Source: Natranaeroarchaeum sulfidigenes
Lineage (GTDB): Archaea > Halobacteriota > Halobacteria > Halobacteriales > Natronoarchaeaceae
Assembly (NCBI RefSeq): GCF_017094485.1
Contig: NZ_CP064786.1
Coordinates: forward strand, 1,550,001-1,614,000
DNA: 64,000 bases
Reading direction: 5' to 3'
The position numbers and the translations under genes were made by a program. Positions 1 to 64,000 of the stretch are shown in pieces. Positions within the stretch are counted from its first letter, which is position 1. Each line of letters begins with the position of its first letter. Below the pieces are notes generated by a model. It made no database searches. It was not told the origin of the DNA and was given only the letters and a program-made list of their open reading frames with translations.

Positions 1-127
1 AATTCCCAGAGCTGCTTGGTGATCCCATCCAGTCTGGTTGCATGAGCCTCCGCACCGACGTGATCAGCGAGCACCCACAGAATCTCCTCTGCCTCACAGT
101 AGACCGTAATACAGTTTCTTTATTCAT
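1..127 (-). pseudogene. Start of a small gene, frameshifted and cut by the window edge
   Basis: An ATG at 127 opens a frame that stays open to the window edge, but protein-like coding switches to the next frame after about five codons. That second frame reads YCEAEEILWVLADHVGAEAH and continues to base 1, with a stop just upstream of it and no start codon of its own. The simplest reading is a one-base frameshift near the 5' end of a short acidic haloarchaeal gene running leftwards out of the window. The family is not recognised. A sequencing error would give the same picture. Confidence 0.3.
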
Positions 128-229
128 GGTCCTTTCTGAAATGTTGTGTTATTCCAGATCGGAGATTTTGTATTGACATGGATGGCGCGTCACAACATCT
201 AATACTACGGAGGGAGAAGATAGGGTAAG

Positions 230-538
230 ATGGCCACAAACAACGACAAAATCCAGTTTCGGGGAGAAACTGAGAAGAAGGCGTCTCAGATTGTCGATCA
301 GATGCGTCTTGGTGGGATCAACATCAGTGAGCTTGCTCGACAGGGGCTCCAAGAGAAACTTCGAGAAGTCCTCTCGGACGAGGAGAAGATAACCCTCCAT
401 CAGCGATACAAGGAGGGAGAGCTTTCTGAAGACGTTGCAGAGATCCTCCTGGGGGACGCGTTGGAAGAAATTGAGCGGGAGCGGGAGGCCTTCGAGGAGG
501 CTGCGGAGCTCGATACGACTGGAGTTTTCCAGAAGTGA
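230..538 (+). CDS. Antitoxin-like protein, partner of the PIN gene downstream
   Basis: A 102-aa acidic protein. The first 45 residues (FRGETEKKASQIVDQM..., then INISELARQGL) look like a short strand followed by two helices, as in ribbon-helix-helix antitoxins. The C-terminal half is a long charged helix rich in Glu, suitable for wrapping a toxin. It starts at ATG 230 and its stop overlaps a GTG of the next frame (GTGA at 535-538), so translation of the two genes is probably coupled. By context it is the antitoxin of a VapBC-like pair and may repress its own operon. The antitoxin role is inferred from size, fold impression and position; the exact family is not recognised. Confidence 0.65.
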   Translation: MATNNDKIQFRGETEKKASQIVDQMRLGGINISELARQGLQEKLREVLSDEEKITLHQRYKEGELSEDVAEILLGDALEEIEREREAFEEAAELDTTGVFQK

Positions 539-540
539 AG

Positions 541-1149
541 ATGGTCGACGATGATGTCCGCCATCCAGTTATCGTTGATACAGACGCAGTGATCGCTGTA
601 GCAAACACGAGTCTCTGGCCTCGAATTATAGACAACCTACAGCTGACGACGACTAACGTGTGTTATCACGAGCTCAAGCGCCACGATCGGGAGATGTCTG
701 AGTACGCACCTGAAGGGACGAGAGAGCGGTGGGTTCACGATGGGAGCAAGAAGGCACTTGAGCCGTTCGACGACGAGGATACGTCGTTCACGACGGTTCC
801 GTGTGTTCCTCGACCACATGGAGAAGATGCTGGGGAGAAGTCCGTGAAGACGGAAATCGAACAGAATACGGGGCTGTATCGGTTCGCTATTTTGATGGAT
901 AAGCACGGGCGTCGGGCTATTAATCGAGTATTCAGTGACGCTGAAGAGACAACTGGGAAAGCGGTTGCTCCCACGTTTTTGCTGTATCTGTTACTAGACG
1001 AGGGAGAGTGTACTGTAGCAGAGTTTTGTCAGGCCTGTGGCGAGATGCTTCGAGGAGAAGGCTGGACGGCGTATCAAGCGATTCAGGCAGCGTGGGAATC
1101 GATTCCGGTCGATTGCTCGCAGTATCTCCGGAACGGTTTACTTCCGTAA
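541..1149 (+). CDS. PIN-like domain protein, putative toxin nuclease
   Basis: About 202 aa. The N-terminus has the PIN first strand with an acidic residue (VIVDTDAVIAVA), then a CYHELKRH segment that could supply the second acid, and DAGEKSV/FSDAEE segments resembling the later acidic positions of PIN nucleases. PIN toxins cut RNA, often tRNA or rRNA. The second half (about residues 120-204) is longer than in ordinary VapC (about 130 aa) and ends in helices of unknown role. Either GTG 535 (overlapping the upstream stop) or ATG 541 could start it; ATG is preferred. Paired with the upstream antitoxin-like gene. The nuclease assignment rests on the N-terminal motif and context; the other acidic positions are less certain. 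Confidence 0.6.
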   Translation: MVDDDVRHPVIVDTDAVIAVANTSLWPRIIDNLQLTTTNVCYHELKRHDREMSEYAPEGTRERWVHDGSKKALEPFDDEDTSFTTVPCVPRPHGEDAGEKSVKTEIEQNTGLYRFAILMDKHGRRAINRVFSDAEETTGKAVAPTFLLYLLLDEGECTVAEFCQACGEMLRGEGWTAYQAIQAAWESIPVDCSQYLRNGLLP

Positions 1150-1173
1150 ATACTCTTAAATAAAGAAACTATA

Positions 1174-1587
1174 TTACTCGTAGTAGCTCACTCGTTTGAG
1201 CACCTCCGCGAAGGCAACTGTCTCCTTTACCTCGGTGATCTCCACGGTAACGCGTTCACCGCGCTCGGTATCGGGAACGATTACGACGAACCCCCGCTCA
1301 ACACGCGTGAGCCCGTCGCCTTGATCACCGAGACTCTCGATTTCAACAGTGCGCTGTTCGCCCTCTTTAACCGGTGGCGCTGGTGGCTCAGATTCGTCTG
1401 CTGATTGAGCGTCGCTCTCGTTGGATGTCTCACTCGACGAGGTGGGGAGTAAGGCGACACGATACGTTTCGTTTTCTTGGAGATATCCAAGCTGCACCTC
1501 TTGCGTCGGAATCTCCACAGTGTACGACTCGCCGTCGTCTTCAACAGTACTGGTAAACAGACAATGTAGTTGCTCGGAGATTTCCAT
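1174..1587 (-). CDS. TRAM domain protein
   Basis: 137 aa with three parts: a small N-terminal domain (about 1-50), an acidic Ser/Glu-rich linker (about 50-75), and a C-terminal TRAM domain (about 77-137) with the typical beta-barrel pattern VEIESLGDQGDGLTRVERGF ... GERVTVEITEVKETVAFAEVL. TRAM domains bind RNA; stand-alone haloarchaeal TRAM proteins are proposed RNA chaperones or regulators. The gene converges with the PIN gene (25 nt between stops) and is not obviously in an operon with it. The N-terminal extension differs from the minimal TRAM protein of about 70 aa and may be a second barrel. Confidence 0.8.
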   Translation of the reverse strand: MEISEQLHCLFTSTVEDDGESYTVEIPTQEVQLGYLQENETYRVALLPTSSSETSNESDAQSADESEPPAPPVKEGEQRTVEIESLGDQGDGLTRVERGFVVIVPDTERGERVTVEITEVKETVAFAEVLKRVSYYE

Positions 1588-1641
1588 CAGCAGGTCCTGA
1601 ATCGATATGAGGGGATAGAATACTTGACTTTGGCGTTTGAC

Positions 1642-1794
1642 TTACTCAGGCGCGACAACTGTATCACAACTCGTGCACTCGGCCCAAATCCCTACGGTGC
1701 CATCGTCTTTCTCGTACTCGACAAGCAGTCGCGCTCTATGGATCGGCTCACCACAGTCCGGACAGCGACCGAGAGTTGCTTCGTCTGTATTCAT
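1642..1794 (-). CDS. Small CPxCG-type zinc-finger protein (50 aa)
   Basis: ATG at 1794, stop at 1642. The 50-residue protein carries two cysteine knuckles, CPDC at residues 11-14 and CTSC at 40-43, spaced as a single zinc ribbon, with an acidic connector. Haloarchaea encode many such micro-proteins, mostly of unknown role; several affect swarming, stress or biofilm behaviour. No downstream partner lies within 50 nt. Codon use and the intact two-knuckle spacing argue that it is real despite its size. The exact family is not identified. Confidence 0.65.
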   Translation of the reverse strand: MNTDEATLGRCPDCGEPIHRARLLVEYEKDDGTVGIWAECTSCDTVVAPE

Positions 1795-2292
1795 TCAAAG
1801 GGAATGGAAGGAGCGTGTGACTGGATCCTTCCGAGTAATGATTTCGTATGTTTGAACTTAGTGGTTTGGTGTCTTTGCAAAGACGGATTTAGTTACTTGT
1901 ATTGGATAGACAGGTAGGTGGAGCAACGCCCCGCACATTTCAGGACAAATCCAATGGATCGACCGTTCGATGGAAGTGAGAGTCGTGTGCAAGAGACTCA
2001 GGGGATCTGTTGAAATCATTCGTGATTGATACAAAATCCGTACTGAAGACAGGGCGCGAGTCTTCCACGGAGTTATTCTCGGATTTGATCAGACCGGATC
2101 GGCCAGTACAGGGAACACACATACTGCGACGAGTGACAACCTATCTGGAATCCATCAGAACCTCGGTGTAACATGCAGAGCGGTAATTTATCACACGCAG
2201 GTACACAAAGGAGTGCACACCACGCATTCCTACTGCATTGAGTGTCGCAGCTACCAACAACGTCTCTTATCCGTCTTTAGATCATATGGTTG

Positions 2293-2439
2293 ATGATGGT
2301 CAAACCTAATCCCACATCCACCCAGACAACGCTGTACGTATGCCAAGAGTGCGGAGACGGTGTCGAAGCGTCCGAGTACATGAGTCGGTGCCCCGACTGT
2401 GGCGGAGTCCTGCAAAACACCACTGTTCCCCACGACTAA
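2293..2439 (+). CDS. Rubrerythrin-like small zinc-ribbon protein
   Basis: 48 aa (ATG at 2293, or the adjacent ATG at 2296; stop at 2437-2439). It has CQEC and CPDC knuckles about 14 residues apart with a short acidic turn and GG, the layout of the rubrerythrin/rubredoxin-like one-iron or zinc ribbon found alone in many haloarchaeal proteins (often named rubrerythrin-like domain protein). No enzyme domain is attached. It lies just inside the left end of the cassette. Downstream, 2462-2539 could encode a further 25-aa peptide, but nothing beyond an open frame supports that. Confidence 0.7.
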   Translation: MMVKPNPTSTQTTLYVCQECGDGVEASEYMSRCPDCGGVLQNTTVPHD

Positions 2440-2683
2440 CGAGAGGTAGATTGGACACGGAATGAATGAGACCGCTCTGCTGCAGACAGCCTCTGAGTCG
2501 GTCACGTCATTCCTGACAGAAGCCGGGCAGTTCGAATAATCAGTGCTGAGCTCGCAGCGCGTATCTCGCGGAAGAGTGCTCCAAGAGGTGGCTCTTGAAA
2601 ACGTTCGCTACCACCAGAGCCGCGGATGATATTGTGAATTTATCACACGGAGCCTTGATGGCCCCTCAGTACCGATGTGAAGT

Positions 2684-3025
2684 ATGGAGCAGGGGGAACT
2701 AACGATCTATCGTAGTTGCATGCCAGTCGTTGATGCCCAGTACAGTCCCGAGAGTGGTCGATCTCCCGCGGAAGTCATCATTGATGCTCTGGCAGAAGCG
2801 GGCGGGGTTGACCCGCTCGAACTTCCGCCGCTGTATGAATTCGTTGACGGGGACGCCCTCAACAGTCTGTTCGAGGAGCACGACGGAGCAAACAATGGTG
2901 ATGCTCTCCTCAGTTTTCGAGTCGAGAACTGGAACGTGTTCATCCGTGCCGATGGCCGCATCCGAGTTTGTGATGGCACTCGACCCACCGACCCGGAACC
3001 AGTCTTCGAATCCACTCCGATCTAA
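2684..3025 (+). CDS. HalOD1 output domain protein
   Basis: 113 aa. Residues about 20-105 match the HalOD1 pattern: a helix SPAEVIIDALAEAGGVDPLE, LPPLYEFVDGDALNSLF, then strands LLSFRVENWNVFIRADGRIRV. HalOD1 is a haloarchaea-specific domain predicted as an output module of signalling systems; here it stands alone, as is common. A second, diverged HalOD1 gene lies 3 kb away inside the same cassette. It has no attached receiver or kinase, and the biochemical function of the domain is not known. Confidence 0.85.
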   Translation: MEQGELTIYRSCMPVVDAQYSPESGRSPAEVIIDALAEAGGVDPLELPPLYEFVDGDALNSLFEEHDGANNGDALLSFRVENWNVFIRADGRIRVCDGTRPTDPEPVFESTPI

Positions 3026-3212
3026 TTTTCAGACTGAGTGGTATGCGCAAAAACCGAATACTACATTGAGATGCGCTTGGAACCAGTAGAGCGATGGATT
3101 GCGTTCGCTAGGATTCTCTGATCTGGGGCATTCTTTGCTGACTATTCAATATATTCAGAAGACATACTAGTGAAAATAAGTCGTTCGAAGGGGAAGCCGG
3201 TTCGGTATTCTG

Positions 3213-3641
3213 TCACTCGTAGCCGTCGTATGACTTGACCAGCGTCAGGAGATCTTGTTCCAGTTCACCGCCAACAAACTGGACGAGTCCCGTCTCGGTC
3301 TCGTAGTCGATTATCCGGAGCTCCTCCAGTTTTGGGAGATGGGTATGGTGAAGGGCGATCCGGATGCGTTGGCGATGTTCATCGGATGCTCGCTCAGCGT
3401 TTTCGTCTCCAACCCTGTCTGCAACCCGGTCTACGAGTGCATCGTGTTCCAGTGTCTTATCCGATGCGGTAGTCAGAGAGTTGAGGATTGCCCGTCGATG
3501 TTCGTTCGCTACTGCCGACAGAAGCCTATCGGGGGAGATTGGTCTCTCCCGTTCCGTTGAGCTGAAAAGATCGTCGGTCTGTTGGAGATCACGTGCCCCC
3601 GGCTCTAGATTCTCATCCATACTTCCATAGCGGAGCGCCAA
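3213..3641 (-). CDS. DUF7344-like winged-helix regulator
   Basis: 142 aa, or about 135 if translation starts at the Met at 3620. The core SPDRLLSAVANEHRRAILNS ... IRIALHHTHLPKLEELRIIDYETETGLVQF is the pattern of the large haloarchaeal winged-helix family DUF7344, related to ArsR/HTH_20-type regulators. It lies 46 nt downstream of the Bat-like gene at 3688-4344 on the same strand. The gap holds a CCATGGTGTAC element resembling the operators upstream of the Bat-like genes, so it may have its own regulated promoter. Probable DNA-binding role; no ligand domain is visible. Confidence 0.8.
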   Translation of the reverse strand: MALRYGSMDENLEPGARDLQQTDDLFSSTERERPISPDRLLSAVANEHRRAILNSLTTASDKTLEHDALVDRVADRVGDENAERASDEHRQRIRIALHHTHLPKLEELRIIDYETETGLVQFVGGELEQDLLTLVKSYDGYE

Positions 3642-3656
3642 CTCCCTGGCTCTGTT

Positions 3657-3668
3657 CCATGGTGTACA
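3657..3668. promoter_or_regulatory. Putative operator half-site, CCATGGTGTACA
   Basis: Lies 16 nt upstream of the DUF7344-like gene (start 3641). On the minus strand it reads TGTACACCATGG, matching one arm and the centre of the dyads before the Bat-like genes at 4533 and 5327. Only one arm is clear here. Confidence 0.35.
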
Positions 3669-3687
3669 AAGGGATCAGCCGATTTGC

Positions 3688-4344
3688 TTATTCCTCGGGC
3701 TCGGGGGTAAGCAATGTATGCCTGACGAACGCACCGATGGCACGACGCAGCCGTTCGGTCACGGCTTGATCGGAAATCCCGAGTTCGTCCGCGAGCTCCT
3801 CGGTCGTGCAGCCTCGTGGAATGTCGTAGTATCCCATCCGAACAGCAAGCATGAGCGCTTCTCGTTGTGGCTCGCTCAGGCCGTACCACGGACCAGCGCC
3901 TGGATCCGTAGGATTGTACACCCGAATGAGTTCCAGGGATATGTGCGCATCCTCACAACAGGCTTGAGCCTGAGACAAGGCCTCACGGTGAGGGAATCGA
4001 ATCTCGAAATCCCATCCTTCTGACGTTCCAGTCGCGCTCAATATCTGCCCCTCGTGGTTCATGATGCATTGAAAGAGATGGTCCTGACTCGCATCCCAGT
4101 CCAGCCTGAACAACGTTCGATCTCCGAACACTTCCATCTCAGTTACGCGGTTGACAGTTGGATAGCGTTCGACAGCATCGAGAAACCCGTCTTCGACCGG
4201 TTCGTAGACCCAGAAGAGCGGGACGGTGGCATCACCACTCGGGACGAGCGTTTCGAGTTCGATAGCCGACGCCTCATCGAGACTGAGAATCTGCCCGAGT
4301 TCGAAGTCATCGGGCGGTATTCGGACTTCCGTAATCACACTCAT
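3688..4344 (-). CDS. Bat-like (bacterio-opsin activator type) HTH_10 regulator, copy 1
   Basis: 218 aa. An N-terminal alpha/beta sensor-like region (about 1-150) is followed by a C-terminal HTH_10 domain: LSEPQREALMLAVRMGYYDI, then TTEELADELGISDQAVTERL and RRAIGAFVRHTL. HTH_10 is the domain of Bat, activator of bacterio-opsin genes; most family members have unknown targets. It is the most diverged of three paralogues in this cassette (others at 4533 and 5327) and is transcribed divergently from them. A perfect 14-bp palindrome lies 48 nt upstream of its start. Regulation by itself or by its paralogues is inferred from that site. Confidence 0.85.
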   Translation of the reverse strand: MSVITEVRIPPDDFELGQILSLDEASAIELETLVPSGDATVPLFWVYEPVEDGFLDAVERYPTVNRVTEMEVFGDRTLFRLDWDASQDHLFQCIMNHEGQILSATGTSEGWDFEIRFPHREALSQAQACCEDAHISLELIRVYNPTDPGAGPWYGLSEPQREALMLAVRMGYYDIPRGCTTEELADELGISDQAVTERLRRAIGAFVRHTLLTPEPEE

Positions 4345-4391
4345 ACTCGCTTATGGGTCTAGGTTGCGCTGGGCCGTACAAAAGATGGAGG

Positions 4392-4405
4392 CATGGTGCA
4401 CCATG
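4392..4405. promoter_or_regulatory. 14-bp perfect palindrome CATGGTGCACCATG, putative operator
   Basis: Located in the divergent region between the Bat-like genes starting at 4344 (minus) and 4533 (plus). Shares TGGTNNACCA with the dyads at 4482-4501 and 5275-5287. The position upstream of a regulator suggests auto-regulation. Confidence 0.5.
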
Positions 4406-4481
4406 TCCGATGGTGTTCTACATATCTTCCCACTTGCACAATACACTATACCATCCATCTGCTGTATTTTTCATAGAGTTA

Positions 4482-4501
4482 GACCATGGTACACCATGGT
4501 C
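4482..4501. promoter_or_regulatory. 9-bp inverted repeat GACCATGGT-AC-ACCATGGTC, putative operator
   Basis: Perfect 9-bp arms with a 2-nt centre, 31 nt before the ATG at 4533, so at or near the expected core promoter of the second Bat-like gene. It is the strongest member of the dyad set. Confidence 0.55.
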
Positions 4502-4532
4502 AGTTATCCGTCCCCGACGTGAACGTTCTCGC

Positions 4533-5174
4533 ATGGCAACTGAGATGGAATTCACAGTCCCAGCCGAGGAGTTTCCGCTGGGAAGTATTTTCGAGAATTT
4601 ACCGGGAGTGACGGTCGAGTTGGAGCGGCTCATTCCACACGAGATGCTGACAATCCCGTACTACTGGGTGCGTGGCGCGGAAACCGAGAAGATCGAAACC
4701 GAATTCGACCCACACGCTGGCGTGACGGACATCCGACTGGTCGATAGGGTTGAACACGAGTATCTCATGCGCGCGGAGTGGGTGCGAGAATACGATGGGC
4801 TGTTGACTGCGCTGTCAGAGACGAACCTGACCGTTCTCTCGGGGGTCGGAACAGTTGACGGGTGGCGCTTCGAGGTACGAGGGGACACTCAAGAAGCAAT
4901 CGCTGAGTTTCGAACTCACTGCCAACAAAATGATGTTTCAATCGATATTTCGATGGTCCACGCTTTGCTCCCGATCCAGGGAGATAGCTTCGAGTTGACC
5001 GAAACCCAGCGAGAGGCTCTGGTATTGGCCTACGAGCGTGGCTACTTCGATACGCCACGGGAGTCATCACTCGAAGAAATCGCTGCTGAGTTCGGTATTA
5101 CCCAGCAGTCACTGTCTTCTCGACTCCGACGCGGTCATCGACGCCTCATCAGTGAGACTCTCATCACTTCGTAG
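4533..5174 (+). CDS. Bat-like HTH_10 regulator, copy 2
   Basis: 213 aa from ATG 4533. The frame is open upstream to 4353, but that extension covers the palindromic operators and has no relatives in the paralogues, so it is rejected. The N-terminal domain starts MATEMEFTVPAEEFPLGSIF and the C-terminal HTH_10 has ELTETQREALVLAYERGYFD followed by SSLEEIAAEFGITQQSLSSR. Very similar to copy 3 at 5327-5971 in both domains, indicating recent tandem duplication. DNA-binding transcription regulator; targets unknown. Operator dyads lie at 4392-4405 and 4482-4501 just upstream. Confidence 0.85.
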   Translation: MATEMEFTVPAEEFPLGSIFENLPGVTVELERLIPHEMLTIPYYWVRGAETEKIETEFDPHAGVTDIRLVDRVEHEYLMRAEWVREYDGLLTALSETNLTVLSGVGTVDGWRFEVRGDTQEAIAEFRTHCQQNDVSIDISMVHALLPIQGDSFELTETQREALVLAYERGYFDTPRESSLEEIAAEFGITQQSLSSRLRRGHRRLISETLITS

Positions 5175-5274
5175 AACTACGTGATTACCCATAGATTCAC
5201 CCAACCATTCCACTCGGGAATCAACGCCTAAGAGACGCCTCCGACAGTACAGATGCGACAATTCGCTTTCGGAT

Positions 5275-5287
5275 CCATGGTACACCA
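5275..5287. promoter_or_regulatory. Putative operator CCATGGTACACCA
   Basis: Contains the dyad TGGT-AC-ACCA at 5278-5287, about 40 nt upstream of the third Bat-like gene (ATG 5327). Shares 13 bases with the site at 4482-4501, in a segment (5175-5326) otherwise without features. Confidence 0.5.
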
Positions 5288-5326
5288 CCCCTTGCGACTA
5301 TTCATGTGCCAGACGAAGGATTCTGC

Positions 5327-5971
5327 ATGGCGACCGTAATGGAGTTTACGAGTCCGACAGCGGAGTTTCCACTGGGAACTGTGTTCGAGAACTTGCCGGG
5401 AGTGACGGTTGAACTGGAACGACTGATCCCACACGAGACGCTGATCATCCCGTACTTCTGGGTGCGTGGTGCAGAAACTGAGGACATCGAAGCCGCGTTC
5501 GAACCACACGCTGGCGTGACGGGCATTCGACTGGTCGATAGCGTCGAGGACGAGTATCTCATGCGTGCAGAGTGGGAGCAAGAATACTTCGGCGTCCTGA
5601 GTGCGCTGGCCAAGGCCAACGTCGTCGTGCTCACTGGGATCGGAACGAGAGACGAGTGGCGATTCGAGGTGCGCGGCGAAAGTCAGGAAGCAATCGCTGC
5701 GTTTCGAGAGTACTGCCAGGAAAACGACATCCCGATAGAGATCACCGCTGTCCACGCCATGCTTCCAATCCAAGGGGAGGGCTACGAGTTAACCGAAACC
5801 CAACGCGAGGCACTGGTATTGGCCTACGAGCGTGGCTACTTCGACACGCCCCGTGAGGCGTCGCTCGAAGAGATCGCAGACGATCTCGGCATTACCCAGC
5901 AATCGCTGTCCTCACGACTCCGCCGCGGGCATCGTCGCCTCATTGGAGCGACTCTCGTTAGTTCGTCATGA
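5327..5971 (+). CDS. Bat-like HTH_10 regulator, copy 3
   Basis: 214 aa from ATG 5327, aligned with the start of copy 2 (MATVMEFTSPTAEFPLGTVF). An upstream ATG at 5306 adds seven residues and is less likely. Domain order is as in copy 2: sensor-like N-terminal domain, then HTH_10 (ELTETQREALVLAYERGYFD; ASLEEIADDLGITQQSLSSR). The two copies keep long identical stretches in the HTH, so they probably recognise the same DNA, consistent with the shared dyad upstream of both. No phosphoacceptor or kinase domain is attached. Confidence 0.85.
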   Translation: MATVMEFTSPTAEFPLGTVFENLPGVTVELERLIPHETLIIPYFWVRGAETEDIEAAFEPHAGVTGIRLVDSVEDEYLMRAEWEQEYFGVLSALAKANVVVLTGIGTRDEWRFEVRGESQEAIAAFREYCQENDIPIEITAVHAMLPIQGEGYELTETQREALVLAYERGYFDTPREASLEEIADDLGITQQSLSSRLRRGHRRLIGATLVSSS

Positions 5972-6053
5972 TCCTTCTGGCGGTTCTTTATTTAAACCTC
6001 CTGTATAATCAGTAGGCTTGCTAAACCGATTCAGGCCGCTAGAACGGGTAGAT

Positions 6054-6404
6054 ATGAGCACGATGGTAGCCGGGGTTGGAGTAGAAGCGGTCGAGTATCA
6101 GCAGGAAACTGGTATTGTTCGTACCCAGTTTAATCAAGAGAAGACTCCCCCAAGCACGGCTGTTATCGCAACGCTGGCGGACGTGATGGACGCTGATCCG
6201 GTTGAACTTGACCCGCTGCGTTCTACTGTTGACCCAGAGGCGTTGAATGCGTTCGTCCGTGTTCGAAACGGGACGGAGGGGGATATCCACGTCACGTTCA
6301 CCCACGAGGACCACATGATAACCGTGTACAGCTACGGCGTTGTCACTGTCGCACCAGGGCACGAACCAGCAGCGGAAAATTCCGGGAGGAACGCGAGAAG
6401 ATGA
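6054..6404 (+). CDS. HalOD1 output domain protein, second copy
   Basis: 116 aa from ATG 6054; the frame extends upstream to 6018 but the added residues do not look coding. The HalOD1 pattern runs from PPSTAVIATLADVMDADPVE through LDPLRSTVDPEALNAFVRVR to the strands HVTFTHEDHMITVYSYGVVTV. It overlaps the next gene by four nucleotides (ATGA at 6401-6404), so the two are translationally coupled. The domain is found in haloarchaeal signalling proteins; its molecular role is unknown. Confidence 0.8.
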   Translation: MSTMVAGVGVEAVEYQQETGIVRTQFNQEKTPPSTAVIATLADVMDADPVELDPLRSTVDPEALNAFVRVRNGTEGDIHVTFTHEDHMITVYSYGVVTVAPGHEPAAENSGRNARR

Positions 6405-6586
6405 CGTCTGAGGAGACTCCGGTCACGTCGAAAGCGGAACTGAACGACGAGCTAAAAGCGCTCCTTCTCAGGGCCTATGAGAATGGAATCGATGTAGAAG
6501 GAGGATTCGAATGCCGGAACGGAGTCGAACATCCTGACTGGGACGTGATCGTCACCGAAGTCGAAAAGAACGACCATTCGGAGTGA
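6401..6586 (+). CDS. 61-aa acidic protein coupled to HalOD1 gene
   Basis: A short acidic protein (MTSEETPVTSKAELNDELKA...) with one predicted helix, ending in a WDVIVTEVEK-type strand. It starts within the last codon of the HalOD1 gene (ATGA overlap), the usual sign of a joint operon. Many haloarchaeal HalOD1 genes have a short acidic neighbour of this kind. The family is not identified and no catalytic residues are evident. Confidence 0.6.
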   Translation: MTSEETPVTSKAELNDELKALLLRAYENGIDVEGGFECRNGVEHPDWDVIVTEVEKNDHSE

Positions 6587-6628
6587 ACAACTGCGAGGAA
6601 GACCGGATCGGTAATAGGGTATCGAACC

Positions 6629-6951
6629 GTGGATGACAAGTGCCGTACCAGTGACCGAATCGAACACGTACTCTCAGCCCAACAGTGGCGAGTCTTATGT
6701 GTGTTACTGAGAGATGATTCCAGACCTGCAGATCCGATACTTTGTGGCGGAGAGATACTTGGACCCGAGGAGCACCTCACGGTCTGTTGCGAACTCCACA
6801 CGTACTGCTTCCCGAGTTATCGAATGAGGGGTTCGTCGAGTTCGACAGGTTTGAAGACATACGACGAGGAACGAAATTCGACGAGGTGCGTCGGTTTCTC
6901 GAACAGATCGATGACGATCATGACGAGTACCTGGACCTGTTCCGGTGCTGA
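6629..6951 (+). pseudogene. Frameshifted DUF7344-like winged-helix gene
   Basis: The first part, in the frame of the ATG at 6629, reads IEHVLSAQQWRVLCVLLRDD, like the first helices of DUF7344 proteins. After about 6790 the coding sense moves to another frame: HVLLPELSNEGFVEFDRFED ... TKFDEVRRFLEQIDDDHDEY, which parallels HTHLPKLEELRIIDYETETG in the intact gene at 3213-3641. The gene appears inactivated by a frameshift. It sits near the right end of the cassette. Confidence 0.45.
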
Positions 6952-7255
6952 AGGCGCTTGGCTCACACGACTACCTGAATATCTAGCAGAACTAGTAGAG
7001 CCCCCAGCGGTCGATACGCAAAGCCACTGATCGGTTGGTTCATTTGGATCTATGCGAAACCAACACCGACCGACTGCTGACTTCATCCTCTGTATCTCGC
7101 ACGGCGCGCGAAACGTGCCACCAATTGAGGGTTTCAACAGAGCGGTTCTTGATGATTTCAACAGAACCGACTCAGGCTAGTCAAGATCTCCGGCGGAGAC
7201 TTCTTTGGACGGCATTTTCATTATCACTCCCCACGTACTGTCTGACATATCTGTG

Positions 7256-7723
7256 ATGCGTGACCAGACGACGGTTGAACTCACAAATACGGGATGGCTT
7301 GACAACGGCAGTACGCCGAGCCAACCGTGTCTACGTCTCCATATTACACTGACTTCCGACGACCTGGCAGAACGCTTTCAGCCGGGGGACGGATCGACGT
7401 ATCGTCCCTCTGACCTTGATCTGTATTTCCGTGATCGGTCCTCCTCCCGAGCTGCTGTTGAGGATGGAATTCTCACGATAAGTGACCGGCTGACAGGGGA
7501 TCTGTTGCTTGAAGCGGTTGTCAGCGCTTCGGTAATTGAACGGTTCGTGTCCGCGGTTCGCCAGTACGCTGCTCGGACTGGTAATGACCGCAAATACACG
7601 GTCGAATTGCAGTGTGAGGGGACCATCGCTACCTCGTTTGAGAAACGGATATTCATCGTCTACAACGCAGAAAACGAGCTGCTCCGAGAACGGAGTGTGG
7701 TCCCAGGACATATCGAGTTGTGA
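7256..7723 (+). CDS. Conserved haloarchaeal protein, DUF5793-like
   Basis: 155 aa from ATG 7256; an upstream ATG at 7205 adds a segment unlike the family. Beta-rich with a pattern ISDRLTGDLLLEAVVSASVI ... FVSAVRQYAARTGNDRKYTV, then FEKRIFIVYNAENELLRERS and VPGHIEL, which I recall from the haloarchaeal DUF5793 family; that naming is from memory and unverified. No motif suggests catalysis. It lies just outside the right end of the regulator cassette and 77 nt before the wHTH gene at 7800. Confidence 0.6.
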   Translation: MRDQTTVELTNTGWLDNGSTPSQPCLRLHITLTSDDLAERFQPGDGSTYRPSDLDLYFRDRSSSRAAVEDGILTISDRLTGDLLLEAVVSASVIERFVSAVRQYAARTGNDRKYTVELQCEGTIATSFEKRIFIVYNAENELLRERSVVPGHIEL

Positions 7724-7799
7724 CAGCAGCTACCGTCGTGGTAGTGACAACTCTGTCTCAACAAGACTGATTGCAATTTGCGTGCAATTCGCTACTAGA

Positions 7800-8315
7800 A
7801 TGGTGACGGGAGAAGCAAACTGGGGGACCCCACTCGATACTGGTGGCGAGGCGTTCGAGCTCTTCGGAAACGCCCGTAAAGCATGGATCTACACCTATGT
7901 CAACCATCACGCGGAAACGACGGTTCAGGATATTGTTGAGACGCTTGATCTCCCGGAGCGCACGGTGTACGAGTATGTCGACGATCTCGAAGCCGCAGGA
8001 TTCATCGACCAGTCAAATGACGGCCGGCCAGCAGAGTATACGGCGCACGAAATCGATCTCCAGCTGGTCGAAGGCGATGCAGAACGACGAATTACGTCGG
8101 AGCTAGTCGAAGCAATTGCCCGTCGGCTTCGTGATGACGACATCGATACGTACATCGATCGGCACGGGCTTGATGGTCTCGCCGTCGCACTCGACTATGC
8201 CTGTGAGTACGCCGACGGGACAGTCACACACCAGATTATGGCTCGTGAACAAGAACTCGCACCCGTAGAAGCAGGCGTCATTCTGGACGCGCTTCGCCCC
8301 ATCGTCGTGGATTGA
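7800..8315 (+). CDS. Winged-helix regulator with C-terminal helical domain
   Basis: 171 aa from ATG 7800 (longer upstream frame rejected: it overlaps the previous gene). Residues about 20-80 form a winged helix: FELFGNARKAWIYTYVNHHA, TTVQDIVETLDLPERTVYEY, DDLEAAGFIDQSNDGRPAEY, resembling TrmB/MarR-type HTH domains. The C-terminal half (ITSELVEAIARRLRDDDIDT ... YIDRHGLDGLAVALDYACEY) is a haloarchaeal extension of unknown role. Likely a transcriptional regulator; target unknown. Confidence 0.75.
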   Translation: MVTGEANWGTPLDTGGEAFELFGNARKAWIYTYVNHHAETTVQDIVETLDLPERTVYEYVDDLEAAGFIDQSNDGRPAEYTAHEIDLQLVEGDAERRITSELVEAIARRLRDDDIDTYIDRHGLDGLAVALDYACEYADGTVTHQIMAREQELAPVEAGVILDALRPIVVD

Positions 8316-8438
8316 CCCGGTATGGAACGCAACAGAGCGGATGAGTTCAGCACGGAGACTTCGGATGTTTCGGCTTGAAGCCGGTGAATTAGCGGTTAAG
8401 TGGAGAGTGTTTACTGAACGTCGTGCCGGGATACTAAT

Positions 8439-8909
8439 GTGATAGTAGAACGTCTCTCTTTGGAGATAGTTGATATGCTCAAAGAGGTGGCGGAGATAAC
8501 GAATATGTGGGGAAGACACTCTAATCCGAAGAGCGGATGGAGTCGAATGGCCGCAGCGTTCGTGGCCGTGGGCGCACTCTACCATCGGCAATGGAAGTTG
8601 TTGGGACTCACTCTCCTGTTTTTACTCATCAATCCGGTGCTATTCCCCGAACCAAGTGAAGAGTTGGATGACTGGATGTACAAGGTCGTCCGTGCTGAAG
8701 AACGCTGGACTAATGACGGGCACCGCTTCATCGGTTTCGACTATCCCCAGATTCTAAACACCGCGAGTATTCCAATCGGGATGTATGGTCTCTACGCGGC
8801 GTACAAACGCAAGCCTGTCCCAACGTTGGTTTGCACGCTCGCATCGATAGGCCTCAACCAGTGGTGTTTGAAAGAGATCATCGAGTACTACGAAGAAGTC
8901 AATTCGTAG
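8439..8909 (+). CDS. Membrane protein, DUF6653-like
   Basis: Up to 156 aa. Contains NMWGRHSNPKSGWSRMAAAF, then two or three hydrophobic segments: LGLTLLFLLINPVLFPEP (about 55-72), an amphipathic middle with the D/E-rich stretch around SEELDDWMYKVVRAEERW, and ASIPIGMYGLYAAY plus VPTLVCTLASIGLNQWCL near the C-terminus. The RHSNP...W motif followed by paired helices fits DUF6653, a small integral membrane family. Several internal Met codons (8475, 8505) are possible starts. No operon partner. Confidence 0.6.
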   Translation: MIVERLSLEIVDMLKEVAEITNMWGRHSNPKSGWSRMAAAFVAVGALYHRQWKLLGLTLLFLLINPVLFPEPSEELDDWMYKVVRAEERWTNDGHRFIGFDYPQILNTASIPIGMYGLYAAYKRKPVPTLVCTLASIGLNQWCLKEIIEYYEEVNS

Positions 8910-9146
8910 GAAGAATACGCACCAGCGATCAATCTGAGGATCGCGTCGAAAAAGCGGATACAGAGTTCGTTGGACTGGCACTTGATATCCTACTTGATTA
9001 TACTCCCGATCACAGTAGTTGAGACCGGTTCTTCGATGGCTACGGTTCTCAAACCGCTTGTGCCGACAGTGACTTGTATCTTTCAAGGCTTTCGTAGCTT
9101 TCACTCCTAACACTCTTCACAGTGGCTGACGTACCCCCACTCAACA

Positions 9147-9551
9147 ATGTCAATCGATCGTGATACCTTCGAGAACACGAGCGAAAACGAACTCGCTGAT
9201 CTTTCGGTCCCGGATCAGGTGCTTGGGTTTCTCGTTGCCAATCAGGACCGGGCGTTCAAGGCGCGCGAAATCGCCTCCCACCTCAGCGTTGACGAGGGTG
9301 CAGTTAGCACCGCACTCTCACGGTTGAAGGACCGCAGTCTGATCGAACACAAGGCGACATACTGGGCGGTGACTGACGACGCTGAGCGGCTTGACAGATA
9401 CAGCGGGTATGAACGAACAACGGCTCTGTTCAACGACCAGTTGGGTGCGGAGGAGAAAGAGTCTTGGCGTGAGCATGCACCGCAGAAGCCACACCGAGCG
9501 TCGAGGACGAACAGTGACCGACGAAGAGACACCGATCTTCGAGCGCGGTGA
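9147..9551 (+). CDS. MarR-type winged-helix protein
   Basis: 134 aa. Winged helix at about 20-85: LSVPDQVLGFLVANQDRAFK, AREIASHLSVDEGAVSTALS, LKDRSLIEHKATYWAVTDDA. In haloarchaea this type of MarR gene is commonly followed by an overlapping PemK/MazF toxin gene, where it serves as antitoxin or repressor. That layout is preserved here, with the toxin start overlapping this gene at 9514, but the toxin is truncated. The C-terminus is basic and disordered. Confidence 0.7.
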   Translation: MSIDRDTFENTSENELADLSVPDQVLGFLVANQDRAFKAREIASHLSVDEGAVSTALSRLKDRSLIEHKATYWAVTDDAERLDRYSGYERTTALFNDQLGAEEKESWREHAPQKPHRASRTNSDRRRDTDLRAR

Positions 9552-9582
9552 TGTCGTCTACCGTGATGATCTACCGGTATAG
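9514..9582 (+). pseudogene. Truncated PemK/MazF-family toxin (first 22 codons only)
   Basis: GTG at 9514 overlaps the MarR gene; the peptide VTDEETPIFERGDVVYRDDL is the typical N-terminus of haloarchaeal PemK/MazF proteins (an FERGDVVY strand followed by a D-D loop). It stops at 9580-9582, and no further toxin sequence follows in any frame. The toxin has been deleted, leaving the regulator. Identification is from memory of the family start. Confidence 0.5.
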
Positions 9583-9841
9583 AAGCTCATCCAAGTCATC
9601 GGCAGTTAGCGAATTATGGGTCTCAAGATATGCTTCAAGATCTTCGACAGATTCAAAATCTGTAATCATCTCCAACGTCTGTTGAGCTTGTTGGTTAAAA
9701 CTTGAGAACAGATTCGATTTCTTCCTTACTAGCGGTGTTATCCTCTGCAAGATTCTCAATCGCTTCGAGAACCTCCACCGGGACGTGGGGGTCATCGTCC
9801 CCATCATGCTGGGTGGGCTCCCGAGCGAATTCAGTAGACAT
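9571..9841 (-). pseudogene. Small acidic gene with a frameshift, downstream of the methyltransferase
   Basis: An ATG at 9841 starts MSTEFAREPTQHDGDDDPHV ... EVLEAIENLAED, which stops after 48 codons at 9695. The adjacent frame continues as a plausible C-terminal half, QQAQQTLEMITDFESVEDLE ... LTADDLDELLYR, to 9571. The switch occurs near an AAAA run at about 9698-9712, so a one-base indel or sequencing error is likely. Corrected, it would be an acidic helical protein of about 90 aa, 68 nt downstream of the methyltransferase on the same strand. Function unknown. Confidence 0.45.
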
Positions 9842-9909
9842 ACCGAATGCTAAGTGAGTCATCCGTATGAATCTAACTGACTGAATCGATATTGCATGAG
9901 TAGTAGGGG

Positions 9910-12198
9910 TCACATCACTCGTTGCAGCAGGCCATCGAGTCGGTTCAACACTACCTCGCAATTCCGGTCTTTTCTAGCATTCTCCCGTAATTCATCGAAT
10001 AAGTCAGCGAGGGCTGCCACAGTTGAGTTGTCTAGTGATGTTGGGTCGATTACAGGGAGTGATTCGAGTGCGCTGATACTGAGTTTTTCATAACCGCCTT
10101 GTTGCGGTTGAGTCTGTGTCTGGATTACTCGCTGGCCAATGGGGCTATTTAGGTACGCGAGTAACGCCTTCAACTCAGTTTCGCTCACCGCTACGTCGTA
10201 GAACCCTCGGAAATTATGGATGTGCCTCGCGGTCGTCTCGTTTAGCAGGAAAGCGAATCCATCCCGATCAGCATCTGGGACAAGAACGCGAGGTGATGAT
10301 TGTCTCCGAGGTCGATACCAGTATGGCCGGTTTTGGAGTACTGTAGTCCCGGCAAGGTCCCGCTCAGTTATCGCGTTCTGTAGGTACGCGACGGTATTCG
10401 CTCTGTCAGCTTCGTCATTTGGCACTGCGACTGTCCCATTCTCCACCTGTCGCTTGAAGGCTAGGTCTGACTCTGGAACCGTTGGGAGTTCGTCCGGATC
10501 AAGTAACCACGCTTCTTTCTCAGATGCCCGTAATTCCTCCCAGTCGCTTTCACAGATATCATATCCTTCTGTGACCTGTGGCCGTCTGATGAGTCGAGAC
10601 AGATCTTGGTCGGGAATACCATACGCATCGACATCGCTCTGGCTGAGACAGAATACTTCAACGTCCCCGGTTGATTTACCTCGGTCGATGCTAACGAACT
10701 CACCGAGCGGCGTGAGCCCACTTGTGTCGATATCACTGGGCGCGAGTCGTGCTGTCCAGTTGTTCTCAGGAGCGAGTTCTCCTTGCTGCACATGATTGAT
10801 GTATCCCCACTCGGTTTCGCCTTGTTCACCGTTCCGTAGTGCGTGTCGCAGAGTACTCGCCTCAATCGACTTATCGACGCGAATGAACCGCGTCATTCCG
10901 CCCGCAGTATCCGTCGTTTTAGCTTCGATGAAGCTCAGGAGGGCCGTGACTTGGGCGTCCTCAAACACCGAGTCTCCTTCAGTGTCAAACTGCACGAAAG
11001 CAGTAATGCTAAACTCGTCTAACAAGAACTGTTTGAGTGATTCACCGTAATCAGTAGCCATGAAACTATCTGGTGTCAGAAAAGCTGCGCAGTCTCCAGG
11101 CGCAAGGAACGACCGAGCGTGGTACATAAAATACGTGTACAGCGGTGATCGAGCACTGATATCGAGTCCCGTAATCCTCTCCATTTGCGTATTGACTCGA
11201 TTCTTGTAGGTGTCTTCCAGTACATCTCCTTTCACATACGGCGGGTTGCAGACAATCGCGTCGACATCTCGGTCCAGATCATCTACGGAGAGTTCAAGAA
11301 AGTCAGTCACCTGCGTGTCGTGCGCCTGCCGGTACAGTGTGAGTGCGGTGGTCCCCATAAGACGTGAGAGACGACTCCGATCAATCCCGTTAACGTGAGA
11401 TGGCTCCGTGCTCACATCCCATAGTGGATGGAACGGGCCCGAAAGCACACCTGCACCCATCCCCGGGTCGAGCACGTTGTCATCCCCACTGGCTGCCCAC
11501 GTCCGCATGAGCGAACTAATGGACGGAGGCGTTCGAAACTGGCCGAGCATTTGCCGGTCATCGGTCGACATCAGGTCCGCATAGAGTCGGCCGATAGCTT
11601 CAGCCGGTTCGCCTGAATCTAGCAACCAGTCACGAGCGTCGAGTACCGGTTCGAGATCGGCGTCGTCAGCGAGCCAGACAATCTCATCGAGGAAGTATTC
11701 GTCAAACGCTGGATTTCCTGTTTGCTCCGCCGCTCGTCGCAGTGCCGCTCGTGTGTCGGTAGCAAGCTGTGGAAGGTCATCGTACTGATGATGCCACTCG
11801 TAGAGTGTTGCTTTAAGGAGGACGTTTAACACGGCTTGCCGAGCAATGATCGTTTGAGTGTGCTCAGCAGGTGGATCATCAACCCCGTGGAGTGCACACC
11901 ACTCTGTAATTGCTTCGCGTAGTGACTCAGGAACACCAGTATCGATCGCACCGGTAACGGCATCGGCTGCCGTCTCAAGCCTCTCGACGAGAGCATCATG
12001 CATATGCTCGTCAAACCGATCCGGCACATGCACCCAATCACTGTCACTCGGTGCGTCAGCACGAGGCGGCGTGACACGTTCCCCGACCGTCGTAGTCTGC
12101 GTTACGGGCACCGGGTCAGCGTCTTGAGAGCCGTAGCAATCACCAGTCGGCAGTCGTAACCGACTGACTGACTCAGTTCCCGAATTTGCGCGTACCAT
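9910..12198 (-). CDS. Eco57I-like N6-adenine DNA methyltransferase
   Basis: 762 aa. Helical N-terminal region (about 1-215), GQFRTPP (about 219-225) where the family has GQFYTP, AdoMet motif I VLDPGMGAGVLSG (about 243-253), catalytic NPPY at about 318-321 (amino methyltransferase of D12/Eco57I type), then a long C-terminal target-recognition region resembling TaqI-like specificity domains (NRPYWYRPRRQ; ALLAYLNSPIGQRV; YEKLSISALESLPVID). No PD-(D/E)XK nuclease is visible at the N-terminus. It could be an orphan methyltransferase or the modification part of a system whose other half is lost. Transcribed divergently from the VapB-like gene at 12391, with a TTTAAA box about 30 nt upstream, so probably leaderless. 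Confidence 0.85.
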   Translation of the reverse strand: MVRANSGTESVSRLRLPTGDCYGSQDADPVPVTQTTTVGERVTPPRADAPSDSDWVHVPDRFDEHMHDALVERLETAADAVTGAIDTGVPESLREAITEWCALHGVDDPPAEHTQTIIARQAVLNVLLKATLYEWHHQYDDLPQLATDTRAALRRAAEQTGNPAFDEYFLDEIVWLADDADLEPVLDARDWLLDSGEPAEAIGRLYADLMSTDDRQMLGQFRTPPSISSLMRTWAASGDDNVLDPGMGAGVLSGPFHPLWDVSTEPSHVNGIDRSRLSRLMGTTALTLYRQAHDTQVTDFLELSVDDLDRDVDAIVCNPPYVKGDVLEDTYKNRVNTQMERITGLDISARSPLYTYFMYHARSFLAPGDCAAFLTPDSFMATDYGESLKQFLLDEFSITAFVQFDTEGDSVFEDAQVTALLSFIEAKTTDTAGGMTRFIRVDKSIEASTLRHALRNGEQGETEWGYINHVQQGELAPENNWTARLAPSDIDTSGLTPLGEFVSIDRGKSTGDVEVFCLSQSDVDAYGIPDQDLSRLIRRPQVTEGYDICESDWEELRASEKEAWLLDPDELPTVPESDLAFKRQVENGTVAVPNDEADRANTVAYLQNAITERDLAGTTVLQNRPYWYRPRRQSSPRVLVPDADRDGFAFLLNETTARHIHNFRGFYDVAVSETELKALLAYLNSPIGQRVIQTQTQPQQGGYEKLSISALESLPVIDPTSLDNSTVAALADLFDELRENARKDRNCEVVLNRLDGLLQRVM

Positions 12199-12390
12199 AT
12201 AGGTAAAACAGTATATTTTACTGGTCGTTTAAAAGGGTAAGCCTTGGATGGGGCGACGTTGAAACCCAGCGTCTTCATGCGGGTCCGGAGCTCGGATTTC
12301 GGTTTTCGTGGAGTCGTTAGAAGAGAAAATAATCGGCCGATCCGAGACACACCGAAAGACACAGTAATCTGTGTACCCATAGGAATCTAT
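12199..12390. promoter_or_regulatory. Divergent promoter region
   Basis: 192 nt between the methyltransferase (minus) and the VapB-like gene (plus). On the minus strand TTTTAAA at 12228-12234 is about 30 nt from the methyltransferase ATG, a usual TATA position for leaderless archaeal transcripts. An AT-rich GTATATTTTAC segment lies at 12211-12221. No dyad is evident. Confidence 0.4.
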
Positions 12391-12621
12391 ATGCCTAGTA
12401 TCACCGTCAACGTGGACGACGACCTCAAAGAGCGCATGGAAAACCACCCGGAAATCAACTGGAGTGAGGTCACCCGGCAGGCTATCCAGGAGAAAGTCGA
12501 TACGCTGGAAGTGATGGACGAACTCACCAGCGAGAGCGACCTCACTGAGAGCGATGTGCAAGAAATCGCTCAAAAGATCAACGAAAGTGGGCGCAAGCAC
12601 GTTGACGAGGAATCGGTGTAG
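12391..12621 (+). CDS. vapB: VapB-like ribbon-helix-helix antitoxin
   Basis: 76 aa from ATG 12391; the longer open frame from 12244 runs through the promoter and is rejected. MPSITVNVDDDLKERMENHP begins with the RHH beta-strand, then a helix-turn-helix-like INWSEVTRQAIQEKV and an acidic C-terminal helix for toxin binding. Nine nucleotides separate it from the PIN toxin. It should neutralise the toxin and repress the operon by binding as a dimer. Classical VapB architecture in archaea. Confidence 0.85.
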   Translation: MPSITVNVDDDLKERMENHPEINWSEVTRQAIQEKVDTLEVMDELTSESDLTESDVQEIAQKINESGRKHVDEESV

Positions 12622-12630
12622 AGACGACGA

Positions 12631-13047
12631 ATGAAGCTGGTCATCGACGCCAATGTCGTCATCTCCGCGCTCATCGCTGATTCGAAAACACGGGAGCTCA
12701 TCGTTACGCTTGAACCTGACCTGCTGACTCCCGCGTTCGTCCACGACGAGATCGAAAACTACCAGGAACTGATCGTCGAGAAGTCCGGAATGGAACCAGA
12801 TCGAGTCTCACAGTTCATCGACCTTCTGTTCCAGTATATCGATGTTGTGCCTGCCAGCGAGTTCTATCCGGCTATCGAGAGCGCAGACGAAGCAATCGGC
12901 GATACCGACCCTGACGACGTACTGTACCTGGCGTGTGCGATCGGCTGTGATTCGGCCATCTGGAGTGACGATTCCGATTTCGACGAGCAGGGGCTGGTTG
13001 CGGTCTATTCAACGAGCGACGTACTCGACTCATTCGATACACGCTAG
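12631..13047 (+). CDS. vapC: VapC-like PIN-domain toxin ribonuclease
   Basis: 138 aa, the usual VapC length. PIN acidic residues are visible: D6 in MKLVIDANVVISALI, E in FVHDEIENY (about 45), D in DTDPDDVLYLACAI (about 93-97) and D in SAIWSDDSDFDE (about 112-116). These coordinate the metal for RNA cleavage. The gene follows the RHH antitoxin by nine nucleotides. Together the two form a complete type II toxin-antitoxin module next to the methyltransferase; its target RNA cannot be told from sequence. Confidence 0.85.
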   Translation: MKLVIDANVVISALIADSKTRELIVTLEPDLLTPAFVHDEIENYQELIVEKSGMEPDRVSQFIDLLFQYIDVVPASEFYPAIESADEAIGDTDPDDVLYLACAIGCDSAIWSDDSDFDEQGLVAVYSTSDVLDSFDTR

Positions 13048-13283
13048 CCCGGGACAGCAACCCCACGGATTCTCCGACTGTCTATGAAGACAATCGTCGA
13101 TCAATCAGTACAGGACTGAAGTCGGTCAATACAGGTGAGACAATGAACACTCACTACCCCAACTTGCCAGTTTAGATTTCTGCAAGCCTCCAATTGAGTG
13201 GGAGGAGTGTTGTTCCAAGTAGGGATCTACGCCTCATACCAAATAATCATTCTAACGCTACCTAAATGTGAAGGTGATGAACG

Positions 13284-13652
13284 TCATATCTCTGCATAGT
13301 TGACATCAATGTTTCCGTCGTCATCAATGGCAAGGTCAACATATCCAATGCTAAAATCAACCTCAATAGGTTCTCTTTCCTCGTTATTGAGTTGTATATA
13401 TAGTTGAGTTCCCTCTACGACATCCCTTTTCGGAAATGGCCCGAAGGTTTCTGAGCCGTCTGGATCAACCGTCTCGGTACCTGAGACCACCACATCATCG
13501 TCGTTAGTACTAACGATGCAGATAGACACTTCAATAGGATCCGGTGTTCGGTTGAATATAGTGACGCTACGGGTTGGTGAGTCTGGATCAACACAGCCAG
13601 CGAAACCAGCCATTCCCGTAGTAACACCAGCCAGGAGAGAGCGTCGCTTCAT
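13284..13652 (-). CDS. Small secreted lipoprotein
   Basis: 122 aa from ATG 13652 (MKRRSLLAGVTTGMAGFAGC). The first 20 residues are a twin-arginine-style signal with the lipobox AGFAGC, so the protein is probably exported and lipid-anchored at Cys20. The mature part (TRSVTIFNRTPDPIEVSICI ... GTETVDPDGSETFGPFPKRD) is beta-rich, Ig-like or DUF-type, and occurs widely in haloarchaea without known function. A longer start at 13691 would place residues before the signal and is rejected. Confidence 0.75.
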   Translation of the reverse strand: MKRRSLLAGVTTGMAGFAGCVDPDSPTRSVTIFNRTPDPIEVSICIVSTNDDDVVVSGTETVDPDGSETFGPFPKRDVVEGTQLYIQLNNEEREPIEVDFSIGYVDLAIDDDGNIDVNYAEI

Positions 13653-13806
13653 GTTAGGAAGATTAAATAGCGGATATAAGTGTTTATCCAAGGTTACGCG
13701 ATGGGCTGAGTATCGATTCGTTCAATTTGCAGGGCTACCTAACGGCTGAATCACTGGTAGTGGACTGAAACAAACGAAGTTGGTGCTGCACTCCTTCAGA
13801 TGCGTT

Positions 13807-16800
13807 CTATTTTTCTGTCACTCTTTCGAGCAACTCGGCAGCTCTTCCAGCTGCGTCATCTCGGTCAACACCCGCTTCCACCAACCGCTCGATCATGCGG
13901 ATACGGATATCGTCGTCTGCTAACGGTTCCCTCGAAACAATATACCCGTGAGCCTGTAAGTAGTCCTCAAGCTCTTCAGCTTTGTTACGCCGGAACCGAT
14001 CTACGTCACCTGAATACAACGCCTCGACGAGTTGTTCCGCATCACCACCGAGTTCTTCAGCGAGCTCTGAAACACGCTCGATGTACGTATCACTTACTCC
14101 GTCAGCGACTTCGAGTACAGATCGATCGACTGGATCGCCTCGACCGATCTGCCACGCCTGAGCAAACTCTTCAAGCGCTGCGATATTCTGCTGAACTTCA
14201 TCGAGTGTCTTAGGCTCTGCCGGCACGAAGCCAGATCGGTCTCGCTCAAGCAGGTTCTGCAATTGCCCAACTCGTTCAATCCCGAGTTCCAGGAGGTCAT
14301 ACAGCACCTCGATGTCCTCCACTACGTACCACAGGTGGGCCGTCCCAGCCCCATCGTACGGATTGAATGGCTCCACGCCAAGCACATCGCCGTAAGACTC
14401 GTGATCGTCCGCATCCGGCTCGGCCGGGCTCGGAGTAAGACTCTCAATGCTGTCGACTGTCGGAACCTGAACTGATTCACTCAAATCTTGCACTTCAGCC
14501 AGATCGATCGTCGTCCACTCCACATCAGATGTCTCTTCTAGCGCTACACGCCATTTCGCCACCTCATCACCTTGGGCAGTGAAGTAGAAGATCTGTCTGC
14601 CCTCTTTCGCCAACTCAATAAGCGACTCAATGATCACTTCCGCACGCAAATCATCCGTATTCGCCAGTGTCTCGTCAAGAAGGATAGGCAGCTTAGCACC
14701 CTGCTCTTGCTGCTCTACAAAAGCTAACCGGACAGCCAGCAACACTTGGACGCGCGTCCCGCTCGACAACTTCTCAAGAGCGAACCCCTTCTGTTTCGCT
14801 GTATCGTAAGCACGGAACGTCTGCTCGCCCTCCGCGAGCATTAGCTCGTATCGACCATGCGTAATCGTGGCTAACAATTCATTAGCCCGCTGGAACACCG
14901 ACGGGCGACTCGCTTCAACCGTTTTCTCTTGGATGTGCTCAACCAGTACATCGCCGACCATCGCAGAGTAATCGTCATCAAGCTGTTCTCCTAGCGCTGT
15001 CAGCGCACGTTCCTTCTCAGTAATCGCCTCTTCAACCTCGGACCCGGACTTGGCCTCCTTAATCTTCGCCTCGATCCCCGAGATTTGTTCCTGAATGCTA
15101 TCGTAGCGTTCCGCGGTTTCCTTCGCTTGGCGCAACTCCTGTTTCAATGCTGGCAGCTCCTCCTCTTTGAGTTCCGGCTTAAACGCTGGCAGCGTCTCAA
15201 GCTCTTCTTCTTCCTGCTCAACAATCGCTGCAGTCTGCTCTACCTCGCTTTTCGCATCCCCATATTCCTCAACTTGCTCGCAAAGCGCTTCTAACGCGTC
15301 CCGATCACCAGGATCCAAATCTAACGTCGTGAAGATCTCCTCCTGTTCGTCCTGTAGCTTTGTGAGCTTCCCCGTTGCCTTCTCGATGGTTTCCTTCGCA
15401 TCAGTCAACTCCCGCGTCGCAGTCTCGTAATCAGATTGCCGCCGTTCTAACTCCCGGATTCGTTCAGTCGCAGTCGCTGAATCATTCACCTCGTCAGACC
15501 CGTACTCGCCTAGTTCACTCTGGATCGTCTCTCGTCCTTCCTCCAGATTCTCCTGCACACGGTCAAGTTCCGCCTCCAAGCGAACGACTTCATCATTGAC
15601 TTCCTGCCAGTCAAGCACTCGCCGGACGATAACCGCCAGTTCAATATCCGTCGTCTCGGGAGCAGCCCCGATCTCCTCCCGCAGGTCTTCGCGCTTTGCC
15701 GCTAATGCCTCTTGCTTGCTGTCAATATCTTGCTCGGCAACCAGTGCGTCTCGTTTCTGTTGTCGCTCTTCAACCACCTTGTGTTCCGCTATCTCGTCGT
15801 AAATCTCCACCAACCGGTCCCGCACCTCATTTTCAGTCCATGACGCAGGCGATTCGACTCCAGTCTGTTTGAACGACTCACGATGAGGTTCTCGCCCACT
15901 CCCAGAGGTTTCTGTATCTCCCTGTTGCCGATATCCGTAGACGAACAGTGCCACCCCGACGAGAACGACACTGAACAGAAGCGGATTTACGAGGACTCCA
16001 AGTGCGACACCGGCTAACGACACGACCCCAGCTGAGACAGCCCCGATGCGGAACGCAGCCTCACCACCACTCGCCACCTCCACGTTTTGTCCCGCCATTA
16101 ACCACTCTTCCAACGCTTTGCTCCCGCGTTCCAATGATCGAAGATCGGCCTCTGGCGGTTCTTCGGTATCCGCCCACTGCTCGATCGTTTCCCGTCGTTG
16201 CCGTTCTGCCTGCACTTGCTCGGCCGTGCGAGCGAACTCAGACACGTCCTTCCACGTTCCTGGCTGCAGATCGACTAACGCATCGTGGTCGATTTCGAGC
16301 GGAATCCCCTCACGAGCACTTTGTCGTTCCGCCTTCGCCCCCTCTAACGCTTCCTCAACCTCATCTTTTCTAGACTCGGCCTCTTCCAACGTATCTCGCC
16401 GCCTTTTCAGACGCGCAATGACTCCCTCAGAGACCCCGTCTTCGGGGAGCGCCGTTGCTTCAAGAGTCGCTTCAGCATCCTCCTGTTTGGCCTCAGACTC
16501 CTGCTTCTCAATTTCCCACTCATCGATCTGCTCGTCAAGTTCTTCAACCTGAGACAGTTCATCCCCACCGACCTGTTCCAGCACGCCCGGGAACTCACCT
16601 AGCTCTTCCTTCGCATCTTGGTGGTCCGATTTTGCTTCCCGGTACGTGATCGCCTGGGCAAGGACTTCTTTTTGATCCCGCGCCTGTTTTGCTTCCTCCA
16701 ACTCGCTTCGAAGCTTCGTCAGCCGACTCCGTTCCTCTTCCAACCCTTTGGCATCGGTACGCTCGTCTCGCCACGTCTCAACCGCGTCTTGTGCATCTTG

Positions 16801-17289
16801 ATAAACACCTTTTCGCCGCGTGATCGGTGACTCCCCGTAGCCTAACTCATCATGCGCCGCAGACAGATCATACCCGCCAGCTGATTCTCGCTCGATCGTC
16901 TCAGCAAAACTCTCATTTCGTGTATCTCGCTGGAGCAAATCATGTAGTGACAACAGATACCGATCTCGCTGATCAACCGGAGGCAGGTTCGGCGCTGATG
17001 CTTCCTGCCCATTACGCTGATACTCAGCACGAGTATTCGATACGTCAACACGCCATTGCTCCCCGTTCAGTGAAAGTTGCCCAACGAGCTTCTCGCCATT
17101 ACTCACTACATCTGGCCACAGCACCCGCATAATCGAGTTCGCTGTCGTCGTCTTCCCAGCTCCATTCGGCCCATGAACAAGATTAATCCCTGGACAGCAC
17201 CCGTCAATTTCGAACCCTCCAGTCTCAAACCCGGGAGCACGGACAATATCCAACTGCTCAACTGTAACAGGTTCGTTTTCTGCTGTCAT
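13807..17289 (-). CDS. SbcC/Rad50-like ATPase of the YhaN type, with C-terminal extension
   Basis: 1160 aa. Walker A GPNGAGKTT at residues 40-48; long coiled coils (about 170-400 and 480-830) interrupted near 405-450 by two hydrophobic helices, as in bacterial YhaN; then signature LSSGTRVQVLLAVR, Walker B/D-loop LPILLDETLANTDD and switch region GRQIFYFTAQGDE (about 845-925). About 190 further residues after the ATPase head form an extra helical domain not usual in YhaN. It overlaps the upstream nuclease gene by four nucleotides (ATGA at 17286-17289), so the two subunits are made together. Expected role: ATP-gated control of the Mre11-like partner on DNA ends, possibly membrane-associated. Distinct from canonical archaeal Rad50, which lacks the hydrophobic pair and has a zinc hook. 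Confidence 0.85.
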   Translation of the reverse strand: MTAENEPVTVEQLDIVRAPGFETGGFEIDGCCPGINLVHGPNGAGKTTTANSIMRVLWPDVVSNGEKLVGQLSLNGEQWRVDVSNTRAEYQRNGQEASAPNLPPVDQRDRYLLSLHDLLQRDTRNESFAETIERESAGGYDLSAAHDELGYGESPITRRKGVYQDAQDAVETWRDERTDAKGLEEERSRLTKLRSELEEAKQARDQKEVLAQAITYREAKSDHQDAKEELGEFPGVLEQVGGDELSQVEELDEQIDEWEIEKQESEAKQEDAEATLEATALPEDGVSEGVIARLKRRRDTLEEAESRKDEVEEALEGAKAERQSAREGIPLEIDHDALVDLQPGTWKDVSEFARTAEQVQAERQRRETIEQWADTEEPPEADLRSLERGSKALEEWLMAGQNVEVASGGEAAFRIGAVSAGVVSLAGVALGVLVNPLLFSVVLVGVALFVYGYRQQGDTETSGSGREPHRESFKQTGVESPASWTENEVRDRLVEIYDEIAEHKVVEERQQKRDALVAEQDIDSKQEALAAKREDLREEIGAAPETTDIELAVIVRRVLDWQEVNDEVVRLEAELDRVQENLEEGRETIQSELGEYGSDEVNDSATATERIRELERRQSDYETATRELTDAKETIEKATGKLTKLQDEQEEIFTTLDLDPGDRDALEALCEQVEEYGDAKSEVEQTAAIVEQEEEELETLPAFKPELKEEELPALKQELRQAKETAERYDSIQEQISGIEAKIKEAKSGSEVEEAITEKERALTALGEQLDDDYSAMVGDVLVEHIQEKTVEASRPSVFQRANELLATITHGRYELMLAEGEQTFRAYDTAKQKGFALEKLSSGTRVQVLLAVRLAFVEQQEQGAKLPILLDETLANTDDLRAEVIIESLIELAKEGRQIFYFTAQGDEVAKWRVALEETSDVEWTTIDLAEVQDLSESVQVPTVDSIESLTPSPAEPDADDHESYGDVLGVEPFNPYDGAGTAHLWYVVEDIEVLYDLLELGIERVGQLQNLLERDRSGFVPAEPKTLDEVQQNIAALEEFAQAWQIGRGDPVDRSVLEVADGVSDTYIERVSELAEELGGDAEQLVEALYSGDVDRFRRNKAEELEDYLQAHGYIVSREPLADDDIRIRMIERLVEAGVDRDDAAGRAAELLERVTEK

Positions 17290-18581
17290 AACTGGTCTTC
17301 CTTCTGTTGGAGAAGCGTATCAAGTAACACGCGTGCCTCCTGCTCAACGGCCTTTACCGCATCCTCCCGCCTAGGCTGCCCAACATCCGCCTCACGCCGC
17401 AGTAAATCATACGCACTAGCACTATGTGCCCGCTGCATCGCTTCATGAGCCTCATCAACCGCTTGATTATACTGCCCATCTGATCCCCCGTTTTCCAGAG
17501 CAATCAGTAGGTCCGCTAAATATGAAACTGGTCCCTCCCCGTCCGCTACTGCTTCGAGATCAATATCTGGGTGCGTGTCAACCGTGATCGATTCTATCTG
17601 GATATTAACTGACCCCTGTTTGGTCGCAAGTTGCTCTACGAGTGTCTGACTCTCTTCAACGAGTTCCGTGTGTGCGGGCGTGCGTCCCGTGAGCCGAACA
17701 CGAGGCAGAAACGCGGCCAACTTCCGCGTTTCCAAGTCCTCTTGCACATGCTTTTGCAGTGCCGTTGATATCTTCGACCCGACTGCCTGCAGATCCTCGG
17801 CATCTGTCACATCCACCTGAATTTCGTCATAACAGACTGTTCCAAGCGGGAGTTGCTCTGCGTCGATTTTATCAGAAGAAACACTCACAAGCCACGGTCC
17901 ATGCACCCCTTGCTCGCCCGGATCCAAAGCTTGCGGCGACCCGGGATACAGCGTTAACGGATCCGACTCAATACGAACGCCGGGAACATGAATATGCCCC
18001 AACAGCCAGCCCGACACAGGAACGTCTTTCAACTCCGACGAAGTCACCGGCGCATACTCACTTCGTGGAGAATTGAGATCCGCATGAAGAACCCCTACCT
18101 GAGGCACATCTGGTGCCTCTGGAAGATCATAACCATCCATCGGTGACGAAGAAATGTGTGGACGATCAAATGACCAGCCGTCAAAATGCACCGCAGCAGC
18201 TCCGCCTTTCTGGAGTGTCCACCGCTCCCACGTACCTCCTTTCCCCAACAGATGGAGACTATCCACATCGATATCATCAATCATCCGAGGTAGAAATTCA
18301 GAATCGTGATTCCCTGCAACGGCAACCACCGGAATCCCGGCATCATCCAAATCAATGACACCAGCCTCGAACGCTCCATAGGCCTCAAAATACCGATTCT
18401 CACGGTCAGCAACATCTCCAGTAAGCACCACGGCGTCTACCTTTCGATCGATAGCCTCCCGAACAACATCCTGCCACACAGACCGAGGAGACATCGACGG
18501 TCCATCCAACCGATCAGGAATCCGTGTCGGATGCCGACCCAAATGCAAATCACCGGTACAAAGAACCTCAACCATTTCCAT
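17286..18581 (-). CDS. SbcD/Mre11-like metallophosphoesterase nuclease (YhaO type)
   Basis: 431 aa from ATG 18581 (or 18575); the 33 extra codons up to 18680 include the TATA-like region and are rejected. Calcineurin-type motifs in order: GDLHLG (D-x-H), LTGDVADRENR, AGNHDSE, VLHADLN and LLGHIHVPG. These bind two metals for exo/endonuclease activity. The C-terminal half contains the capping domain and a helical end suited to binding the coiled-coil partner. First gene of a two-gene operon with the YhaN-like ATPase (4-nt overlap). Probable role in processing broken or foreign DNA ends. Confidence 0.85.
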   Translation of the reverse strand: MEMVEVLCTGDLHLGRHPTRIPDRLDGPSMSPRSVWQDVVREAIDRKVDAVVLTGDVADRENRYFEAYGAFEAGVIDLDDAGIPVVAVAGNHDSEFLPRMIDDIDVDSLHLLGKGGTWERWTLQKGGAAAVHFDGWSFDRPHISSSPMDGYDLPEAPDVPQVGVLHADLNSPRSEYAPVTSSELKDVPVSGWLLGHIHVPGVRIESDPLTLYPGSPQALDPGEQGVHGPWLVSVSSDKIDAEQLPLGTVCYDEIQVDVTDAEDLQAVGSKISTALQKHVQEDLETRKLAAFLPRVRLTGRTPAHTELVEESQTLVEQLATKQGSVNIQIESITVDTHPDIDLEAVADGEGPVSYLADLLIALENGGSDGQYNQAVDEAHEAMQRAHSASAYDLLRREADVGQPRREDAVKAVEQEARVLLDTLLQQKEDQL

Positions 18582-19201
18582 TGAATAACAGTACTGTAGT
18601 GAAAACGTTAAAAACCTATCAATATCCCGTGCTCGACAACACTCTACCGTCGCATGGTCGGGCAAGCACCTAGGCCTCAACCCTGCGTTGCCACGAGGTG
18701 ATGAGTTGACTGAATCAAAAGCTCTACGACGGGAGCTGAAATGTTTACACGTCAGTCGGAGCGCTTCATCGTGATCCTGAGGTCTCTAGCTCACAAACGG
18801 TGGTGTGCGAATAGCATGGATTTTAATGATTTCTGCATAATCGAGGGACAACTCCAAGGTGCCAATCTCATACAGCCCTCTATCTACCCGCAAAACCGTT
18901 TCCGTGTTCGGAAGCAGCGAGCAGCAAACAGGGGTAATAACGTACGTTTAGCGTCTTTCATTTCAGCAGTGATCACAACAGGATCGTATGCGAGTATTGA
19001 AGCGTTGCTAAATGCGTGACTTACCCATCGTACAATTCATACCAAGAAAACAGATGGCTGTGAGCAATACGGTCGTACTGTGAGTCGGATGACTATACTG
19101 CCAGTCTGTAATCGTCGGTTTTAGAGCTTAATAGTGCCGAATGATCTCTCTACCGGGGCTAGGCTTTATAAGTGGCTGGTAAATAATCCTGTCCACCTGA
19201 T
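18582..19201. other. 620-bp intergenic region, no supported gene
   Basis: Divergent gap between the YhaO-like and the 164-aa gene. The open frame at 18741-19019 (+) lacks haloarchaeal acidity and has no homologue I know. A TATA-like CTTTATAAG at 19164-19172 is about 30-38 nt before the ATG at 19202 and is the likely promoter of that gene. Confidence 0.5.
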
Positions 19202-19696
19202 ATGGTGTCAAACACTTCACACTCAGGGGCGAATCGTGACTCGCAACTAACAGCACTCGATTTCGATGAGTACACTGCCAGCGAACTGGAAAGCCTACTT
19301 GACGACCTTACTGAAGAACTCGATCGTCGAGCGCACGACACCGACCTTGCTGAAGCGGAACGAGTCAATTTGGTAAACGGGCAATTCGTCTCATGGGTCA
19401 CGCTCTCAGCACATGCAAATTCAAAAGCAGTGAAGCCCTGGATACTACGCGTTACCGACACACACGACAAATACGGGGTTGACGGCGACTGGCTATCAAA
19501 ACAAAAAATCGATGGCACTACCCATATGGATATCACGCCAGTGTCCGAGGGCGATATCATCAAAGTTAGTGGTGCAAGTCACAATAATAAGAAACACCGC
19601 TACTATCGCGTTGTCGCGGTTACCGACGATGCGCTATACTACGAACCCCAATACGGCGGGCTTAGTGAAGCGACTGTCATTGAGGAAGTCGGTTGA
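19202..19696 (+). CDS. 164-aa protein of unknown function between repair genes
   Basis: Starts at ATG 19202, with a TATA-like box (CTTTATAAG) about 30 nt upstream. An acidic helical N-terminus (about 1-60: DFDEYTASELESLLDDLTEE) is followed by a beta-rich C-terminal domain (about 65-164) with GQFVSWVTLSAHANSKAVKP, GDIIKVSGASHNNKKHRYYR and VVAVTDDALYYEPQYG. The second half could be a small barrel, but no family is recognised. Convergent with the nuclease-helicase gene, 13 nt between stops. Its place between two DNA-processing genes is the only hint of function. Confidence 0.65.
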   Translation: MVSNTSHSGANRDSQLTALDFDEYTASELESLLDDLTEELDRRAHDTDLAEAERVNLVNGQFVSWVTLSAHANSKAVKPWILRVTDTHDKYGVDGDWLSKQKIDGTTHMDITPVSEGDIIKVSGASHNNKKHRYYRVVAVTDDALYYEPQYGGLSEATVIEEVG

Positions 19697-19709
19697 TACA
19701 ACGTCGGTC

Positions 19710-22700
19710 CTAGAACCGCATCGGAGCCGGACTCATTTCTCTGCTTGTGTTCGTATAGAGCCTGATTGTTGTCGCCAGTTCCGGACGAATCATTGGTTCA
19801 ACACTCTGCATGTCTACGGCAGCTAAGACTTGTTTCAGATTACCTTCCCAGTCTGGGTTAGTGCTATTCTTTCCTGGTGATTCTCCGAGTTCCATTGCCA
19901 GTGTTTTCCACAGGCAGGCTTGGTCGTACAGGTCAGGGTCGTCAGGAAGGTATCCAAGCAACGCTTCGGGGGCAAGCACTACCAACAGGTCACGGTGGCG
20001 TGTGAACGAAACATTGATACGGTTTTCCGTCAGCAGAAACTCCTCTTCAGCAGCGATGTAGTTCGGATCCGAGACGGTGGCATTTACAGCCATTAGGTCG
20101 CGTTCACCTCCTTGGAACCGATTCACCGTCTCAACTTGGATGTCCTGTACTGTCTCTTCATCACCGTCTTTGGCCTCATCATCACCAACAGCGTACCCTC
20201 GTTCCTGTAATAGAGACTGTACTCTCCCTCGCTGAGCGTTATGTGGGGTGACAACCCCAACATCAGCAGTCTCCTCGGTCGCCATAATCAATGCTTCCGT
20301 CAATACACTCTCGATGGGGTTCCACTGTTTGTATCCCTCCTTTCCATCATAGGTGAGTAAGGCAACTGTCGTCTCGCCGCTGAAAAGTAAATCAAACGGA
20401 GCGTCGGGATCTGATTCAGCGGCGGGGACAGGAGCAGGAGAGCGTCCCGATGTATACGGAATCCCGTCTTTCTCGTAGATGGTTTGCTGCATGAACTGTG
20501 CTGTCCACTCGTCGAAACGATAGGTCGTATCCAGCTGCACCAGCGGCAAACACATTGCTTCCGGATCGCGTTTACACGTGACCCACGATTCGTGCTCCTC
20601 GTCGAGAACGTCATCGCCTCGGAGGAAGCGGACGTAGTCGAGCGTCGACAGATGAGCGACTGTCGACCGAATATCTCGTCGCCTAACGTCATCCCAGTCT
20701 CGCTTTTGTACTGGCGGCAACTGTCGATGATCCCCACCGACGAGAACTTGCCCATCCTCACGGAACCCGCTTCCTGCAAGGAGAAAGTTCGGCAGTTCAA
20801 GCATAGAGGCTTCGTCGACAGCCAAGAGATGCCATAATTGCTGTTCAGCCACTGCGCGGTCATCAGGACTTGATCCTGAAGCAAGCTCTTTCAAGAACCG
20901 CCATGACCGAGTTGTCGTCGCAAATACCAGCGTAAGTGGCGTATCAGTCGTCCATGCGTCTTCGCTGACTTCCTCGCCATCGCTACCAGTCTTCTGTTCA
21001 TCCGTATTGAATGCCGAGAGTGCAGATTGTTCGTCTCCAGCGACGCTAAACCCCACCTCTGTTTCAGATGGGTGGGCATCTGCAGCCGCCGATTCCGACA
21101 TCTCGGTCGGCGGTGACCCGGCTGTCTGCAAACGCTGTATGACCCGACGCACACGTTCGTCGTGGTCATCATTATTGTAATTGGCATAGGTGACACCGTC
21201 GATCGGATCTGCGGGTTCCTCTCCGATCCGGACGAGTTCGATATCGAGATTACTGCTACTCAGTGGGCCGTCTTCTTCAGCTTGTGCAAGCAGGTCAGCA
21301 GTGTCTGCAAGTACTTCGTCGATGGCCGTGTTCGACGGCGCTGTCACGAGCCCGTTAACACTCACTCCATTCCGAGCTCCGCCATACAGACGAGCGAGCA
21401 GGGCCGGTGCCATGGTCGCTGCGGTTTTCCCAGTCCCAGGTGGGCCTTGCAATGCGACTACCTGGCTGGTTGTTTCAGTGATGAATCGCTGCTGTTGTTC
21501 ACTAGGGTACGTGTCTGCGTCGACATTTTCACGCAGCCAGGTAGCAACTGCCTCCACACCATCCGGTCCGCTCGGTACGGACTCTGTATCATCGACAGTG
21601 AACAGCGGCGTAGTCGGGTCGTGAAGCTGTCCGTGACGGATGGCTTCAAGCCGCTGGTGGAGTGCGTTTGTGTCGGCGTGGTCCAGTGCCCGCTGAACAC
21701 GTTCAGCAGTCAGGTCATCTGTCTGCGGGTCTAGAATCAGCCACTCTCCGGACTCTACGTAGAGGCGGTCATCGCTATTCGACCGGTCGGAATCAGTGGT
21801 CCATTTTGCATGCCGTTGGCCGAAGTCCCCGCCGTCATTCCAAAAGTTTCGTAACGAGATCCGAATCCTGTCACTGTCGGTGTCGAGATATTCAACCGTT
21901 GCGTTAGCCCCTTTTTCCAGTTTATATGGCTGGCTAGTCTCCGTATTGGTCCGTCCAGGGCGGAACGCATTGGCAACCATCCAAGACCCACTAGAAGTTC
22001 CTTGCCCGCCTTTTTGTCGACAGGCCCGTTTCACACGGTCAGCGCCGTCCCCAAAGAGCGTTTGATCGTCATATCTGAGAACTCCTTCAACCTCCAGCGT
22101 TATTTGATTCCGTTCTTCGACATCAGTCACATAGACAGGGATGGACTCACCAGAGAGGATCCGTTGAACCGGGAAGTTACGGTACAATTGATACTTTTCC
22201 TCGCGGTTGGCTTCGTATTCCTCAACAAGATACTGCTCGGCCCCCTCAGCCAACGTCGGTAACTCAAACGTATCGGTCTCCAACGAGTCAAGTGGATACG
22301 GTGCCTTTGTGTACAGTGAATCCCTGTATTGCAGTGACCGTTCCACGTGCTCAAGCACGTCGCACAAATGTCTCCCCAATGTTCTCACATCAGCGAGCGT
22401 GATCTCTTCATCTTGGTTATTATCGCGGTACCGATACTGATTCAATTCGAATTCCGCGAGTGCTGACTCGTCGACGCTGTCTTTCGTCGCCCACTGTTCA
22501 TCGATCCGGCCAACAGCTGCCCAAAGGTATGCCAAGGGGATGGAAGCGCCGAGGCGCATTCGGGTATTGATACCTTTATATCGATCAGACTCGCCAGGAT
22601 GAACGTCTACACCGACCCTGTCTGGAAGTTCATTAGCGTCATCTTCATCATTGGAATGCGCTCGAAGTCGTTGCTTGGCGTTGCTGACCAATGTGCTTGG

Positions 22701-24515
22701 ATCACCGTCAGGATACGACGCAGAGGCACCAATGTCAAACAGACGACGCGAAAACACATGACGAAGATCGTACGTCGAATCAGACTCTGGCGGTGAGTAA
22801 GACCACGAATCCTGATCACGAGCCTTGCTGAATCCACTTGTTCCGCCGGGATGGAGTTCTTGATATGCATGTAGAAGCCCCGGCGATGGTGTCTCCATAA
22901 TAACGTGAGACTGGACTTCTGGCCGGAGAATCGACACCATTCCATCGTCTGGTTGATCAATCCCCTCAAGCGCCGAGCGGAGGGCACCAACACACTGTTC
23001 GTTATGTCGATCGAACGCCTCGATGAGCGTGTCGTACTCCTGCTGCGTATACAAGTAAAAATGCACTGGCGGATCATCATGGGCTGCTGATTCCAGCGAC
23101 AACTCATCTGCAACAGCGTGAATCGCCTCGAACAGATCCGTAATAAACCGCCTGAACAGCGTTGCTTCCTGTTCATGAGCGATCTCCGTATCTTCTGATG
23201 CACCCTCACTAACTACTGAAATGCGTTTAGCTTGCGAATCAGTCGCCGTTGCTGTGACCCGTGCACTCAATTGAACGAGCCGATCTCGAAGGTGGTCATA
23301 CTGCACGTTGAGATAGACACGAACCATGGACCCGTGCTGAAAGTCGTGAGTACCAGGGGCTTCATCACTGGGCGCATCATCTGGTAGTGAACACCGACCA
23401 CTTCCCGGAAGCCAGTTCTGCGGCCGATCACTGATTCCCTCCGACCGCCTCTGTAAGGCATCCAGCATCGCTTCCGCCCGGTACACGAGATGAGGCAAGA
23501 GCTCGCCGATTCCAGGCGTTCGAGCAAGCTTCTTGTACTGGTCTGATGGGAAACTCACGTCCGGATACTCTGTCGGCCGCCACTGATCGTTATCGGGTGT
23601 CCGACCCAGCGCGGCAACCTCGGCGAGCGTCTCAACGCCGTGCTCACGAAGCGTTTGTTGCCGCGAGACGGTCAAGCCCAGAAGCCGGATATCGCCCTGT
23701 TCGAATAACTCCGTCACACAGCCCTCATTGTACGGGCACGTCCCACATTTATTGTCAAGTTGAAAATCAACAGCCTGCTCGTCGGTTCTCAAAGCAGTCA
23801 TGAGTTGGGACCCCGATTCAACAAGACGATGGATATCCGCGATACGAGGCTCCACATCGAATGACGGAATACTCTCCCGAGTGAGCGGTAGTACCGATGT
23901 CTCTTGAGTAATCACACCCCCGGAAAGAGACACGTCGCCAGCCGAGATATCCGAGGAGCGTTCAATAAGTTGACGGAGAATCGCAGCGTATGCTGCAGCT
24001 TGCACTTGGTGATACACTTTCTCTTCCGTGGTTCGTTTAATATCGATGACGCGAACCTCCGCACCGTCGGCAGTTGACCAAATGAATATGTTATCCGAAT
24101 CCCCTCGAACCCCCTGCCCGTTGATCGAGCCGACTAAACTCGCCTGATACAGCATGATTGGTTGTTCTTCCCAACTCGCCTCAGCTTGCACGGCAGTCCG
24201 AATATGGTGAAGAACATCAGCATGGGTATCTCGAAAAACATCGTCATCGTCAGGATCAGTCAAATCGACTGTCTCCCGTGTATGTCGCTCAGCACGCGTG
24301 GTAATATCCGTCTCAAACTCATCACCAGCTGCCGAAAACAGGATATTCAACGGCTCGAACGCTTCCCGGAACTCATTAGCCTCGTGTGAGTCCGTTGCTT
24401 CAACCTCTTGGATACGATGCTTAGCGAACCGAGCACACTGACCGTAGCTAATGTACTCCCCGAGAGCCGCTGGCGACAAATATTCCGGAATAGTAGTGGC
24501 GTCAAACTCGCTCAT
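19710..24515 (-). CDS. RecB-like nuclease fused to SF1 (Upf1/DNA2-type) helicase
   Basis: 1601 aa. N-terminal PD-(D/E)XK nuclease of Cas4/RecB type: GDSDN at 138-142, VIDIK (D158-x-K160), a QVQAAAY segment (about 170-176), and an iron-sulphur-type cysteine set C257, C260, C266 plus C27. A long middle region of unknown fold follows. The C-terminal third is an SF1 helicase: motif I LQGPPGTGKT, Ia VTAPSNTAIDEVL, II LLAVDEASM, III LVGGDHRQLPPVQ, IV LDTTYRFDEW, V VETVNRFQGGERDL, VI ENRINVSFTRHRDL. DNA2-like enzymes unwind and trim DNA ends; the large middle region may recognise substrate or partners. Most likely in repair or defence together with the neighbouring YhaNO-like pair. Confidence 0.85.
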   Translation of the reverse strand: MSEFDATTIPEYLSPAALGEYISYGQCARFAKHRIQEVEATDSHEANEFREAFEPLNILFSAAGDEFETDITTRAERHTRETVDLTDPDDDDVFRDTHADVLHHIRTAVQAEASWEEQPIMLYQASLVGSINGQGVRGDSDNIFIWSTADGAEVRVIDIKRTTEEKVYHQVQAAAYAAILRQLIERSSDISAGDVSLSGGVITQETSVLPLTRESIPSFDVEPRIADIHRLVESGSQLMTALRTDEQAVDFQLDNKCGTCPYNEGCVTELFEQGDIRLLGLTVSRQQTLREHGVETLAEVAALGRTPDNDQWRPTEYPDVSFPSDQYKKLARTPGIGELLPHLVYRAEAMLDALQRRSEGISDRPQNWLPGSGRCSLPDDAPSDEAPGTHDFQHGSMVRVYLNVQYDHLRDRLVQLSARVTATATDSQAKRISVVSEGASEDTEIAHEQEATLFRRFITDLFEAIHAVADELSLESAAHDDPPVHFYLYTQQEYDTLIEAFDRHNEQCVGALRSALEGIDQPDDGMVSILRPEVQSHVIMETPSPGLLHAYQELHPGGTSGFSKARDQDSWSYSPPESDSTYDLRHVFSRRLFDIGASASYPDGDPSTLVSNAKQRLRAHSNDEDDANELPDRVGVDVHPGESDRYKGINTRMRLGASIPLAYLWAAVGRIDEQWATKDSVDESALAEFELNQYRYRDNNQDEEITLADVRTLGRHLCDVLEHVERSLQYRDSLYTKAPYPLDSLETDTFELPTLAEGAEQYLVEEYEANREEKYQLYRNFPVQRILSGESIPVYVTDVEERNQITLEVEGVLRYDDQTLFGDGADRVKRACRQKGGQGTSSGSWMVANAFRPGRTNTETSQPYKLEKGANATVEYLDTDSDRIRISLRNFWNDGGDFGQRHAKWTTDSDRSNSDDRLYVESGEWLILDPQTDDLTAERVQRALDHADTNALHQRLEAIRHGQLHDPTTPLFTVDDTESVPSGPDGVEAVATWLRENVDADTYPSEQQQRFITETTSQVVALQGPPGTGKTAATMAPALLARLYGGARNGVSVNGLVTAPSNTAIDEVLADTADLLAQAEEDGPLSSSNLDIELVRIGEEPADPIDGVTYANYNNDDHDERVRRVIQRLQTAGSPPTEMSESAAADAHPSETEVGFSVAGDEQSALSAFNTDEQKTGSDGEEVSEDAWTTDTPLTLVFATTTRSWRFLKELASGSSPDDRAVAEQQLWHLLAVDEASMLELPNFLLAGSGFREDGQVLVGGDHRQLPPVQKRDWDDVRRRDIRSTVAHLSTLDYVRFLRGDDVLDEEHESWVTCKRDPEAMCLPLVQLDTTYRFDEWTAQFMQQTIYEKDGIPYTSGRSPAPVPAAESDPDAPFDLLFSGETTVALLTYDGKEGYKQWNPIESVLTEALIMATEETADVGVVTPHNAQRGRVQSLLQERGYAVGDDEAKDGDEETVQDIQVETVNRFQGGERDLMAVNATVSDPNYIAAEEEFLLTENRINVSFTRHRDLLVVLAPEALLGYLPDDPDLYDQACLWKTLAMELGESPGKNSTNPDWEGNLKQVLAAVDMQSVEPMIRPELATTIRLYTNTSREMSPAPMRF

Positions 24516-24673
24516 GAACTAGGACCACTTGCTTGACTTCTGTCTGAACCTACTTACTTTGTTCGTCCATCAGAGCTCCGATGAACCACGGATGGGTCAT
24601 CTCCACCGTCTTGCTCCGCTCCTGATCTACCGCAACTCAGAGAGTCGGACACAGAGTCCGGAAGCGTGGAGTA

Positions 24674-24876
24674 GTGGCCCACAAAGAATATATCTGCGCC
24701 AAACACTGGGGCTGCTTCCCGGCACTCGCCGTCTATACTGACAGCTTTTGGGCGTATAATCTATTGGAGGGCGACGGCACGTTCGACCGTGAATACGTCG
24801 TCCCTTGGACGGCTAATACGCTGTCGACGACGAGGTCAATGTCAATACCTGCGAGAGGCACGGGTCGGAGGCTCCA
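24674..24876 (+). pseudogene. IS1595-type transposase C-terminal fragment
   Basis: VYTDSFWAYNLLEGDGTFDR followed by EYVV, then in another frame DEVNVNTCERHGSEA, reproduces the end of haloarchaeal IS1595-family transposases (the YTD aspartate, then VHVNTCESHxS). The fragment is frameshifted and lacks the N-terminus and the rest of the catalytic domain. Family recalled from memory. Confidence 0.45.
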
Positions 24877-24974
24877 GCGAGGGCTCTCGCGTGATGTTGG
24901 GAACGCTGGGCCATCACGAGGGATGGACCGGTGACATGACCTCTGCCGGCGTCTCCCCGGGCAATCAGGACTCC

Positions 24975-25190
24975 GGTGACGATCAGCTCGATACTGACGG
25001 CGATTCTGATGACTCCGATGGCGACCCCGAGGATATGATGGCGATCTCGACGACTCCGACCCGGAAGGTGCGAGGACTTCCTCCGACGACGATGACATCC
25101 CGGGCTTGGGCGTGACGGGTGCAGTGGCCAGCCTCGCGGATGCCGGCTACTCTTCAGTTGGCGGGTCCGAGACAATTATGAGGGGTAGAG
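24975..25190 (+). pseudogene. Remnant of a surface-protein C-terminus (PGF-CTERM-like)
   Basis: An acidic Asp/Ser-rich stretch (DDQLDTDGDSDDSDGDPED) is followed, after a frame change, by DDDDIPGLGVTGAVASLADA, resembling the acidic linker and hydrophobic anchor of haloarchaeal exported glycoproteins. No intact start, frame or basic tail is present. The region 24516-25323 has no intact gene. Confidence 0.3.
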
Positions 25191-25323
25191 TCACTGTCCC
25201 CCCGTCCCCACCGCGAGCATCCGGACCGTGTGGCTCCGATTTGTCGCCGCCTTTCACATAATACGGCTTCCGAGAGTACTCGCGGGCCGTAGGAAGCTGG
25301 ACAGCATCGTCTTATCAAAACTA

Positions 25324-27081
25324 TCAGTCTATACTATCTTCTCTGAATTTTTTAATGTCAATATCAGTTTCGGTCTCAAGCTTCTGTCGTAGAATCTTGT
25401 TAGCGTGAAACCATGAGGCCTCGCGTTTGTTCTTTTCGTATTTTCTATATTCTTTCAGAACCTCCACGATGACTGAGGCCGGCACCTGTTCCTCTAACTG
25501 CCGGACTGGTTCCTCGTCATTATTATCTAAAGCCGGCTCTGATTCCCTTGTACCTTTTTCAGTTACACTATCTGAACTCTGTTCATCCGTAGAAGAGGTC
25601 TCCAATCTTGAACTGAACTTTTTTGTATCGATGTCTGACGTATCCTCTTTGACCAATGCTTCTCTCAGACGCCGGTGTACTGATTTGATCGGAATTGGAT
25701 ACCCCGGTGGAATATAGAGCTCACCCCGATAATCCCCGGCATTGTGTTCTTCAAGTATGGTATCCGGAACACGCACACCTACTTCTGGAGCTTCCCAACT
25801 CCGTTTATATTCTCGAAGCGAGCCCTGGAGTGGTTTTGTCTTGTTGACTTTTTCTTCAAGTATTGAAAGCAGGTCGTTATGAAGACTGCCTAACGCCGAG
25901 TGGATCGCTGATTCCTCTGGATAATCTCTTGATAGAATATCAACAAACCTCGACAGATCTGTAAATAGCCAATTCTGCTCGTACGCAAGGATTCGCTCTT
26001 CAAAATCTGTTTTCTCAGTCTCTTCTTTATCATCCGTGGATGATCTGTTCTCTGGCGATGTGTCAGACGATGATTTAGTATCACGATCCGGGTCTTCATC
26101 CTGGTGATTACTGGGGACAGATGTCCTACGATAACCGCTTTCGATAGCGGCCTGAGCTTCTGATGAGAGAGACTCTGAAATTCTGTCCGGATGAACAAGA
26201 CAGTTGTCTCCATCAAACGGCAACAGTATTGGACGTTGATATTGATCTGGGTTCCGCTTATGAAGTTCAGCGTCGAAACCTTCCCGCCCAGTACTCCGTA
26301 GATGCGTCTCATACGATCCCAAACGGAGAAAACGAGTACCACACCATCGGCAGACAGGGTAATACCTGTACTCGGCATCAAAATCATCTGGATAGATTAT
26401 ATCAACTCCCTCATCCTGTGTTACTGATGCGGAGTCGGGAGCGAAGTTATCAGGGTAAGTGCCTATGCGACCATGTACCCCGCTTTTTTGACAGACGTGG
26501 GTGATATATTCAGTTGCCTCAATCACAATTTCGCAGTACTCGCACTCGACATGCGGAACTCTTTCGATGTTTTTAGCTCCCTCTTGCTTATTCGTCGATG
26601 TTCGTCTGGAATCATTGGAGTCAGATCCGCTGGTAGAATCTGTAGTGGTTGATTGTCCTTCCTCCTCTTCGGCTTCCTCAGTCAGAAGCGACTCTATATC
26701 AATTCCTTTGTTTTGAGCGTATATCCGAATTTCCTCATGCTCTTCTTCAGAGAGTTCAGATTGCTCAAGAAGATATGAGAGCATGGTCTCCCGATCCGAA
26801 TCAGTAATCGATTGGACCTCTGAACTATCCAAATTCAAATCTAGGAGAGAATCAGGCGGAGTGACCCCAGAGTTATGCGTATATATTAGTCCTAACCGGT
26901 GGAGAACATTAAATATCTCCTGCTGTAACTGGTCCTCATCTTCATATTTCAATGTATACAGAATATGTTCAGCGGTCGCAGAAACCTGATAGGTTACAAT
27001 ATTCCCATCGTATCCGTCTCGGAGATAAAGCCCTGACTTCGAACTAGATGGGACGTATTCGTGAACAATAGCCATACTCAT
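25324..27081 (-). CDS. Large acidic protein with zinc-finger centre; unknown
   Basis: 585 aa from ATG 27081 (MSMAIVHEY; ATG 27075 also possible; the longer frame to 27207 is rejected for lack of similarity to its relative). The N-terminal domain (about 1-75: SGLYLRDGYDGNIVTYQVSA ... GLIYTHNSG) resembles the N-terminus of the protein at 45432-46442. An acidic, Ser-rich linker follows, then two cysteine/histidine clusters: HVECEYCEIV...THVC and VCRWCGTRFLRLGSYETH, like C2H2 fingers. The C-terminal third has GELYIPPGYPIPIKSVHRRL and a charged helical end. No enzymatic motif is recognised. A nucleic-acid-binding role is inferred from the fingers. Confidence 0.6.
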   Translation of the reverse strand: MSMAIVHEYVPSSSKSGLYLRDGYDGNIVTYQVSATAEHILYTLKYEDEDQLQQEIFNVLHRLGLIYTHNSGVTPPDSLLDLNLDSSEVQSITDSDRETMLSYLLEQSELSEEEHEEIRIYAQNKGIDIESLLTEEAEEEEGQSTTTDSTSGSDSNDSRRTSTNKQEGAKNIERVPHVECEYCEIVIEATEYITHVCQKSGVHGRIGTYPDNFAPDSASVTQDEGVDIIYPDDFDAEYRYYPVCRWCGTRFLRLGSYETHLRSTGREGFDAELHKRNPDQYQRPILLPFDGDNCLVHPDRISESLSSEAQAAIESGYRRTSVPSNHQDEDPDRDTKSSSDTSPENRSSTDDKEETEKTDFEERILAYEQNWLFTDLSRFVDILSRDYPEESAIHSALGSLHNDLLSILEEKVNKTKPLQGSLREYKRSWEAPEVGVRVPDTILEEHNAGDYRGELYIPPGYPIPIKSVHRRLREALVKEDTSDIDTKKFSSRLETSSTDEQSSDSVTEKGTRESEPALDNNDEEPVRQLEEQVPASVIVEVLKEYRKYEKNKREASWFHANKILRQKLETETDIDIKKFREDSID

Positions 27082-27179
27082 CTCAGTATACAGAGACCGT
27101 ATATATCTGTTGGAGAAATAGAGTGTAGCGTGGCCAAAAAGACCCCAATCAGAACTCATCGACCCTATGCCAGTTCGAT

Positions 27180-27281
27180 AAAACCAACCTACGCAGAAAC
27201 GAGACATATCCTATAACCGCATCTCGACTCAAAACCAACCTACGCAGAAACGAGTCATATCCTATAACCGCATCTCGACTC
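27180..27281. repeat. Tandem duplication of a 51-bp unit
   Basis: Two adjacent copies (27180-27230 and 27231-27281), differing at one base (GAGACATATC versus GAGTCATATC). Located about 100 nt upstream of the zinc-finger gene start. There is no spacer between copies, so it is not a CRISPR. Possibly a duplicated regulatory segment. Confidence 0.8.
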
Positions 27282-27359
27282 AACACCTTCGCAAACTAAC
27301 TCCGATGTCACGCACAAGCTTATCTGAACAGTAACAGGCTAGGTCTTTTCCAAAGCTGT

Positions 27360-27992
27360 GGCTCTGTTGAAATCCCGTTCATTAGATACTATTCTCGTTG
27401 AAAAGGCCGTCACATAGGACTGCGTATATTGAAAACTAAGAATAATAGTAGCAGATTGTGTAAGCAACTCGTATGGTCGATATCACTGACATGCCAAAAA
27501 AGAGACGGAAAATGATTCTATGGGTTGTCGGACTAGGGATAATCTTTTTTTGGACACTGGTTACGGTTATGTTCGAAGTAATCGGACTGGGACAATCAAC
27601 AGAAGTGTACTCGGCTGCTCCGCTGGTTCGATATATGTCGGCAGTCGGGGTGGTTGCAATCCACTACATTACTTGGGAAATAGCCAGGTCAGGAGATATC
27701 AAGGCACCAATTGACCCACGAACAGGACTGATCATATTGATTTGGATTATAGCTCTATTACATGCTGTATTTACAGCCATGGGTCCGGTTAGCGTTCCAC
27801 CTCACGAATTACCTACTTCACCCTACCAATTCATCGATTGGATTACTATTCCAGCGATCTTCTTTGCTGGAATGGTTTTAAATGAAAAAGAAAATCGGAG
27901 CTGATTCAGGTCACAAAGTTTGTTATCGATACTATGTGTACTGCTCGCTGGGTGGGCTCAAGCTATCACCTGCTGAGGAGTTCAACAGAACC
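27360..27992. mobile_element. 633-bp transposase-less insertion cassette with one membrane-protein gene
   Basis: Left inverted repeat GGCTCTGTTGAAATCC (27360-27375); right end read inwards GGTTCTGTTGAACTCC (27977-27992), 14 of 16 matching. Flanking 8-mers AAAGCTGT (27352-27359) and AAAGCTGG (27993-28000) match at seven of eight positions, a near-perfect target duplication. The only gene inside is the 143-aa membrane protein. The ends belong to the same family as the IS5-type element at 38574-41336, which presumably, or a relative, mobilised it in trans. Confidence 0.65.
27473..27904 (+). CDS. Membrane protein, cassette passenger
   Basis: 143 aa with four hydrophobic segments: ILWVVGLGIIFFWTLVTVMF (about 14-35), YMSAVGVVAIHYITW (about 55-70), TGLIILIWIIALLHAVFTAM (about 84-105) and WITIPAIFFAGMVL (about 123-137). 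A short basic N-terminus (MPKKRRKM) precedes the first. No transporter, channel or enzyme motif is recognised. It is the sole gene of the 633-bp cassette and its codon use is more AT-rich than the flanking genes. Start could be ATG 27473 or the Met at 27491. Confidence 0.65.
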   Translation: MVDITDMPKKRRKMILWVVGLGIIFFWTLVTVMFEVIGLGQSTEVYSAAPLVRYMSAVGVVAIHYITWEIARSGDIKAPIDPRTGLIILIWIIALLHAVFTAMGPVSVPPHELPTSPYQFIDWITIPAIFFAGMVLNEKENRS

Positions 27993-28018
27993 AAAGCTGG
28001 CATATTATCCGAATCAGG

Positions 28019-30499
28019 TCATTGAGAAGCTAAGAACCAGACAATAGCCGCTTCGACTACTTCGGAAGTAGCCTCAAAACTATACTCCTCATTTTGTACG
28101 ATCGCTTCAAGCAGCTGTTGGTACTGCTTGAGATTTGCAATTTCTCTTGATGGGTATCGTTGTTCGCCGATTATTGCACCGATCGCTCCGTCGAGGCTCG
28201 ACGATGAATCGATTAGCCGATCGGTGCCGACCGAATGCAGGGCCGCTTCGACAGACGCGCTCGCCTCGAAATTCACGATGAATTGCTCGTCACTGTTACC
28301 CGAGGCTTCGCCAGCAAGAAGTGCCGTAATATAATCGCCAGTGGCAGACACGATTATGTCGTCAACGGAGTCACCTTCGTCCGCGATCGCAGAGTTACTA
28401 CTAGCTACGTCAACGAGCTTCACAGCGAGTGGGTTCAGCTCCAATGTGAGTGAATTATCGACATCCACGATATTTGAATCGGTCTCGGAATCAGCCATCG
28501 CTCTTGGCGTTACGTCTTCGGTCTCGTTCCGGCTTTGGGGATTTTCAGCCATTATATCAGATTCCGACCCGTTCGACTTCGACGTGTCTGATCCCTCATC
28601 AGCGGCATTGGTGGTGGCTTCTACCTTCGATTCCTCATTTGATCCGGTCTCCTCCGTAGCAATGTCGGAGCTGGTATCTTCCCCCGTGTCGGAGGGGCTT
28701 TCAGGCTCGGTTGGTTCATCACCACTCTCAGCTTCTTCTTCTTTTGAGCTGGTTTCCGATTCACTTGCTGCGTTTTCTTTCGGTTCGTTTTCTTGATTTG
28801 TTTCTCCGGATGTCTCCTCACTGTTCGTGTCCGCGTTCTGTTGAGCAACGTGTTTGCTCGCATCGAGCATCTCAGTGAGATCTTCTTTCGTTAACTCACC
28901 CTGTTCGAGTGCATGTTGTAATGCGGGGTCAAGTTCACCACCCACACTGGCACCAGTTGTGCGAACAAGGCCGCCCTTTGGCTGTTTATTGGCGGTTTCA
29001 GCGTCTTCTGTTTTCGAGTTAGAGTGATCGGTGTCGTTGGCAGTCATGATTGGTGAGTCAGTCGTTTCGTCAGTTGGTTTGGAGTCTGGTTGGTCGGTTA
29101 CACTCTCCGGCACATCAGGACTTACCACAGCTTTCGGTCCTTGGTTGAGGAGATCTGCAATTCGTTCCTCGTCGATACCCTCTGCGCCCAGATCAGGAGT
29201 ATCATGGCGCTCCATCGATGGAACTGAGAAGGAGGCCATGAGTTCTGCACTTGCGAACTGTTGCATGGTTTGATCCGGCTCACCAGCTGTTCCACCGCCC
29301 ATCCAGGGTGGCTGTTGCCACTGGTTGCCATCAAACAGAAGATACTCGTCTCGATCGCCCGCACCCCAAACAGGGCTCGATAGATCATTGAACGTGTCCT
29401 TCGCTCCGTGGCGACGATGAGTGATTACCGTCTCAGTGGGTTGTATCGCGTCGTGAACCTCACGGAGGGTCGATAGCGACGGATGATTCACGAGTTCATA
29501 ATCATGGACTGTACACTGCCCATTATGAATCGGGTCTTCACCAGAACCAATTAGTTGGACCACACAGGCATTTGGATCCTCGCGGAGGACACCGAAGAGA
29601 CGACCGCTGCTCCGCTCACGAGGCACCTCTGGACCCGCAATGACAATCGTGCCTGTTTCGAGACACTCGTCAGTATGTTCGAACTTTGGAATCGCTTCGA
29701 CACCAGGACAGTCGTACTCAAACGCGTCGTAGAGTTTAGCTACGTGACCAACAACTCGAATCGGCACTTGCAGATCATGTTTTTCAACGAGTGCTGACAG
29801 TAGATATGCCACCTGAACACCCACAATGCCACTGGTCGTGACGAGTGTTTGGGACCCACCGTGAGCATGTTCTACGGCAGTTCCAAGTGATTCTGTAAGC
29901 GAATCTCCGAACTGTTCATTCGTCGCCCCAGTTAAAAAGAGGACGTCGACATCAACAAACCCGTGTGGATCGAACCCTGGAAACCCAGCGGCACTACGAC
30001 AGGTGAAGTCACCGGTTGCCAATAGGTGATGACTCTGATCACCATCTGTTACGCGAACGAGAAATCCGACTGCTCCGGGTGCGTGGCCAGCCGGAACAGG
30101 ATGAATCTCAATACCGGTAGCGAGCTCCGTCCACTCGCTAATCGGAGTAACGGCATCGGAGACAGACGTAGAACTGGTCACAGCATACTCGGTCGTTGCG
30201 ATCTCGAAAACATCACCCAAGATCGCCGCCGTCCACGGCGATGCAAAGATCGGAACATCACCCCGATGTGCAGCGGCGAGTTCTTTGTAATGATCAAGAT
30301 GAGCATGCGTAAGACAAATTCCTACAAGATCATCCTCTGGCCGCAGAAGCGCATCGACATCAACACCATTTCCGGCATCAACTAGAATACAAGACGCCTC
30401 GCCAGTGCTGGATTCAAACCGCAACAAAAACGATTCGTTCCCAGCGGTTGGATTAGCATGATGGAACGATATACGCACATAGCCATGTCTTTCCGCCAT
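28019..30499 (-). CDS. Beta-CASP/MBL-fold nuclease-like protein with long acidic tail
   Basis: About 826 aa from ATG 30499 (alternatives: ATG 30550 or TTG 30580). MBL fold: ILVDAGNGVDVDAL, LTHAHLDHYKEL (HxHxDH), ATGDFTCRSAAGF; then a beta-CASP-like insert with TTSGIVGV and NHPSLSTLREVHDAIQPTET followed by VITHRRHGA. Residues about 1-430 thus resemble RNase J/CPSF-type nucleases. About residues 450-680 are extremely acidic and Ser/Glu/Asp-rich. The C-terminus (about 700-826) is a second folded domain of unknown type (LTLELNPLAVKLVDVASSNS ... FIVNFEASASVEAALHSVGT). Divergent from the HNH gene at 30623, with a shared AT-rich box at about 30591-30605. RNA or DNA processing is plausible. Confidence 0.7.
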   Translation of the reverse strand: MAERHGYVRISFHHANPTAGNESFLLRFESSTGEASCILVDAGNGVDVDALLRPEDDLVGICLTHAHLDHYKELAAAHRGDVPIFASPWTAAILGDVFEIATTEYAVTSSTSVSDAVTPISEWTELATGIEIHPVPAGHAPGAVGFLVRVTDGDQSHHLLATGDFTCRSAAGFPGFDPHGFVDVDVLFLTGATNEQFGDSLTESLGTAVEHAHGGSQTLVTTSGIVGVQVAYLLSALVEKHDLQVPIRVVGHVAKLYDAFEYDCPGVEAIPKFEHTDECLETGTIVIAGPEVPRERSSGRLFGVLREDPNACVVQLIGSGEDPIHNGQCTVHDYELVNHPSLSTLREVHDAIQPTETVITHRRHGAKDTFNDLSSPVWGAGDRDEYLLFDGNQWQQPPWMGGGTAGEPDQTMQQFASAELMASFSVPSMERHDTPDLGAEGIDEERIADLLNQGPKAVVSPDVPESVTDQPDSKPTDETTDSPIMTANDTDHSNSKTEDAETANKQPKGGLVRTTGASVGGELDPALQHALEQGELTKEDLTEMLDASKHVAQQNADTNSEETSGETNQENEPKENAASESETSSKEEEAESGDEPTEPESPSDTGEDTSSDIATEETGSNEESKVEATTNAADEGSDTSKSNGSESDIMAENPQSRNETEDVTPRAMADSETDSNIVDVDNSLTLELNPLAVKLVDVASSNSAIADEGDSVDDIIVSATGDYITALLAGEASGNSDEQFIVNFEASASVEAALHSVGTDRLIDSSSSLDGAIGAIIGEQRYPSREIANLKQYQQLLEAIVQNEEYSFEATSEVVEAAIVWFLASQ

Positions 30500-30622
30500 C
30501 AACATAGTAATTCTGCTGTCAAATGCAGCGTTCGATACACCACCTCCCATCGGTAAGACAAGACGCTGCCACCTATCCAAGTAGGGGTGCCTTTTTTATA
30601 CCTTCTTATCAACTGACAGGTA

Positions 30623-30928
30623 ATGGTCCGGAAGAGGGGAAAGAATTGGAAGAAACGTAGTCGAGAACTCCGAGAAAAAGAACAGGAGTGTGCAAAGTGC
30701 GAGGAAGAATATCCACCATCAGAGTTGGAAACTCATCATCGTACATATTTCCCGGGAGATTGGACCGTGCCAGATTGGGCGCTTGAGCCACTCTGCCATG
30801 ATTGTCATAGAGAAGTGCATAACGCGTTTTCGGAGACACCTGGAGAGAGATCGAACTTCTTTGAACAGAAGCTGGCGGAATGTAGTTTCAAGTTTGACAA
30901 GTGGATGGAGATTTGGAGAAGATTTTGA
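30623..30928 (+). CDS. HNH-type endonuclease-like protein
   Basis: 101 aa. A CAKC...CHDC zinc pair frames an HNH core: CAKCEEEYPPSELETHHRTY, then WALEPLCHDCHREVHNAF. The H-H of LETHH, a hydrophobic strand and the final CHDCHREVH fit the HNH nuclease fold. The basic N-terminus (MVRKRGKNWKKRSRELREKE) probably contacts nucleic acid. Divergently transcribed from the beta-CASP gene (124 nt between starts). HNH domains of this size are often phage or defence nucleases; the target is unknown. Confidence 0.75.
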   Translation: MVRKRGKNWKKRSRELREKEQECAKCEEEYPPSELETHHRTYFPGDWTVPDWALEPLCHDCHREVHNAFSETPGERSNFFEQKLAECSFKFDKWMEIWRRF

Positions 30929-31122
30929 ACAATCGCTCTTTCATACGAGGTCGTCGATGCAGCCGTGGTAGTGTAACAATGGCGTCCAATCATCAAAATC
31001 AATTTCACTGGAGATATTCTGGGACCCAGTTCTCTTATCGAGGAATCGTATAATTGCGGGCCATCAACAGGGGGGCTATCAAGAACCGTCCTCAATTACT
31101 CGGTCTAGATTAGTGGTTATAT

Positions 31123-31165
31123 GGCTCTGTTGAAGTCCTTAGCAGGTGATAGACTGGGACTATCT
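31123..31165 (+). repeat. Solo end of the CTGTTGAA-type element
   Basis: GGCTCTGTTGAAGTCC at 31123-31138 followed by TTAGCAGGTGATAG. The subterminal part matches the right end of the cassette at 27360-27992 (TCAGCAGGTGATAG) in inverted orientation. No partner end with a matching 8-bp duplication was found. Confidence 0.6.
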
Positions 31166-31183
31166 TTCGATCAGTACAGCTTA

Positions 31184-31441
31184 TTAATCATCTTCAACCG
31201 GAACTAAATCGTGGTGACGAAACTCAATTGGTAGTTTTTCTTTTGAGTCCATATCTCGTAGAGTGTATGAATATGCCTCTGTAGATCGGCCTGTTTCTAT
31301 ACCAAGGTCGTCTGTAAGTACCGCCATGACTTCACAGACTGTATCATGATACTGTCGATCAGCGTCTTCTGGGGCGATATAGACCCGCACTTTTTCGCCC
31401 ACCGTATAAGGTTTGTTTGAAGGCTGAGGGATATCTTCCAT
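31184..31441 (-). CDS. Small SH3-like haloarchaeal protein
   Basis: 85 aa. KPYTVGEKVRVYIAPEDADR, then DTVCEVMAVLTDDLGIETGR and STEAYSYTLRDMDSKEKLPI, FRHHDLVPVE form a small beta-barrel-like domain found alone in many haloarchaea (DUF8139-like, from memory). The VGEKVRVY start and final LVP are typical of SH3-like or KOW-like barrels, but no binding partner is known. Just downstream of a solo IS end. Confidence 0.65.
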   Translation of the reverse strand: MEDIPQPSNKPYTVGEKVRVYIAPEDADRQYHDTVCEVMAVLTDDLGIETGRSTEAYSYTLRDMDSKEKLPIEFRHHDLVPVEDD

Positions 31442-31668
31442 TGACTGCTTTTGAAACGACCACCTGTATCAGTCCATCGCTATGTTTACAGCGAGCATAC
31501 AGCAGCCGAAGGGTTCTGCCACTCACTATCGCAACGCCAATCCGAGGAACCATTATGGCGTAGCTCTGTCGTTGACAGTGTTCTCGAACGATTCAGAAAT
31601 CTTCTATCGTATCGCTCTTCGGCGTGGTTCACATTCCAGGGGGCTGATCTGCCCTGCAACTTCGTTAT

Positions 31669-32916
31669 TCATTCGTCGATAAGTGTCATATATGTCCCCT
31701 CGAAGATCTCTGTGAGCTGGGGAACGAGGCGGACATGTTCCTCGAATGCCTCCCTAAGTGCAGTATAATACCCGTCCGGCCCCCGTGTCGGATCGAACGA
31801 ATACGTGGCTTCTGTGAGCACGCGCTTGTTTCCCTTAACTGCTATTTTTGACGAGTCGATGGTGGCTCGCACTTCGTCGCGGTAAGAGTTGAACACCGAC
31901 TGACACCGGTCCCGGTATGGCTCGTCTGAATTCTTCGGGACATCTGTCCGGAACCGCACTTCGCCTTTCTTCCACGACGATTCCTTCCGAATGTCGTGAC
32001 GGAACTCAAGTCGGAACGCAGCATCCGACCACCCTTTGACCTGCTTACCGTTTTCGTCAATCCGCCACTCATCTTTGTAGATTTTGCCGTATTTGTCCGC
32101 CCCACAGTTCCACGAGTCGTCCCAACTCTCTGGCAGGTACTGTTCCTGAAAGTGGGTTACCCACTCTTCAGTTTGGGTTTCAACCATCCGATCAAACGCC
32201 CGATGGACCGTATCGATTGCGTCTTGGTGGGTTAAGTACAGTTCGACGAACTCAGCCTGTTGGGTATCGAATGGTCGGTCGGTCATAGTTTCCTCTCTGA
32301 GTGTATCGCGGAAGTCGGCCAATTGCGCTGTGGATTTGCTTGGGTACTGTCCACGGTCTTGCTGGAGAAATGCATCAATCGTCGCCTGCACATCACGCCA
32401 ATGGAGACGAGAGAACTCTGCTGCTGCCGGTGCTGCGCGTCCCTGCTTGGTCAAGTACACGTACACACGACTCTCCTCAGTATACTCGGATACGACGAGG
32501 TCTCCAAGTTGGGTCGAGGTGGCATATTCTTTCGTTTGTTGCCCAGTTTCAGACGCTGTCACTTTGAGTTCGAGACAGACGAACCATTCGTCATCAAGAT
32601 ACAAGAGGAGATCCGGACGACCGCGGTCACTGCTAATTTCTGATTCGACTTGAACTGCGTCGAGGCCCGTGTCATAATATCCACCAAACTCTGTCCGGTC
32701 CTCGACAAGCTTCATGAATTCCCGCAAAAAGTCGCTGCCAAAGCCGTGTGGCGCAGACGGGTCGAGAAAATACCGTAAGAGACGATTCCAGTACTTCTCA
32801 CGAGTTCGTTCACTGATGATATCTAATGTCGTCTGCGGTGGTTCAGGAACCTCTGGAATTGCAGCAAACGCTGCAGCGAAGTCGCCAAGCTGGTTCTCTA
32901 TCTCCGAAGAGTCCAT
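31669..32916 (-). CDS. PD-(D/E)XK nuclease family protein (PDDEXK_4-like)
   Basis: 415 aa. The N-terminal WNRLLRYFLDPSAPHGFGSD segment and the nuclease core GRPDLLLYLDDEWFVCLELK (D about 112, E-x-K about 126-128) define the family; T...Q follows at TASETGQQTKEYATSTQLGD. The C-terminal half (about 230-415) has a Trp/Lys-rich region (ESWDDSWNCGADKYGKIYKD; KGWSDAAFRLEFRHDIRKES) that may recognise substrate. Such genes are typical of haloarchaeal and bacterial defence islands and are often single-gene systems. No neighbour is in operon distance. Confidence 0.75.
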   Translation of the reverse strand: MDSSEIENQLGDFAAAFAAIPEVPEPPQTTLDIISERTREKYWNRLLRYFLDPSAPHGFGSDFLREFMKLVEDRTEFGGYYDTGLDAVQVESEISSDRGRPDLLLYLDDEWFVCLELKVTASETGQQTKEYATSTQLGDLVVSEYTEESRVYVYLTKQGRAAPAAAEFSRLHWRDVQATIDAFLQQDRGQYPSKSTAQLADFRDTLREETMTDRPFDTQQAEFVELYLTHQDAIDTVHRAFDRMVETQTEEWVTHFQEQYLPESWDDSWNCGADKYGKIYKDEWRIDENGKQVKGWSDAAFRLEFRHDIRKESSWKKGEVRFRTDVPKNSDEPYRDRCQSVFNSYRDEVRATIDSSKIAVKGNKRVLTEATYSFDPTRGPDGYYTALREAFEEHVRLVPQLTEIFEGTYMTLIDE

Positions 32917-32982
32917 CCTATGTTCGATTGATATTGATAACGTGGTTTAAAAAATCCACCCGTCTCGTTGATAGTGTTTAGT

Positions 32983-33069
32983 GGCTCTATTGAAATCCTC
33001 ATCTTTAGAGAGTTATTCACGTGAATCTACTGTACACTCCACATGCGAACTGACCGGTGAGGAAATAGT
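32983..33069 (-). repeat. Solo right end of the IS5-type element (about 87 bp)
   Basis: From GGCTCTATTGAAATCC (32983-32998) through GAATCTACTGTACACTCC to GGAAATAG the sequence follows the inverted right end of the element at 38574-41336 for its full 89 bp, up to the position corresponding to the histidine-kinase stop codon. No transposase is attached. The remainder of 32917-33228 holds no gene. Confidence 0.65.
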
Positions 33070-33228
33070 AGATAAATATTATATTTAAAATCACATTCAA
33101 GGTAGAACGCGCATATCTTGCACTTGAGGGAGCGAACTACCTCATACATATTCACATCTTGTAAAGTATTAGTCGATTGCTTACAGTTCCACAAGCCACA
33201 GGCGGACATTACCCGCTCAGGAATATGC

Positions 33229-34581
33229 TCATTTCCCTTCAACAAAATGGTATGTCGCTGCAGTCTGGGCATTTGAGTATGCGGCAATAGAGTTCGTGGA
33301 TGGGTCAATAGAGATATGGTCAGCACTTCGCTCGTCTGTCTCTGTGAACTCTGGACGCCGCCAATTTCCATCTCTTCCAATCCCGCTTTCCACTCGCTCT
33401 CCGATGTGGCTGGTTTCAGGGTCTAAATCAATCCCAACGCCACCAGACAGGTGATGGTATGCCGTTGGCGGAGCGTCTTGCATTCGAAAGAGGAAGAGGC
33501 TTGTGTCGTATCCGAGATGATGAAGGATACCATTTGCAGCGAATCCTTGTGCCTTACAATCCCCTTCTCCATCTCTGAAGAATAATTCAGGGTATGGCAC
33601 TCGAACCGATTCCGCCACCGTATCCCACGGCTGGGCATAACTTGTTGTGCTGTTGATTAGATTATATGCCGTCCGAACAATAATATCATCATCGTCGGTT
33701 AGATTATTCCGTTCAAATACCCCCTGAATCGCATCAGCAATATCAGCGAAAATAGGGCGTTCTAAGTATCTGACGCCACTTACTGACCCCTCGCTTCTCG
33801 TGTCAAGATAGTCCTGCCACGCTATCGGGTCATTTTCATGAATCGCCTCTAAGGAATCCATATCCTCAATACTAATGGAATGCTTCACCACAAACGGGAT
33901 TCTAGGTATTTCTATTTCTTCATAACGGTTTGAAGTTTTTGTATGAAGGTTACTGGGTATAGCGGAAGTGAAAACAAAGTGTTGTTCACCCTCTTCCACC
34001 CATGTATGATTATTACCCACTGAGTCAATATTCCGAGATTCTTCTCCGTTCTCTCGATGCGTATAAGCGATAAATGGGCGTTCAACAACATCTTTGATAG
34101 TAACTCCTTGGCGACTTTCTAATTCCAACCCGAGTCGCACTCGAAACGCCTGTTCGTTCACTCCTGGGATATCATACCAATAATCCAGTAGTTCGATTTG
34201 TACATCGTCAGGACGACCACCTCCATCCACGATTTGAATTTTATCAAGTGTTCTAACATCATCTGGTTCTTCAGACTCAAATTCAGGAGATGTATATTTT
34301 TGCGGGACGGCTTGAATAACCAACTCAACAGACTCTTCGAGTTCCCCCCTTACATCAAACTCTACCTCGACAACAGACCATGTTCTTTTTTCGGAACCTC
34401 TGTCCGTAGCGCTGCCTCGAACATCAGTAATTTCACCTTCTTGTTCATCATCCCCTGATTCGGGTTCATGGCTGTCATCAGGGCGAGGGTCATCATTTCC
34501 ATCACCGATACAGCCAGTGATTCCCGCAATCCCTCCGAGAGCAATCGAAGAGACGAAATGACGACGGTTTGGCTGATTCAT
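33229..34581 (-). CDS. Secreted lipoprotein with transglutaminase-like domain
   Basis: 450 aa. A twin-arginine-type signal with lipobox (MNQPNRRHFVSSIALGGIAG, then ITGC) predicts export and lipid anchoring at Cys23, followed by an acidic Ser/Asp/Glu linker. A beta-sandwich-like region (about 60-270) precedes a transglutaminase/cysteine-protease-like domain: LFFRDGEGDCKAQGFAANGI (Cys as nucleophile), AYHHLSGGVGIDLDP (His and Asp). The triad order C-H-D is that of bacterial transglutaminase-like proteins. AT-rich relative to neighbours. Substrate unknown. Confidence 0.7.
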   Translation of the reverse strand: MNQPNRRHFVSSIALGGIAGITGCIGDGNDDPRPDDSHEPESGDDEQEGEITDVRGSATDRGSEKRTWSVVEVEFDVRGELEESVELVIQAVPQKYTSPEFESEEPDDVRTLDKIQIVDGGGRPDDVQIELLDYWYDIPGVNEQAFRVRLGLELESRQGVTIKDVVERPFIAYTHRENGEESRNIDSVGNNHTWVEEGEQHFVFTSAIPSNLHTKTSNRYEEIEIPRIPFVVKHSISIEDMDSLEAIHENDPIAWQDYLDTRSEGSVSGVRYLERPIFADIADAIQGVFERNNLTDDDDIIVRTAYNLINSTTSYAQPWDTVAESVRVPYPELFFRDGEGDCKAQGFAANGILHHLGYDTSLFLFRMQDAPPTAYHHLSGGVGIDLDPETSHIGERVESGIGRDGNWRRPEFTETDERSADHISIDPSTNSIAAYSNAQTAATYHFVEGK

Positions 34582-34678
34582 ATCATATATCCGTCTGAGT
34601 TTCTCTTATTCTTTTCCACCGCTTCGACACAGAGCGAACGCCGAGTAACTTGGCGTCGAGCCTTTTGGAATACATCTT

Positions 34679-34999
34679 TCAGGACGAATGAGTGAGTTGA
34701 GCGATGATTTGGATGGCTTCTCTTGGTGACTCAACCGCCGTTTTAATCAGATACTCGTCCAACGCTCCGACCTCGTGAATCGTGTATATCGACAGGAGAC
34801 GAGTCGTCTCATAGTCTCTATATTCGTAGCAGGTCGTTCCGTCTCGACGCCAAAACCGAGGATCGGTGCGATATCCGGGAGCTCTTTGACAAGTTTCCGA
34901 TACAGCTCTCTTTCCATATGAGTGTTGACAGGCCGGTAAAGAATACGATTTCGAAACACAAAACGTGACTCCACTGAACTCGACCTCTGCATGTTTCAC
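34679..34999 (-). pseudogene. Probable broken gene with two frame changes
   Basis: One frame runs MKHAEVEFSGVTFCVSKSYS at its start and YEYRDYETTRLLSIYTIHEV at its end, but the middle in that frame is Cys/Arg-rich and unlikely. The adjacent frame gives a better middle, MERELYRKLVKELPDIAPIL. Together they suggest an original protein of about 105 aa with compensating indels. If the first frame is real throughout it would be an odd, basic protein for this organism. Function unknown. Confidence 0.35.
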
Positions 35000-35091
35000 C
35001 GGTCTTCTGACGGATTCAATATGCGTTCCTACTCACCACGGCACATGTGCTCCTTCTATTGGGTGGTATTCGACCTGTGAGAACCTTTCTC

Positions 35092-35358
35092 TTACACGTT
35101 TTTCAAAGTGGAATTTTCGCTATCGGTCTGTATCCGAATGCTTTCTCGTGTCCTCCCGTCTGCTGTGACCATAAGCTGTAGTTGTCCGTGACCCCAATCG
35201 TCGTTGCCTACTTCTACAATTTCTGGGTACTCAACGTGATCAGGAGACACAGCGGGTGTAAAACACAGCGTTCCCCGAGCACTCTCAGGATCATCTACGT
35301 CGGAAGGGGAGAGTTCATAGGTACTTACGTCACCCAACTGCCCAGAAATTGAGGTCAT
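35092..35358 (-). CDS. 88-aa acidic protein, unknown
   Basis: Starts at ATG 35358 (MTSISGQLGDVSTYELSPSD) and is acidic with beta-strand character (LCFTPAVSPDHVEYPEIVEV; GQLQLMVTADGRTRESIRIQ). It lies upstream of the broken frame at 34679-34999 on the same strand. No family recognised. The following 35359-35641 contains no gene. Confidence 0.5.
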   Translation of the reverse strand: MTSISGQLGDVSTYELSPSDVDDPESARGTLCFTPAVSPDHVEYPEIVEVGNDDWGHGQLQLMVTADGRTRESIRIQTDSENSTLKNV

Positions 35359-35641
35359 ACAGCCTCATAGGTAGATCTCATTGATAAAGGAACACGCTAC
35401 TGCAACCCGACCCATCTAGAGAATGCTATGCGTTGTGCACAGGTCTTCCAATGGGCCTCAGTACTATCCTCGCAACCTCTGGAAATCGGAGTGATTCCAT
35501 TACGCGAGACACTCACGGAACATTGACCGTCTTTGACCACAACTGCAACGATCCGTCAGTATTCACCGTGGTCTCTCTGACGATCTGAATGCCGTCAACG
35601 GTGTATCTTTATGAATCTCGTGCGTGTTAGTTTCCGTCAAT

Positions 35642-37930
35642 ATGGTTACCACACCCGAATCTGTAGATCTTGAGGACCTAATCGATCGATACGTTACAGA
35701 GCATGACTGGGAACAAGACAAAGCTCATGTGCAAAATACGTCTGAAGCAATTCGCACGTTAGTCCGGTCAATCGTCGAAAGCGGGTCTGTCGACGAACCA
35801 GCCATGCGGACAGTGTACAATCTGTGTCAGAACGATAACGCGCTGAAACCGGAGACCAAGCAGAAGCAGATTGACAATCTCGCTATTGACGCTGACGCGA
35901 AAACCGAAATCAAGGACCGAATCGAACAAGGAACCGGGATCATCGGGAAAGGGACGTACTCGGTGCCGATCGAAGGTCACGAGGACGCAGTGTTCAACTT
36001 TCTCTCAACAACCATCAACTCCGATGACCGTACTGAAATCGATGCAGCAATCGAAGAATTCGCCGCACAAGACATTGAAGGCATACAAAACGGGATTCTC
36101 TCACCGATACTCTACTTTCTTCACCCTACTAAATACCCGATCAGTAACGACCGTTCACGCACGGGGATGCAGACGATTTTCGATTATGAGATGTCCGGGC
36201 TACTCAAATCCTACCTCGACGAAGTCGAGAGATTCTACGAAGTACGTGCTGAGCACCCGTTCAAAGAGGATTTTAGACACCTGGATAGCTTCTTCAACTG
36301 GATCGAACAACAGGACACACCAGCGACCGGAACAACAACAACACCAAGCATTCAGATCCCCAACGATGCAGCTGTCTATTGGGTTAACCAGCACAATCAG
36401 CCTGAAATTGAGGAGGGATACCTCAGAGCAAAGACCGATGGCCTCTGGCATCACAACTTGACGAAACTATCCGTCGGCGACATAGTGTTCCACAACTTTG
36501 ACAATGAACTCATTGGCGTTTCCACTGTGGCTGGCGGTGCTGAAACGTACACAGCACAGGGAGAAGAATACTATCGAGTTGACGTTGATTTGCGGTCGTT
36601 CGACGAGCCGATACCTGTTGACGATGAGTTGAAAACGACTCTCGGGCAGGATGAGTATCGGTTAGACAAATATTATCCAATCGATAAGAACTCACATCTC
36701 AACGAGGCATACCTGACGAATCTATCCCAGTCTGCGGCGGAGTTTCTGTTGAGTTTGAAAGACGAATTTGATACCATCCCCCCGTTAGACGATTCGGTCA
36801 GAGACGGTGTTTCACAGGACGCGATCGATCAACTCGCTATGAAACTCACCGCTCCAGAAATCGAAGTCACCATCCCTGATAGTCTCTACTTCGACGACGG
36901 GGACCGACTTCGCCGCGAAATCGAAGCGTCACTGCGTTCCGGCAAACACATCATTTTCACTGGCCCGCCAGGCACCGGGAAAACCAAACTCGCCAAAGCG
37001 ATCTGCGAGACCGCAACGACGTACGATCAAGTCGATGACTACCGGTTCACCACAGCGACTTCCGAATGGACTGCGTTCGACACGATCGGCGGATACGTCC
37101 CTTCGACAAGCGACGGCGGGCAGGAACTCCTCTTCGAACCGCGGCTCTTCCTGAAATGCTTCCGCCAGGACCGTGTCGTCAACGAGTGGCTCATCATTGA
37201 CGAAATCAACCGATCAGACATCGACAAAGCCTTCGGTCAACTCTTCTCCGTCCTCTCCGGGGACTCAACCGAACTCCCGTACGAACGCGAACGAACGGTC
37301 GAACTCCGATCACTCTCCGAATCCACCTCGCAAGAGGACCTCGAAGACATCATTGCAAACCCAGACGCGTTCCCCGTCACCCCGTCATGGCGACTCATCG
37401 CTACGATGAACACGTACGACAAAACCTCGCTGTACGAAATGTCGTACGCGTTCATGCGACGGTTCAACTTCGTCCACGTCGGCGTCCCGCCGCTCACCAC
37501 CGACGACGGCGTTCGCACCTCGATTCTGGACCCGAACGGAACAAACAATTACGCGACTGCATGGCTCGCTGATGACCCGTCACTCCGGGCTGTCCTCGAA
37601 GACATGTATCCTGTCGTGGCAGTCCTGTGGCAACGTATCAACGAACACCGCGTCATCGGCCCGTCAATCGTGTACGACATCATCCGGTACCTCGACTCCT
37701 ACGACGACACCGGCGGCACACGTACCGACGCGCTCACGTCCGCGATGGTTTCACTCGTCTACCCACAGCTCGAAGGGATGCGACCCGATGATCAAAAACG
37801 GTTGATCCGGTCACTCACAGGCACAGGTATCGACACTGACAATGGAGACGTTGACCTTGACTTAGACGGGGAACGATTGAAAACGAAAGCCGCTGACTTC
37901 TTCGGGATCAGTTTCGACGATGACGCGTAG
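35642..37930 (+). CDS. McrB-like AAA+ NTPase with EVE domain
   Basis: 762 aa from ATG 35642. N-terminal helical region (about 1-235, with GILSPILYFLHPTKYPISND); EVE (PUA-like) domain at about 242-370 (VYWVNQHNQPEIEEGYLRAK; KLSVGDIVFHNF), the fold that reads modified bases; then AAA+ motor with Walker A FTGPPGTGKTKLAK (about 440-450), Walker B EWLIIDEINRSD and McrB-type sensor LIATMNTYDKTSLY in place of MNTADRS. McrB uses GTP to drive translocation and activates the nuclease partner McrC. The next gene starts 11 nt before this one ends, forming an operon. The EVE domain predicts a modification-dependent (type IV) restriction role. Confidence 0.85.
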   Translation: MVTTPESVDLEDLIDRYVTEHDWEQDKAHVQNTSEAIRTLVRSIVESGSVDEPAMRTVYNLCQNDNALKPETKQKQIDNLAIDADAKTEIKDRIEQGTGIIGKGTYSVPIEGHEDAVFNFLSTTINSDDRTEIDAAIEEFAAQDIEGIQNGILSPILYFLHPTKYPISNDRSRTGMQTIFDYEMSGLLKSYLDEVERFYEVRAEHPFKEDFRHLDSFFNWIEQQDTPATGTTTTPSIQIPNDAAVYWVNQHNQPEIEEGYLRAKTDGLWHHNLTKLSVGDIVFHNFDNELIGVSTVAGGAETYTAQGEEYYRVDVDLRSFDEPIPVDDELKTTLGQDEYRLDKYYPIDKNSHLNEAYLTNLSQSAAEFLLSLKDEFDTIPPLDDSVRDGVSQDAIDQLAMKLTAPEIEVTIPDSLYFDDGDRLRREIEASLRSGKHIIFTGPPGTGKTKLAKAICETATTYDQVDDYRFTTATSEWTAFDTIGGYVPSTSDGGQELLFEPRLFLKCFRQDRVVNEWLIIDEINRSDIDKAFGQLFSVLSGDSTELPYERERTVELRSLSESTSQEDLEDIIANPDAFPVTPSWRLIATMNTYDKTSLYEMSYAFMRRFNFVHVGVPPLTTDDGVRTSILDPNGTNNYATAWLADDPSLRAVLEDMYPVVAVLWQRINEHRVIGPSIVYDIIRYLDSYDDTGGTRTDALTSAMVSLVYPQLEGMRPDDQKRLIRSLTGTGIDTDNGDVDLDLDGERLKTKAADFFGISFDDDA

Positions 37931-38573
37931 CCTGACTGCCGACACGCTCGTCGACGCCACCACCGAAGAACTCGCTACGTATCTCCGAAGCGGTGCGATC
38001 AACACACGTGCGCTAACGGAGTCGATCGACTACGAAGGCCTCGACATCGACGACTGGGATCGAATCAAACGCATTCATTTCTGCCTGAACGCAGACGTTC
38101 ACGACTTCGTCAACAAACTCCCGGAACGTGTCCGCCGGGTCAAAACCGAAAATCAACGACAGCACGTCGACACGCGGGGAGAAATCCGCGGCTCGATCAA
38201 CTGGAGCGGGACGCTTCGCACCTGGTCGGACAGCGGCTACGCCGACCGGAGCCGCTTCGTCTGCGATACACCATATACTGAGTACGATATTGCGGAAAAC
38301 CGCGTGCTAAAACGCCTGCTCTGGCAGATCCACCGTACCGTCACAACGGATCTCCGCGGTGTCGAGTATGACTGGCGTCGCCAGTACTGGACCGACGACC
38401 AGATCGACCGGTTTTCCCGGCTCTACAAGCAAAACGTTCACCTGAACCGGATCGCTGCAGGGCAACACATCTCCGTGACCGACCAAGATCTCACGGCTGC
38501 ACGCCGCTCCCGCCTTGACCTGTACACGGAAGCCTACGAACTCCTCGACCGATACCAGCGATTACAATCAGAT
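37920..38573 (+). pseudogene. McrC-like nuclease gene, 5' part (interrupted by insertion)
   Basis: 218 codons: MTRSLTADTLVDATTEELAT ... INWSGTLRTWSDSGYADRSR, FVCDTPYTEYDIAENRVLKR, the DUF2357/McrC-like helical region. Coding ends at the 8-bp target duplication AATCAGAT (38566-38573), where the 2763-bp element begins. Removing the element and one copy of the duplication joins this frame directly to 41345-42043. It overlaps the McrB-like gene by 11 nt. Read as it stands, translation would run into the IS and stop at 38621. Confidence 0.75.
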
Positions 38574-38625
38574 GGCCCTGTTGAAATCCTTAGTGAGTTA
38601 CAGGTTCAGTCGGTAGTTTGAGTAG

Positions 38626-39447
38626 ATGCAGACTCTCCCAAAGTCTCGGTTGCTCCGATTTGTCGAGGAAGTACTTCAGTTAGCGAAACGTGCCGTAGCT
38701 CGATACTCCTCGAAGTTCTCGAAACAACGCTACACGCTCCATCAGCACATCGTTCTCCTCTGTCTCAAGGTTCGGAAGAACACGACCTATCGTACACTCC
38801 TCGACGAACTCATCGAAATGCCCCGTATCCGGAACGCGATCAATCTCACTGAACTGCCTGCTCCATCAACACTGTGCAAGGCGTTCGATAGACTCGATAT
38901 GGCTGTCTGGCGAGTGCTGCTCAATCTCTCTGTTTCACTGCTCCCGACCAACGGCGTTGCAGGGATTGATGCGTCGTGATTCGACCGCAGTCACGCCTCG
39001 AAACACTACACGAAACGAGCCAAACTCACGATTCAGCAACTAAAAGTAACACTGCTGGTCGATTCCAAAGTGAACGCAGTCCTTGATTTGCACGTGACGA
39101 CGACACGGAAACACGATAGCCAGATCGCTCCGTCGCTGATCAAACGCAACGCCGAGACTATCGACATTCTGCTCGGGGACAAAGGCTACGACGACCAGAA
39201 AATCAGACGACTTGCCCGTCAACACGAGATTCGTCCACTAATCAAGCATCGTGAATTCACACCGCTTCACAAGGCATGGAATGCACGCTTAGACGCCGAC
39301 CTCTACGGCCAACGGAGTCAATCAGAGACAATCAACTCAACACTCAAGCGAAAGTACGGTGCATTCGTTCGCTCACGCCGCTGGTGGAAACAGTTCCGTG
39401 AACTCGCTCTTGCGTGTATCGTCCACAATCTTGACCAAGCAATCTAA
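38626..39447 (+). pseudogene. IS5-family transposase with a premature TGA
   Basis: 274 codons with the DDE residues in place: first Asp in AGIDAS (about 116), second in LLGDKGYDD (about 185), Glu in QRSQSETINSTLKRKYG (about 232). The only defect is TGA at 38977-38979, where the family usually has Gly (GIDASGFDRSHASKHY); one base change from GGA explains it. Everything downstream is in the same frame and intact, so the mutation is recent. The transposase is presumably inactive in cis. Confidence 0.8.
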
Positions 39448-39600
39448 CGACCAGTACAGGTGATGGCATTACCGAAGTAGGTACGCGCCTCTCGAAAAGG
39501 GGTCAGAAACCATCTCCTGAATACAGAAATCAAACTAGTCGGAAAAAAAAGCTGGAATACCAAACTGTATTATACTTTTAAAACAACAATAAGCTGCATT

Positions 39601-41247
39601 ATGTATCATGGTTTCGGATTAGCTCATATTAGCCATCTTGTATTATTTGGGCTAACGGCGCTGGCCTGTTTCGGTATGGTCGTTCGTGTCCGAACACAGA
39701 TCGATGATCCGGACGTGCAATGGGGTTTAGCGAGCCTCTTGGCTCTGTGCGGGTTCTGGTCGGCATTTAGCCTCGGTCGTCTCAGCGTACCACTTCCCGA
39801 ACTCAAACTCACATTTTATATGCTCGGATTGATCGTCGGGTTGTCCACCGTCGGTGCGTGGCTGTATTTTTGTTCAGCATTTACTGGTCGTACGTACCAC
39901 CAAGAATCGATATATCGCTGGACTGCGTTCAGTCTATTCCTGATAATCGTTGCGGTGAAGGTCACTTCTCCGATTCACGGACTCTACTTCACAACGAGTA
40001 GTCCCACTTCCACGGAACTCGTGATTGAACTTGGGACTGTCCATTGGGTCGTCGCTGGGTTCGCATATGCCCTCTCAGCGATTGGGTTTTACATGTTGTT
40101 TGATTTGTTCAAAGAGTCTAACTACGTGACCACGAAATTGAGCGTGCTAGTCGGACTCGCCGGGGTATCTGGTGTGTTCACCGTGTATGCCTATCTGAAC
40201 CCGACCATCTCCACAGTGAGTTACGAGCCCGTCGGCGTGGCTCTGTTTGCACTTGGGGTACTCAACTTCGCAGATGGGACGTTTCTCGCAGTCCAGCGAT
40301 TCGGTCGTGAACAACTGATTGACGAACTCAACGAGGCGATTATTATTCTCGACAGTGATGGGATCATCCAAGACGTAAACGATCCCGCCCGGCGATTGTT
40401 CCCTTCGCTGTCGGATGCAATTGGAAAGTCCGTAGCGACGGAAGTACCCGAACTCACAGAGTATCTCTCTGTCGAATCACCTCAGGTAATCACGGTCAGT
40501 AGATCCAACGTAGAGAAACACTATCTGTTATCAACACAGACACTAACCGCCGGTGAGACAATAATCGGGCGGACAGTCGTGTGCACCGACATTACCGAAC
40601 TCGAACGGCAGCGCGGCGAGATTAAACGCCATAGGAACCAACGAAATGAGTTCGCAGAAGCGATTACACACGAACTGCGGAACGCAATCAACGTCACCAA
40701 TGGCCACCTCGAATTAGTACAGACGCATCTCAACTCGGAGGAAGACAGTCAGACTGCTAACAGCCTCAATATAGCCGTGTCTATGACGGATCGGATGGAA
40801 CAAATCGTGTGCAATCTGGCGATGATCGCGGAGTACGGCCAGCCGGTTGAGGAGACGTTATCGGTCGATCTCGGAACCATTGCTCAGGAAGGCTGGGAGA
40901 TGACCTCGTCGTCGAACGAATTCCTACAGGTGCCAACCAGCGAGATGGTTGAGGCGGATCCGACTCGTCTCAAAAAGCTCTTCGAGACGCTGTTTACTTT
41001 TTGCCTCAGCAACGGGGCGACTGAGGTTAAAATTGAAGTCATGGACGGAACCATTGTCGTCACTGATAATGGAAAACCACTAACAGAGACGGACGCTGAA
41101 AGAGCATTCGCATACGGGGAGGCCGTTCCCGACGCCAAATCAGGAATGCAGCTTCCGGTCGTACGAACGCTTGCTGACGCGCACGGATGGAACGTAACGA
41201 TTGAGACGGCTTATCAAGGGGGAGTTCGTATTCGGATCGTGACATAA
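39601..41247 (+). CDS. Sensor histidine kinase with 7TM N-terminus (IS passenger)
   Basis: 548 aa. Seven hydrophobic segments in residues about 1-220 (histidine-kinase 7TM sensor type), a PAS domain at about 230-340 (LNEAIIILDSDGIIQDVNDP), a HisKA phosphoacceptor EAITHELRNAINVTNGHLEL, then an ATPase region with VVTDNGKPL (G1) and SGMQLPVVRTLADAHGW (G2). The N box is atypical: LFTFCLSNGATE where haloarchaeal kinases have LFRNAVEHG, so the usual Mg-binding Asn is missing and ATP use is doubtful. A TATA-like TATACTTTTA at 39571-39580 suggests a leaderless transcript from inside the element. No response regulator is adjacent; HalOD1 or Bat-like proteins might be outputs, but nothing shows it. Confidence 0.85.
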   Translation: MYHGFGLAHISHLVLFGLTALACFGMVVRVRTQIDDPDVQWGLASLLALCGFWSAFSLGRLSVPLPELKLTFYMLGLIVGLSTVGAWLYFCSAFTGRTYHQESIYRWTAFSLFLIIVAVKVTSPIHGLYFTTSSPTSTELVIELGTVHWVVAGFAYALSAIGFYMLFDLFKESNYVTTKLSVLVGLAGVSGVFTVYAYLNPTISTVSYEPVGVALFALGVLNFADGTFLAVQRFGREQLIDELNEAIIILDSDGIIQDVNDPARRLFPSLSDAIGKSVATEVPELTEYLSVESPQVITVSRSNVEKHYLLSTQTLTAGETIIGRTVVCTDITELERQRGEIKRHRNQRNEFAEAITHELRNAINVTNGHLELVQTHLNSEEDSQTANSLNIAVSMTDRMEQIVCNLAMIAEYGQPVEETLSVDLGTIAQEGWEMTSSSNEFLQVPTSEMVEADPTRLKKLFETLFTFCLSNGATEVKIEVMDGTIVVTDNGKPLTETDAERAFAYGEAVPDAKSGMQLPVVRTLADAHGWNVTIETAYQGGVRIRIVT

Positions 41248-41344
41248 CGATCTATTCCTGTACGGTCAACACGCACGTGTAGTATGCAGTAGATTCACGT
41301 GAACAATTCTCTAAAGAAGAGGATTTCAACAGAGCCAATCAGAT

Positions 41345-42043
41345 CAGTTCGATCCAGACATCACCAAGCTCCTGACCGAGACACTCATCATCCCAACGTC
41401 CACCCCAACACTGTTCGAACTCTTCTGTGTCTTTCGTATTCTCCGATACCTCAACGACGAAACCCCCGGCGTCCAACTCCGCCCAATCGCTGGCGAAACT
41501 ACCGCTCTGGCACAGCTCAAAACCGCCGACCGACGCATCGACATTTACCACGACCAGAACGGCGCGATCGAATTCCACGAAACCCTTGATCCAAACGTTC
41601 AACCCACTCATCCGACGTTCAAACGGTACCAGGATGCACTCGTCGACTACACCGACGCGCTTCGAGGGTTGACCGGAACCGACAAAGCCCCGGTCCTGTA
41701 TCGAGGACGCCCCGACATCGTCATCGAAATCTACGACACGAGCACCTCGGACGCCGAACTCGTGTCCGTACTCATTGGTGAGGTCAAATATTCGTCCTCA
41801 GCACAAACCTTCCGACAAGGACTCGAAGAACTGGCCACCTACCGACGGTTTGCGCATCACGATGGCTACATTGTCGACGACCCAACGGTATCACTCAGCA
41901 GTTTCCTCGTAACCAACGGGTATTCCACAACCGGCACTGCCGACGAGCTCACGCATCTCAACGGGAGCGAGTTACTCACCGATGATGTCGAGGTACTCCG
42001 TTCGTTCGCTACTGACCTGCTCGTGACACGCCCTACGAAATAA
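41345..42043 (+). pseudogene. McrC-like nuclease gene, 3' part with PD-(D/E)XK motif
   Basis: Continues the frame of 37920-38573: QFDPDITKLLTETLIIPTST ... LFELFCVFRILRYLNDE, then nuclease core RGRPDIVIEIYDTSTSDAEL and VLIGEVKYSSS (D...E-x-K), ending at 42043. With the 5' part it makes about 450 aa. The nuclease residues are intact and codon use is not decayed, so interruption is recent and precise excision would restore the gene. An internal ATG at 41669 leaves only 124 codons containing the nuclease core, unlikely to function alone. Confidence 0.75.
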
Positions 42044-42105
42044 CTGTACGCCGATCCAGACCAAAACCACCCCCAAACATATAAACCATCAGCATTCAGT
42101 GGCAC

Positions 42106-42570
42106 ATGATGGTAAATCAAAACAACCGTGAAGCGCAAAATTGTACTGATGGTCAGTCTGGCGGTGCACTGCTACCGCCTGCCGCGCATGACCTGACTAT
42201 CGTCGAGCAGACGCCAAAGCTAGATCTCGACACCTGCGGAGTATACTGGGTCAAACGCACATGTACCCGCGACGGATGCCAAGACGAGTTTACAGGACTA
42301 GTACCTATCGGACAGACCATCGGTGGCGAACAGAATTACAAAGCAATAGCCTACGAACTATACGAATCGCACTACGATACCCCACGTCAGATTTCGTACC
42401 CAGCAGTACAAACATTAGTACAGACAGCAGACCGAGCACACAGAACCGCCATCACAAACAACCTCTGCGATGCTGCAAAGCTTGGCCGCCTTGACGCCGA
42501 AGAAGACCGGCCCAAGCGAACCAAACAGGACGTGGTCGACACAGCACTCACCGACGATCCGACGTACTGA
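42106..42570 (+). CDS. 154-aa protein of unknown function
   Basis: Starts at ATG 42106 (or 42109). Contains a possible zinc site: DTCGVYWVKRTCTRDGCQDE (three Cys within about 13 residues), followed by a helical region (YKAIAYELYESHYDTPRQIS; AVQTLVQTADRAHRTAITNN). The C-terminus is charged. It lies 62 nt after the McrC-like gene on the same strand and could be an accessory of that system. No family recognised. Confidence 0.55.
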   Translation: MMVNQNNREAQNCTDGQSGGALLPPAAHDLTIVEQTPKLDLDTCGVYWVKRTCTRDGCQDEFTGLVPIGQTIGGEQNYKAIAYELYESHYDTPRQISYPAVQTLVQTADRAHRTAITNNLCDAAKLGRLDAEEDRPKRTKQDVVDTALTDDPTY

Positions 42571-42705
42571 ACCTCTGGTCTAATTCCTGCTCTACTGGAC
42601 CTACACTTAGAACCGAATCAGTAATCGTTAGTGTCTAACCGATCGAACATTCGATGAGCTGAATTCTCTCACCAGCAGTCACCCTCATGCGTGAACAGAA
42701 AGAGT

Positions 42706-42725
42706 AGCAGCGGCTCACCGCTGCT
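42706..42725. terminator. 8-bp hairpin between the 154-aa gene and the HNH gene
   Basis: AGCAGCGG-CTCA-CCGCTGCT, a perfect stem with a 4-nt loop. It is not followed by a long T run and lies about 135 nt downstream of the 154-aa gene, so its role as terminator is uncertain. The rest of 42571-42980 holds no gene. Confidence 0.3.
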
Positions 42726-42980
42726 TAGGAACTTCGGGAAGGTTAGAAGACCCAAGTACAGATTGCCAATGATCACGGTGCCTCTCATCGAGCGGTTTCA
42801 CACTGGAAATCGACGGTGGAAGAAGGAACAGAGAGTCCCACACCAACAAACGATATTGCCTTACTCCGTACAGCTTGGTAGTGATCTAATCGACGGGAGA
42901 CTCTACTTTCAACTTCGTTAGAATCCAACTCCCAAAACACGCTAGGCCACCAACATGAGCTCGTCAATTCGACCGATACG

Positions 42981-43967
42981 TCACACCCACGCGAGTGCCG
43001 CGTTGTGTTGTTCAAGATACTCCGGGTCCAGACTCTCATCAGGGAGTGGGATTCGCTCACCTTCTTGCTCGATAATCGTTCGTTGCAAGAGTTCACTTTC
43101 CGTCTCGAACGACGGATTCACGTGCAACCGGTAGTCCCGGTCGATCGTGAATAGTTCCCGGTCGAACGCAGCGTGATGCGTTTTACTCAACGGGAGCACG
43201 TTCGTCAAATCCGCCCGGTACTTCGGATACTCACTCCACGACAGCACGTGCGCCACGTCCAACAACCCTGGATGATCAACACCCGAAACCGGGCACTCCC
43301 GGTCATGACGCGAAATCACCGTCGCACGGAACTCAGGATCAACCGCACGAGCGTGGATTGTCGTCGCGTACGTCCCAGCAACCATTTCACCCTCTTTCGG
43401 TGTCGACATCCATTCAGAGTCAGCCCACTCCACAACAGCGCCCTCGACGAACCGTAGGCCGTCCTCCGTCAACGCGTACTCGTCGCCGCGCTTCTCAACG
43501 AGCCCCATACTCCGCAACCAGTTCGTCCGTTGTTTCGCCATATCCGTCTCTCCACGACTCCATCCCAGCTCTGGGTGTGTATCCAACTGCTGGTGACTGA
43601 CCTCAGCGATCGTCATCGGCCCAGCAGAGAGCGCATATAGAAGACTTCGCAAGCCAACATTCCGATCACACATGATCCGCAGCAGCGTCTCCGTATCGCC
43701 GTTCTGAATGTAGTCCCGGCCCGCATCACCGAGTCGCCACTGCTCACCAACCTGTTCAATGAAGCCAACCTGTTGCAAGTAGGAAATCCGCCGCATAATC
43801 GAGTCTCGACTCGACACGTTCGCAAACTGGCCGCGGTGCCACCCTACGAGCTCGTCAGTTGTCGGCCTATGAGCCTCTACGAACGACACAAGCGCATCCA
43901 ACGTTTCGACGTACCGGGTTGCACCGCCGAACATCGGTACGATACTACGGAGGCGATCCGGAGGCAT
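42981..43967 (-). CDS. HNH endonuclease with winged-helix N-terminus
   Basis: 328 aa. Two winged-helix-like modules: about 10-75 (GATRYVETLDALVSFVEAHR; SIMRRISYLQQVGFIEQVGE) and about 85-175 (RNVGLRSLLYALSAGPMTIA; WLRSMGLVEKRGDEYALTED). The C-terminal HNH_2-type nuclease (about 200-320) includes CPVSGVDHPGLLDVAHVLSW, then LTNVLPLSKTHHAAFDRELF. The CP..G pair, H of DVAH, N of TNVLPL and HHAAFD fit HNH catalysis. Divergent from the DUF91-like gene at 44091 (123 nt between starts). Two fragments of close paralogues lie at 46640 and 54543. Likely restriction or defence nuclease. Confidence 0.8.
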   Translation of the reverse strand: MPPDRLRSIVPMFGGATRYVETLDALVSFVEAHRPTTDELVGWHRGQFANVSSRDSIMRRISYLQQVGFIEQVGEQWRLGDAGRDYIQNGDTETLLRIMCDRNVGLRSLLYALSAGPMTIAEVSHQQLDTHPELGWSRGETDMAKQRTNWLRSMGLVEKRGDEYALTEDGLRFVEGAVVEWADSEWMSTPKEGEMVAGTYATTIHARAVDPEFRATVISRHDRECPVSGVDHPGLLDVAHVLSWSEYPKYRADLTNVLPLSKTHHAAFDRELFTIDRDYRLHVNPSFETESELLQRTIIEQEGERIPLPDESLDPEYLEQHNAALAWV

Positions 43968-44090
43968 ACCGTACGCATGTTAGCGTCAGAACAAGATCGT
44001 TTCCCTTACAGATACGTCTTCAGCATTGTCGAGTCGAGTCCACCACATACCGGGACACCATTCTAAATACCGATCACATATAGTACTCGT

Positions 44091-45176
44091 ATGCCGATTG
44101 AATTTGGGTTGTGGCGAATTGACAACGACGAGTTCACGCGTGTTCCCAGTGGGAAACTCGATGACGAATCACGGCTTGAAAGATTATTAACAAAGGATCC
44201 AAACCTTCTCGGCCGAGATCTCTTGGTTATCGGTCAACAAGTTCGAACCGCCAGCGGGAACCGCCTTGATCTCCTCGGGATGGATGCCGACGGCGACCTA
44301 CACATCATCGAACTCAAACGCGACAGAACACCACGTGATGTCGTCGCACAAGCACTCGACTACGCCGGTTGGGTCCGCACACTCACGTACGATGATCTCA
44401 CCGAGATTTACAACGACTTCGACGACCAGCGCGAACTCGAAGAAGCATTCAGCGACACCCTCGGGTCCCACAGACCAGAAGGTGAATCCGGCGTTCCAGA
44501 AGACGTGAATCAAACCCACACCGTGACGATCGTCGCGTCTGAACTCGACGCCGGCACTGAACGCATCATCCAATACCTCGCCGAAGAATACAGCGTTCCG
44601 GTCAACGCCGTCCGCTTCAACTACTACGAAGACGACGGACACGAATACATTGGGCGCAGCTGGCTCATCGACCCACAAGACACGCCCGAACCACCAACAA
44701 AACGCGAACCCTGGAACGGCCAAGACTACTACGTCTCCTTCGGCCACGGCGAACACCGTCACTGGAGCGACGCGCGACAATACGGGTTCATCTCCGGCGG
44801 CCAAGGCGAGTGGTACAGCCGCACTCTCAACCAACTCTCAATCGACGACCGCGTCTTCGTCCACATCCCGGGCGAAGGCTACGTCGGCGTCGGCACCGTC
44901 ACCCAAGAAAAAACACCAGTCACCGACTTCGAAATCGACACTGACAACAGCCGGGCCAACATCCTTGACGCCGACCTCAACACCCCGCACATGGGCGCGA
45001 ACAAAGACGACGAATCACTCCGAGAGTATCTCGTCCGTATCGATTGGATCGACACGCATCCTCTGACAGACGCCTACTGGGAATCCGGCATGTACGCCAA
45101 TCAAAACACCGTCACCAAACTCCGCAATCAATACACCATCGAACATCTCTACCAACACTTCGACATTGCCGAGTAA
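44091..45176 (+). CDS. DUF91/NucS-like nuclease with C-terminal EVE-like domain
   Basis: 361 aa. The N-terminal PD-(D/E)XK domain (about 1-180) follows NucS/DUF91: SGNRLDLLGMDADGDLHIIE (D), LKRDRTPRDVVAQALDYAGW (E-x-K and Q). The C-terminal part (about 205-360) has a PUA/EVE-like pattern: YYVSFGHGEHRHWSDARQYG and LSIDDRVFVHIPGEGYVGVG, TVTQEK, the kind of fold that recognises modified bases. Combining a nuclease and a base reader predicts a single-gene modification-dependent restriction enzyme. Paired divergently with the HNH gene. NucS proper acts on mismatches; this version is different in its C-terminus. Confidence 0.75.
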   Translation: MPIEFGLWRIDNDEFTRVPSGKLDDESRLERLLTKDPNLLGRDLLVIGQQVRTASGNRLDLLGMDADGDLHIIELKRDRTPRDVVAQALDYAGWVRTLTYDDLTEIYNDFDDQRELEEAFSDTLGSHRPEGESGVPEDVNQTHTVTIVASELDAGTERIIQYLAEEYSVPVNAVRFNYYEDDGHEYIGRSWLIDPQDTPEPPTKREPWNGQDYYVSFGHGEHRHWSDARQYGFISGGQGEWYSRTLNQLSIDDRVFVHIPGEGYVGVGTVTQEKTPVTDFEIDTDNSRANILDADLNTPHMGANKDDESLREYLVRIDWIDTHPLTDAYWESGMYANQNTVTKLRNQYTIEHLYQHFDIAE

Positions 45177-45431
45177 CTTGCATAGACAATTCCTAGTATG
45201 TAGTCGAACAGTGCTCTTAACCGTGTAGCTCAGGATTCCTGGCTGGGTCGAACACGTCATGCCGACGTTCCTGGAGTTATTGTCGGACGATTCCGCTCAT
45301 ACGTAAGAATGCTTGCTAGGCATTCGCCCAGATCAAAGAATGAGTCTGGTCTCGACATTTTGCTTACTATCTCGGTGTTAGAGAGTTAATACGAGACTAG
45401 GCACTCTTGACTATAAACAGAACATTTTGTA

Positions 45432-46442
45432 TCACGGTTTTTGTTCTACCTGCTCTCCCAACACCGCATTAGGGAAGCTTGTTTCCTCAGTTACCTCAAC
45501 TAGTATCGGATCCCAACAGTCACTACGGACAAGAATATCTTTAAACTCAGACCCTACAATCTTCTTCTTATTTTCTGTTCTTGAACCCGTGTATTTTTGT
45601 GGCGTCACCCAGATATGCTTTCCAACCAGTTGAAATCCTGACTGCAAGTCTCCATGTCCGAGATCTTCTGGATCTGGCCGGATATCATAATGAGGGAGAT
45701 GAAAAAATAATTCTCTTATTTTTTGGAGTGCGTTTGATTTCTCGTAAATTGATTTATGACGTTGTTCGATATTTTCTCCGGATTGTCGCTGCTTGCCATC
45801 AATATACAGCCTCGTCAAGAATCCATCCCGGATATGAATAATCTGTTTCTCCTCATTTGGTGTTTCACAGGTTATTTTAAAATCGTAGCGAGAATCATCT
45901 CGCCACCGTGAATCGGTATACTGGAATACCGTTTCATCAACTTCAAACTCGTATATAATATCATGGTCAGTTGGCGTCTTGATGCTCTGTGCCGTATAAG
46001 GGATAGCAGCAAAATATTTGAGTGAATGCGCAAGCACCGACGAAACCGTGAGTGACTCCATCTCTCGCTTAGCCAGCACTAAAAGACTCAATCCGAGGAC
46101 TTCCTGGACATCCCTCTTGATTTCGCGGATAGGTACTGAGGAAGTCTCCTCGTTGAGGTAGGCCTCAAAACGAACACGTTGCTTCTGGTTCAATTGGGAC
46201 AAGTCAATTTCCTGTTGCGTACCCATCTGGGACTCATCAATACCGGTATTCTTCGTGTAAAGATCATCCTTGTTGTATAAGGGTCGGAGAACATTCCACG
46301 GAATGTCTGATTGGTTGCAGTATCCGAGATCTTCGAGTACCTCCGCACCTGCTGGAGAAACCTGGAAGGTAATGGGATTCCCATCTACCTGACTCCGGAC
46401 GTAGAAACCTGGCTTATTCTCATACGAGTGGAGGACCGGCAT
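45432..46442 (-). CDS. 336-aa protein sharing an N-terminal domain with the 25-kb zinc-finger protein
   Basis: Starts at ATG 46442 (MPVLHSYENKPGFYVRSQVD). The first 70 residues (GNPITFQVSPAGAEVLEDLG ... LYTKNTGI) align with residues 1-75 of the protein at 25324-27081. The rest is a different domain: a long helical part around FEAYLNEETSSVPIREIKRD, and a beta-rich part (FEVDETVFQYTDSRWRDDSR; GFLTRLYIDGKQRQSG). No catalytic motif is evident. AT-rich compared with its neighbours, suggesting recent transfer. The N-terminal domain could be a targeting or interaction module. Confidence 0.6.
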   Translation of the reverse strand: MPVLHSYENKPGFYVRSQVDGNPITFQVSPAGAEVLEDLGYCNQSDIPWNVLRPLYNKDDLYTKNTGIDESQMGTQQEIDLSQLNQKQRVRFEAYLNEETSSVPIREIKRDVQEVLGLSLLVLAKREMESLTVSSVLAHSLKYFAAIPYTAQSIKTPTDHDIIYEFEVDETVFQYTDSRWRDDSRYDFKITCETPNEEKQIIHIRDGFLTRLYIDGKQRQSGENIEQRHKSIYEKSNALQKIRELFFHLPHYDIRPDPEDLGHGDLQSGFQLVGKHIWVTPQKYTGSRTENKKKIVGSEFKDILVRSDCWDPILVEVTEETSFPNAVLGEQVEQKP

Positions 46443-46499
46443 GTAGTACTACTATTATGTCAATAGATTATAAATCCCACCCACAATTAATAGATTGAT

Positions 46500-46640
46500 A
46501 TCATAGGGTACTGTCTGGTTGAGAGATTGAGAAGCGATGGGGCCGTAGCGAAAACTGGTCATGAAACTCGCAGACCTCCTCAAAGAACGTCTATACGTGT
46601 AGAACCAAGACGGTTGGAAGAGCGAGCGCACGCCGACAAC
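46500..46640. mobile_element. Insertion-sequence end fragment
   Basis: GGTACTGTCTGGTTGAG at about 46507 looks like an IS terminus. An ATG at 46561 begins MKLADLLKERLYV and stops after 13 codons, resembling the start of a haloarchaeal transposase (possibly IS6-type, from memory). It abuts the truncation point of the HNH fragment at 46640. Confidence 0.35.
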
Positions 46641-46868
46641 TACTGATCATTCTCCTCCCGTACGAACCTAGCCTGCTGCAAATACGAGACCCGCCGCATA
46701 ATTGAGTCCTGACTCGATACGTTCGAAAACGAACTGCGATGCCACCCCACCAGTTCATCCGTCGTCAGCTGATGATTGGTCACTAACTCAAGAACCGCAT
46801 CCAGCGTCTCAACATACCGCGTCCCACCACCGAACATCGGGACAATACTACGGAGGCGATCCGAGGCA
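46640..46868 (-). pseudogene. N-terminal fragment of an HNH nuclease paralogue
   Basis: Encodes RLRSIVPMFGGGTRYVETLD ... TTDELVGWHRSSFSNVSSQD, SIMRRVSYLQQARF, matching residues about 5-75 of the intact HNH protein at 42981-43967. It ends abruptly at the IS fragment and its first codons carry a one-base deletion (ATGCC-TCGGATCG against ATGCCTCCGGATCG). The gene is dead. Confidence 0.75.
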
Positions 46869-46992
46869 TGCAGACACAGTAACGTGGATAGCTGATGATC
46901 CTTTCCCCCACAGGCTAACTGTGTGGTTATAGAAACTGGGATATCTTCACCTCGGTAAGAAGGCTTATTCCGGTTGGCTGATATGATTGGCC

Positions 46993-48381
46993 ATGGCGAC
47001 TCAAACTGGAAAGTTCGACTTGAATATGGAGGAAGTCCTTGAGGCATGGGGGCCAGCTGATGCTACCCGCGAAATTCTTGCGAACGCCCTTGATGAGCAC
47101 GCACTCACCGGCGGATCTGATCCCGAGGTGTCACAAGACGAAGAGGGTCGCTGGCACATCCGAGACTACGGTCGAGGCCTGCGTTATGAGCATCTCACCC
47201 AATCAGAAGACGATGAAAAGCTGGCGAACCCTGATACTGTCATCGGGAAATTCGGTGTCGGCCTGAAAGACGCTCTCGCCACCTACCATCGGCACGGCAT
47301 CGAAGTCACGATTCACTCCTCACACAACACGTTCACAATCGAAGAAGCTCCAAAGCACGGGTTTGAAGAGATCTCTACCCTGCATGTAACCATCGACCCG
47401 CCAGAAAAAGATATCGACGGTACGGATGTCGTCCTTGACGGGATTTCTGAAACCGCAATCGAAGATGCAAAATCGAACTTCATCCGTTACTCTAACCTGG
47501 ATCTCCTGGAATCTACAGGATTTGGTGATGTTTATCAAGTTGAAGAAGGGGAAGCAGCGGGAGTGTACGTAACCGGTCTCAAAGTCGCTGAAGAACCGAA
47601 TTTTCTGTTCTCGTACGACATCACGAACACAACGAAGAAAATCCGTGACGCGCTGAACCGCGAGCGATCCAACGTCGGGCGAACCGCGTACACGTCCCGC
47701 GTTAAAAAGATCCTCCAAGCCTGTGATTCCGAAGCTGTCGCCAAACGCCTCGTCGATGACCTACAACGGTTCACCGACGGTGAAACACATGACGAGCTCG
47801 GGTGGAAGCCGATACAGTTGCACGCGGTTCGGATTCTCAACGCCAGACAAGATGTCGTCGTCACAACCGTTGACGAGCAGCAGAAGCATCGGGAGCTCCT
47901 CGACCAGGCGAAAGACGACGGGCACTCCGTGGTAACCGTGCCGGACCGAATCCGAGCCGAACTCTCAGAGACTGCAGACGTCGACGGCAACCAAATCCGC
48001 GATGTCACAGTCTACGAGAACGAATACAACGACAGCTTCGAGTTCGACTGGGTCGACGACTCCTCACTTACCGCTGAAGAACTGGCAATCTGGGAGTCAC
48101 GAGACGAGATCCTAGAAATCGTCGGGCGACCACAGGACTACGAGTATCGCATAGCGAGTCAGTTCCGAGCCACCGACAATGACCAGACACAAGGACTTCA
48201 CGAGCCCGGTGAACAACGAATCATCGTCCATCGTGATGTCTTAGCCGATCAGGCGGAATTCATCGGTGTCTTCCTTCATGAACTCGCGCACACCAGAACT
48301 CCGTTCCCTGATCAAACACGTGAGTTCGAGAACGTACTTACAGAACTACTCGGGGAGGTAGGTGTGGAGGCACTTTCGTAA
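46993..48381 (+). CDS. GHKL (Hsp90-like) ATPase with C-terminal metalloprotease-like motif
   Basis: 462 aa from ATG 46993 (TTG 46987 possible). GHKL ATP-binding site: ATREILANALDEHALTG (N box, E-x-x-x-N), HIRDYGRGLRYEHL (D-x-G-x-G), GKFGVGLKDALATYHRHG (G2). A middle domain (about 130-330) continues without known motifs. The C-terminus has FIGVFLHELAHTRTPFPDQT, a HExxH-like HELAH motif of zinc peptidases with a downstream Glu (EFENVL). The exonuclease gene follows after one nucleotide (TAACATG), so they form an operon. ATPase/protease fusions of this type occur in defence loci, but I know of no characterised member; the peptidase part may be degenerate or structural. Confidence 0.75.
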   Translation: MATQTGKFDLNMEEVLEAWGPADATREILANALDEHALTGGSDPEVSQDEEGRWHIRDYGRGLRYEHLTQSEDDEKLANPDTVIGKFGVGLKDALATYHRHGIEVTIHSSHNTFTIEEAPKHGFEEISTLHVTIDPPEKDIDGTDVVLDGISETAIEDAKSNFIRYSNLDLLESTGFGDVYQVEEGEAAGVYVTGLKVAEEPNFLFSYDITNTTKKIRDALNRERSNVGRTAYTSRVKKILQACDSEAVAKRLVDDLQRFTDGETHDELGWKPIQLHAVRILNARQDVVVTTVDEQQKHRELLDQAKDDGHSVVTVPDRIRAELSETADVDGNQIRDVTVYENEYNDSFEFDWVDDSSLTAEELAIWESRDEILEIVGRPQDYEYRIASQFRATDNDQTQGLHEPGEQRIIVHRDVLADQAEFIGVFLHELAHTRTPFPDQTREFENVLTELLGEVGVEALS

Positions 48382-48382
48382 C

Positions 48383-49120
48383 ATGGGAACACTTGTCCTT
48401 GACATCGAAACCGCGAGCCCATTCGAAGAACCACCCGAGAACTCGAACGACACAAAGTACTACGAATGGTTTGCCGTCAGTCTCGCATACGCTGATGAGT
48501 TAGAGAACACGCCAGAAACCGAGGTCCTGTTCCGACGCGGAGACTGGGGCGATACCTACACCATCGACCTCTACCAGCGGATGTACGAGTGGTGCGACCA
48601 ACGGGACGTTGAGCGACTACTCACCTATAACGGAGCCTGGTTCGACGGGAAGCACCTTCTCAACTGGGCCACAGAAACAGACGCTGCTACCGAACACGAT
48701 TACCGGGGCCGCACGGAGAGGTTATTTGAACATCACATCGATGTTGCACTCGCAGCAGCTGACGAATACTCTGAGGAACTGTGGGAGGACCAGCACATCC
48801 TCCCAGACTGGAAAGCATACAAACTCGCAGCAATAGACAACGACGGCGTCTGGTACGACGATTACGAGTTCCCAGACACATACCTCTCAGAGATCGACGG
48901 ATCCGCCGTCCAAGGCAAACACATCGGCCAAGTCCTCGGAGAACGATACGTCGACAACGTAGAAGCAGGTATTGAAGAGACCAGCGTCCACCGAGAACTC
49001 ACACGGCTACTGGAAGATTACTGCACGAGCGACGTTGCTGACCTCATCGAACTCTACACCACACTTGGCGGCCCAGCAATCGACGATGCATTTCGTCGGA
49101 CAGCAGTTGAGATTGAGTAA
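48383..49120 (+). CDS. DEDD-type 3'-5' exonuclease-like protein
   Basis: 245 aa from ATG 48383 (upstream frame to 48362 overlaps the previous gene). RNase H-like exonuclease motifs: Exo I TLVLDIETASPF (D-x-E), Exo II LLTYNGAWFDGKHLLNW (N...FD), Exo III near LEDYCTSDVADLIELYTTL (D-x-x-x-D region). This places it with DnaQ/YprB-like nucleases. Co-operonic with the GHKL ATPase one base upstream. It is convergent with, and related in fold to, the second RNase H-like gene at 51734-53152. Substrate not predictable. Confidence 0.75.
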   Translation: MGTLVLDIETASPFEEPPENSNDTKYYEWFAVSLAYADELENTPETEVLFRRGDWGDTYTIDLYQRMYEWCDQRDVERLLTYNGAWFDGKHLLNWATETDAATEHDYRGRTERLFEHHIDVALAAADEYSEELWEDQHILPDWKAYKLAAIDNDGVWYDDYEFPDTYLSEIDGSAVQGKHIGQVLGERYVDNVEAGIEETSVHRELTRLLEDYCTSDVADLIELYTTLGGPAIDDAFRRTAVEIE

Positions 49121-49304
49121 AAGAACTTGTTTGACGGTTCAGGGAACTATACGAGCTGGTACGCATGATGCTCCGATAGACAGGCTTCGGATCTCCCCAA
49201 TCACTACCTGATCATGGACTTAGAAGCGAACCGCGCAGTATACTACGCGGGCTAGGGTATTGGGTACGAATCAATTTCCTCGGCTGCGCCGTGCCGATCG
49301 AAAT

Positions 49305-51734
49305 TCACGACGTTTGATCTAACGCTGCGTTCAAGAGTGAACTCGCAGCGTACCGGTGAAGTGGCTCGTTTTGATTCCCACACTGACTACTCATGAGACA
49401 GGCGGGACAGCCTTCGGTCCGCCCACAATCACATTGTGTAATTCGGTCGTCTGCTCGCCGGGCAACAGCTTCGAAGTGATCATACACACTATGTGCGAAC
49501 CCAACACCGCCCTCAACAGCATCATGGATGAACCACACCGGTGATTCAAGCTCCGGATGGTCAAGCTGAGATAACCCGCCCATGTCGTCATTATCAAGCC
49601 GTAATTCCAGCGGAGACATTTTAATCATCGCATGCTCCGCGCCGTGCAACCCCCCAGCGAGCGTGTACTCTCGCATCCCGAGGTGCTCAAAATCACTGTC
49701 TGAATCCGGCGTGACCTGCGTCTCGTCAGGGATCTCCGCAATGACTTGGTCAATAATGGACCGAGGGAACGAAATCCACATGAGTTGCGTTCGGAACGAA
49801 ATTGGCGGTAGGTCAATTGGGAGCATCGCTTCAACAACCGTCCCGTCGTACATGTCGAGCACATTGTACGCACTGTAATTCAGAAAGACTGTCCCCGTCC
49901 CTGCAGCCAGTTGATACCCTCCGCCCAAATCCCGACATCGATCGATATCTAAGCCAGTGATACTCTTATCGTGAATCGCTTGCGTGTAGTTTCGAGAGTG
50001 CTTCGACTGCAGCTCAACAAACGGTTGATACGTATCCTCGACGATCCGTTGCACCTCGTACTGTTCACCATCATACACAATCAACGATCCAGGATGGTAC
50101 TGTCGGTACACTCGCTCTTTATCGAGCGGTTCCATGTCGATCTCACCGTCAACTTGCCGCACTTCGTACTGCTCGTCAGTCGTCGTGTACATCGAAATAT
50201 CGCTTTGCGGCCGTGCAGTCCCGCTGTATTGCGCACCCCGGTCTAAATCACCGATCATTTGACCAGCCGCTTTCCACATGTCAATCGCCTTCTCTAGACG
50301 GCCCTCTGGTCCGAACCACTCAAGATCATCATGCGTAATCGGTCGTTCTGACGCTGCACACAATAAGTGCCGCGCGAAAACTGAGTTATTCGAGAGGTTC
50401 ACCACCGCATCCTCAATATTGTCCCCTAGTAAGTACTCCGGATTATCGAGGATGTACTGATCAATCCCGTCCGACTGCGGGACATACACCGACAATGAAT
50501 CAGACGTACCACGACCAGCGCGCCCGATCCGCTGCCAGAACGACTGCCGTGTTCCCGGGTACCCTGAAATGATTGTCGCATCAACCGACCCGATGTCGAT
50601 CCCGAGTTCGAGCGCACTCGTCGAAATCACCCCGTCAACCTCCCCGTCACGGAGCGCTTGCTCAGTCGCATTCCGCTTGTCCTTACTGAGCCCCGCATGA
50701 TACGGCGCGTACTTAGCATACGTGTCAGAATCCGGGTGCGCAGTCGCCGCCTCAACCGCGCGTTTCACACCGATTTCAGTCCCCTGACGAGAATCGGCAA
50801 ACATCAGCGTCTGAATCTCGTTTTTCGTTAGATGTGCCAGCACGCCAGCCGCCTCATCAGAAGCACTCTTCCGCATGGACGGCAATATTTCATCCTCAGA
50901 GACCTCCTCTACAAGCTCATCTGCCGACTCTTGTAGCGGCGGCTCCCAAAACGCGATTTCCCGCCGACCATGAGGGCTCCCATCAGAGTCAACAACCTCA
51001 AACTCCGCCCCGGTCAGCAACTCTGCGTGCTCTTCTGGGTTCCCAATCGTCGCCGTTGTACACGTTAGCTGCGGGTCAGCACCGTAGTACGCAAGTAATC
51101 GACGCAGCCGGCGAATCACCCACGACACGTGCATCCCATGCACCCCAGAATACGTGTGTGCCTCATCAATCACGACGAGCTCACAGTTCGCAAACACCTC
51201 CCGCCACTTCGGATGCGAATCAAGATACGCATTAATCCCGGCAAAATTCGAAATCGGCACGTCAACCTGCTCCCGAATTACTTGCCGCCGATCCTGACTC
51301 GTATCCCCATCGTACGTCTCTGCTCGCGCAGCCACGCCAAGCTGGCTGAACAGTTCGTTTACCGCAAGCTCCTGATCTGCACTCAATGCCTTTGTCGGGT
51401 ACAAAAACAACGCCCGCGCATCCGGGTTCTCCCGTTTCCGCAACGCATAGTACAACGTGTACACCCATGTCTTCCCTGACGACGTTGATGTCGCTACACT
51501 CACATTCTTCCCATCTTTCAGTTTCCGTAACGCCTCCGCTTGATGCGAGTACAAGTCGTACTCAAGCTTACTCGCCAGCTCATCCGGCAACACAGTCTCT
51601 GCCGGCACCGTTTCAGCCTCGCGCGGCGGATCCACCTCCGTCCCCTGCAATTGCTCTTCATACTGCGGGAACGATTCCTCAAGCGCTTCAGCATCTAACA
51701 CCGATCCAAACCTAGTTTCGTTATTTTGACTCAT
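49305..51734 (-). CDS. mrfA: MrfA/YprA-like DEAD/DEAH helicase with DUF1998 zinc domain
   Basis: 809 aa. SF2 helicase: Walker A ATSTSSGKTWVYTL, Ia FLYPTKALSADQE, DEAH in LVVIDEAHTYSG, SAT-equivalent LTCTTATIGNPEEH, motifs V/VI ISTSALELGIDIGSVDATI and GRAGRGTS. The C-terminal domain has a four-cysteine cluster CDCGRTEGCPACLMSSQCG of the MZB/DUF1998 type. This architecture is YprA of Bacillus subtilis, renamed MrfA, which with exonuclease MrfB repairs mitomycin lesions. The start codon overlaps the stop of the MrfB-like gene by one base (TAATG), so expression is coupled. Also resembles DISARM DrmA plus DrmB domains, but size and partner favour MrfA. Confidence 0.85.
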   Translation of the reverse strand: MSQNNETRFGSVLDAEALEESFPQYEEQLQGTEVDPPREAETVPAETVLPDELASKLEYDLYSHQAEALRKLKDGKNVSVATSTSSGKTWVYTLYYALRKRENPDARALFLYPTKALSADQELAVNELFSQLGVAARAETYDGDTSQDRRQVIREQVDVPISNFAGINAYLDSHPKWREVFANCELVVIDEAHTYSGVHGMHVSWVIRRLRRLLAYYGADPQLTCTTATIGNPEEHAELLTGAEFEVVDSDGSPHGRREIAFWEPPLQESADELVEEVSEDEILPSMRKSASDEAAGVLAHLTKNEIQTLMFADSRQGTEIGVKRAVEAATAHPDSDTYAKYAPYHAGLSKDKRNATEQALRDGEVDGVISTSALELGIDIGSVDATIISGYPGTRQSFWQRIGRAGRGTSDSLSVYVPQSDGIDQYILDNPEYLLGDNIEDAVVNLSNNSVFARHLLCAASERPITHDDLEWFGPEGRLEKAIDMWKAAGQMIGDLDRGAQYSGTARPQSDISMYTTTDEQYEVRQVDGEIDMEPLDKERVYRQYHPGSLIVYDGEQYEVQRIVEDTYQPFVELQSKHSRNYTQAIHDKSITGLDIDRCRDLGGGYQLAAGTGTVFLNYSAYNVLDMYDGTVVEAMLPIDLPPISFRTQLMWISFPRSIIDQVIAEIPDETQVTPDSDSDFEHLGMREYTLAGGLHGAEHAMIKMSPLELRLDNDDMGGLSQLDHPELESPVWFIHDAVEGGVGFAHSVYDHFEAVARRADDRITQCDCGRTEGCPACLMSSQCGNQNEPLHRYAASSLLNAALDQTS

Positions 51735-53152
51735 TATGAAAAATCCGTCAACGTGCCTTGCATGCTATCCGACGAGTCCGATTGCCCCCCACTACCCGCC
51801 TGCGCGATCAAGTTATCCGTTTCAGCAATCCGATCATAAATGTGTGCTAACCCCCGAACGTCATCCTCGCAGTACTGCTTGTGCCGCTCCCACTCCAACT
51901 CCGTTTCCAAACTTGGATTCTCCGCATACTGTTGGAACCGTCGTCCAACAGCTCGACCGGTCAACCCAGTCTCTGCTCCACTCCACCCTACCGCCGACGC
52001 AACGTCATCGAGTTTGTTCGTGATCCCTGGTAGCAACGCGTTCGACTGTTTCACTGCCCAATGATACAGGTCGAACTTCCACGTGTCCTCCCACGTCTCC
52101 ACGTGTTCTGGGCAATGCTCTGCTACGTGTTCAGCAATGACTGGGAAATCAAATTTCCACCCGTTATACGCCACGACCGGGCGACCCCGGCCGTGCTCTG
52201 CAAGCCAGTCCATGAACGCCGTCACCGCACGAGCTGGCTCACTCGGATCCGTTTCAAGAAACGGCATATACCGGTCATCAGACCCACGCTCCAAAACGCC
52301 GATCAGCCAGATGATCGTCGGATTTAACCCGTCCGTCTCGATATCAATAAAAATCGGATCCACATCAGGAAGCGACGCACCAGGCGCAACCCTGATCTCT
52401 TGCTGTTCGATGACCTCGGCCGATTCAACGATCTTCCGGGCCGTTTTCGTTCCAACACCATCCAATTGCGCCAATTCATGCGAGTCAACCGCAGCCAACT
52501 CCGCCCGCGACTCGATCGATTCCTCACGAAGCGCCTCCGCCCGCCGACTCGCAACGCCTGTCACCGTCTCCAACCCGAAATCACTCAGCGACCGGGTTTT
52601 ACACAACACCGTCCCATCCTCACGAAGTTGCACATGCCCCACGCCTGCCTCGGACATCCCCTGCTGCTCGTTCGCTCCGGGCATTACCCCGTGCACAGGT
52701 AAGCCACCCCACTCCTGTTCGTACGTCGGATTTGCTCCCGTCGTCAAATGAACCAACTCTCCTACCGCCTCCGCAAGCGCCTCTTTATATTCTGGCAAGC
52801 CGTGCAACTCTGTTTCAAGCTGTATCAAATCAACCGACAACGTAAGCAAGTCAGACAATATATACGTTAGCTCGTCTTCAGTATTTTCCTCGACAAACTC
52901 CCGCAACTCTGTCGGTGATGTGACTGCCACAAGCGTCACCTCCTGCTCAGAACCCAGGACCTCCGCATGCGATGACCGCGGGTTATGACACGCAACCGAC
53001 ACCGACTCCGGCGTCGCATCACGCAAAAAATGCGCGTACCGAACCTGCCGCGTATACAAAATATCCGTCCCAAAATACTGCACCATATCCTGCAGTTGCG
53101 ACTCAGAACAACGATTCGTTGCCGCCTCCGAAAGCACCGTGAGCTCAATCAC
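51734..53152 (-). CDS. mrfB: MrfB/YprB-like exonuclease with helix-hairpin-helix
   Basis: 472 aa. After an N-terminal region (about 1-210), a helix-hairpin-helix DNA-binding motif ELAQLDGVGTKTARKIV (about 222-240) precedes an RNase H-like DEDD exonuclease: DPIFIDIETDGLNPTIIWLI (Exo I), VVAYNGWKFDFPVIAEH (Exo II), KQYCEDDVRGLAHIYDRIA (Exo III). YprB/MrfB proteins have this DEDDh-type nuclease and act with the YprA/MrfA helicase in an excision pathway for interstrand-type damage. Upstream gene of the two-gene operon (TAATG overlap). The helix-hairpin-helix should position it on lesion DNA. Confidence 0.8.
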   Translation of the reverse strand: MIELTVLSEAATNRCSESQLQDMVQYFGTDILYTRQVRYAHFLRDATPESVSVACHNPRSSHAEVLGSEQEVTLVAVTSPTELREFVEENTEDELTYILSDLLTLSVDLIQLETELHGLPEYKEALAEAVGELVHLTTGANPTYEQEWGGLPVHGVMPGANEQQGMSEAGVGHVQLREDGTVLCKTRSLSDFGLETVTGVASRRAEALREESIESRAELAAVDSHELAQLDGVGTKTARKIVESAEVIEQQEIRVAPGASLPDVDPIFIDIETDGLNPTIIWLIGVLERGSDDRYMPFLETDPSEPARAVTAFMDWLAEHGRGRPVVAYNGWKFDFPVIAEHVAEHCPEHVETWEDTWKFDLYHWAVKQSNALLPGITNKLDDVASAVGWSGAETGLTGRAVGRRFQQYAENPSLETELEWERHKQYCEDDVRGLAHIYDRIAETDNLIAQAGSGGQSDSSDSMQGTLTDFS

Positions 53153-53364
53153 GCCACCAGCTCACCCATCACAACCACAGATCGTTCAACCACTACGAAC
53201 ACTTCTATAATCATACAGCATCGTTTTCTCCATTGCCATATAAACTCCCACTGTGGAGAAGAACAACCAATCGCTACATTCCCACACCCTGCCTCGCTGA
53301 TCCTATATCCTGCGATTTTATTGTACAGTTATAACCGTGATGAAATTCTCGGAATAAATATCAA

Positions 53365-53424
53365 ATCGCTCATGTGTAGCACATCGTTGATGTAGGGCAT
53401 TCTTGCAGTGCTGAACTGGAGTGC
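53365..53424 (+). repeat. 60-bp inverted repeat, left copy
   Basis: Matches 54408-54467 in inverted orientation at 57 of 60 positions. The pair encloses the 222-aa gene and about 1.1 kb. Otherwise 53153-53498 shows no gene. Confidence 0.85.
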
Positions 53425-53498
53425 TCTCCAGCACGTCGAAGAGAAACTGCTTCGGCTCAGCGTATGGGTATTTAATTGATACAAAGGACTAACATTCA

Positions 53499-54167
53499 TC
53501 AGGAGCCTTTGTGCAGCTCGGTATCTTCTAAAACGTCTGATCCAAAATTCATGTCCTCGTTATCAACTTCTCTGTCTAACTCCCTCTCTCGATTTGACAC
53601 AGAATCTGTGAGTATATTAACTTGTTGTGAGTGAGACAATGTCTCCTCAGCCAAGCCTCGGATATTATTTGAATTAGATTTCAGCTCAATGGACACATAT
53701 ATATCATTATTGTGTTCAGAGACAGCACCATCTGCGTGAGAAGGTGGTATATTGAGATTAGATGCTTCCCAAATATCTCCGATAACACTTTTCGATTCGT
53801 TACTTAAAAGGTCCTGTTCTACACCCCTTTCGTAGAGGAAACGATTCATTTTCACGATTGTTTCGCTGGGGACCTGAGCAATTGGTGTTTGTAGGTTTTT
53901 TTCTCTGGACGTGTTTATAGATATGAATTCATCCTTTAGTCGTATTTCTCTCGCAATAAATCCAATTTTGATTAGTGCTTCAGGAATTCGGTAGTATCCA
54001 GGAAGCGTATTAATAACCTCCCAATAGAGTTTCGTAGTTTGATAGTTAGAACTTTTTAAGTGAGGACTACGTCGTCTCTTTTTCCACAACTTTCTATCGT
54101 CATCCTGTTTTGATGACGGAGAAGAATCACGCGAAGGTTTGTTAGGAGGCGTAAATAGTGGTTTCAT
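53499..54167 (-). CDS. 222-aa protein of unknown function inside the inverted repeats
   Basis: Starts at ATG 54167 (MKPLFTPPNKPSRDSSPSSK). The first 40 residues are basic and probably disordered; then YWEVINTLPGYYRIPEALIK and IGFIAREIRLKDEFISINTS, a helical part (SETIVKMNRFLYERGVEQDL), a beta part NNDIYVSIELKSNSNNIRGL and a charged C-terminus. The SIELKSNSNN segment has an E-L-K like PD-(D/E)XK nucleases, but no matching Asp motif is clear. AT-rich codons contrast with flanking genes. Possibly a restriction-like nuclease; family not identified. Confidence 0.5.
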   Translation of the reverse strand: MKPLFTPPNKPSRDSSPSSKQDDDRKLWKKRRRSPHLKSSNYQTTKLYWEVINTLPGYYRIPEALIKIGFIAREIRLKDEFISINTSREKNLQTPIAQVPSETIVKMNRFLYERGVEQDLLSNESKSVIGDIWEASNLNIPPSHADGAVSEHNNDIYVSIELKSNSNNIRGLAEETLSHSQQVNILTDSVSNRERELDREVDNEDMNFGSDVLEDTELHKGS

Positions 54168-54407
54168 ATCTTGTACTTATTCTAATAGAACATAATGCTT
54201 TCAATAAATTACTACTGCTAGATACAATTATTATGTATATGAAGGCGGCATAAATATCACTCTTATGTACGACTTCCCCAGATGGGTTGCTAAAATAGAA
54301 GATAATGAATAACGCTCATCGGTAGGAGGTTGTCGAGACAATCACCCCAAGATAGTTGGAATAGCAAATGGCGATCTAACTACCCAACGAACCGGTGTTA
54401 CTCCCAC

Positions 54408-54467
54408 GCACTCCAGTTCAGCACCGCAAGAAGGCTCTACATCAACGATGTGCTACACATGAGCGAT
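54408..54467 (-). repeat. 60-bp inverted repeat, right copy
   Basis: Inverted copy of 53365-53424 (three mismatches). The remaining bases of 54168-54542 show no gene; an open frame across this copy (LQFSTARRLYINDVLHMSDI) might be residual coding sequence. Confidence 0.85.
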
Positions 54468-54542
54468 ATCAGATCGTCTCACATCTTCTGCAGTATGATC
54501 AAGGACTTTTTTCCGGCCATACTCGCACGCCTTGGTTCTATA

Positions 54543-54938
54543 TCACACCCAAGCGAGACTGGAATTATGCATATCCAGGTACTCAACGTTTAAGTCTCCG
54601 TCAGGCAATGCCACTTGATCATCAGCCTGGTCAATAATCGTTCGCTGCAACAAGTCACTCTGCATCTCGAACGACGGATTCACCCTCAGTCGGTAGTCCC
54701 GATCTATCGTGAATAGTTCCCGGTCGAAGGCCGCGTGGTGTGTCTTACTGGGTGCCAGCACGTTCGAGATATCGGCCATGTGTTTCAGATAGTCACTCCA
54801 CGACAAGACATACGCAACGTCCAACAGGCCAGGATGGTCTACCCCAGAAACAGGGCACGTTCGGTCATGACGAGATAGTACCGTCGCACGGAACTCCGGA
54901 TCGGCCGATCGAGCGCGGACAGTCGTATCGTACGTTCC
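54543..54938 (-). pseudogene. C-terminal fragment of an HNH nuclease paralogue
   Basis: Encodes GTYDTTVRARSADPEFRATV through LAPSKTHHAAFDRELFTIDR to the terminal LDMHNSSLAWV, closely matching the last 130 residues of the intact protein at 42981-43967. The nuclease motif is nearly intact (DVAYVLSW instead of DVAHVLSW, so the HNH first His is lost). The upstream wHTH part is missing; the frame to 55109 is unrelated. Confidence 0.75.
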
Positions 54939-55127
54939 AGCACGTCCTGGAAAACGCTGATCACTGTAGTCTCCGATACCTCTCGTTTGACGACATCCGA
55001 AACACCCACGACATGGTCGAGCAAGCCGGGGCCCTGCCAGACGTTTTCTGATGCGAGAATCACTCACGTGACTCACGGGTGGTGTAATCAGGACGATATG
55101 AGTCTGCACTCACAGTAGTGTTTGCAG

Positions 55128-55318
55128 TCATATTGTGTGTCGAGCTGTTGGCACCCCCATATCAGAGATCGAGAGCTCAGTCACGAACGCGTCGTGATCC
55201 CGGTACAGCTTGCTAATCCGCATCGCTCTACCCCCGTAGAACACCGGCGTCCCGTCACCCGCCTCAAACGAATACCCCTCCTCAAACTCCCCGCTCTTGC
55301 TTGGTTCCTGATCCCCAC
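55128..55318 (-). pseudogene. C-terminal remnant of an unknown protein
   Basis: An open frame without start reads DQEPSKSGEFEEGYSFEAGD, GTPVFYGGRAMRISKLYRDH, DAFVTELSISDMGVPTARHT to a TGA at 55128-55130, with typical haloarchaeal composition. An in-frame stop lies just upstream at about 55321. Probably the tail of a deleted gene. No family recognised. Confidence 0.35.
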
Positions 55319-55376
55319 ATCAATGAGTACCATTTTTTGTCCGGAGTTGGAGGTACAGTGTGTTCAGATTCTAATT

Positions 55377-55706
55377 ATGACTGAAAAGAAAACCATTGAA
55401 GTCAGCGCAGACGTGTTCGAAAAACTCGCCCAAGACAAAGGGAAACGGACGTGGGACCAACAATTAGAACGGATGCACGAGATGGCCTACGGGACTAGTT
55501 ACGTGCGGTCCCCGAAGCTCCAAGATTTCAATGGCGGTGGCCCGGGCGGTGTCGTCGGCAAAGTCCGAGTTCCATCCGATGGCGACCTCGAATTCGTTCT
55601 ACGACTTCCTAACGGAACACCGACAGCGATAGCCAACTTCGACGAGCTTGCACCGGATGAAGAGGTGACTGTCGAGGTCCCGAAAGGCGAAGTGGTCGAA
55701 GAATAG
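55377..55706 (+). CDS. 109-aa acidic protein, unknown
   Basis: ATG 55377 (MTEKKTIEVSADVFEKLAQD); the frame is open upstream to 55122, but that part is not haloarchaeal in composition. The first 45 residues resemble a ribbon-helix-helix/antitoxin start: a strand TIEVSADVFEKL, then helices KRTWDQQLERMHEMAY. The rest is beta-like with VRVPSDGDLEFVLRLPNGTP and EEVTVEVPKGEVVEE. A DNA-binding or antitoxin-like role is possible but no toxin gene is next to it. Confidence 0.55.
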   Translation: MTEKKTIEVSADVFEKLAQDKGKRTWDQQLERMHEMAYGTSYVRSPKLQDFNGGGPGGVVGKVRVPSDGDLEFVLRLPNGTPTAIANFDELAPDEEVTVEVPKGEVVEE

Positions 55707-55837
55707 AACGGCTCACAGACAATTCCGATTTGCTCCATCATCGTCCGCATCTTCCACTCACGAACGATTCTACAGCATACTCTTCCTGATATCCGCCTCC
55801 TGAGGAAGTCAACCTCGAATTCGGATCTGATACGTCG

Positions 55838-56188
55838 CTATCCTCGCTCTGCGACGGACAAGTACAGTGCATAATTATCGGTCAGTTCCCCTGTGTCTCG
55901 GTCTTCGGTCCGCTGGAGATTGATTTCAAGTCGTGTCTTTTCATCCTCGAACTCCAAGAGGGGTTTGAACAGGCTTCCGACTGCTTCAACGAACTCAGGA
56001 GACCCTGTGGCCCGAACGTCAGATATCTCAGTCGGGTATTTACTCCCCGTGAATCCGTTAGGTTTCTCAACGACTGCCTCTCGAATCTCCTGTTCAGAAG
56101 CCTCATCCAGACCGCCCAGCCAGTCAATTGCATGCCGCTTCACTACGTGCCCAGAATCCGTCGTGGGAAGTTGCTCTAACTCACTCAC
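55838..56188 (-). CDS. 116-aa protein, last gene of the restriction operon
   Basis: ATG 56188 (MSELEQLPTTDSGHVVKRHA). A helical N-terminal half (IDWLGGLDEASEQEIREAVV) and a beta-rich second half (DVRATGSPEFVEAVGSLFKP; TRLEINLQRTEDRDTGELTD; YALYLSVAERG). It follows the helicase gene by 52 nt on the same strand, so is probably co-transcribed with it. Possibly an accessory or specificity subunit; family not known. Confidence 0.65.
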   Translation of the reverse strand: MSELEQLPTTDSGHVVKRHAIDWLGGLDEASEQEIREAVVEKPNGFTGSKYPTEISDVRATGSPEFVEAVGSLFKPLLEFEDEKTRLEINLQRTEDRDTGELTDNYALYLSVAERG

Positions 56189-56240
56189 ACCACCAAGTTG
56201 TACGTAATAGTATTTGAACCTCCGCGCTGTTTAAGCCGAG

Positions 56241-59200
56241 TTACTCTTGCCCTTTCAAATACATCCCCGCGACGACGTGCGGAGGTTCTTCCTGTTTCTC
56301 CGCCCACTCCTGGCGGTCCTCGTATTTTTCTTTTAGATTGTAACGAGAAATGACCTCTCGAACAGCCGCTACTAGCTCTTCGCCTGTGATTTCCTCGTTT
56401 CGAAGGTCCCTGAACTCGTCAAGAATCTGGTCTGCCGATACTGTCTCAACGATGTCTTGGAATTGTGCTAGTGTCTGTTGTTGGTCGGTGTTTTCCACAG
56501 ATGACGCGACTTCTCCGAGCTCGTCAACCACATAATCTCGGTCGATACTTGCACCCTCTCGGGCCTCCCGCTGGAACTGACGGCGCTTACCCATATTCAC
56601 CTCAAATTCTGACCGTGCCACCTGCACGGCCTGTTCGTATCGACTGTCAAACGCCTCTGCATCAACAGACGCGACTGGTTCATCGACAGGGCATGTGATT
56701 GTCTCGACGATGGTATCTTTCTCTTGTGTGGAGAGATCCTGACCTCCTTCGCTTGGGAAGGTCACGAGGTACGGAGTCGTGTATTCCCCTTGTCGATAGA
56801 CAACGACGACCCCGTCGTACTTTCGATCCCAACCCATCGCGCTCCGAATGCCGTCACGGTCATCCAACCAACTAAGAAGATCGGGATGTTCCTGTTTGAG
56901 CTCCTGAAGACTACTCGCGGGACCGATGAGGTCATCACTCCCGATGATCTCATTCACGTCGTCTTCGACCTTCTCGATGTCCTCTTCGGCGTAGATGTCC
57001 TCCATATACGACTTGTTCACGTTATCTTCCGGACTTAGGATCTCTCCGTCTTCACCGAGAACACTACTGATCTCTTGAACCCGAGACTCAACACGGTCAA
57101 CGATGCCAAGTTCCTCTTCAAGTTCCGTTTCCGGCAGGAAGTTGAGCGCGTAGATGTCGTCGTGCCCACTCCCGAGGCGGTCAACACGACCGATTCGCTG
57201 AATTAATCGGAGGGGATTCCAGTGGAGGTCGTAGTTGATGACTAAATTCGCATCCTGAAGATTGACACCCTCCCCGGCTACGTCGGTCGCAAAGAGGACA
57301 TCAATTTCGTCGCTCGGGTCGATTTCATCTCGCGCATCGTTCGCATCGGGAGCGAAGCGCTGGATGATCTTCTCTACGTTCGACGTGTCACTGGTGGCAC
57401 TGGCAAACCGAATGTCATCAGAGATTAGCTCGCGGTCTTGGAACTGCTCAAACGCCGCTTCCAGATACTCTACAGTGTCTGTAAACTGGGTGAACACGAT
57501 GAGCTTCTCAGCACGGTCACCGCGTTGGAGAATATTATGGGTACCTACTCGGAGATTTCCAAGGAGTCCCCGGAGCTGTTCGACCTTGTCATCCATCGCG
57601 TAGTCGTTCTGGATATCCTGATGGAACGGTTCCAGCGTGTCTTGCAGATTAGCCAACAGTTGGATATCGGTCTCCAGATCCCGCTTCAGTTCTTCAAGAT
57701 GGAAGGCCTCTGTTTGGTATGCAGCGTACTCACCATCCTCAACCATATCGTCGATCTCATCAAGGATAGTGTCGATCTGCTCTCCACTGTTAATGAGTTC
57801 GGAAACATCACTCCCGACAGCCACCGTTCCTTCGTCAAGAAGATCCCGGAACATCCGGTAACTCCGAAGCATCCGATTGAGAGACGTGTAGAAGGCATGA
57901 ACACTACTTTCCAACCGCTTCAGAAGGTTGGACTTCATCAACCCACGAATGCTCTTCCCCATCGAAGAGAGATTCTGATACGGGTCCTGATTCGCATACC
58001 CCATCTTCAGATACTCTTCTTGACCCAGGGAATACCGAGCGAACGTGAGATCCTCTAACGTCTCCACAATCGCATCGTACAGAGAATCATTGACACCGTC
58101 CGCCGTCGAGTACGTCTCGTGTAGATTGTAATCGACCGTCTGTAAGTGCCGATCTGGGAGGTATCGGCGTTCACCGCCCATCTGGAGATACAGATTGCCA
58201 TCCTCATCCTCCTCGCCGTACTGGTCGATGATGTCTTGACGAGTCCGTCGCACCATGACGTGGCTGAGAAGGTTCGAGAGGTCAGTCTCGTCGTTCTCTG
58301 CCATCTTCGTGAAGTCGTAGAGGTTTGGTGGCGTAATCGGAATCTGCGTTAGATCTTCGATATGGAAGAGTTTGATCTGATTGTACACGTCCCACGCACT
58401 CTTCGTATACGGCGTCGCAGTCAGGAGAATTGTCTGATTGACCGTCGGCAGGAACGACTGCAGATTGTCGTACCGATGCGTGTCGTCGTTCCGGAAGTGA
58501 TGGGCCTCGTCGACGAGACACACTGACGCGTCGTCGTGCTCTTCTAAAAGCGTCTCGTGGAAATCCTCCTTCGAGACCATCCCCAGGCTGATGACCTCCG
58601 CGTTAAAGTTGTACCGCTTGTTGACCATCCGCTCCCACATCGGCTGGAGATGTTTCGGTGAGATGATCAGCATCTTTCCCTTGTTCCCACGGAGCCGATT
58701 CCGCGCATGGAAGTGTTCGAGCAGCCCGAGGCCGACGAACGTCTTCCCCATCCCGACGACATCGGAGACGAGAACACCGTCGTGCTTGTTGGCGATTCGG
58801 ATACCCCGGTTTACCGCCCACTTCTGGAACTCGTAAAGGTCCTCGTACACATCGAACGACTGGAGATAGTCCTCGGCAGTCTCCAGCGTCTCCTTGTAAA
58901 GCTCGTAGAGAATCTTCGTGTACACCAGATACGGTGCAGGAAGTCCAGTACCACTGCTGACATCTCGAAGCGTCTCAATCGTGTCGTCAGGGAGTGAATC
59001 GCCCGGAAGTGCCGGTGGCTTGTCTTCCGCCGAAACGTGGCCTGGATTGTTCGAGACCCAAGAGTCCTCGAACGCGTCCAGGAGATCGGCGTCGAACTCG
59101 ACGGCGTCGTCCCACAAATCGTCGAACCAATCCTTGAGTTGGGTGACCTTCTCGTTGTAGACTGGAGCGTTGAGTTCCGTATTGCTGTGGAGGCCGCTGA

Positions 59201-59747
59201 GGCTGAGATTCGACGAACCAACGACGCCGACATCCTTAGGCGCAAAGATATCTCCTTCGTCTTTCTCGAAGAGGTACGCCTTCGCGTGAAACCGTTCTTG
59301 AAGGTACAGCTTCGGCTGGATACTCCCCTGTTCAAGCCAATCGATCAGCTTCGTGAAGAACGCTTGATTCTCCGCAGTCGGATTTTCGTAAAGCAGCTGG
59401 TTCGAGTAGTTGTTCGCAGTCTCGGCACGGATTTCTGTGCGCTCACTCCACTTGACATTTTGTGACTGTTTGAATTTCGTACCCGTGAGACGGAGGTTCT
59501 GATGGGCCTCTATGAGTTCGTCCAATCCTTGCTGATCTGGATTCCCCATTAGGACTTGGAGCGTACCGCCATTATCGAGGAATTCATCCAGCTCTGGACG
59601 GAGCCGCTTCAGACCGCTCATGTATAGATACCCGACAGCAATCCGAATTCGGTCCACTCCGTTGCCTTCAAGACCGGATTTCAGGACTTGGTCAAGGTGC
59701 GAGTAGCGTCGGTTATCGATGATTCCGATATTGTCTTCGTCACTCAT
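56241..59747 (-). CDS. PLD nuclease-SNF2 helicase fusion
   Basis: 1168 aa. The N-terminal phospholipase-D-type nuclease region (about 20-230) has GGTLQVLMGNPDQQGLDEL and RFHAKAYLFEKDE ... VVGSSNLSLSGLHSNTEL (HxK...SSN). A SNF2/SF2 helicase follows: VLVSDVVGMGKTFVGLGLL (Walker A variant), CLVDEAHHFRND (DEAH), ILLTATPYTKSAWDVYN, then C-terminal lobe LIVFTQFTDTVEYL, FATDVAGEGVNLQDANLVI and RIGRVDRLGSG. A charged tail ends the protein. Six nucleotides separate it from the upstream methyltransferase. DrmD of DISARM is a SNF2-like helicase and DrmC a PLD protein; here both functions are in one chain, pointing to a DISARM-related or distinct restriction system. Confidence 0.85.
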   Translation of the reverse strand: MSDEDNIGIIDNRRYSHLDQVLKSGLEGNGVDRIRIAVGYLYMSGLKRLRPELDEFLDNGGTLQVLMGNPDQQGLDELIEAHQNLRLTGTKFKQSQNVKWSERTEIRAETANNYSNQLLYENPTAENQAFFTKLIDWLEQGSIQPKLYLQERFHAKAYLFEKDEGDIFAPKDVGVVGSSNLSLSGLHSNTELNAPVYNEKVTQLKDWFDDLWDDAVEFDADLLDAFEDSWVSNNPGHVSAEDKPPALPGDSLPDDTIETLRDVSSGTGLPAPYLVYTKILYELYKETLETAEDYLQSFDVYEDLYEFQKWAVNRGIRIANKHDGVLVSDVVGMGKTFVGLGLLEHFHARNRLRGNKGKMLIISPKHLQPMWERMVNKRYNFNAEVISLGMVSKEDFHETLLEEHDDASVCLVDEAHHFRNDDTHRYDNLQSFLPTVNQTILLTATPYTKSAWDVYNQIKLFHIEDLTQIPITPPNLYDFTKMAENDETDLSNLLSHVMVRRTRQDIIDQYGEEDEDGNLYLQMGGERRYLPDRHLQTVDYNLHETYSTADGVNDSLYDAIVETLEDLTFARYSLGQEEYLKMGYANQDPYQNLSSMGKSIRGLMKSNLLKRLESSVHAFYTSLNRMLRSYRMFRDLLDEGTVAVGSDVSELINSGEQIDTILDEIDDMVEDGEYAAYQTEAFHLEELKRDLETDIQLLANLQDTLEPFHQDIQNDYAMDDKVEQLRGLLGNLRVGTHNILQRGDRAEKLIVFTQFTDTVEYLEAAFEQFQDRELISDDIRFASATSDTSNVEKIIQRFAPDANDARDEIDPSDEIDVLFATDVAGEGVNLQDANLVINYDLHWNPLRLIQRIGRVDRLGSGHDDIYALNFLPETELEEELGIVDRVESRVQEISSVLGEDGEILSPEDNVNKSYMEDIYAEEDIEKVEDDVNEIIGSDDLIGPASSLQELKQEHPDLLSWLDDRDGIRSAMGWDRKYDGVVVVYRQGEYTTPYLVTFPSEGGQDLSTQEKDTIVETITCPVDEPVASVDAEAFDSRYEQAVQVARSEFEVNMGKRRQFQREAREGASIDRDYVVDELGEVASSVENTDQQQTLAQFQDIVETVSADQILDEFRDLRNEEITGEELVAAVREVISRYNLKEKYEDRQEWAEKQEEPPHVVAGMYLKGQE

Positions 59748-59753
59748 CAGGAG

Positions 59754-62700
59754 TCACCGTGAGTAGTCGTATTGCGGATTGTGTTCAGCGATAGTTTCGC
59801 ATAGGGAGGGGTTTTCGTCCGGTTGTCGCATGAGACGGTCTCGGGCAGAACGCACAACTTCTTTGTACAGACTCAGACGTTGTTCTTCATCTATCCCCAA
59901 ATCATCGAAGAACTCAGAATCAAGCGCCTTGCGGTCAGATTTGACTGACTCTAGGGAGACATCATCCGGGTTGTATGCACCGAGTTCCTCAAACACATGT
60001 CCCATATCGCGCTCCATCAGACTTTCCAGACGGGACTCTACCTGTGCTTGAACTTCATCGTTCGTCTTGATTATGGGGAGTATTAGATACTCTGGCTTGT
60101 CAAATCGTAGTGTATTCGTCCAAGATCGTCCGGTAACCTCCTCTAAGAACCACCCTATCGTTGAGTTAAGATAACCCGCAATGTATCCGGGGTTAAAATC
60201 ACCAAGAGTAGAAATGAAGTAGAAATTATCTGCAACTTGGAATCCACATGGGTTATAGTGGAATTGGAATTCTGCGTTGAAGGTGCGGGTCAGGAGAACA
60301 TATGGGTCCCTGACCGACGGCTGAGAATACCACTCAGGGTTCCGATTTCGTAGTGAGCTACGGTTCGATAATTTACCATCTGAACTCCTACCCCACCGTG
60401 ATTCCTCACCAAATTCAATATATTCTAGTACGTTTGCATTCTTCGATTCTAATTCAGGGCGCGATAATTCAATATCAATATGGACATTGTTTAGATGCTC
60501 CGGTTCTATCGGGCTTGTTTTTATTTCCCGATTTTTGACTAGGATCAAGTCGGGGACAAGGGTTCGGCCGTCGTCGTCCGTGTATTTATGATTGTATTGA
60601 GAGTGGTATCGACTCGGGATTTCCTCAATCGGTTGCATCCAGAACTCGGGTTCAATACGGAAGTCCCGTCCGGTTTCCTTATGATGAAGAAGGAGCTCAC
60701 CAGTAGAGCAATCCATTTCAGATTGATGGCGGCTATTTTCAGTCCCTGGACGAGGCACAAAGAAGAACTTATTTGCACCACTTTTCAAACCGTATTCTGG
60801 CTCAGAGATATCACCAAGGAGTGTAAATCGATCCCCGTGATCTCTCCACAGACTGAAATAAAGTGTTGGCGAATCGATGAAGCGGCCCCAAGTCCCGCCA
60901 TCATATGACCCGGTTGGAAGTGCAGCGGATCTTCCCGAGTAGGAACTTATACCCGCCTGATTATTCACCAACCCGACTTCTTCAGAGAACACCTTCTCTG
61001 AATCACTATCGTCAATCTGTTTTGTTGATCCACCACCCAGTCTCCACAAGCTATCGTGACCGAGTGAAACCGTCCGGATTCCGTCTGAGGTCGAGACTTG
61101 AACAGTTTCGTCGTCCATCCCAATCCTTTCAGCTCCCGATTCCGGATTGACCAGGAACTCCGAATACTCGCCAGCAAAATCATAGTCGAAGAAAGGACGC
61201 GAGAAACTAACAAACCGGGTATAATTTGCAAGAATCTCTTGTTGCTTCCGGTTTGCTATTGTGATGTACGTATTTACATCAGCATCTTCGAACGATTTCT
61301 CGCTCGTATTTCCAAGGATATAGGAGAGATCAGTAAGCTTGAGGAGCCCCTCGTGAAGTCGCTTCCCGTAGCCGATATCCATCCAAGAGTTGGACGTAAT
61401 AAACGATAGTGTCCCATTCTCCCGTAACAAATCGATACCCTTGAAGTAGAAATACACATAGATGTCGCTCCTCTTGTAGGGCTTAATGTCAAACGTCCCT
61501 TCGACAAACTCTACGAGATCATTCTTGTACTGCTTCTTCAGGTTACGAACCTCTCCACTGTCCATCTCATCAAGCCGCTCAGGGTGGATTCCCTGATCAA
61601 TAATGTCCTCTTGCCGAACATACGGAGGATTACCGATAACGATGTCGAACCCACCCTCAACCATCACGTCAGAGAAATCGATATCCCACATGAAGAACCC
61701 AGTAGCCCCGGCTGAGTCAATCGCGTCACGAGTCTCTTTGAGTTCTTCAATCCGCTCTTCAACATCGTCATCCGCTTGTTCGTCCTTTGTGTCCCCAAAG
61801 AGTGTTTGCTGAGAACCGTTCTTTGAGAGATTATCGATGAGACCGTTGATGTGATTTTTGAGAAGTTCCACCTGCTTCTCTTCAATCTCCTGTGTCCGGT
61901 CAGCCTCTCCTGCGAAGTGTTCGCGCTTCAGTTCTTTTAGCTCCGTGAGGAGGCCACCAGTATCACCATCAAGCGTTCGTGTGACCGTATCTAGGGAAAC
62001 AAACTCTCCATCGAGCTTCTGAATCAGGCTATCGCCTACCTTGAGCTTGAAGGAGAAGTTCGGTAGCACTGGGCGCTGGTCAGGAAGTTGTTCCTCCCCT
62101 TCAACGAGCGAAAGCCAAAGACGGAACTCAGCAACCCGAACCGCCCAGTCCTTGATATCGACTCCGTACAGGTTCTCGTTGATGATCTGCTCTTTGAGGT
62201 GGTAATCCGGAGTCGTACCGAGCTTTCGGTAAAGTTCGGTGACCACTTGCTTCATTCCCACCAAGAACGCACCACTACCACAGGCCGGGTCAACGATACG
62301 CAGTTCGTGGAGGATACTCTCTAGTTGCTCTGTTTTCCCGCTACCGTCCGCATCCCAGTCCTGTGGCTCACTGAATATGAACTCGACAATCTGCTGTTTT
62401 CCTTCAGCATCGAGATCGTTTGCATGGTCACAGAACTGCTCGTACAGTGCCATCCGGCACATCAGATCGACCTCGACACGAGGCGTGTAGAAGATCCCAG
62501 CCTCACCGCGTTCCTGCTCGGCAATTAGGGATTCATAAATCTTTCCTAGCATAGCTGGATCGACAGCGACATCGATATCGTAGGGGCTCTCCTCGGTAAC
62601 TGTGAAGTTGTACTGTTCGAGGAACTCTTTGATCACCGACTTCAACGCAGAATCAGATAGGAACGTGTCGTATCGGTCCTCCTCAGTCGGCTGGAAGAGT

Positions 62701-63635
62701 CCACCGTTCATGTACGGAAGTCCTGCAATAGCCGACTCGACATCCGATGGGAGATCAGCATCTATCTCTCCACCTTCCAGGCTGTTCATTCCCTCGAAGA
62801 ATAGTGCCGAGAGCCACTTCTCGTGGAACACGCCCTCCTCGTCGGACTCCTCGTACTGCTGGTGGAACCATCGGACGAAGTCCTTCCGGTCACCGATCCA
62901 GCCCTTCTTCTGGAGGTAGTAGAAGAACATCAACCGGTTGAGCGTGGTGTGTGCGTATCGGTCGGCGTCCTCAATTTCCAGCCCCTTACGGCGAAGTTCC
63001 TTACTGAGCATATCGAAGGCGCTCTTGTAGTTCTCGTAGAAATCCTCGGTAACGGGCTTGACTCGGAACGCCTCGTCAATGCGTTCTGCCAGCCGACCCT
63101 TACTGGCGTCCATGCTCGAAAGTCCATCGGCGACGGTGCGGTGGGTCTCACCTTCACCGAGCGTATACCGGCGTAGCACGGGACGACCAGTCGTGATGTC
63201 GTCGGTGCCCTCCTCGTAGGGAGTAACGAGGTGCCAGATGTCCTCGTCCGGTGCGTGGAACACTGTCAAGAAGGAGCCTTCGATGGCCCAACCACTCGTT
63301 CGGTCCGACCGCGTGAGGCTCTGGATAGCGTTCCGTTCGGCTGTCCGGGTCAGCTTCTCCAGTTCGACGTAGATTACGCGGAAGTTCCCTGATTCGGCGA
63401 AAAGTCGAGCAGCGTTCGCTGGAGCTGTATCTGGCCACTCGTGAACAGGAATATCCTGCCAAGTGGCGTCACCTAGAGGTGAAGTCGTCTCTTCAAAGTT
63501 GAGAACCTGAACGAACAGGTCCTGAAAGAATTGGGTCGCTGCCTCCCCAGTTGATCGGTAATCGCGTTCAAACTCATCCAAGGAGAGGTCCTCATCTAAT
63601 CGCTGTCGAATCTCTTCGGTTTGCTCGTCAGTCAT
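59754..63635 (-). CDS. Large Eco57I-type adenine methyltransferase
   Basis: 1293 aa. An N-terminal region (about 1-200) has FRVIYVELEKLTRTAERNAI and SFLTVFHAPDED, a nuclease-like or substrate-sensing domain seen in large type IIG/PglX/DrmMI-like proteins; GIFYTP (about 380-385), motif I VDPACGSGAFLVG (about 448-459), coiled segment about 560-640, NPPY (about 669-672), then a long target-recognition region to the C-terminus. Methylates adenine at N6 to mark host DNA. Operon with the PLD-SNF2 helicase, six nucleotides downstream. Compare DrmMI of class 1 DISARM; drmA, drmB and drmC homologues are not seen next to it in the window. Confidence 0.85.
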   Translation of the reverse strand: MTDEQTEEIRQRLDEDLSLDEFERDYRSTGEAATQFFQDLFVQVLNFEETTSPLGDATWQDIPVHEWPDTAPANAARLFAESGNFRVIYVELEKLTRTAERNAIQSLTRSDRTSGWAIEGSFLTVFHAPDEDIWHLVTPYEEGTDDITTGRPVLRRYTLGEGETHRTVADGLSSMDASKGRLAERIDEAFRVKPVTEDFYENYKSAFDMLSKELRRKGLEIEDADRYAHTTLNRLMFFYYLQKKGWIGDRKDFVRWFHQQYEESDEEGVFHEKWLSALFFEGMNSLEGGEIDADLPSDVESAIAGLPYMNGGLFQPTEEDRYDTFLSDSALKSVIKEFLEQYNFTVTEESPYDIDVAVDPAMLGKIYESLIAEQERGEAGIFYTPRVEVDLMCRMALYEQFCDHANDLDAEGKQQIVEFIFSEPQDWDADGSGKTEQLESILHELRIVDPACGSGAFLVGMKQVVTELYRKLGTTPDYHLKEQIINENLYGVDIKDWAVRVAEFRLWLSLVEGEEQLPDQRPVLPNFSFKLKVGDSLIQKLDGEFVSLDTVTRTLDGDTGGLLTELKELKREHFAGEADRTQEIEEKQVELLKNHINGLIDNLSKNGSQQTLFGDTKDEQADDDVEERIEELKETRDAIDSAGATGFFMWDIDFSDVMVEGGFDIVIGNPPYVRQEDIIDQGIHPERLDEMDSGEVRNLKKQYKNDLVEFVEGTFDIKPYKRSDIYVYFYFKGIDLLRENGTLSFITSNSWMDIGYGKRLHEGLLKLTDLSYILGNTSEKSFEDADVNTYITIANRKQQEILANYTRFVSFSRPFFDYDFAGEYSEFLVNPESGAERIGMDDETVQVSTSDGIRTVSLGHDSLWRLGGGSTKQIDDSDSEKVFSEEVGLVNNQAGISSYSGRSAALPTGSYDGGTWGRFIDSPTLYFSLWRDHGDRFTLLGDISEPEYGLKSGANKFFFVPRPGTENSRHQSEMDCSTGELLLHHKETGRDFRIEPEFWMQPIEEIPSRYHSQYNHKYTDDDGRTLVPDLILVKNREIKTSPIEPEHLNNVHIDIELSRPELESKNANVLEYIEFGEESRWGRSSDGKLSNRSSLRNRNPEWYSQPSVRDPYVLLTRTFNAEFQFHYNPCGFQVADNFYFISTLGDFNPGYIAGYLNSTIGWFLEEVTGRSWTNTLRFDKPEYLILPIIKTNDEVQAQVESRLESLMERDMGHVFEELGAYNPDDVSLESVKSDRKALDSEFFDDLGIDEEQRLSLYKEVVRSARDRLMRQPDENPSLCETIAEHNPQYDYSR

Positions 63636-63792
63636 GGATATCGAGTTTGGAGGAGGTTATCTCTTCGAAGTAAATGGGCATATAATACTATGCTCAGTCA
63701 CATGTCTTAAAACTTCATCAAGACTCTCCCCTCACTGAGTTTGGCGCAAACCTTTGGATCGGATGGGGCGTTACTGCCAGGAAATGCCGGAC

Positions 63793-64000
63793 TTAATCAG
63801 AGACGCTCCAGAGTAGGGAGTTCCCCACTTTCCTACTGGTAACTTCCTCTTCGGATTCGAGCGACTGAAGACGTGTGTATGCTGTCCGCCGAGTGCAACC
63901 GACAGTCTCGGCGATCTCTGAAGTTCCTGCCATCCCATCAAGTGTTTGGATGGCATCTATGAAATCCGAATCTGGGTAGCTCGTCGTATACTTCCCAGAG
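63793..64000 (-). CDS. HTH protein, partial at window edge
   Basis: The frame is open from the window edge to TAA at 63793-63795. The visible 68 codons read GKYTTSYPDSDFIDAIQTLD, AGTSEIAETVGCTRRTAYTR, LQSLESEEEVTSRKVGNSLL, a winged helix-turn-helix common in haloarchaeal defence and prophage loci. It lies 157 nt upstream of the methyltransferase on the same strand and may regulate that operon. The N-terminus lies beyond the window. Confidence 0.65.
   Translation of the reverse strand, partial: SGKYTTSYPDSDFIDAIQTLDGMAGTSEIAETVGCTRRTAYTRLQSLESEEEVTSRKVGNSLLWSVSD

Follow-up and report, generated by a model that had tools for sequence, protein, structure and literature searches.

A probable mobile insertion cassette with IS5-type ends carries a transcriptional regulator module in a haloarchaeon

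Mobile insertion cassettes (MICs), in which the ends of an insertion sequence (IS) and a target duplication enclose passenger genes in place of a transposase, have been reported in Bacillus cereus and for qnr genes (PMC6542083, PMC5444012, PMC3913671). In haloarchaea, MITEs have been catalogued, for example in Haloquadratum walsbyi (PMC3119063), and a passenger gene adjoining a transposase has been noted in Halorubrum lacusprofundi (PMC10544981). Stand-alone genes for HalOD1, a haloarchaeal signalling domain with no established activity, number from one copy to 49 per genome (PMC5847659). Here, we describe a 5166-bp block (2003-7168) in a 64-kb window (the whole stretch of DNA that was analysed) of Natranaeroarchaeum sulfidigenes that brings these themes together. 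We consider it highly probable that the block is a mobile insertion cassette. It would be related to the ISHla2-like IS5-family elements of haloarchaea but non-autonomous, holding a horizontally transferred regulatory module and depending for its movement on a transposase provided in trans. A sister element in another genus has kept both the transposase and the same regulators, and an IS5-type insertion sequence that is common in haloarchaea thus appears to have helped to move a whole regulatory circuit between species.

Ends and target duplication of the block

An earlier note on this DNA, made from its letters alone, had described inverted IS-type ends and a perfect 8-bp duplication. Both are confirmed: the ends GGATCTGTTGAAATCAT and ATGATTTCAACAGAACC are complementary at 16 of 17 positions, and GACTCAGG stands on both sides (Table 1). 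The GACTCAGG 8-mer by itself is not rare, with three occurrences in the window against 2.8 expected, and nothing further favours the view that inverted ends and duplication are unrelated matches. The end motif GGNTCTGTTGAAATCA, by comparison, occurs eight times in the window at up to two mismatches, against 0.19 expected. A scan for an exact 8-bp duplication next to 16-bp inverted ends (up to two mismatches, at most 10 kb apart) returned exactly two places, the cassette and 38566-41344, and the same scan on 100 Markov-resampled windows gave one match in total, or about 0.01 per window. As the same pairs of tips and duplications also recur across many genomes, a chance origin is refuted and can be regarded as extremely improbable. 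Within the source genome, all exact tips fall in the interval from 1.466 to 1.592 Mb of a contig that is 3.04 Mb long.

To which insertion sequence do these ends belong? Elements with the same tips and 8-bp duplications in genomes of the same family encode a 273-aa transposase of IS5 family NF033579 (NCBIfam; 222 bits against a cut-off of 140), and a plasmid relative carries the annotation ‘IS5-like element ISHla2’, so that the attribution to IS5 proposed earlier holds. Among 293 genomes of the order, 186 contain the tip motif, and a reversed control pattern gave zero matches in any genome listed in this order-wide scan. Perfect 8-bp duplications flank 39 of the 74 tip pairs in the fetched loci, a non-random sample picked by tips and not by cargo, and four more pairs agree at 7/8; slid controls reached 7/8 or better in 0.06%. 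The resulting census, which counts elements in fetched loci only, comprises 45 elements, from 178 bp without genes up to 5.2 kb. Some consist of the transposase alone and some combine it with passengers, for example RibD_C, BAT with DUF7344, or HalOD1 with DUF7344; others hold passengers only (alpha/beta hydrolase, bile-acid-symporter-family protein, BrkB-family protein, luciferase-like monooxygenase).

The GG-CTGTTG tips also resemble IS6 ends described in PMC7986276, and IS6 likewise makes 8-bp duplications, which would fit a block left behind by IS6 cointegrate formation. However, both IS6-type transposase genes of the source genome are bounded by GTGTTCAGATA-type sequences and not by the cassette ends, and elements with exactly these tips carry the IS5-family transposase. 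The pairing of transposase and tip thus points to IS5, and an IS6 origin was rejected as very improbable. IS1595/ISH4 was also discarded: it has a single copy in the genome, and a matching end motif was absent in the scan.

Table 1. Positions of the features in the 64-kb window
Feature	Position	Strand	Basis
Target duplication, left copy GACTCAGG, 8 bp	1995-2002		sequence
Left terminal inverted repeat GGATCTGTTGAAATCAT, IS5/ISHla2-like end	2003-2019	+	transposase-bearing elements with the same ends
Subterminal block B-C (left side) of a dispersed, genus-specific terminal repeat	2051-2180		
HalOD1 protein, 113 aa	2684-3025	+	PF18545 E=6.9e-20; part of extended module common to L118 and L205
DUF7344 protein, start codon uncertain	3213-3641	-	PF24035 E=5.2e-17
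Candidate operator copy 1 CCATGGTGTACAAAGG, upstream of DUF7344	3657-3672		
BatA, BAT + HTH_10 regulator, 218 aa	3688-4344	-	PF04967 E=4.3e-18, PF15915 E=4.8e-11
Candidate operator copy 2 GCATGGTGCACCATGT, upstream of BatA	4391-4406		
Candidate operator copy 3 CCATGGTACACCATGG, exact consensus match, upstream of BatB1	4484-4499		
BatB1, BAT + HTH_10 regulator, tandem copy 1	about 4533-5174	+	PF04967 E=8.2e-18
Candidate operator copy 4 CCATGGTACACCACCC, upstream of BatB2	5275-5290		
BatB2, BAT + HTH_10 regulator, tandem copy 2	about 5327-5971	+	Pfam
HalOD1 protein, 116 aa	6054-6404	+	PF18545 E=1.3e-22
Small ORF, about 60 aa, hypothetical protein in relatives' annotation	6402-6587	+	
Second DUF7344-like gene of the module, frameshifted pseudogene	6629-6962	+	counterpart open in L118 and the Halomicrococcus element
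Subterminal block A (right side) of the dispersed terminal repeat	7006-7095		
Right terminal inverted repeat ATGATTTCAACAGAACC, inward reading GGTTCTGTTGAAATCAT	7152-7168	-	sequence
Target duplication, right copy GACTCAGG, 8 bp	7169-7176		sequence
Third element, 633 bp, duplication AAAGCTGT/AAAGCTGG (7/8), one 143-aa ORF, no transposase	27360-27992	+	
Kinase element: transposase with one stop (38626-39447) and kinase (39601-41247), duplication AATCAGAT	38574-41336	+	

Cargo genes and candidate operators

The gene content read from the letters, two HalOD1 proteins, one DUF7344 protein and three Bat/HTH_10 regulators, was recovered by Pfam. The claim that the block lacks a transposase was likewise borne out: neither a transposase gene within 2003-7168 (Pfam domain search) nor a remnant in the block (tblastn with the cognate transposase) was found. 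BatB1 and BatB2 arose as a tandem duplication, 78% identical between 4531-4830 and 5325-5624, and BatB2 has full-length matches in other haloarchaea at about 71-97% amino acid identity. A PHROGs search of the cargo gave nothing useful, and no match was found in a phage sequence collection. In the source genome, elements of this kind enclose only 2 of the 14 HalOD1 genes, which makes the IS vehicle one route for these genes and not the whole explanation.

The cargo also carries a recurring palindrome, CCATGGTRYACCATGG, of which the window has four copies at up to three mismatches, all within the cassette, against 0.46 expected. Each lies about 15-60 bp upstream of a predicted start. When up to four mismatches are allowed, one or more sites are present in 34 of the 36 module loci, most of them at three fixed positions, and the sites are 17-fold denser in the module loci than in their flanks. 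Part of this recurrence reflects the conserved DNA around the sites; that several promoters per locus have a site is not a consequence of it. Only one weaker site is present in a resident locus at 530 kb of the source genome, in which four genes have the same layout.

With a palindromic operator before each transcription unit, the module looks like a self-contained regulatory circuit. Judged from sequence, the likeliest proteins to bind the candidate operator are the HTH_10 proteins of the module itself. The cargo would then bring its regulators together with their own operator sites, the same palindrome standing just upstream of DUF7344, BatA, BatB1 and BatB2, with HalOD1 and DUF7344 as putative partner output or adaptor proteins. 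Such a self-contained transcriptional circuit could retain its regulation in any host.

Related elements and the spread of the module

Where did the transposase come from? An ISHla2-like-group enzyme would have recognised the tips, inserted the block at GACTCAGG and duplicated the 8 bp. The copy of the cognate transposase closest to the cassette belongs to the kinase element, 31 kb downstream in the same window, where it accompanies a 548-aa 7TM-PAS-HisKA-HATPase histidine kinase; it aligns over its full length at 95% identity and contains one TGA stop. Apart from this close copy, the source genome yielded two partial sub-threshold matches and no intact NF033579-type transposase, which is not part of the MIC definition and is needed for present mobility. 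The suggestion that the transposase lies elsewhere is supported, with the closest copy broken by a stop. As no intact NF033579-type gene turned up in the genome, the cassette can probably not move at present, unless a transposase is transferred in or another IS5-type transposase recognises its ends.

An autonomous sibling is found in Halomicrococcus gelatinilyticus (CP100465.1): a 4319-bp element (L101 301-4619, equal to L125 7585-11903) with same-type ends, a GTCGAACC duplication matching at 8/8, and an intact 273-aa transposase with no stops. Its cargo comprises DUF7344, two Bat proteins (both BAT/HTH_10), HalOD1 and a second DUF7344-like gene. That the same module is bracketed here by same-type ends and a perfect duplication, next to an intact transposase, supports the proposal of the earlier note that the block moved as one unit. 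The kinase element resembles the Halomicrococcus element over its first 887 bp (92.7% identical) and last 65 bp (90.8%), and their middles differ. The same head and tip surround other cargo on Natrialba, Natrinema and Natronococcus plasmids, with a duplication in one of five checked. Elements with the same module are also found in graded decay. The copy in Halorubrum sp. 48-1-W has the same arrangement with an internally deleted transposase and has lost its right tip. On a plasmid of Halomontanus rarus, 4.2 kb match the Halomicrococcus element at 96% identity, and this copy has one transposase stop, a different right end and no duplication. The IS vehicle is thus shown with duplications in the source genome and Halomicrococcus, and in decayed form in Halorubrum and Halomontanus.

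At its termini the cassette is similar to a 771-bp sister-species element and not to the Halomicrococcus element, which identifies it as a sibling with different terminal regions and not as a simple deletion of the latter. One variant of the mobile insertion cassette explanation differs in how the cassette was assembled: two inverted MITEs with IS5-type tips would have flanked a pre-existing module, and the outer tips would have moved the whole block as a compound transposon. Indeed, A at one end and B-C at the other belong to a single dispersed terminal block of the genus, which abuts an IS5-type tip in the sister-species loci L036 and L062. Both ends also match the 771-bp element, and the module occurs without these ends in L118 and L205. 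However, inner tips with duplications did not come to light, the parts of the terminal block differ between the two ends, and another genus has the module within one autonomous element. We regard this mode of assembly as possible, if somewhat doubtful.

How widely does the module itself travel? A search with one Bat protein returned 37 haloarchaeal loci, 35 of which (L118-L152) hold all or part of the module, defined as DUF7344, two divergent Bat/HTH_10 regulators and HalOD1. The flanks are unrelated in nearly all of the 35, with two clear exceptions, a duplicated copy within one genome and a pair of Natronorubrum species. Conserved linkage across unrelated flanks had been named in advance as an argument against recent insertion; the linkage is there, and what it shows is that the module travels. 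The most similar copy, that of Natronolimnohabitans sp. A-GB9, shares 91-96% identity with the cassette core over 4.4 kb, compared with 83.5% for rpoB, which was counted as evidence of horizontal transfer. The tandem Bat genes are also present in a plasmid-borne copy from Natronosalvus, which is 91-97% identical. IS5-type tips are absent from both of these copies, as IS5-type ends are from most module loci, so the module also spreads by other routes. Searches around the module copies without IS5-type ends, de novo for other terminal repeats, and a relaxed search for the ends around module copies both returned matches at about chance level only.

The module could accordingly be mobile independently of its ends, by plasmid exchange or homologous recombination, with the IS-type ends incidental at this locus. 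The many loci without such ends fit this view, as does the presence of the module on several haloarchaeal plasmids of the collection. Against it, ends and perfect 8-bp duplications bracket the module in both the source genome and Halomicrococcus, so that for these copies at least, insertion by transposition is the most likely origin. We therefore consider incidental ends unlikely here. The IS5-type ends explain this copy and a few others, not all copies of the module.

The empty site that the earlier note had proposed to look for, with a single GACTCAGG, did not turn up in the nine family genomes searched; left-flank similarity in the sister species stops about 125 bp short of the insertion point. 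In weighing the mobile insertion cassette explanation, we counted against it this missing empty site, the lack of ends at most module loci and the terminal regions unlike those of the Halomicrococcus element. Also counted against it were the nearest copies, L118 and L205, in which the shared block stops inside both cassette ends, 475-490 bp from the left and about 150-250 bp from the right.

Comparison with known mobile elements

Haloarchaea possess many Bat-like genes. An IS that carries them between genera, with or without its transposase, offers a concrete vehicle for the spread of HalOD1 and Bat-like genes, and a regulator module with its own operator sites could function at once in a new host. 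More tentatively, ISHla2-like elements might act as a general haloarchaeal gene shuttle, swapping any cargo between two fixed parts, a head of about 0.9 kb with tip and transposase and a right tip of about 70 bp. With or without the transposase, they could then contribute substantially to the spread and multiplication of self-regulated signal-output modules (HalOD1, DUF7344, Bat, histidine kinases) among haloarchaeal genera, a generalisation to which we give somewhat less than even weight.

Finally, we would place the cassette among the described classes of mobile elements. It shares its tips and 8-bp duplication with the ISHla2-like IS5-family ISs of haloarchaea (NF033579), whose transposase family is found in relatives, but has 5.2 kb of mainly regulator genes in place of a transposase; lacking a transposase gene of its own, it is a non-autonomous derivative and not an IS. 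Its tips do not match the sequences that bound the IS6-type transposase genes of the source genome. For haloarchaeal MITEs, such as those catalogued in H. walsbyi, mobilisation is presumed to depend, as for the cassette, on a transposase that acts in trans and belongs to matching ends, but those MITEs are short and, with one exception, non-coding, whereas the cassette spans 5166 bp with at least six genes. The layout of a ‘transporter IS’, an IS with passenger genes, is that of the Halomicrococcus sibling and of the kinase element in the window, and the cassette is its transposase-less form. In make-up the cassette resembles MICs, with which it has in common IS ends and a duplication around passenger genes and an interior free of transposase. 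It differs from the reported MICs in being archaeal, in its IS5-type ends, in its cargo, a multi-gene regulatory circuit with its own predicted operators, and in having an autonomous sibling with the same cargo.

Elements with cassette-type ends

Besides the regulator cassette, the window holds a second cassette-like element, which carries a transposase gene with one TGA stop and a gene for a 548-aa 7TM-PAS histidine kinase, and a 633-bp element, whose single ORF (143 aa) has no Pfam match. Remnants of more elements are present in the region of the two orphan ends.

Cassette-type ends, elements and repeat blocks
Feature	Window position	Remarks
633-bp element	27360-27992	cassette-type ends; duplication AAAGCTGT/AAAGCTGG
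Orphan ends	31123 (+), 32983 (+)	similar to right ends of 633-bp and kinase elements
Second cassette-like (kinase) element	38574-41336	duplication AATCAGAT on flanks
Dispersed repeat, blocks A-B-C	2051-2180, 7006-7095	also in fetched loci L036 and L062 (sister species), L058, L059, L061 and L065

The A-B-C repeat is dispersed in Natranaeroarchaeum, with some copies adjoining an IS5-type tip, and the left and right cassette ends contain different blocks of it.

IS5-type ends and repeats around other genes

At locus L099 (G089:C4:116645-122005), a pair of IS5-type ends is spaced 5.4 kb apart, with no target duplication. Between them lie an operon encoding an ABC transporter, a TetR-like gene and a transposase that is truncated. 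In locus L067 (12185-12521), a HalOD1 gene and an IS5-type end (genome position 1472198) are separated by ~20 bp. Within the window, a 19-nt inverted repeat (95%; 106-124/1159-1177) encloses two overlapping ORFs (230-538, 535-1149).

Module-like loci

Window 12346-13052 is 82% identical to positions 5213-5919 of L118, the Natronolimnohabitans sp. A-GB9 module copy; the stretch adjoins the module there and lies 5 kb off the cassette in the window. A scan of the resident N. sulfidigenes locus L066 (G000:C1:527500-534500) for the operator, the palindromic site upstream of each cassette transcription unit, gave zero matches at ≤3 mismatches. This locus has the four-gene layout of the module (HalOD1, Bat, Bat, DUF7344), with Bat genes at 67-73% DNA identity.
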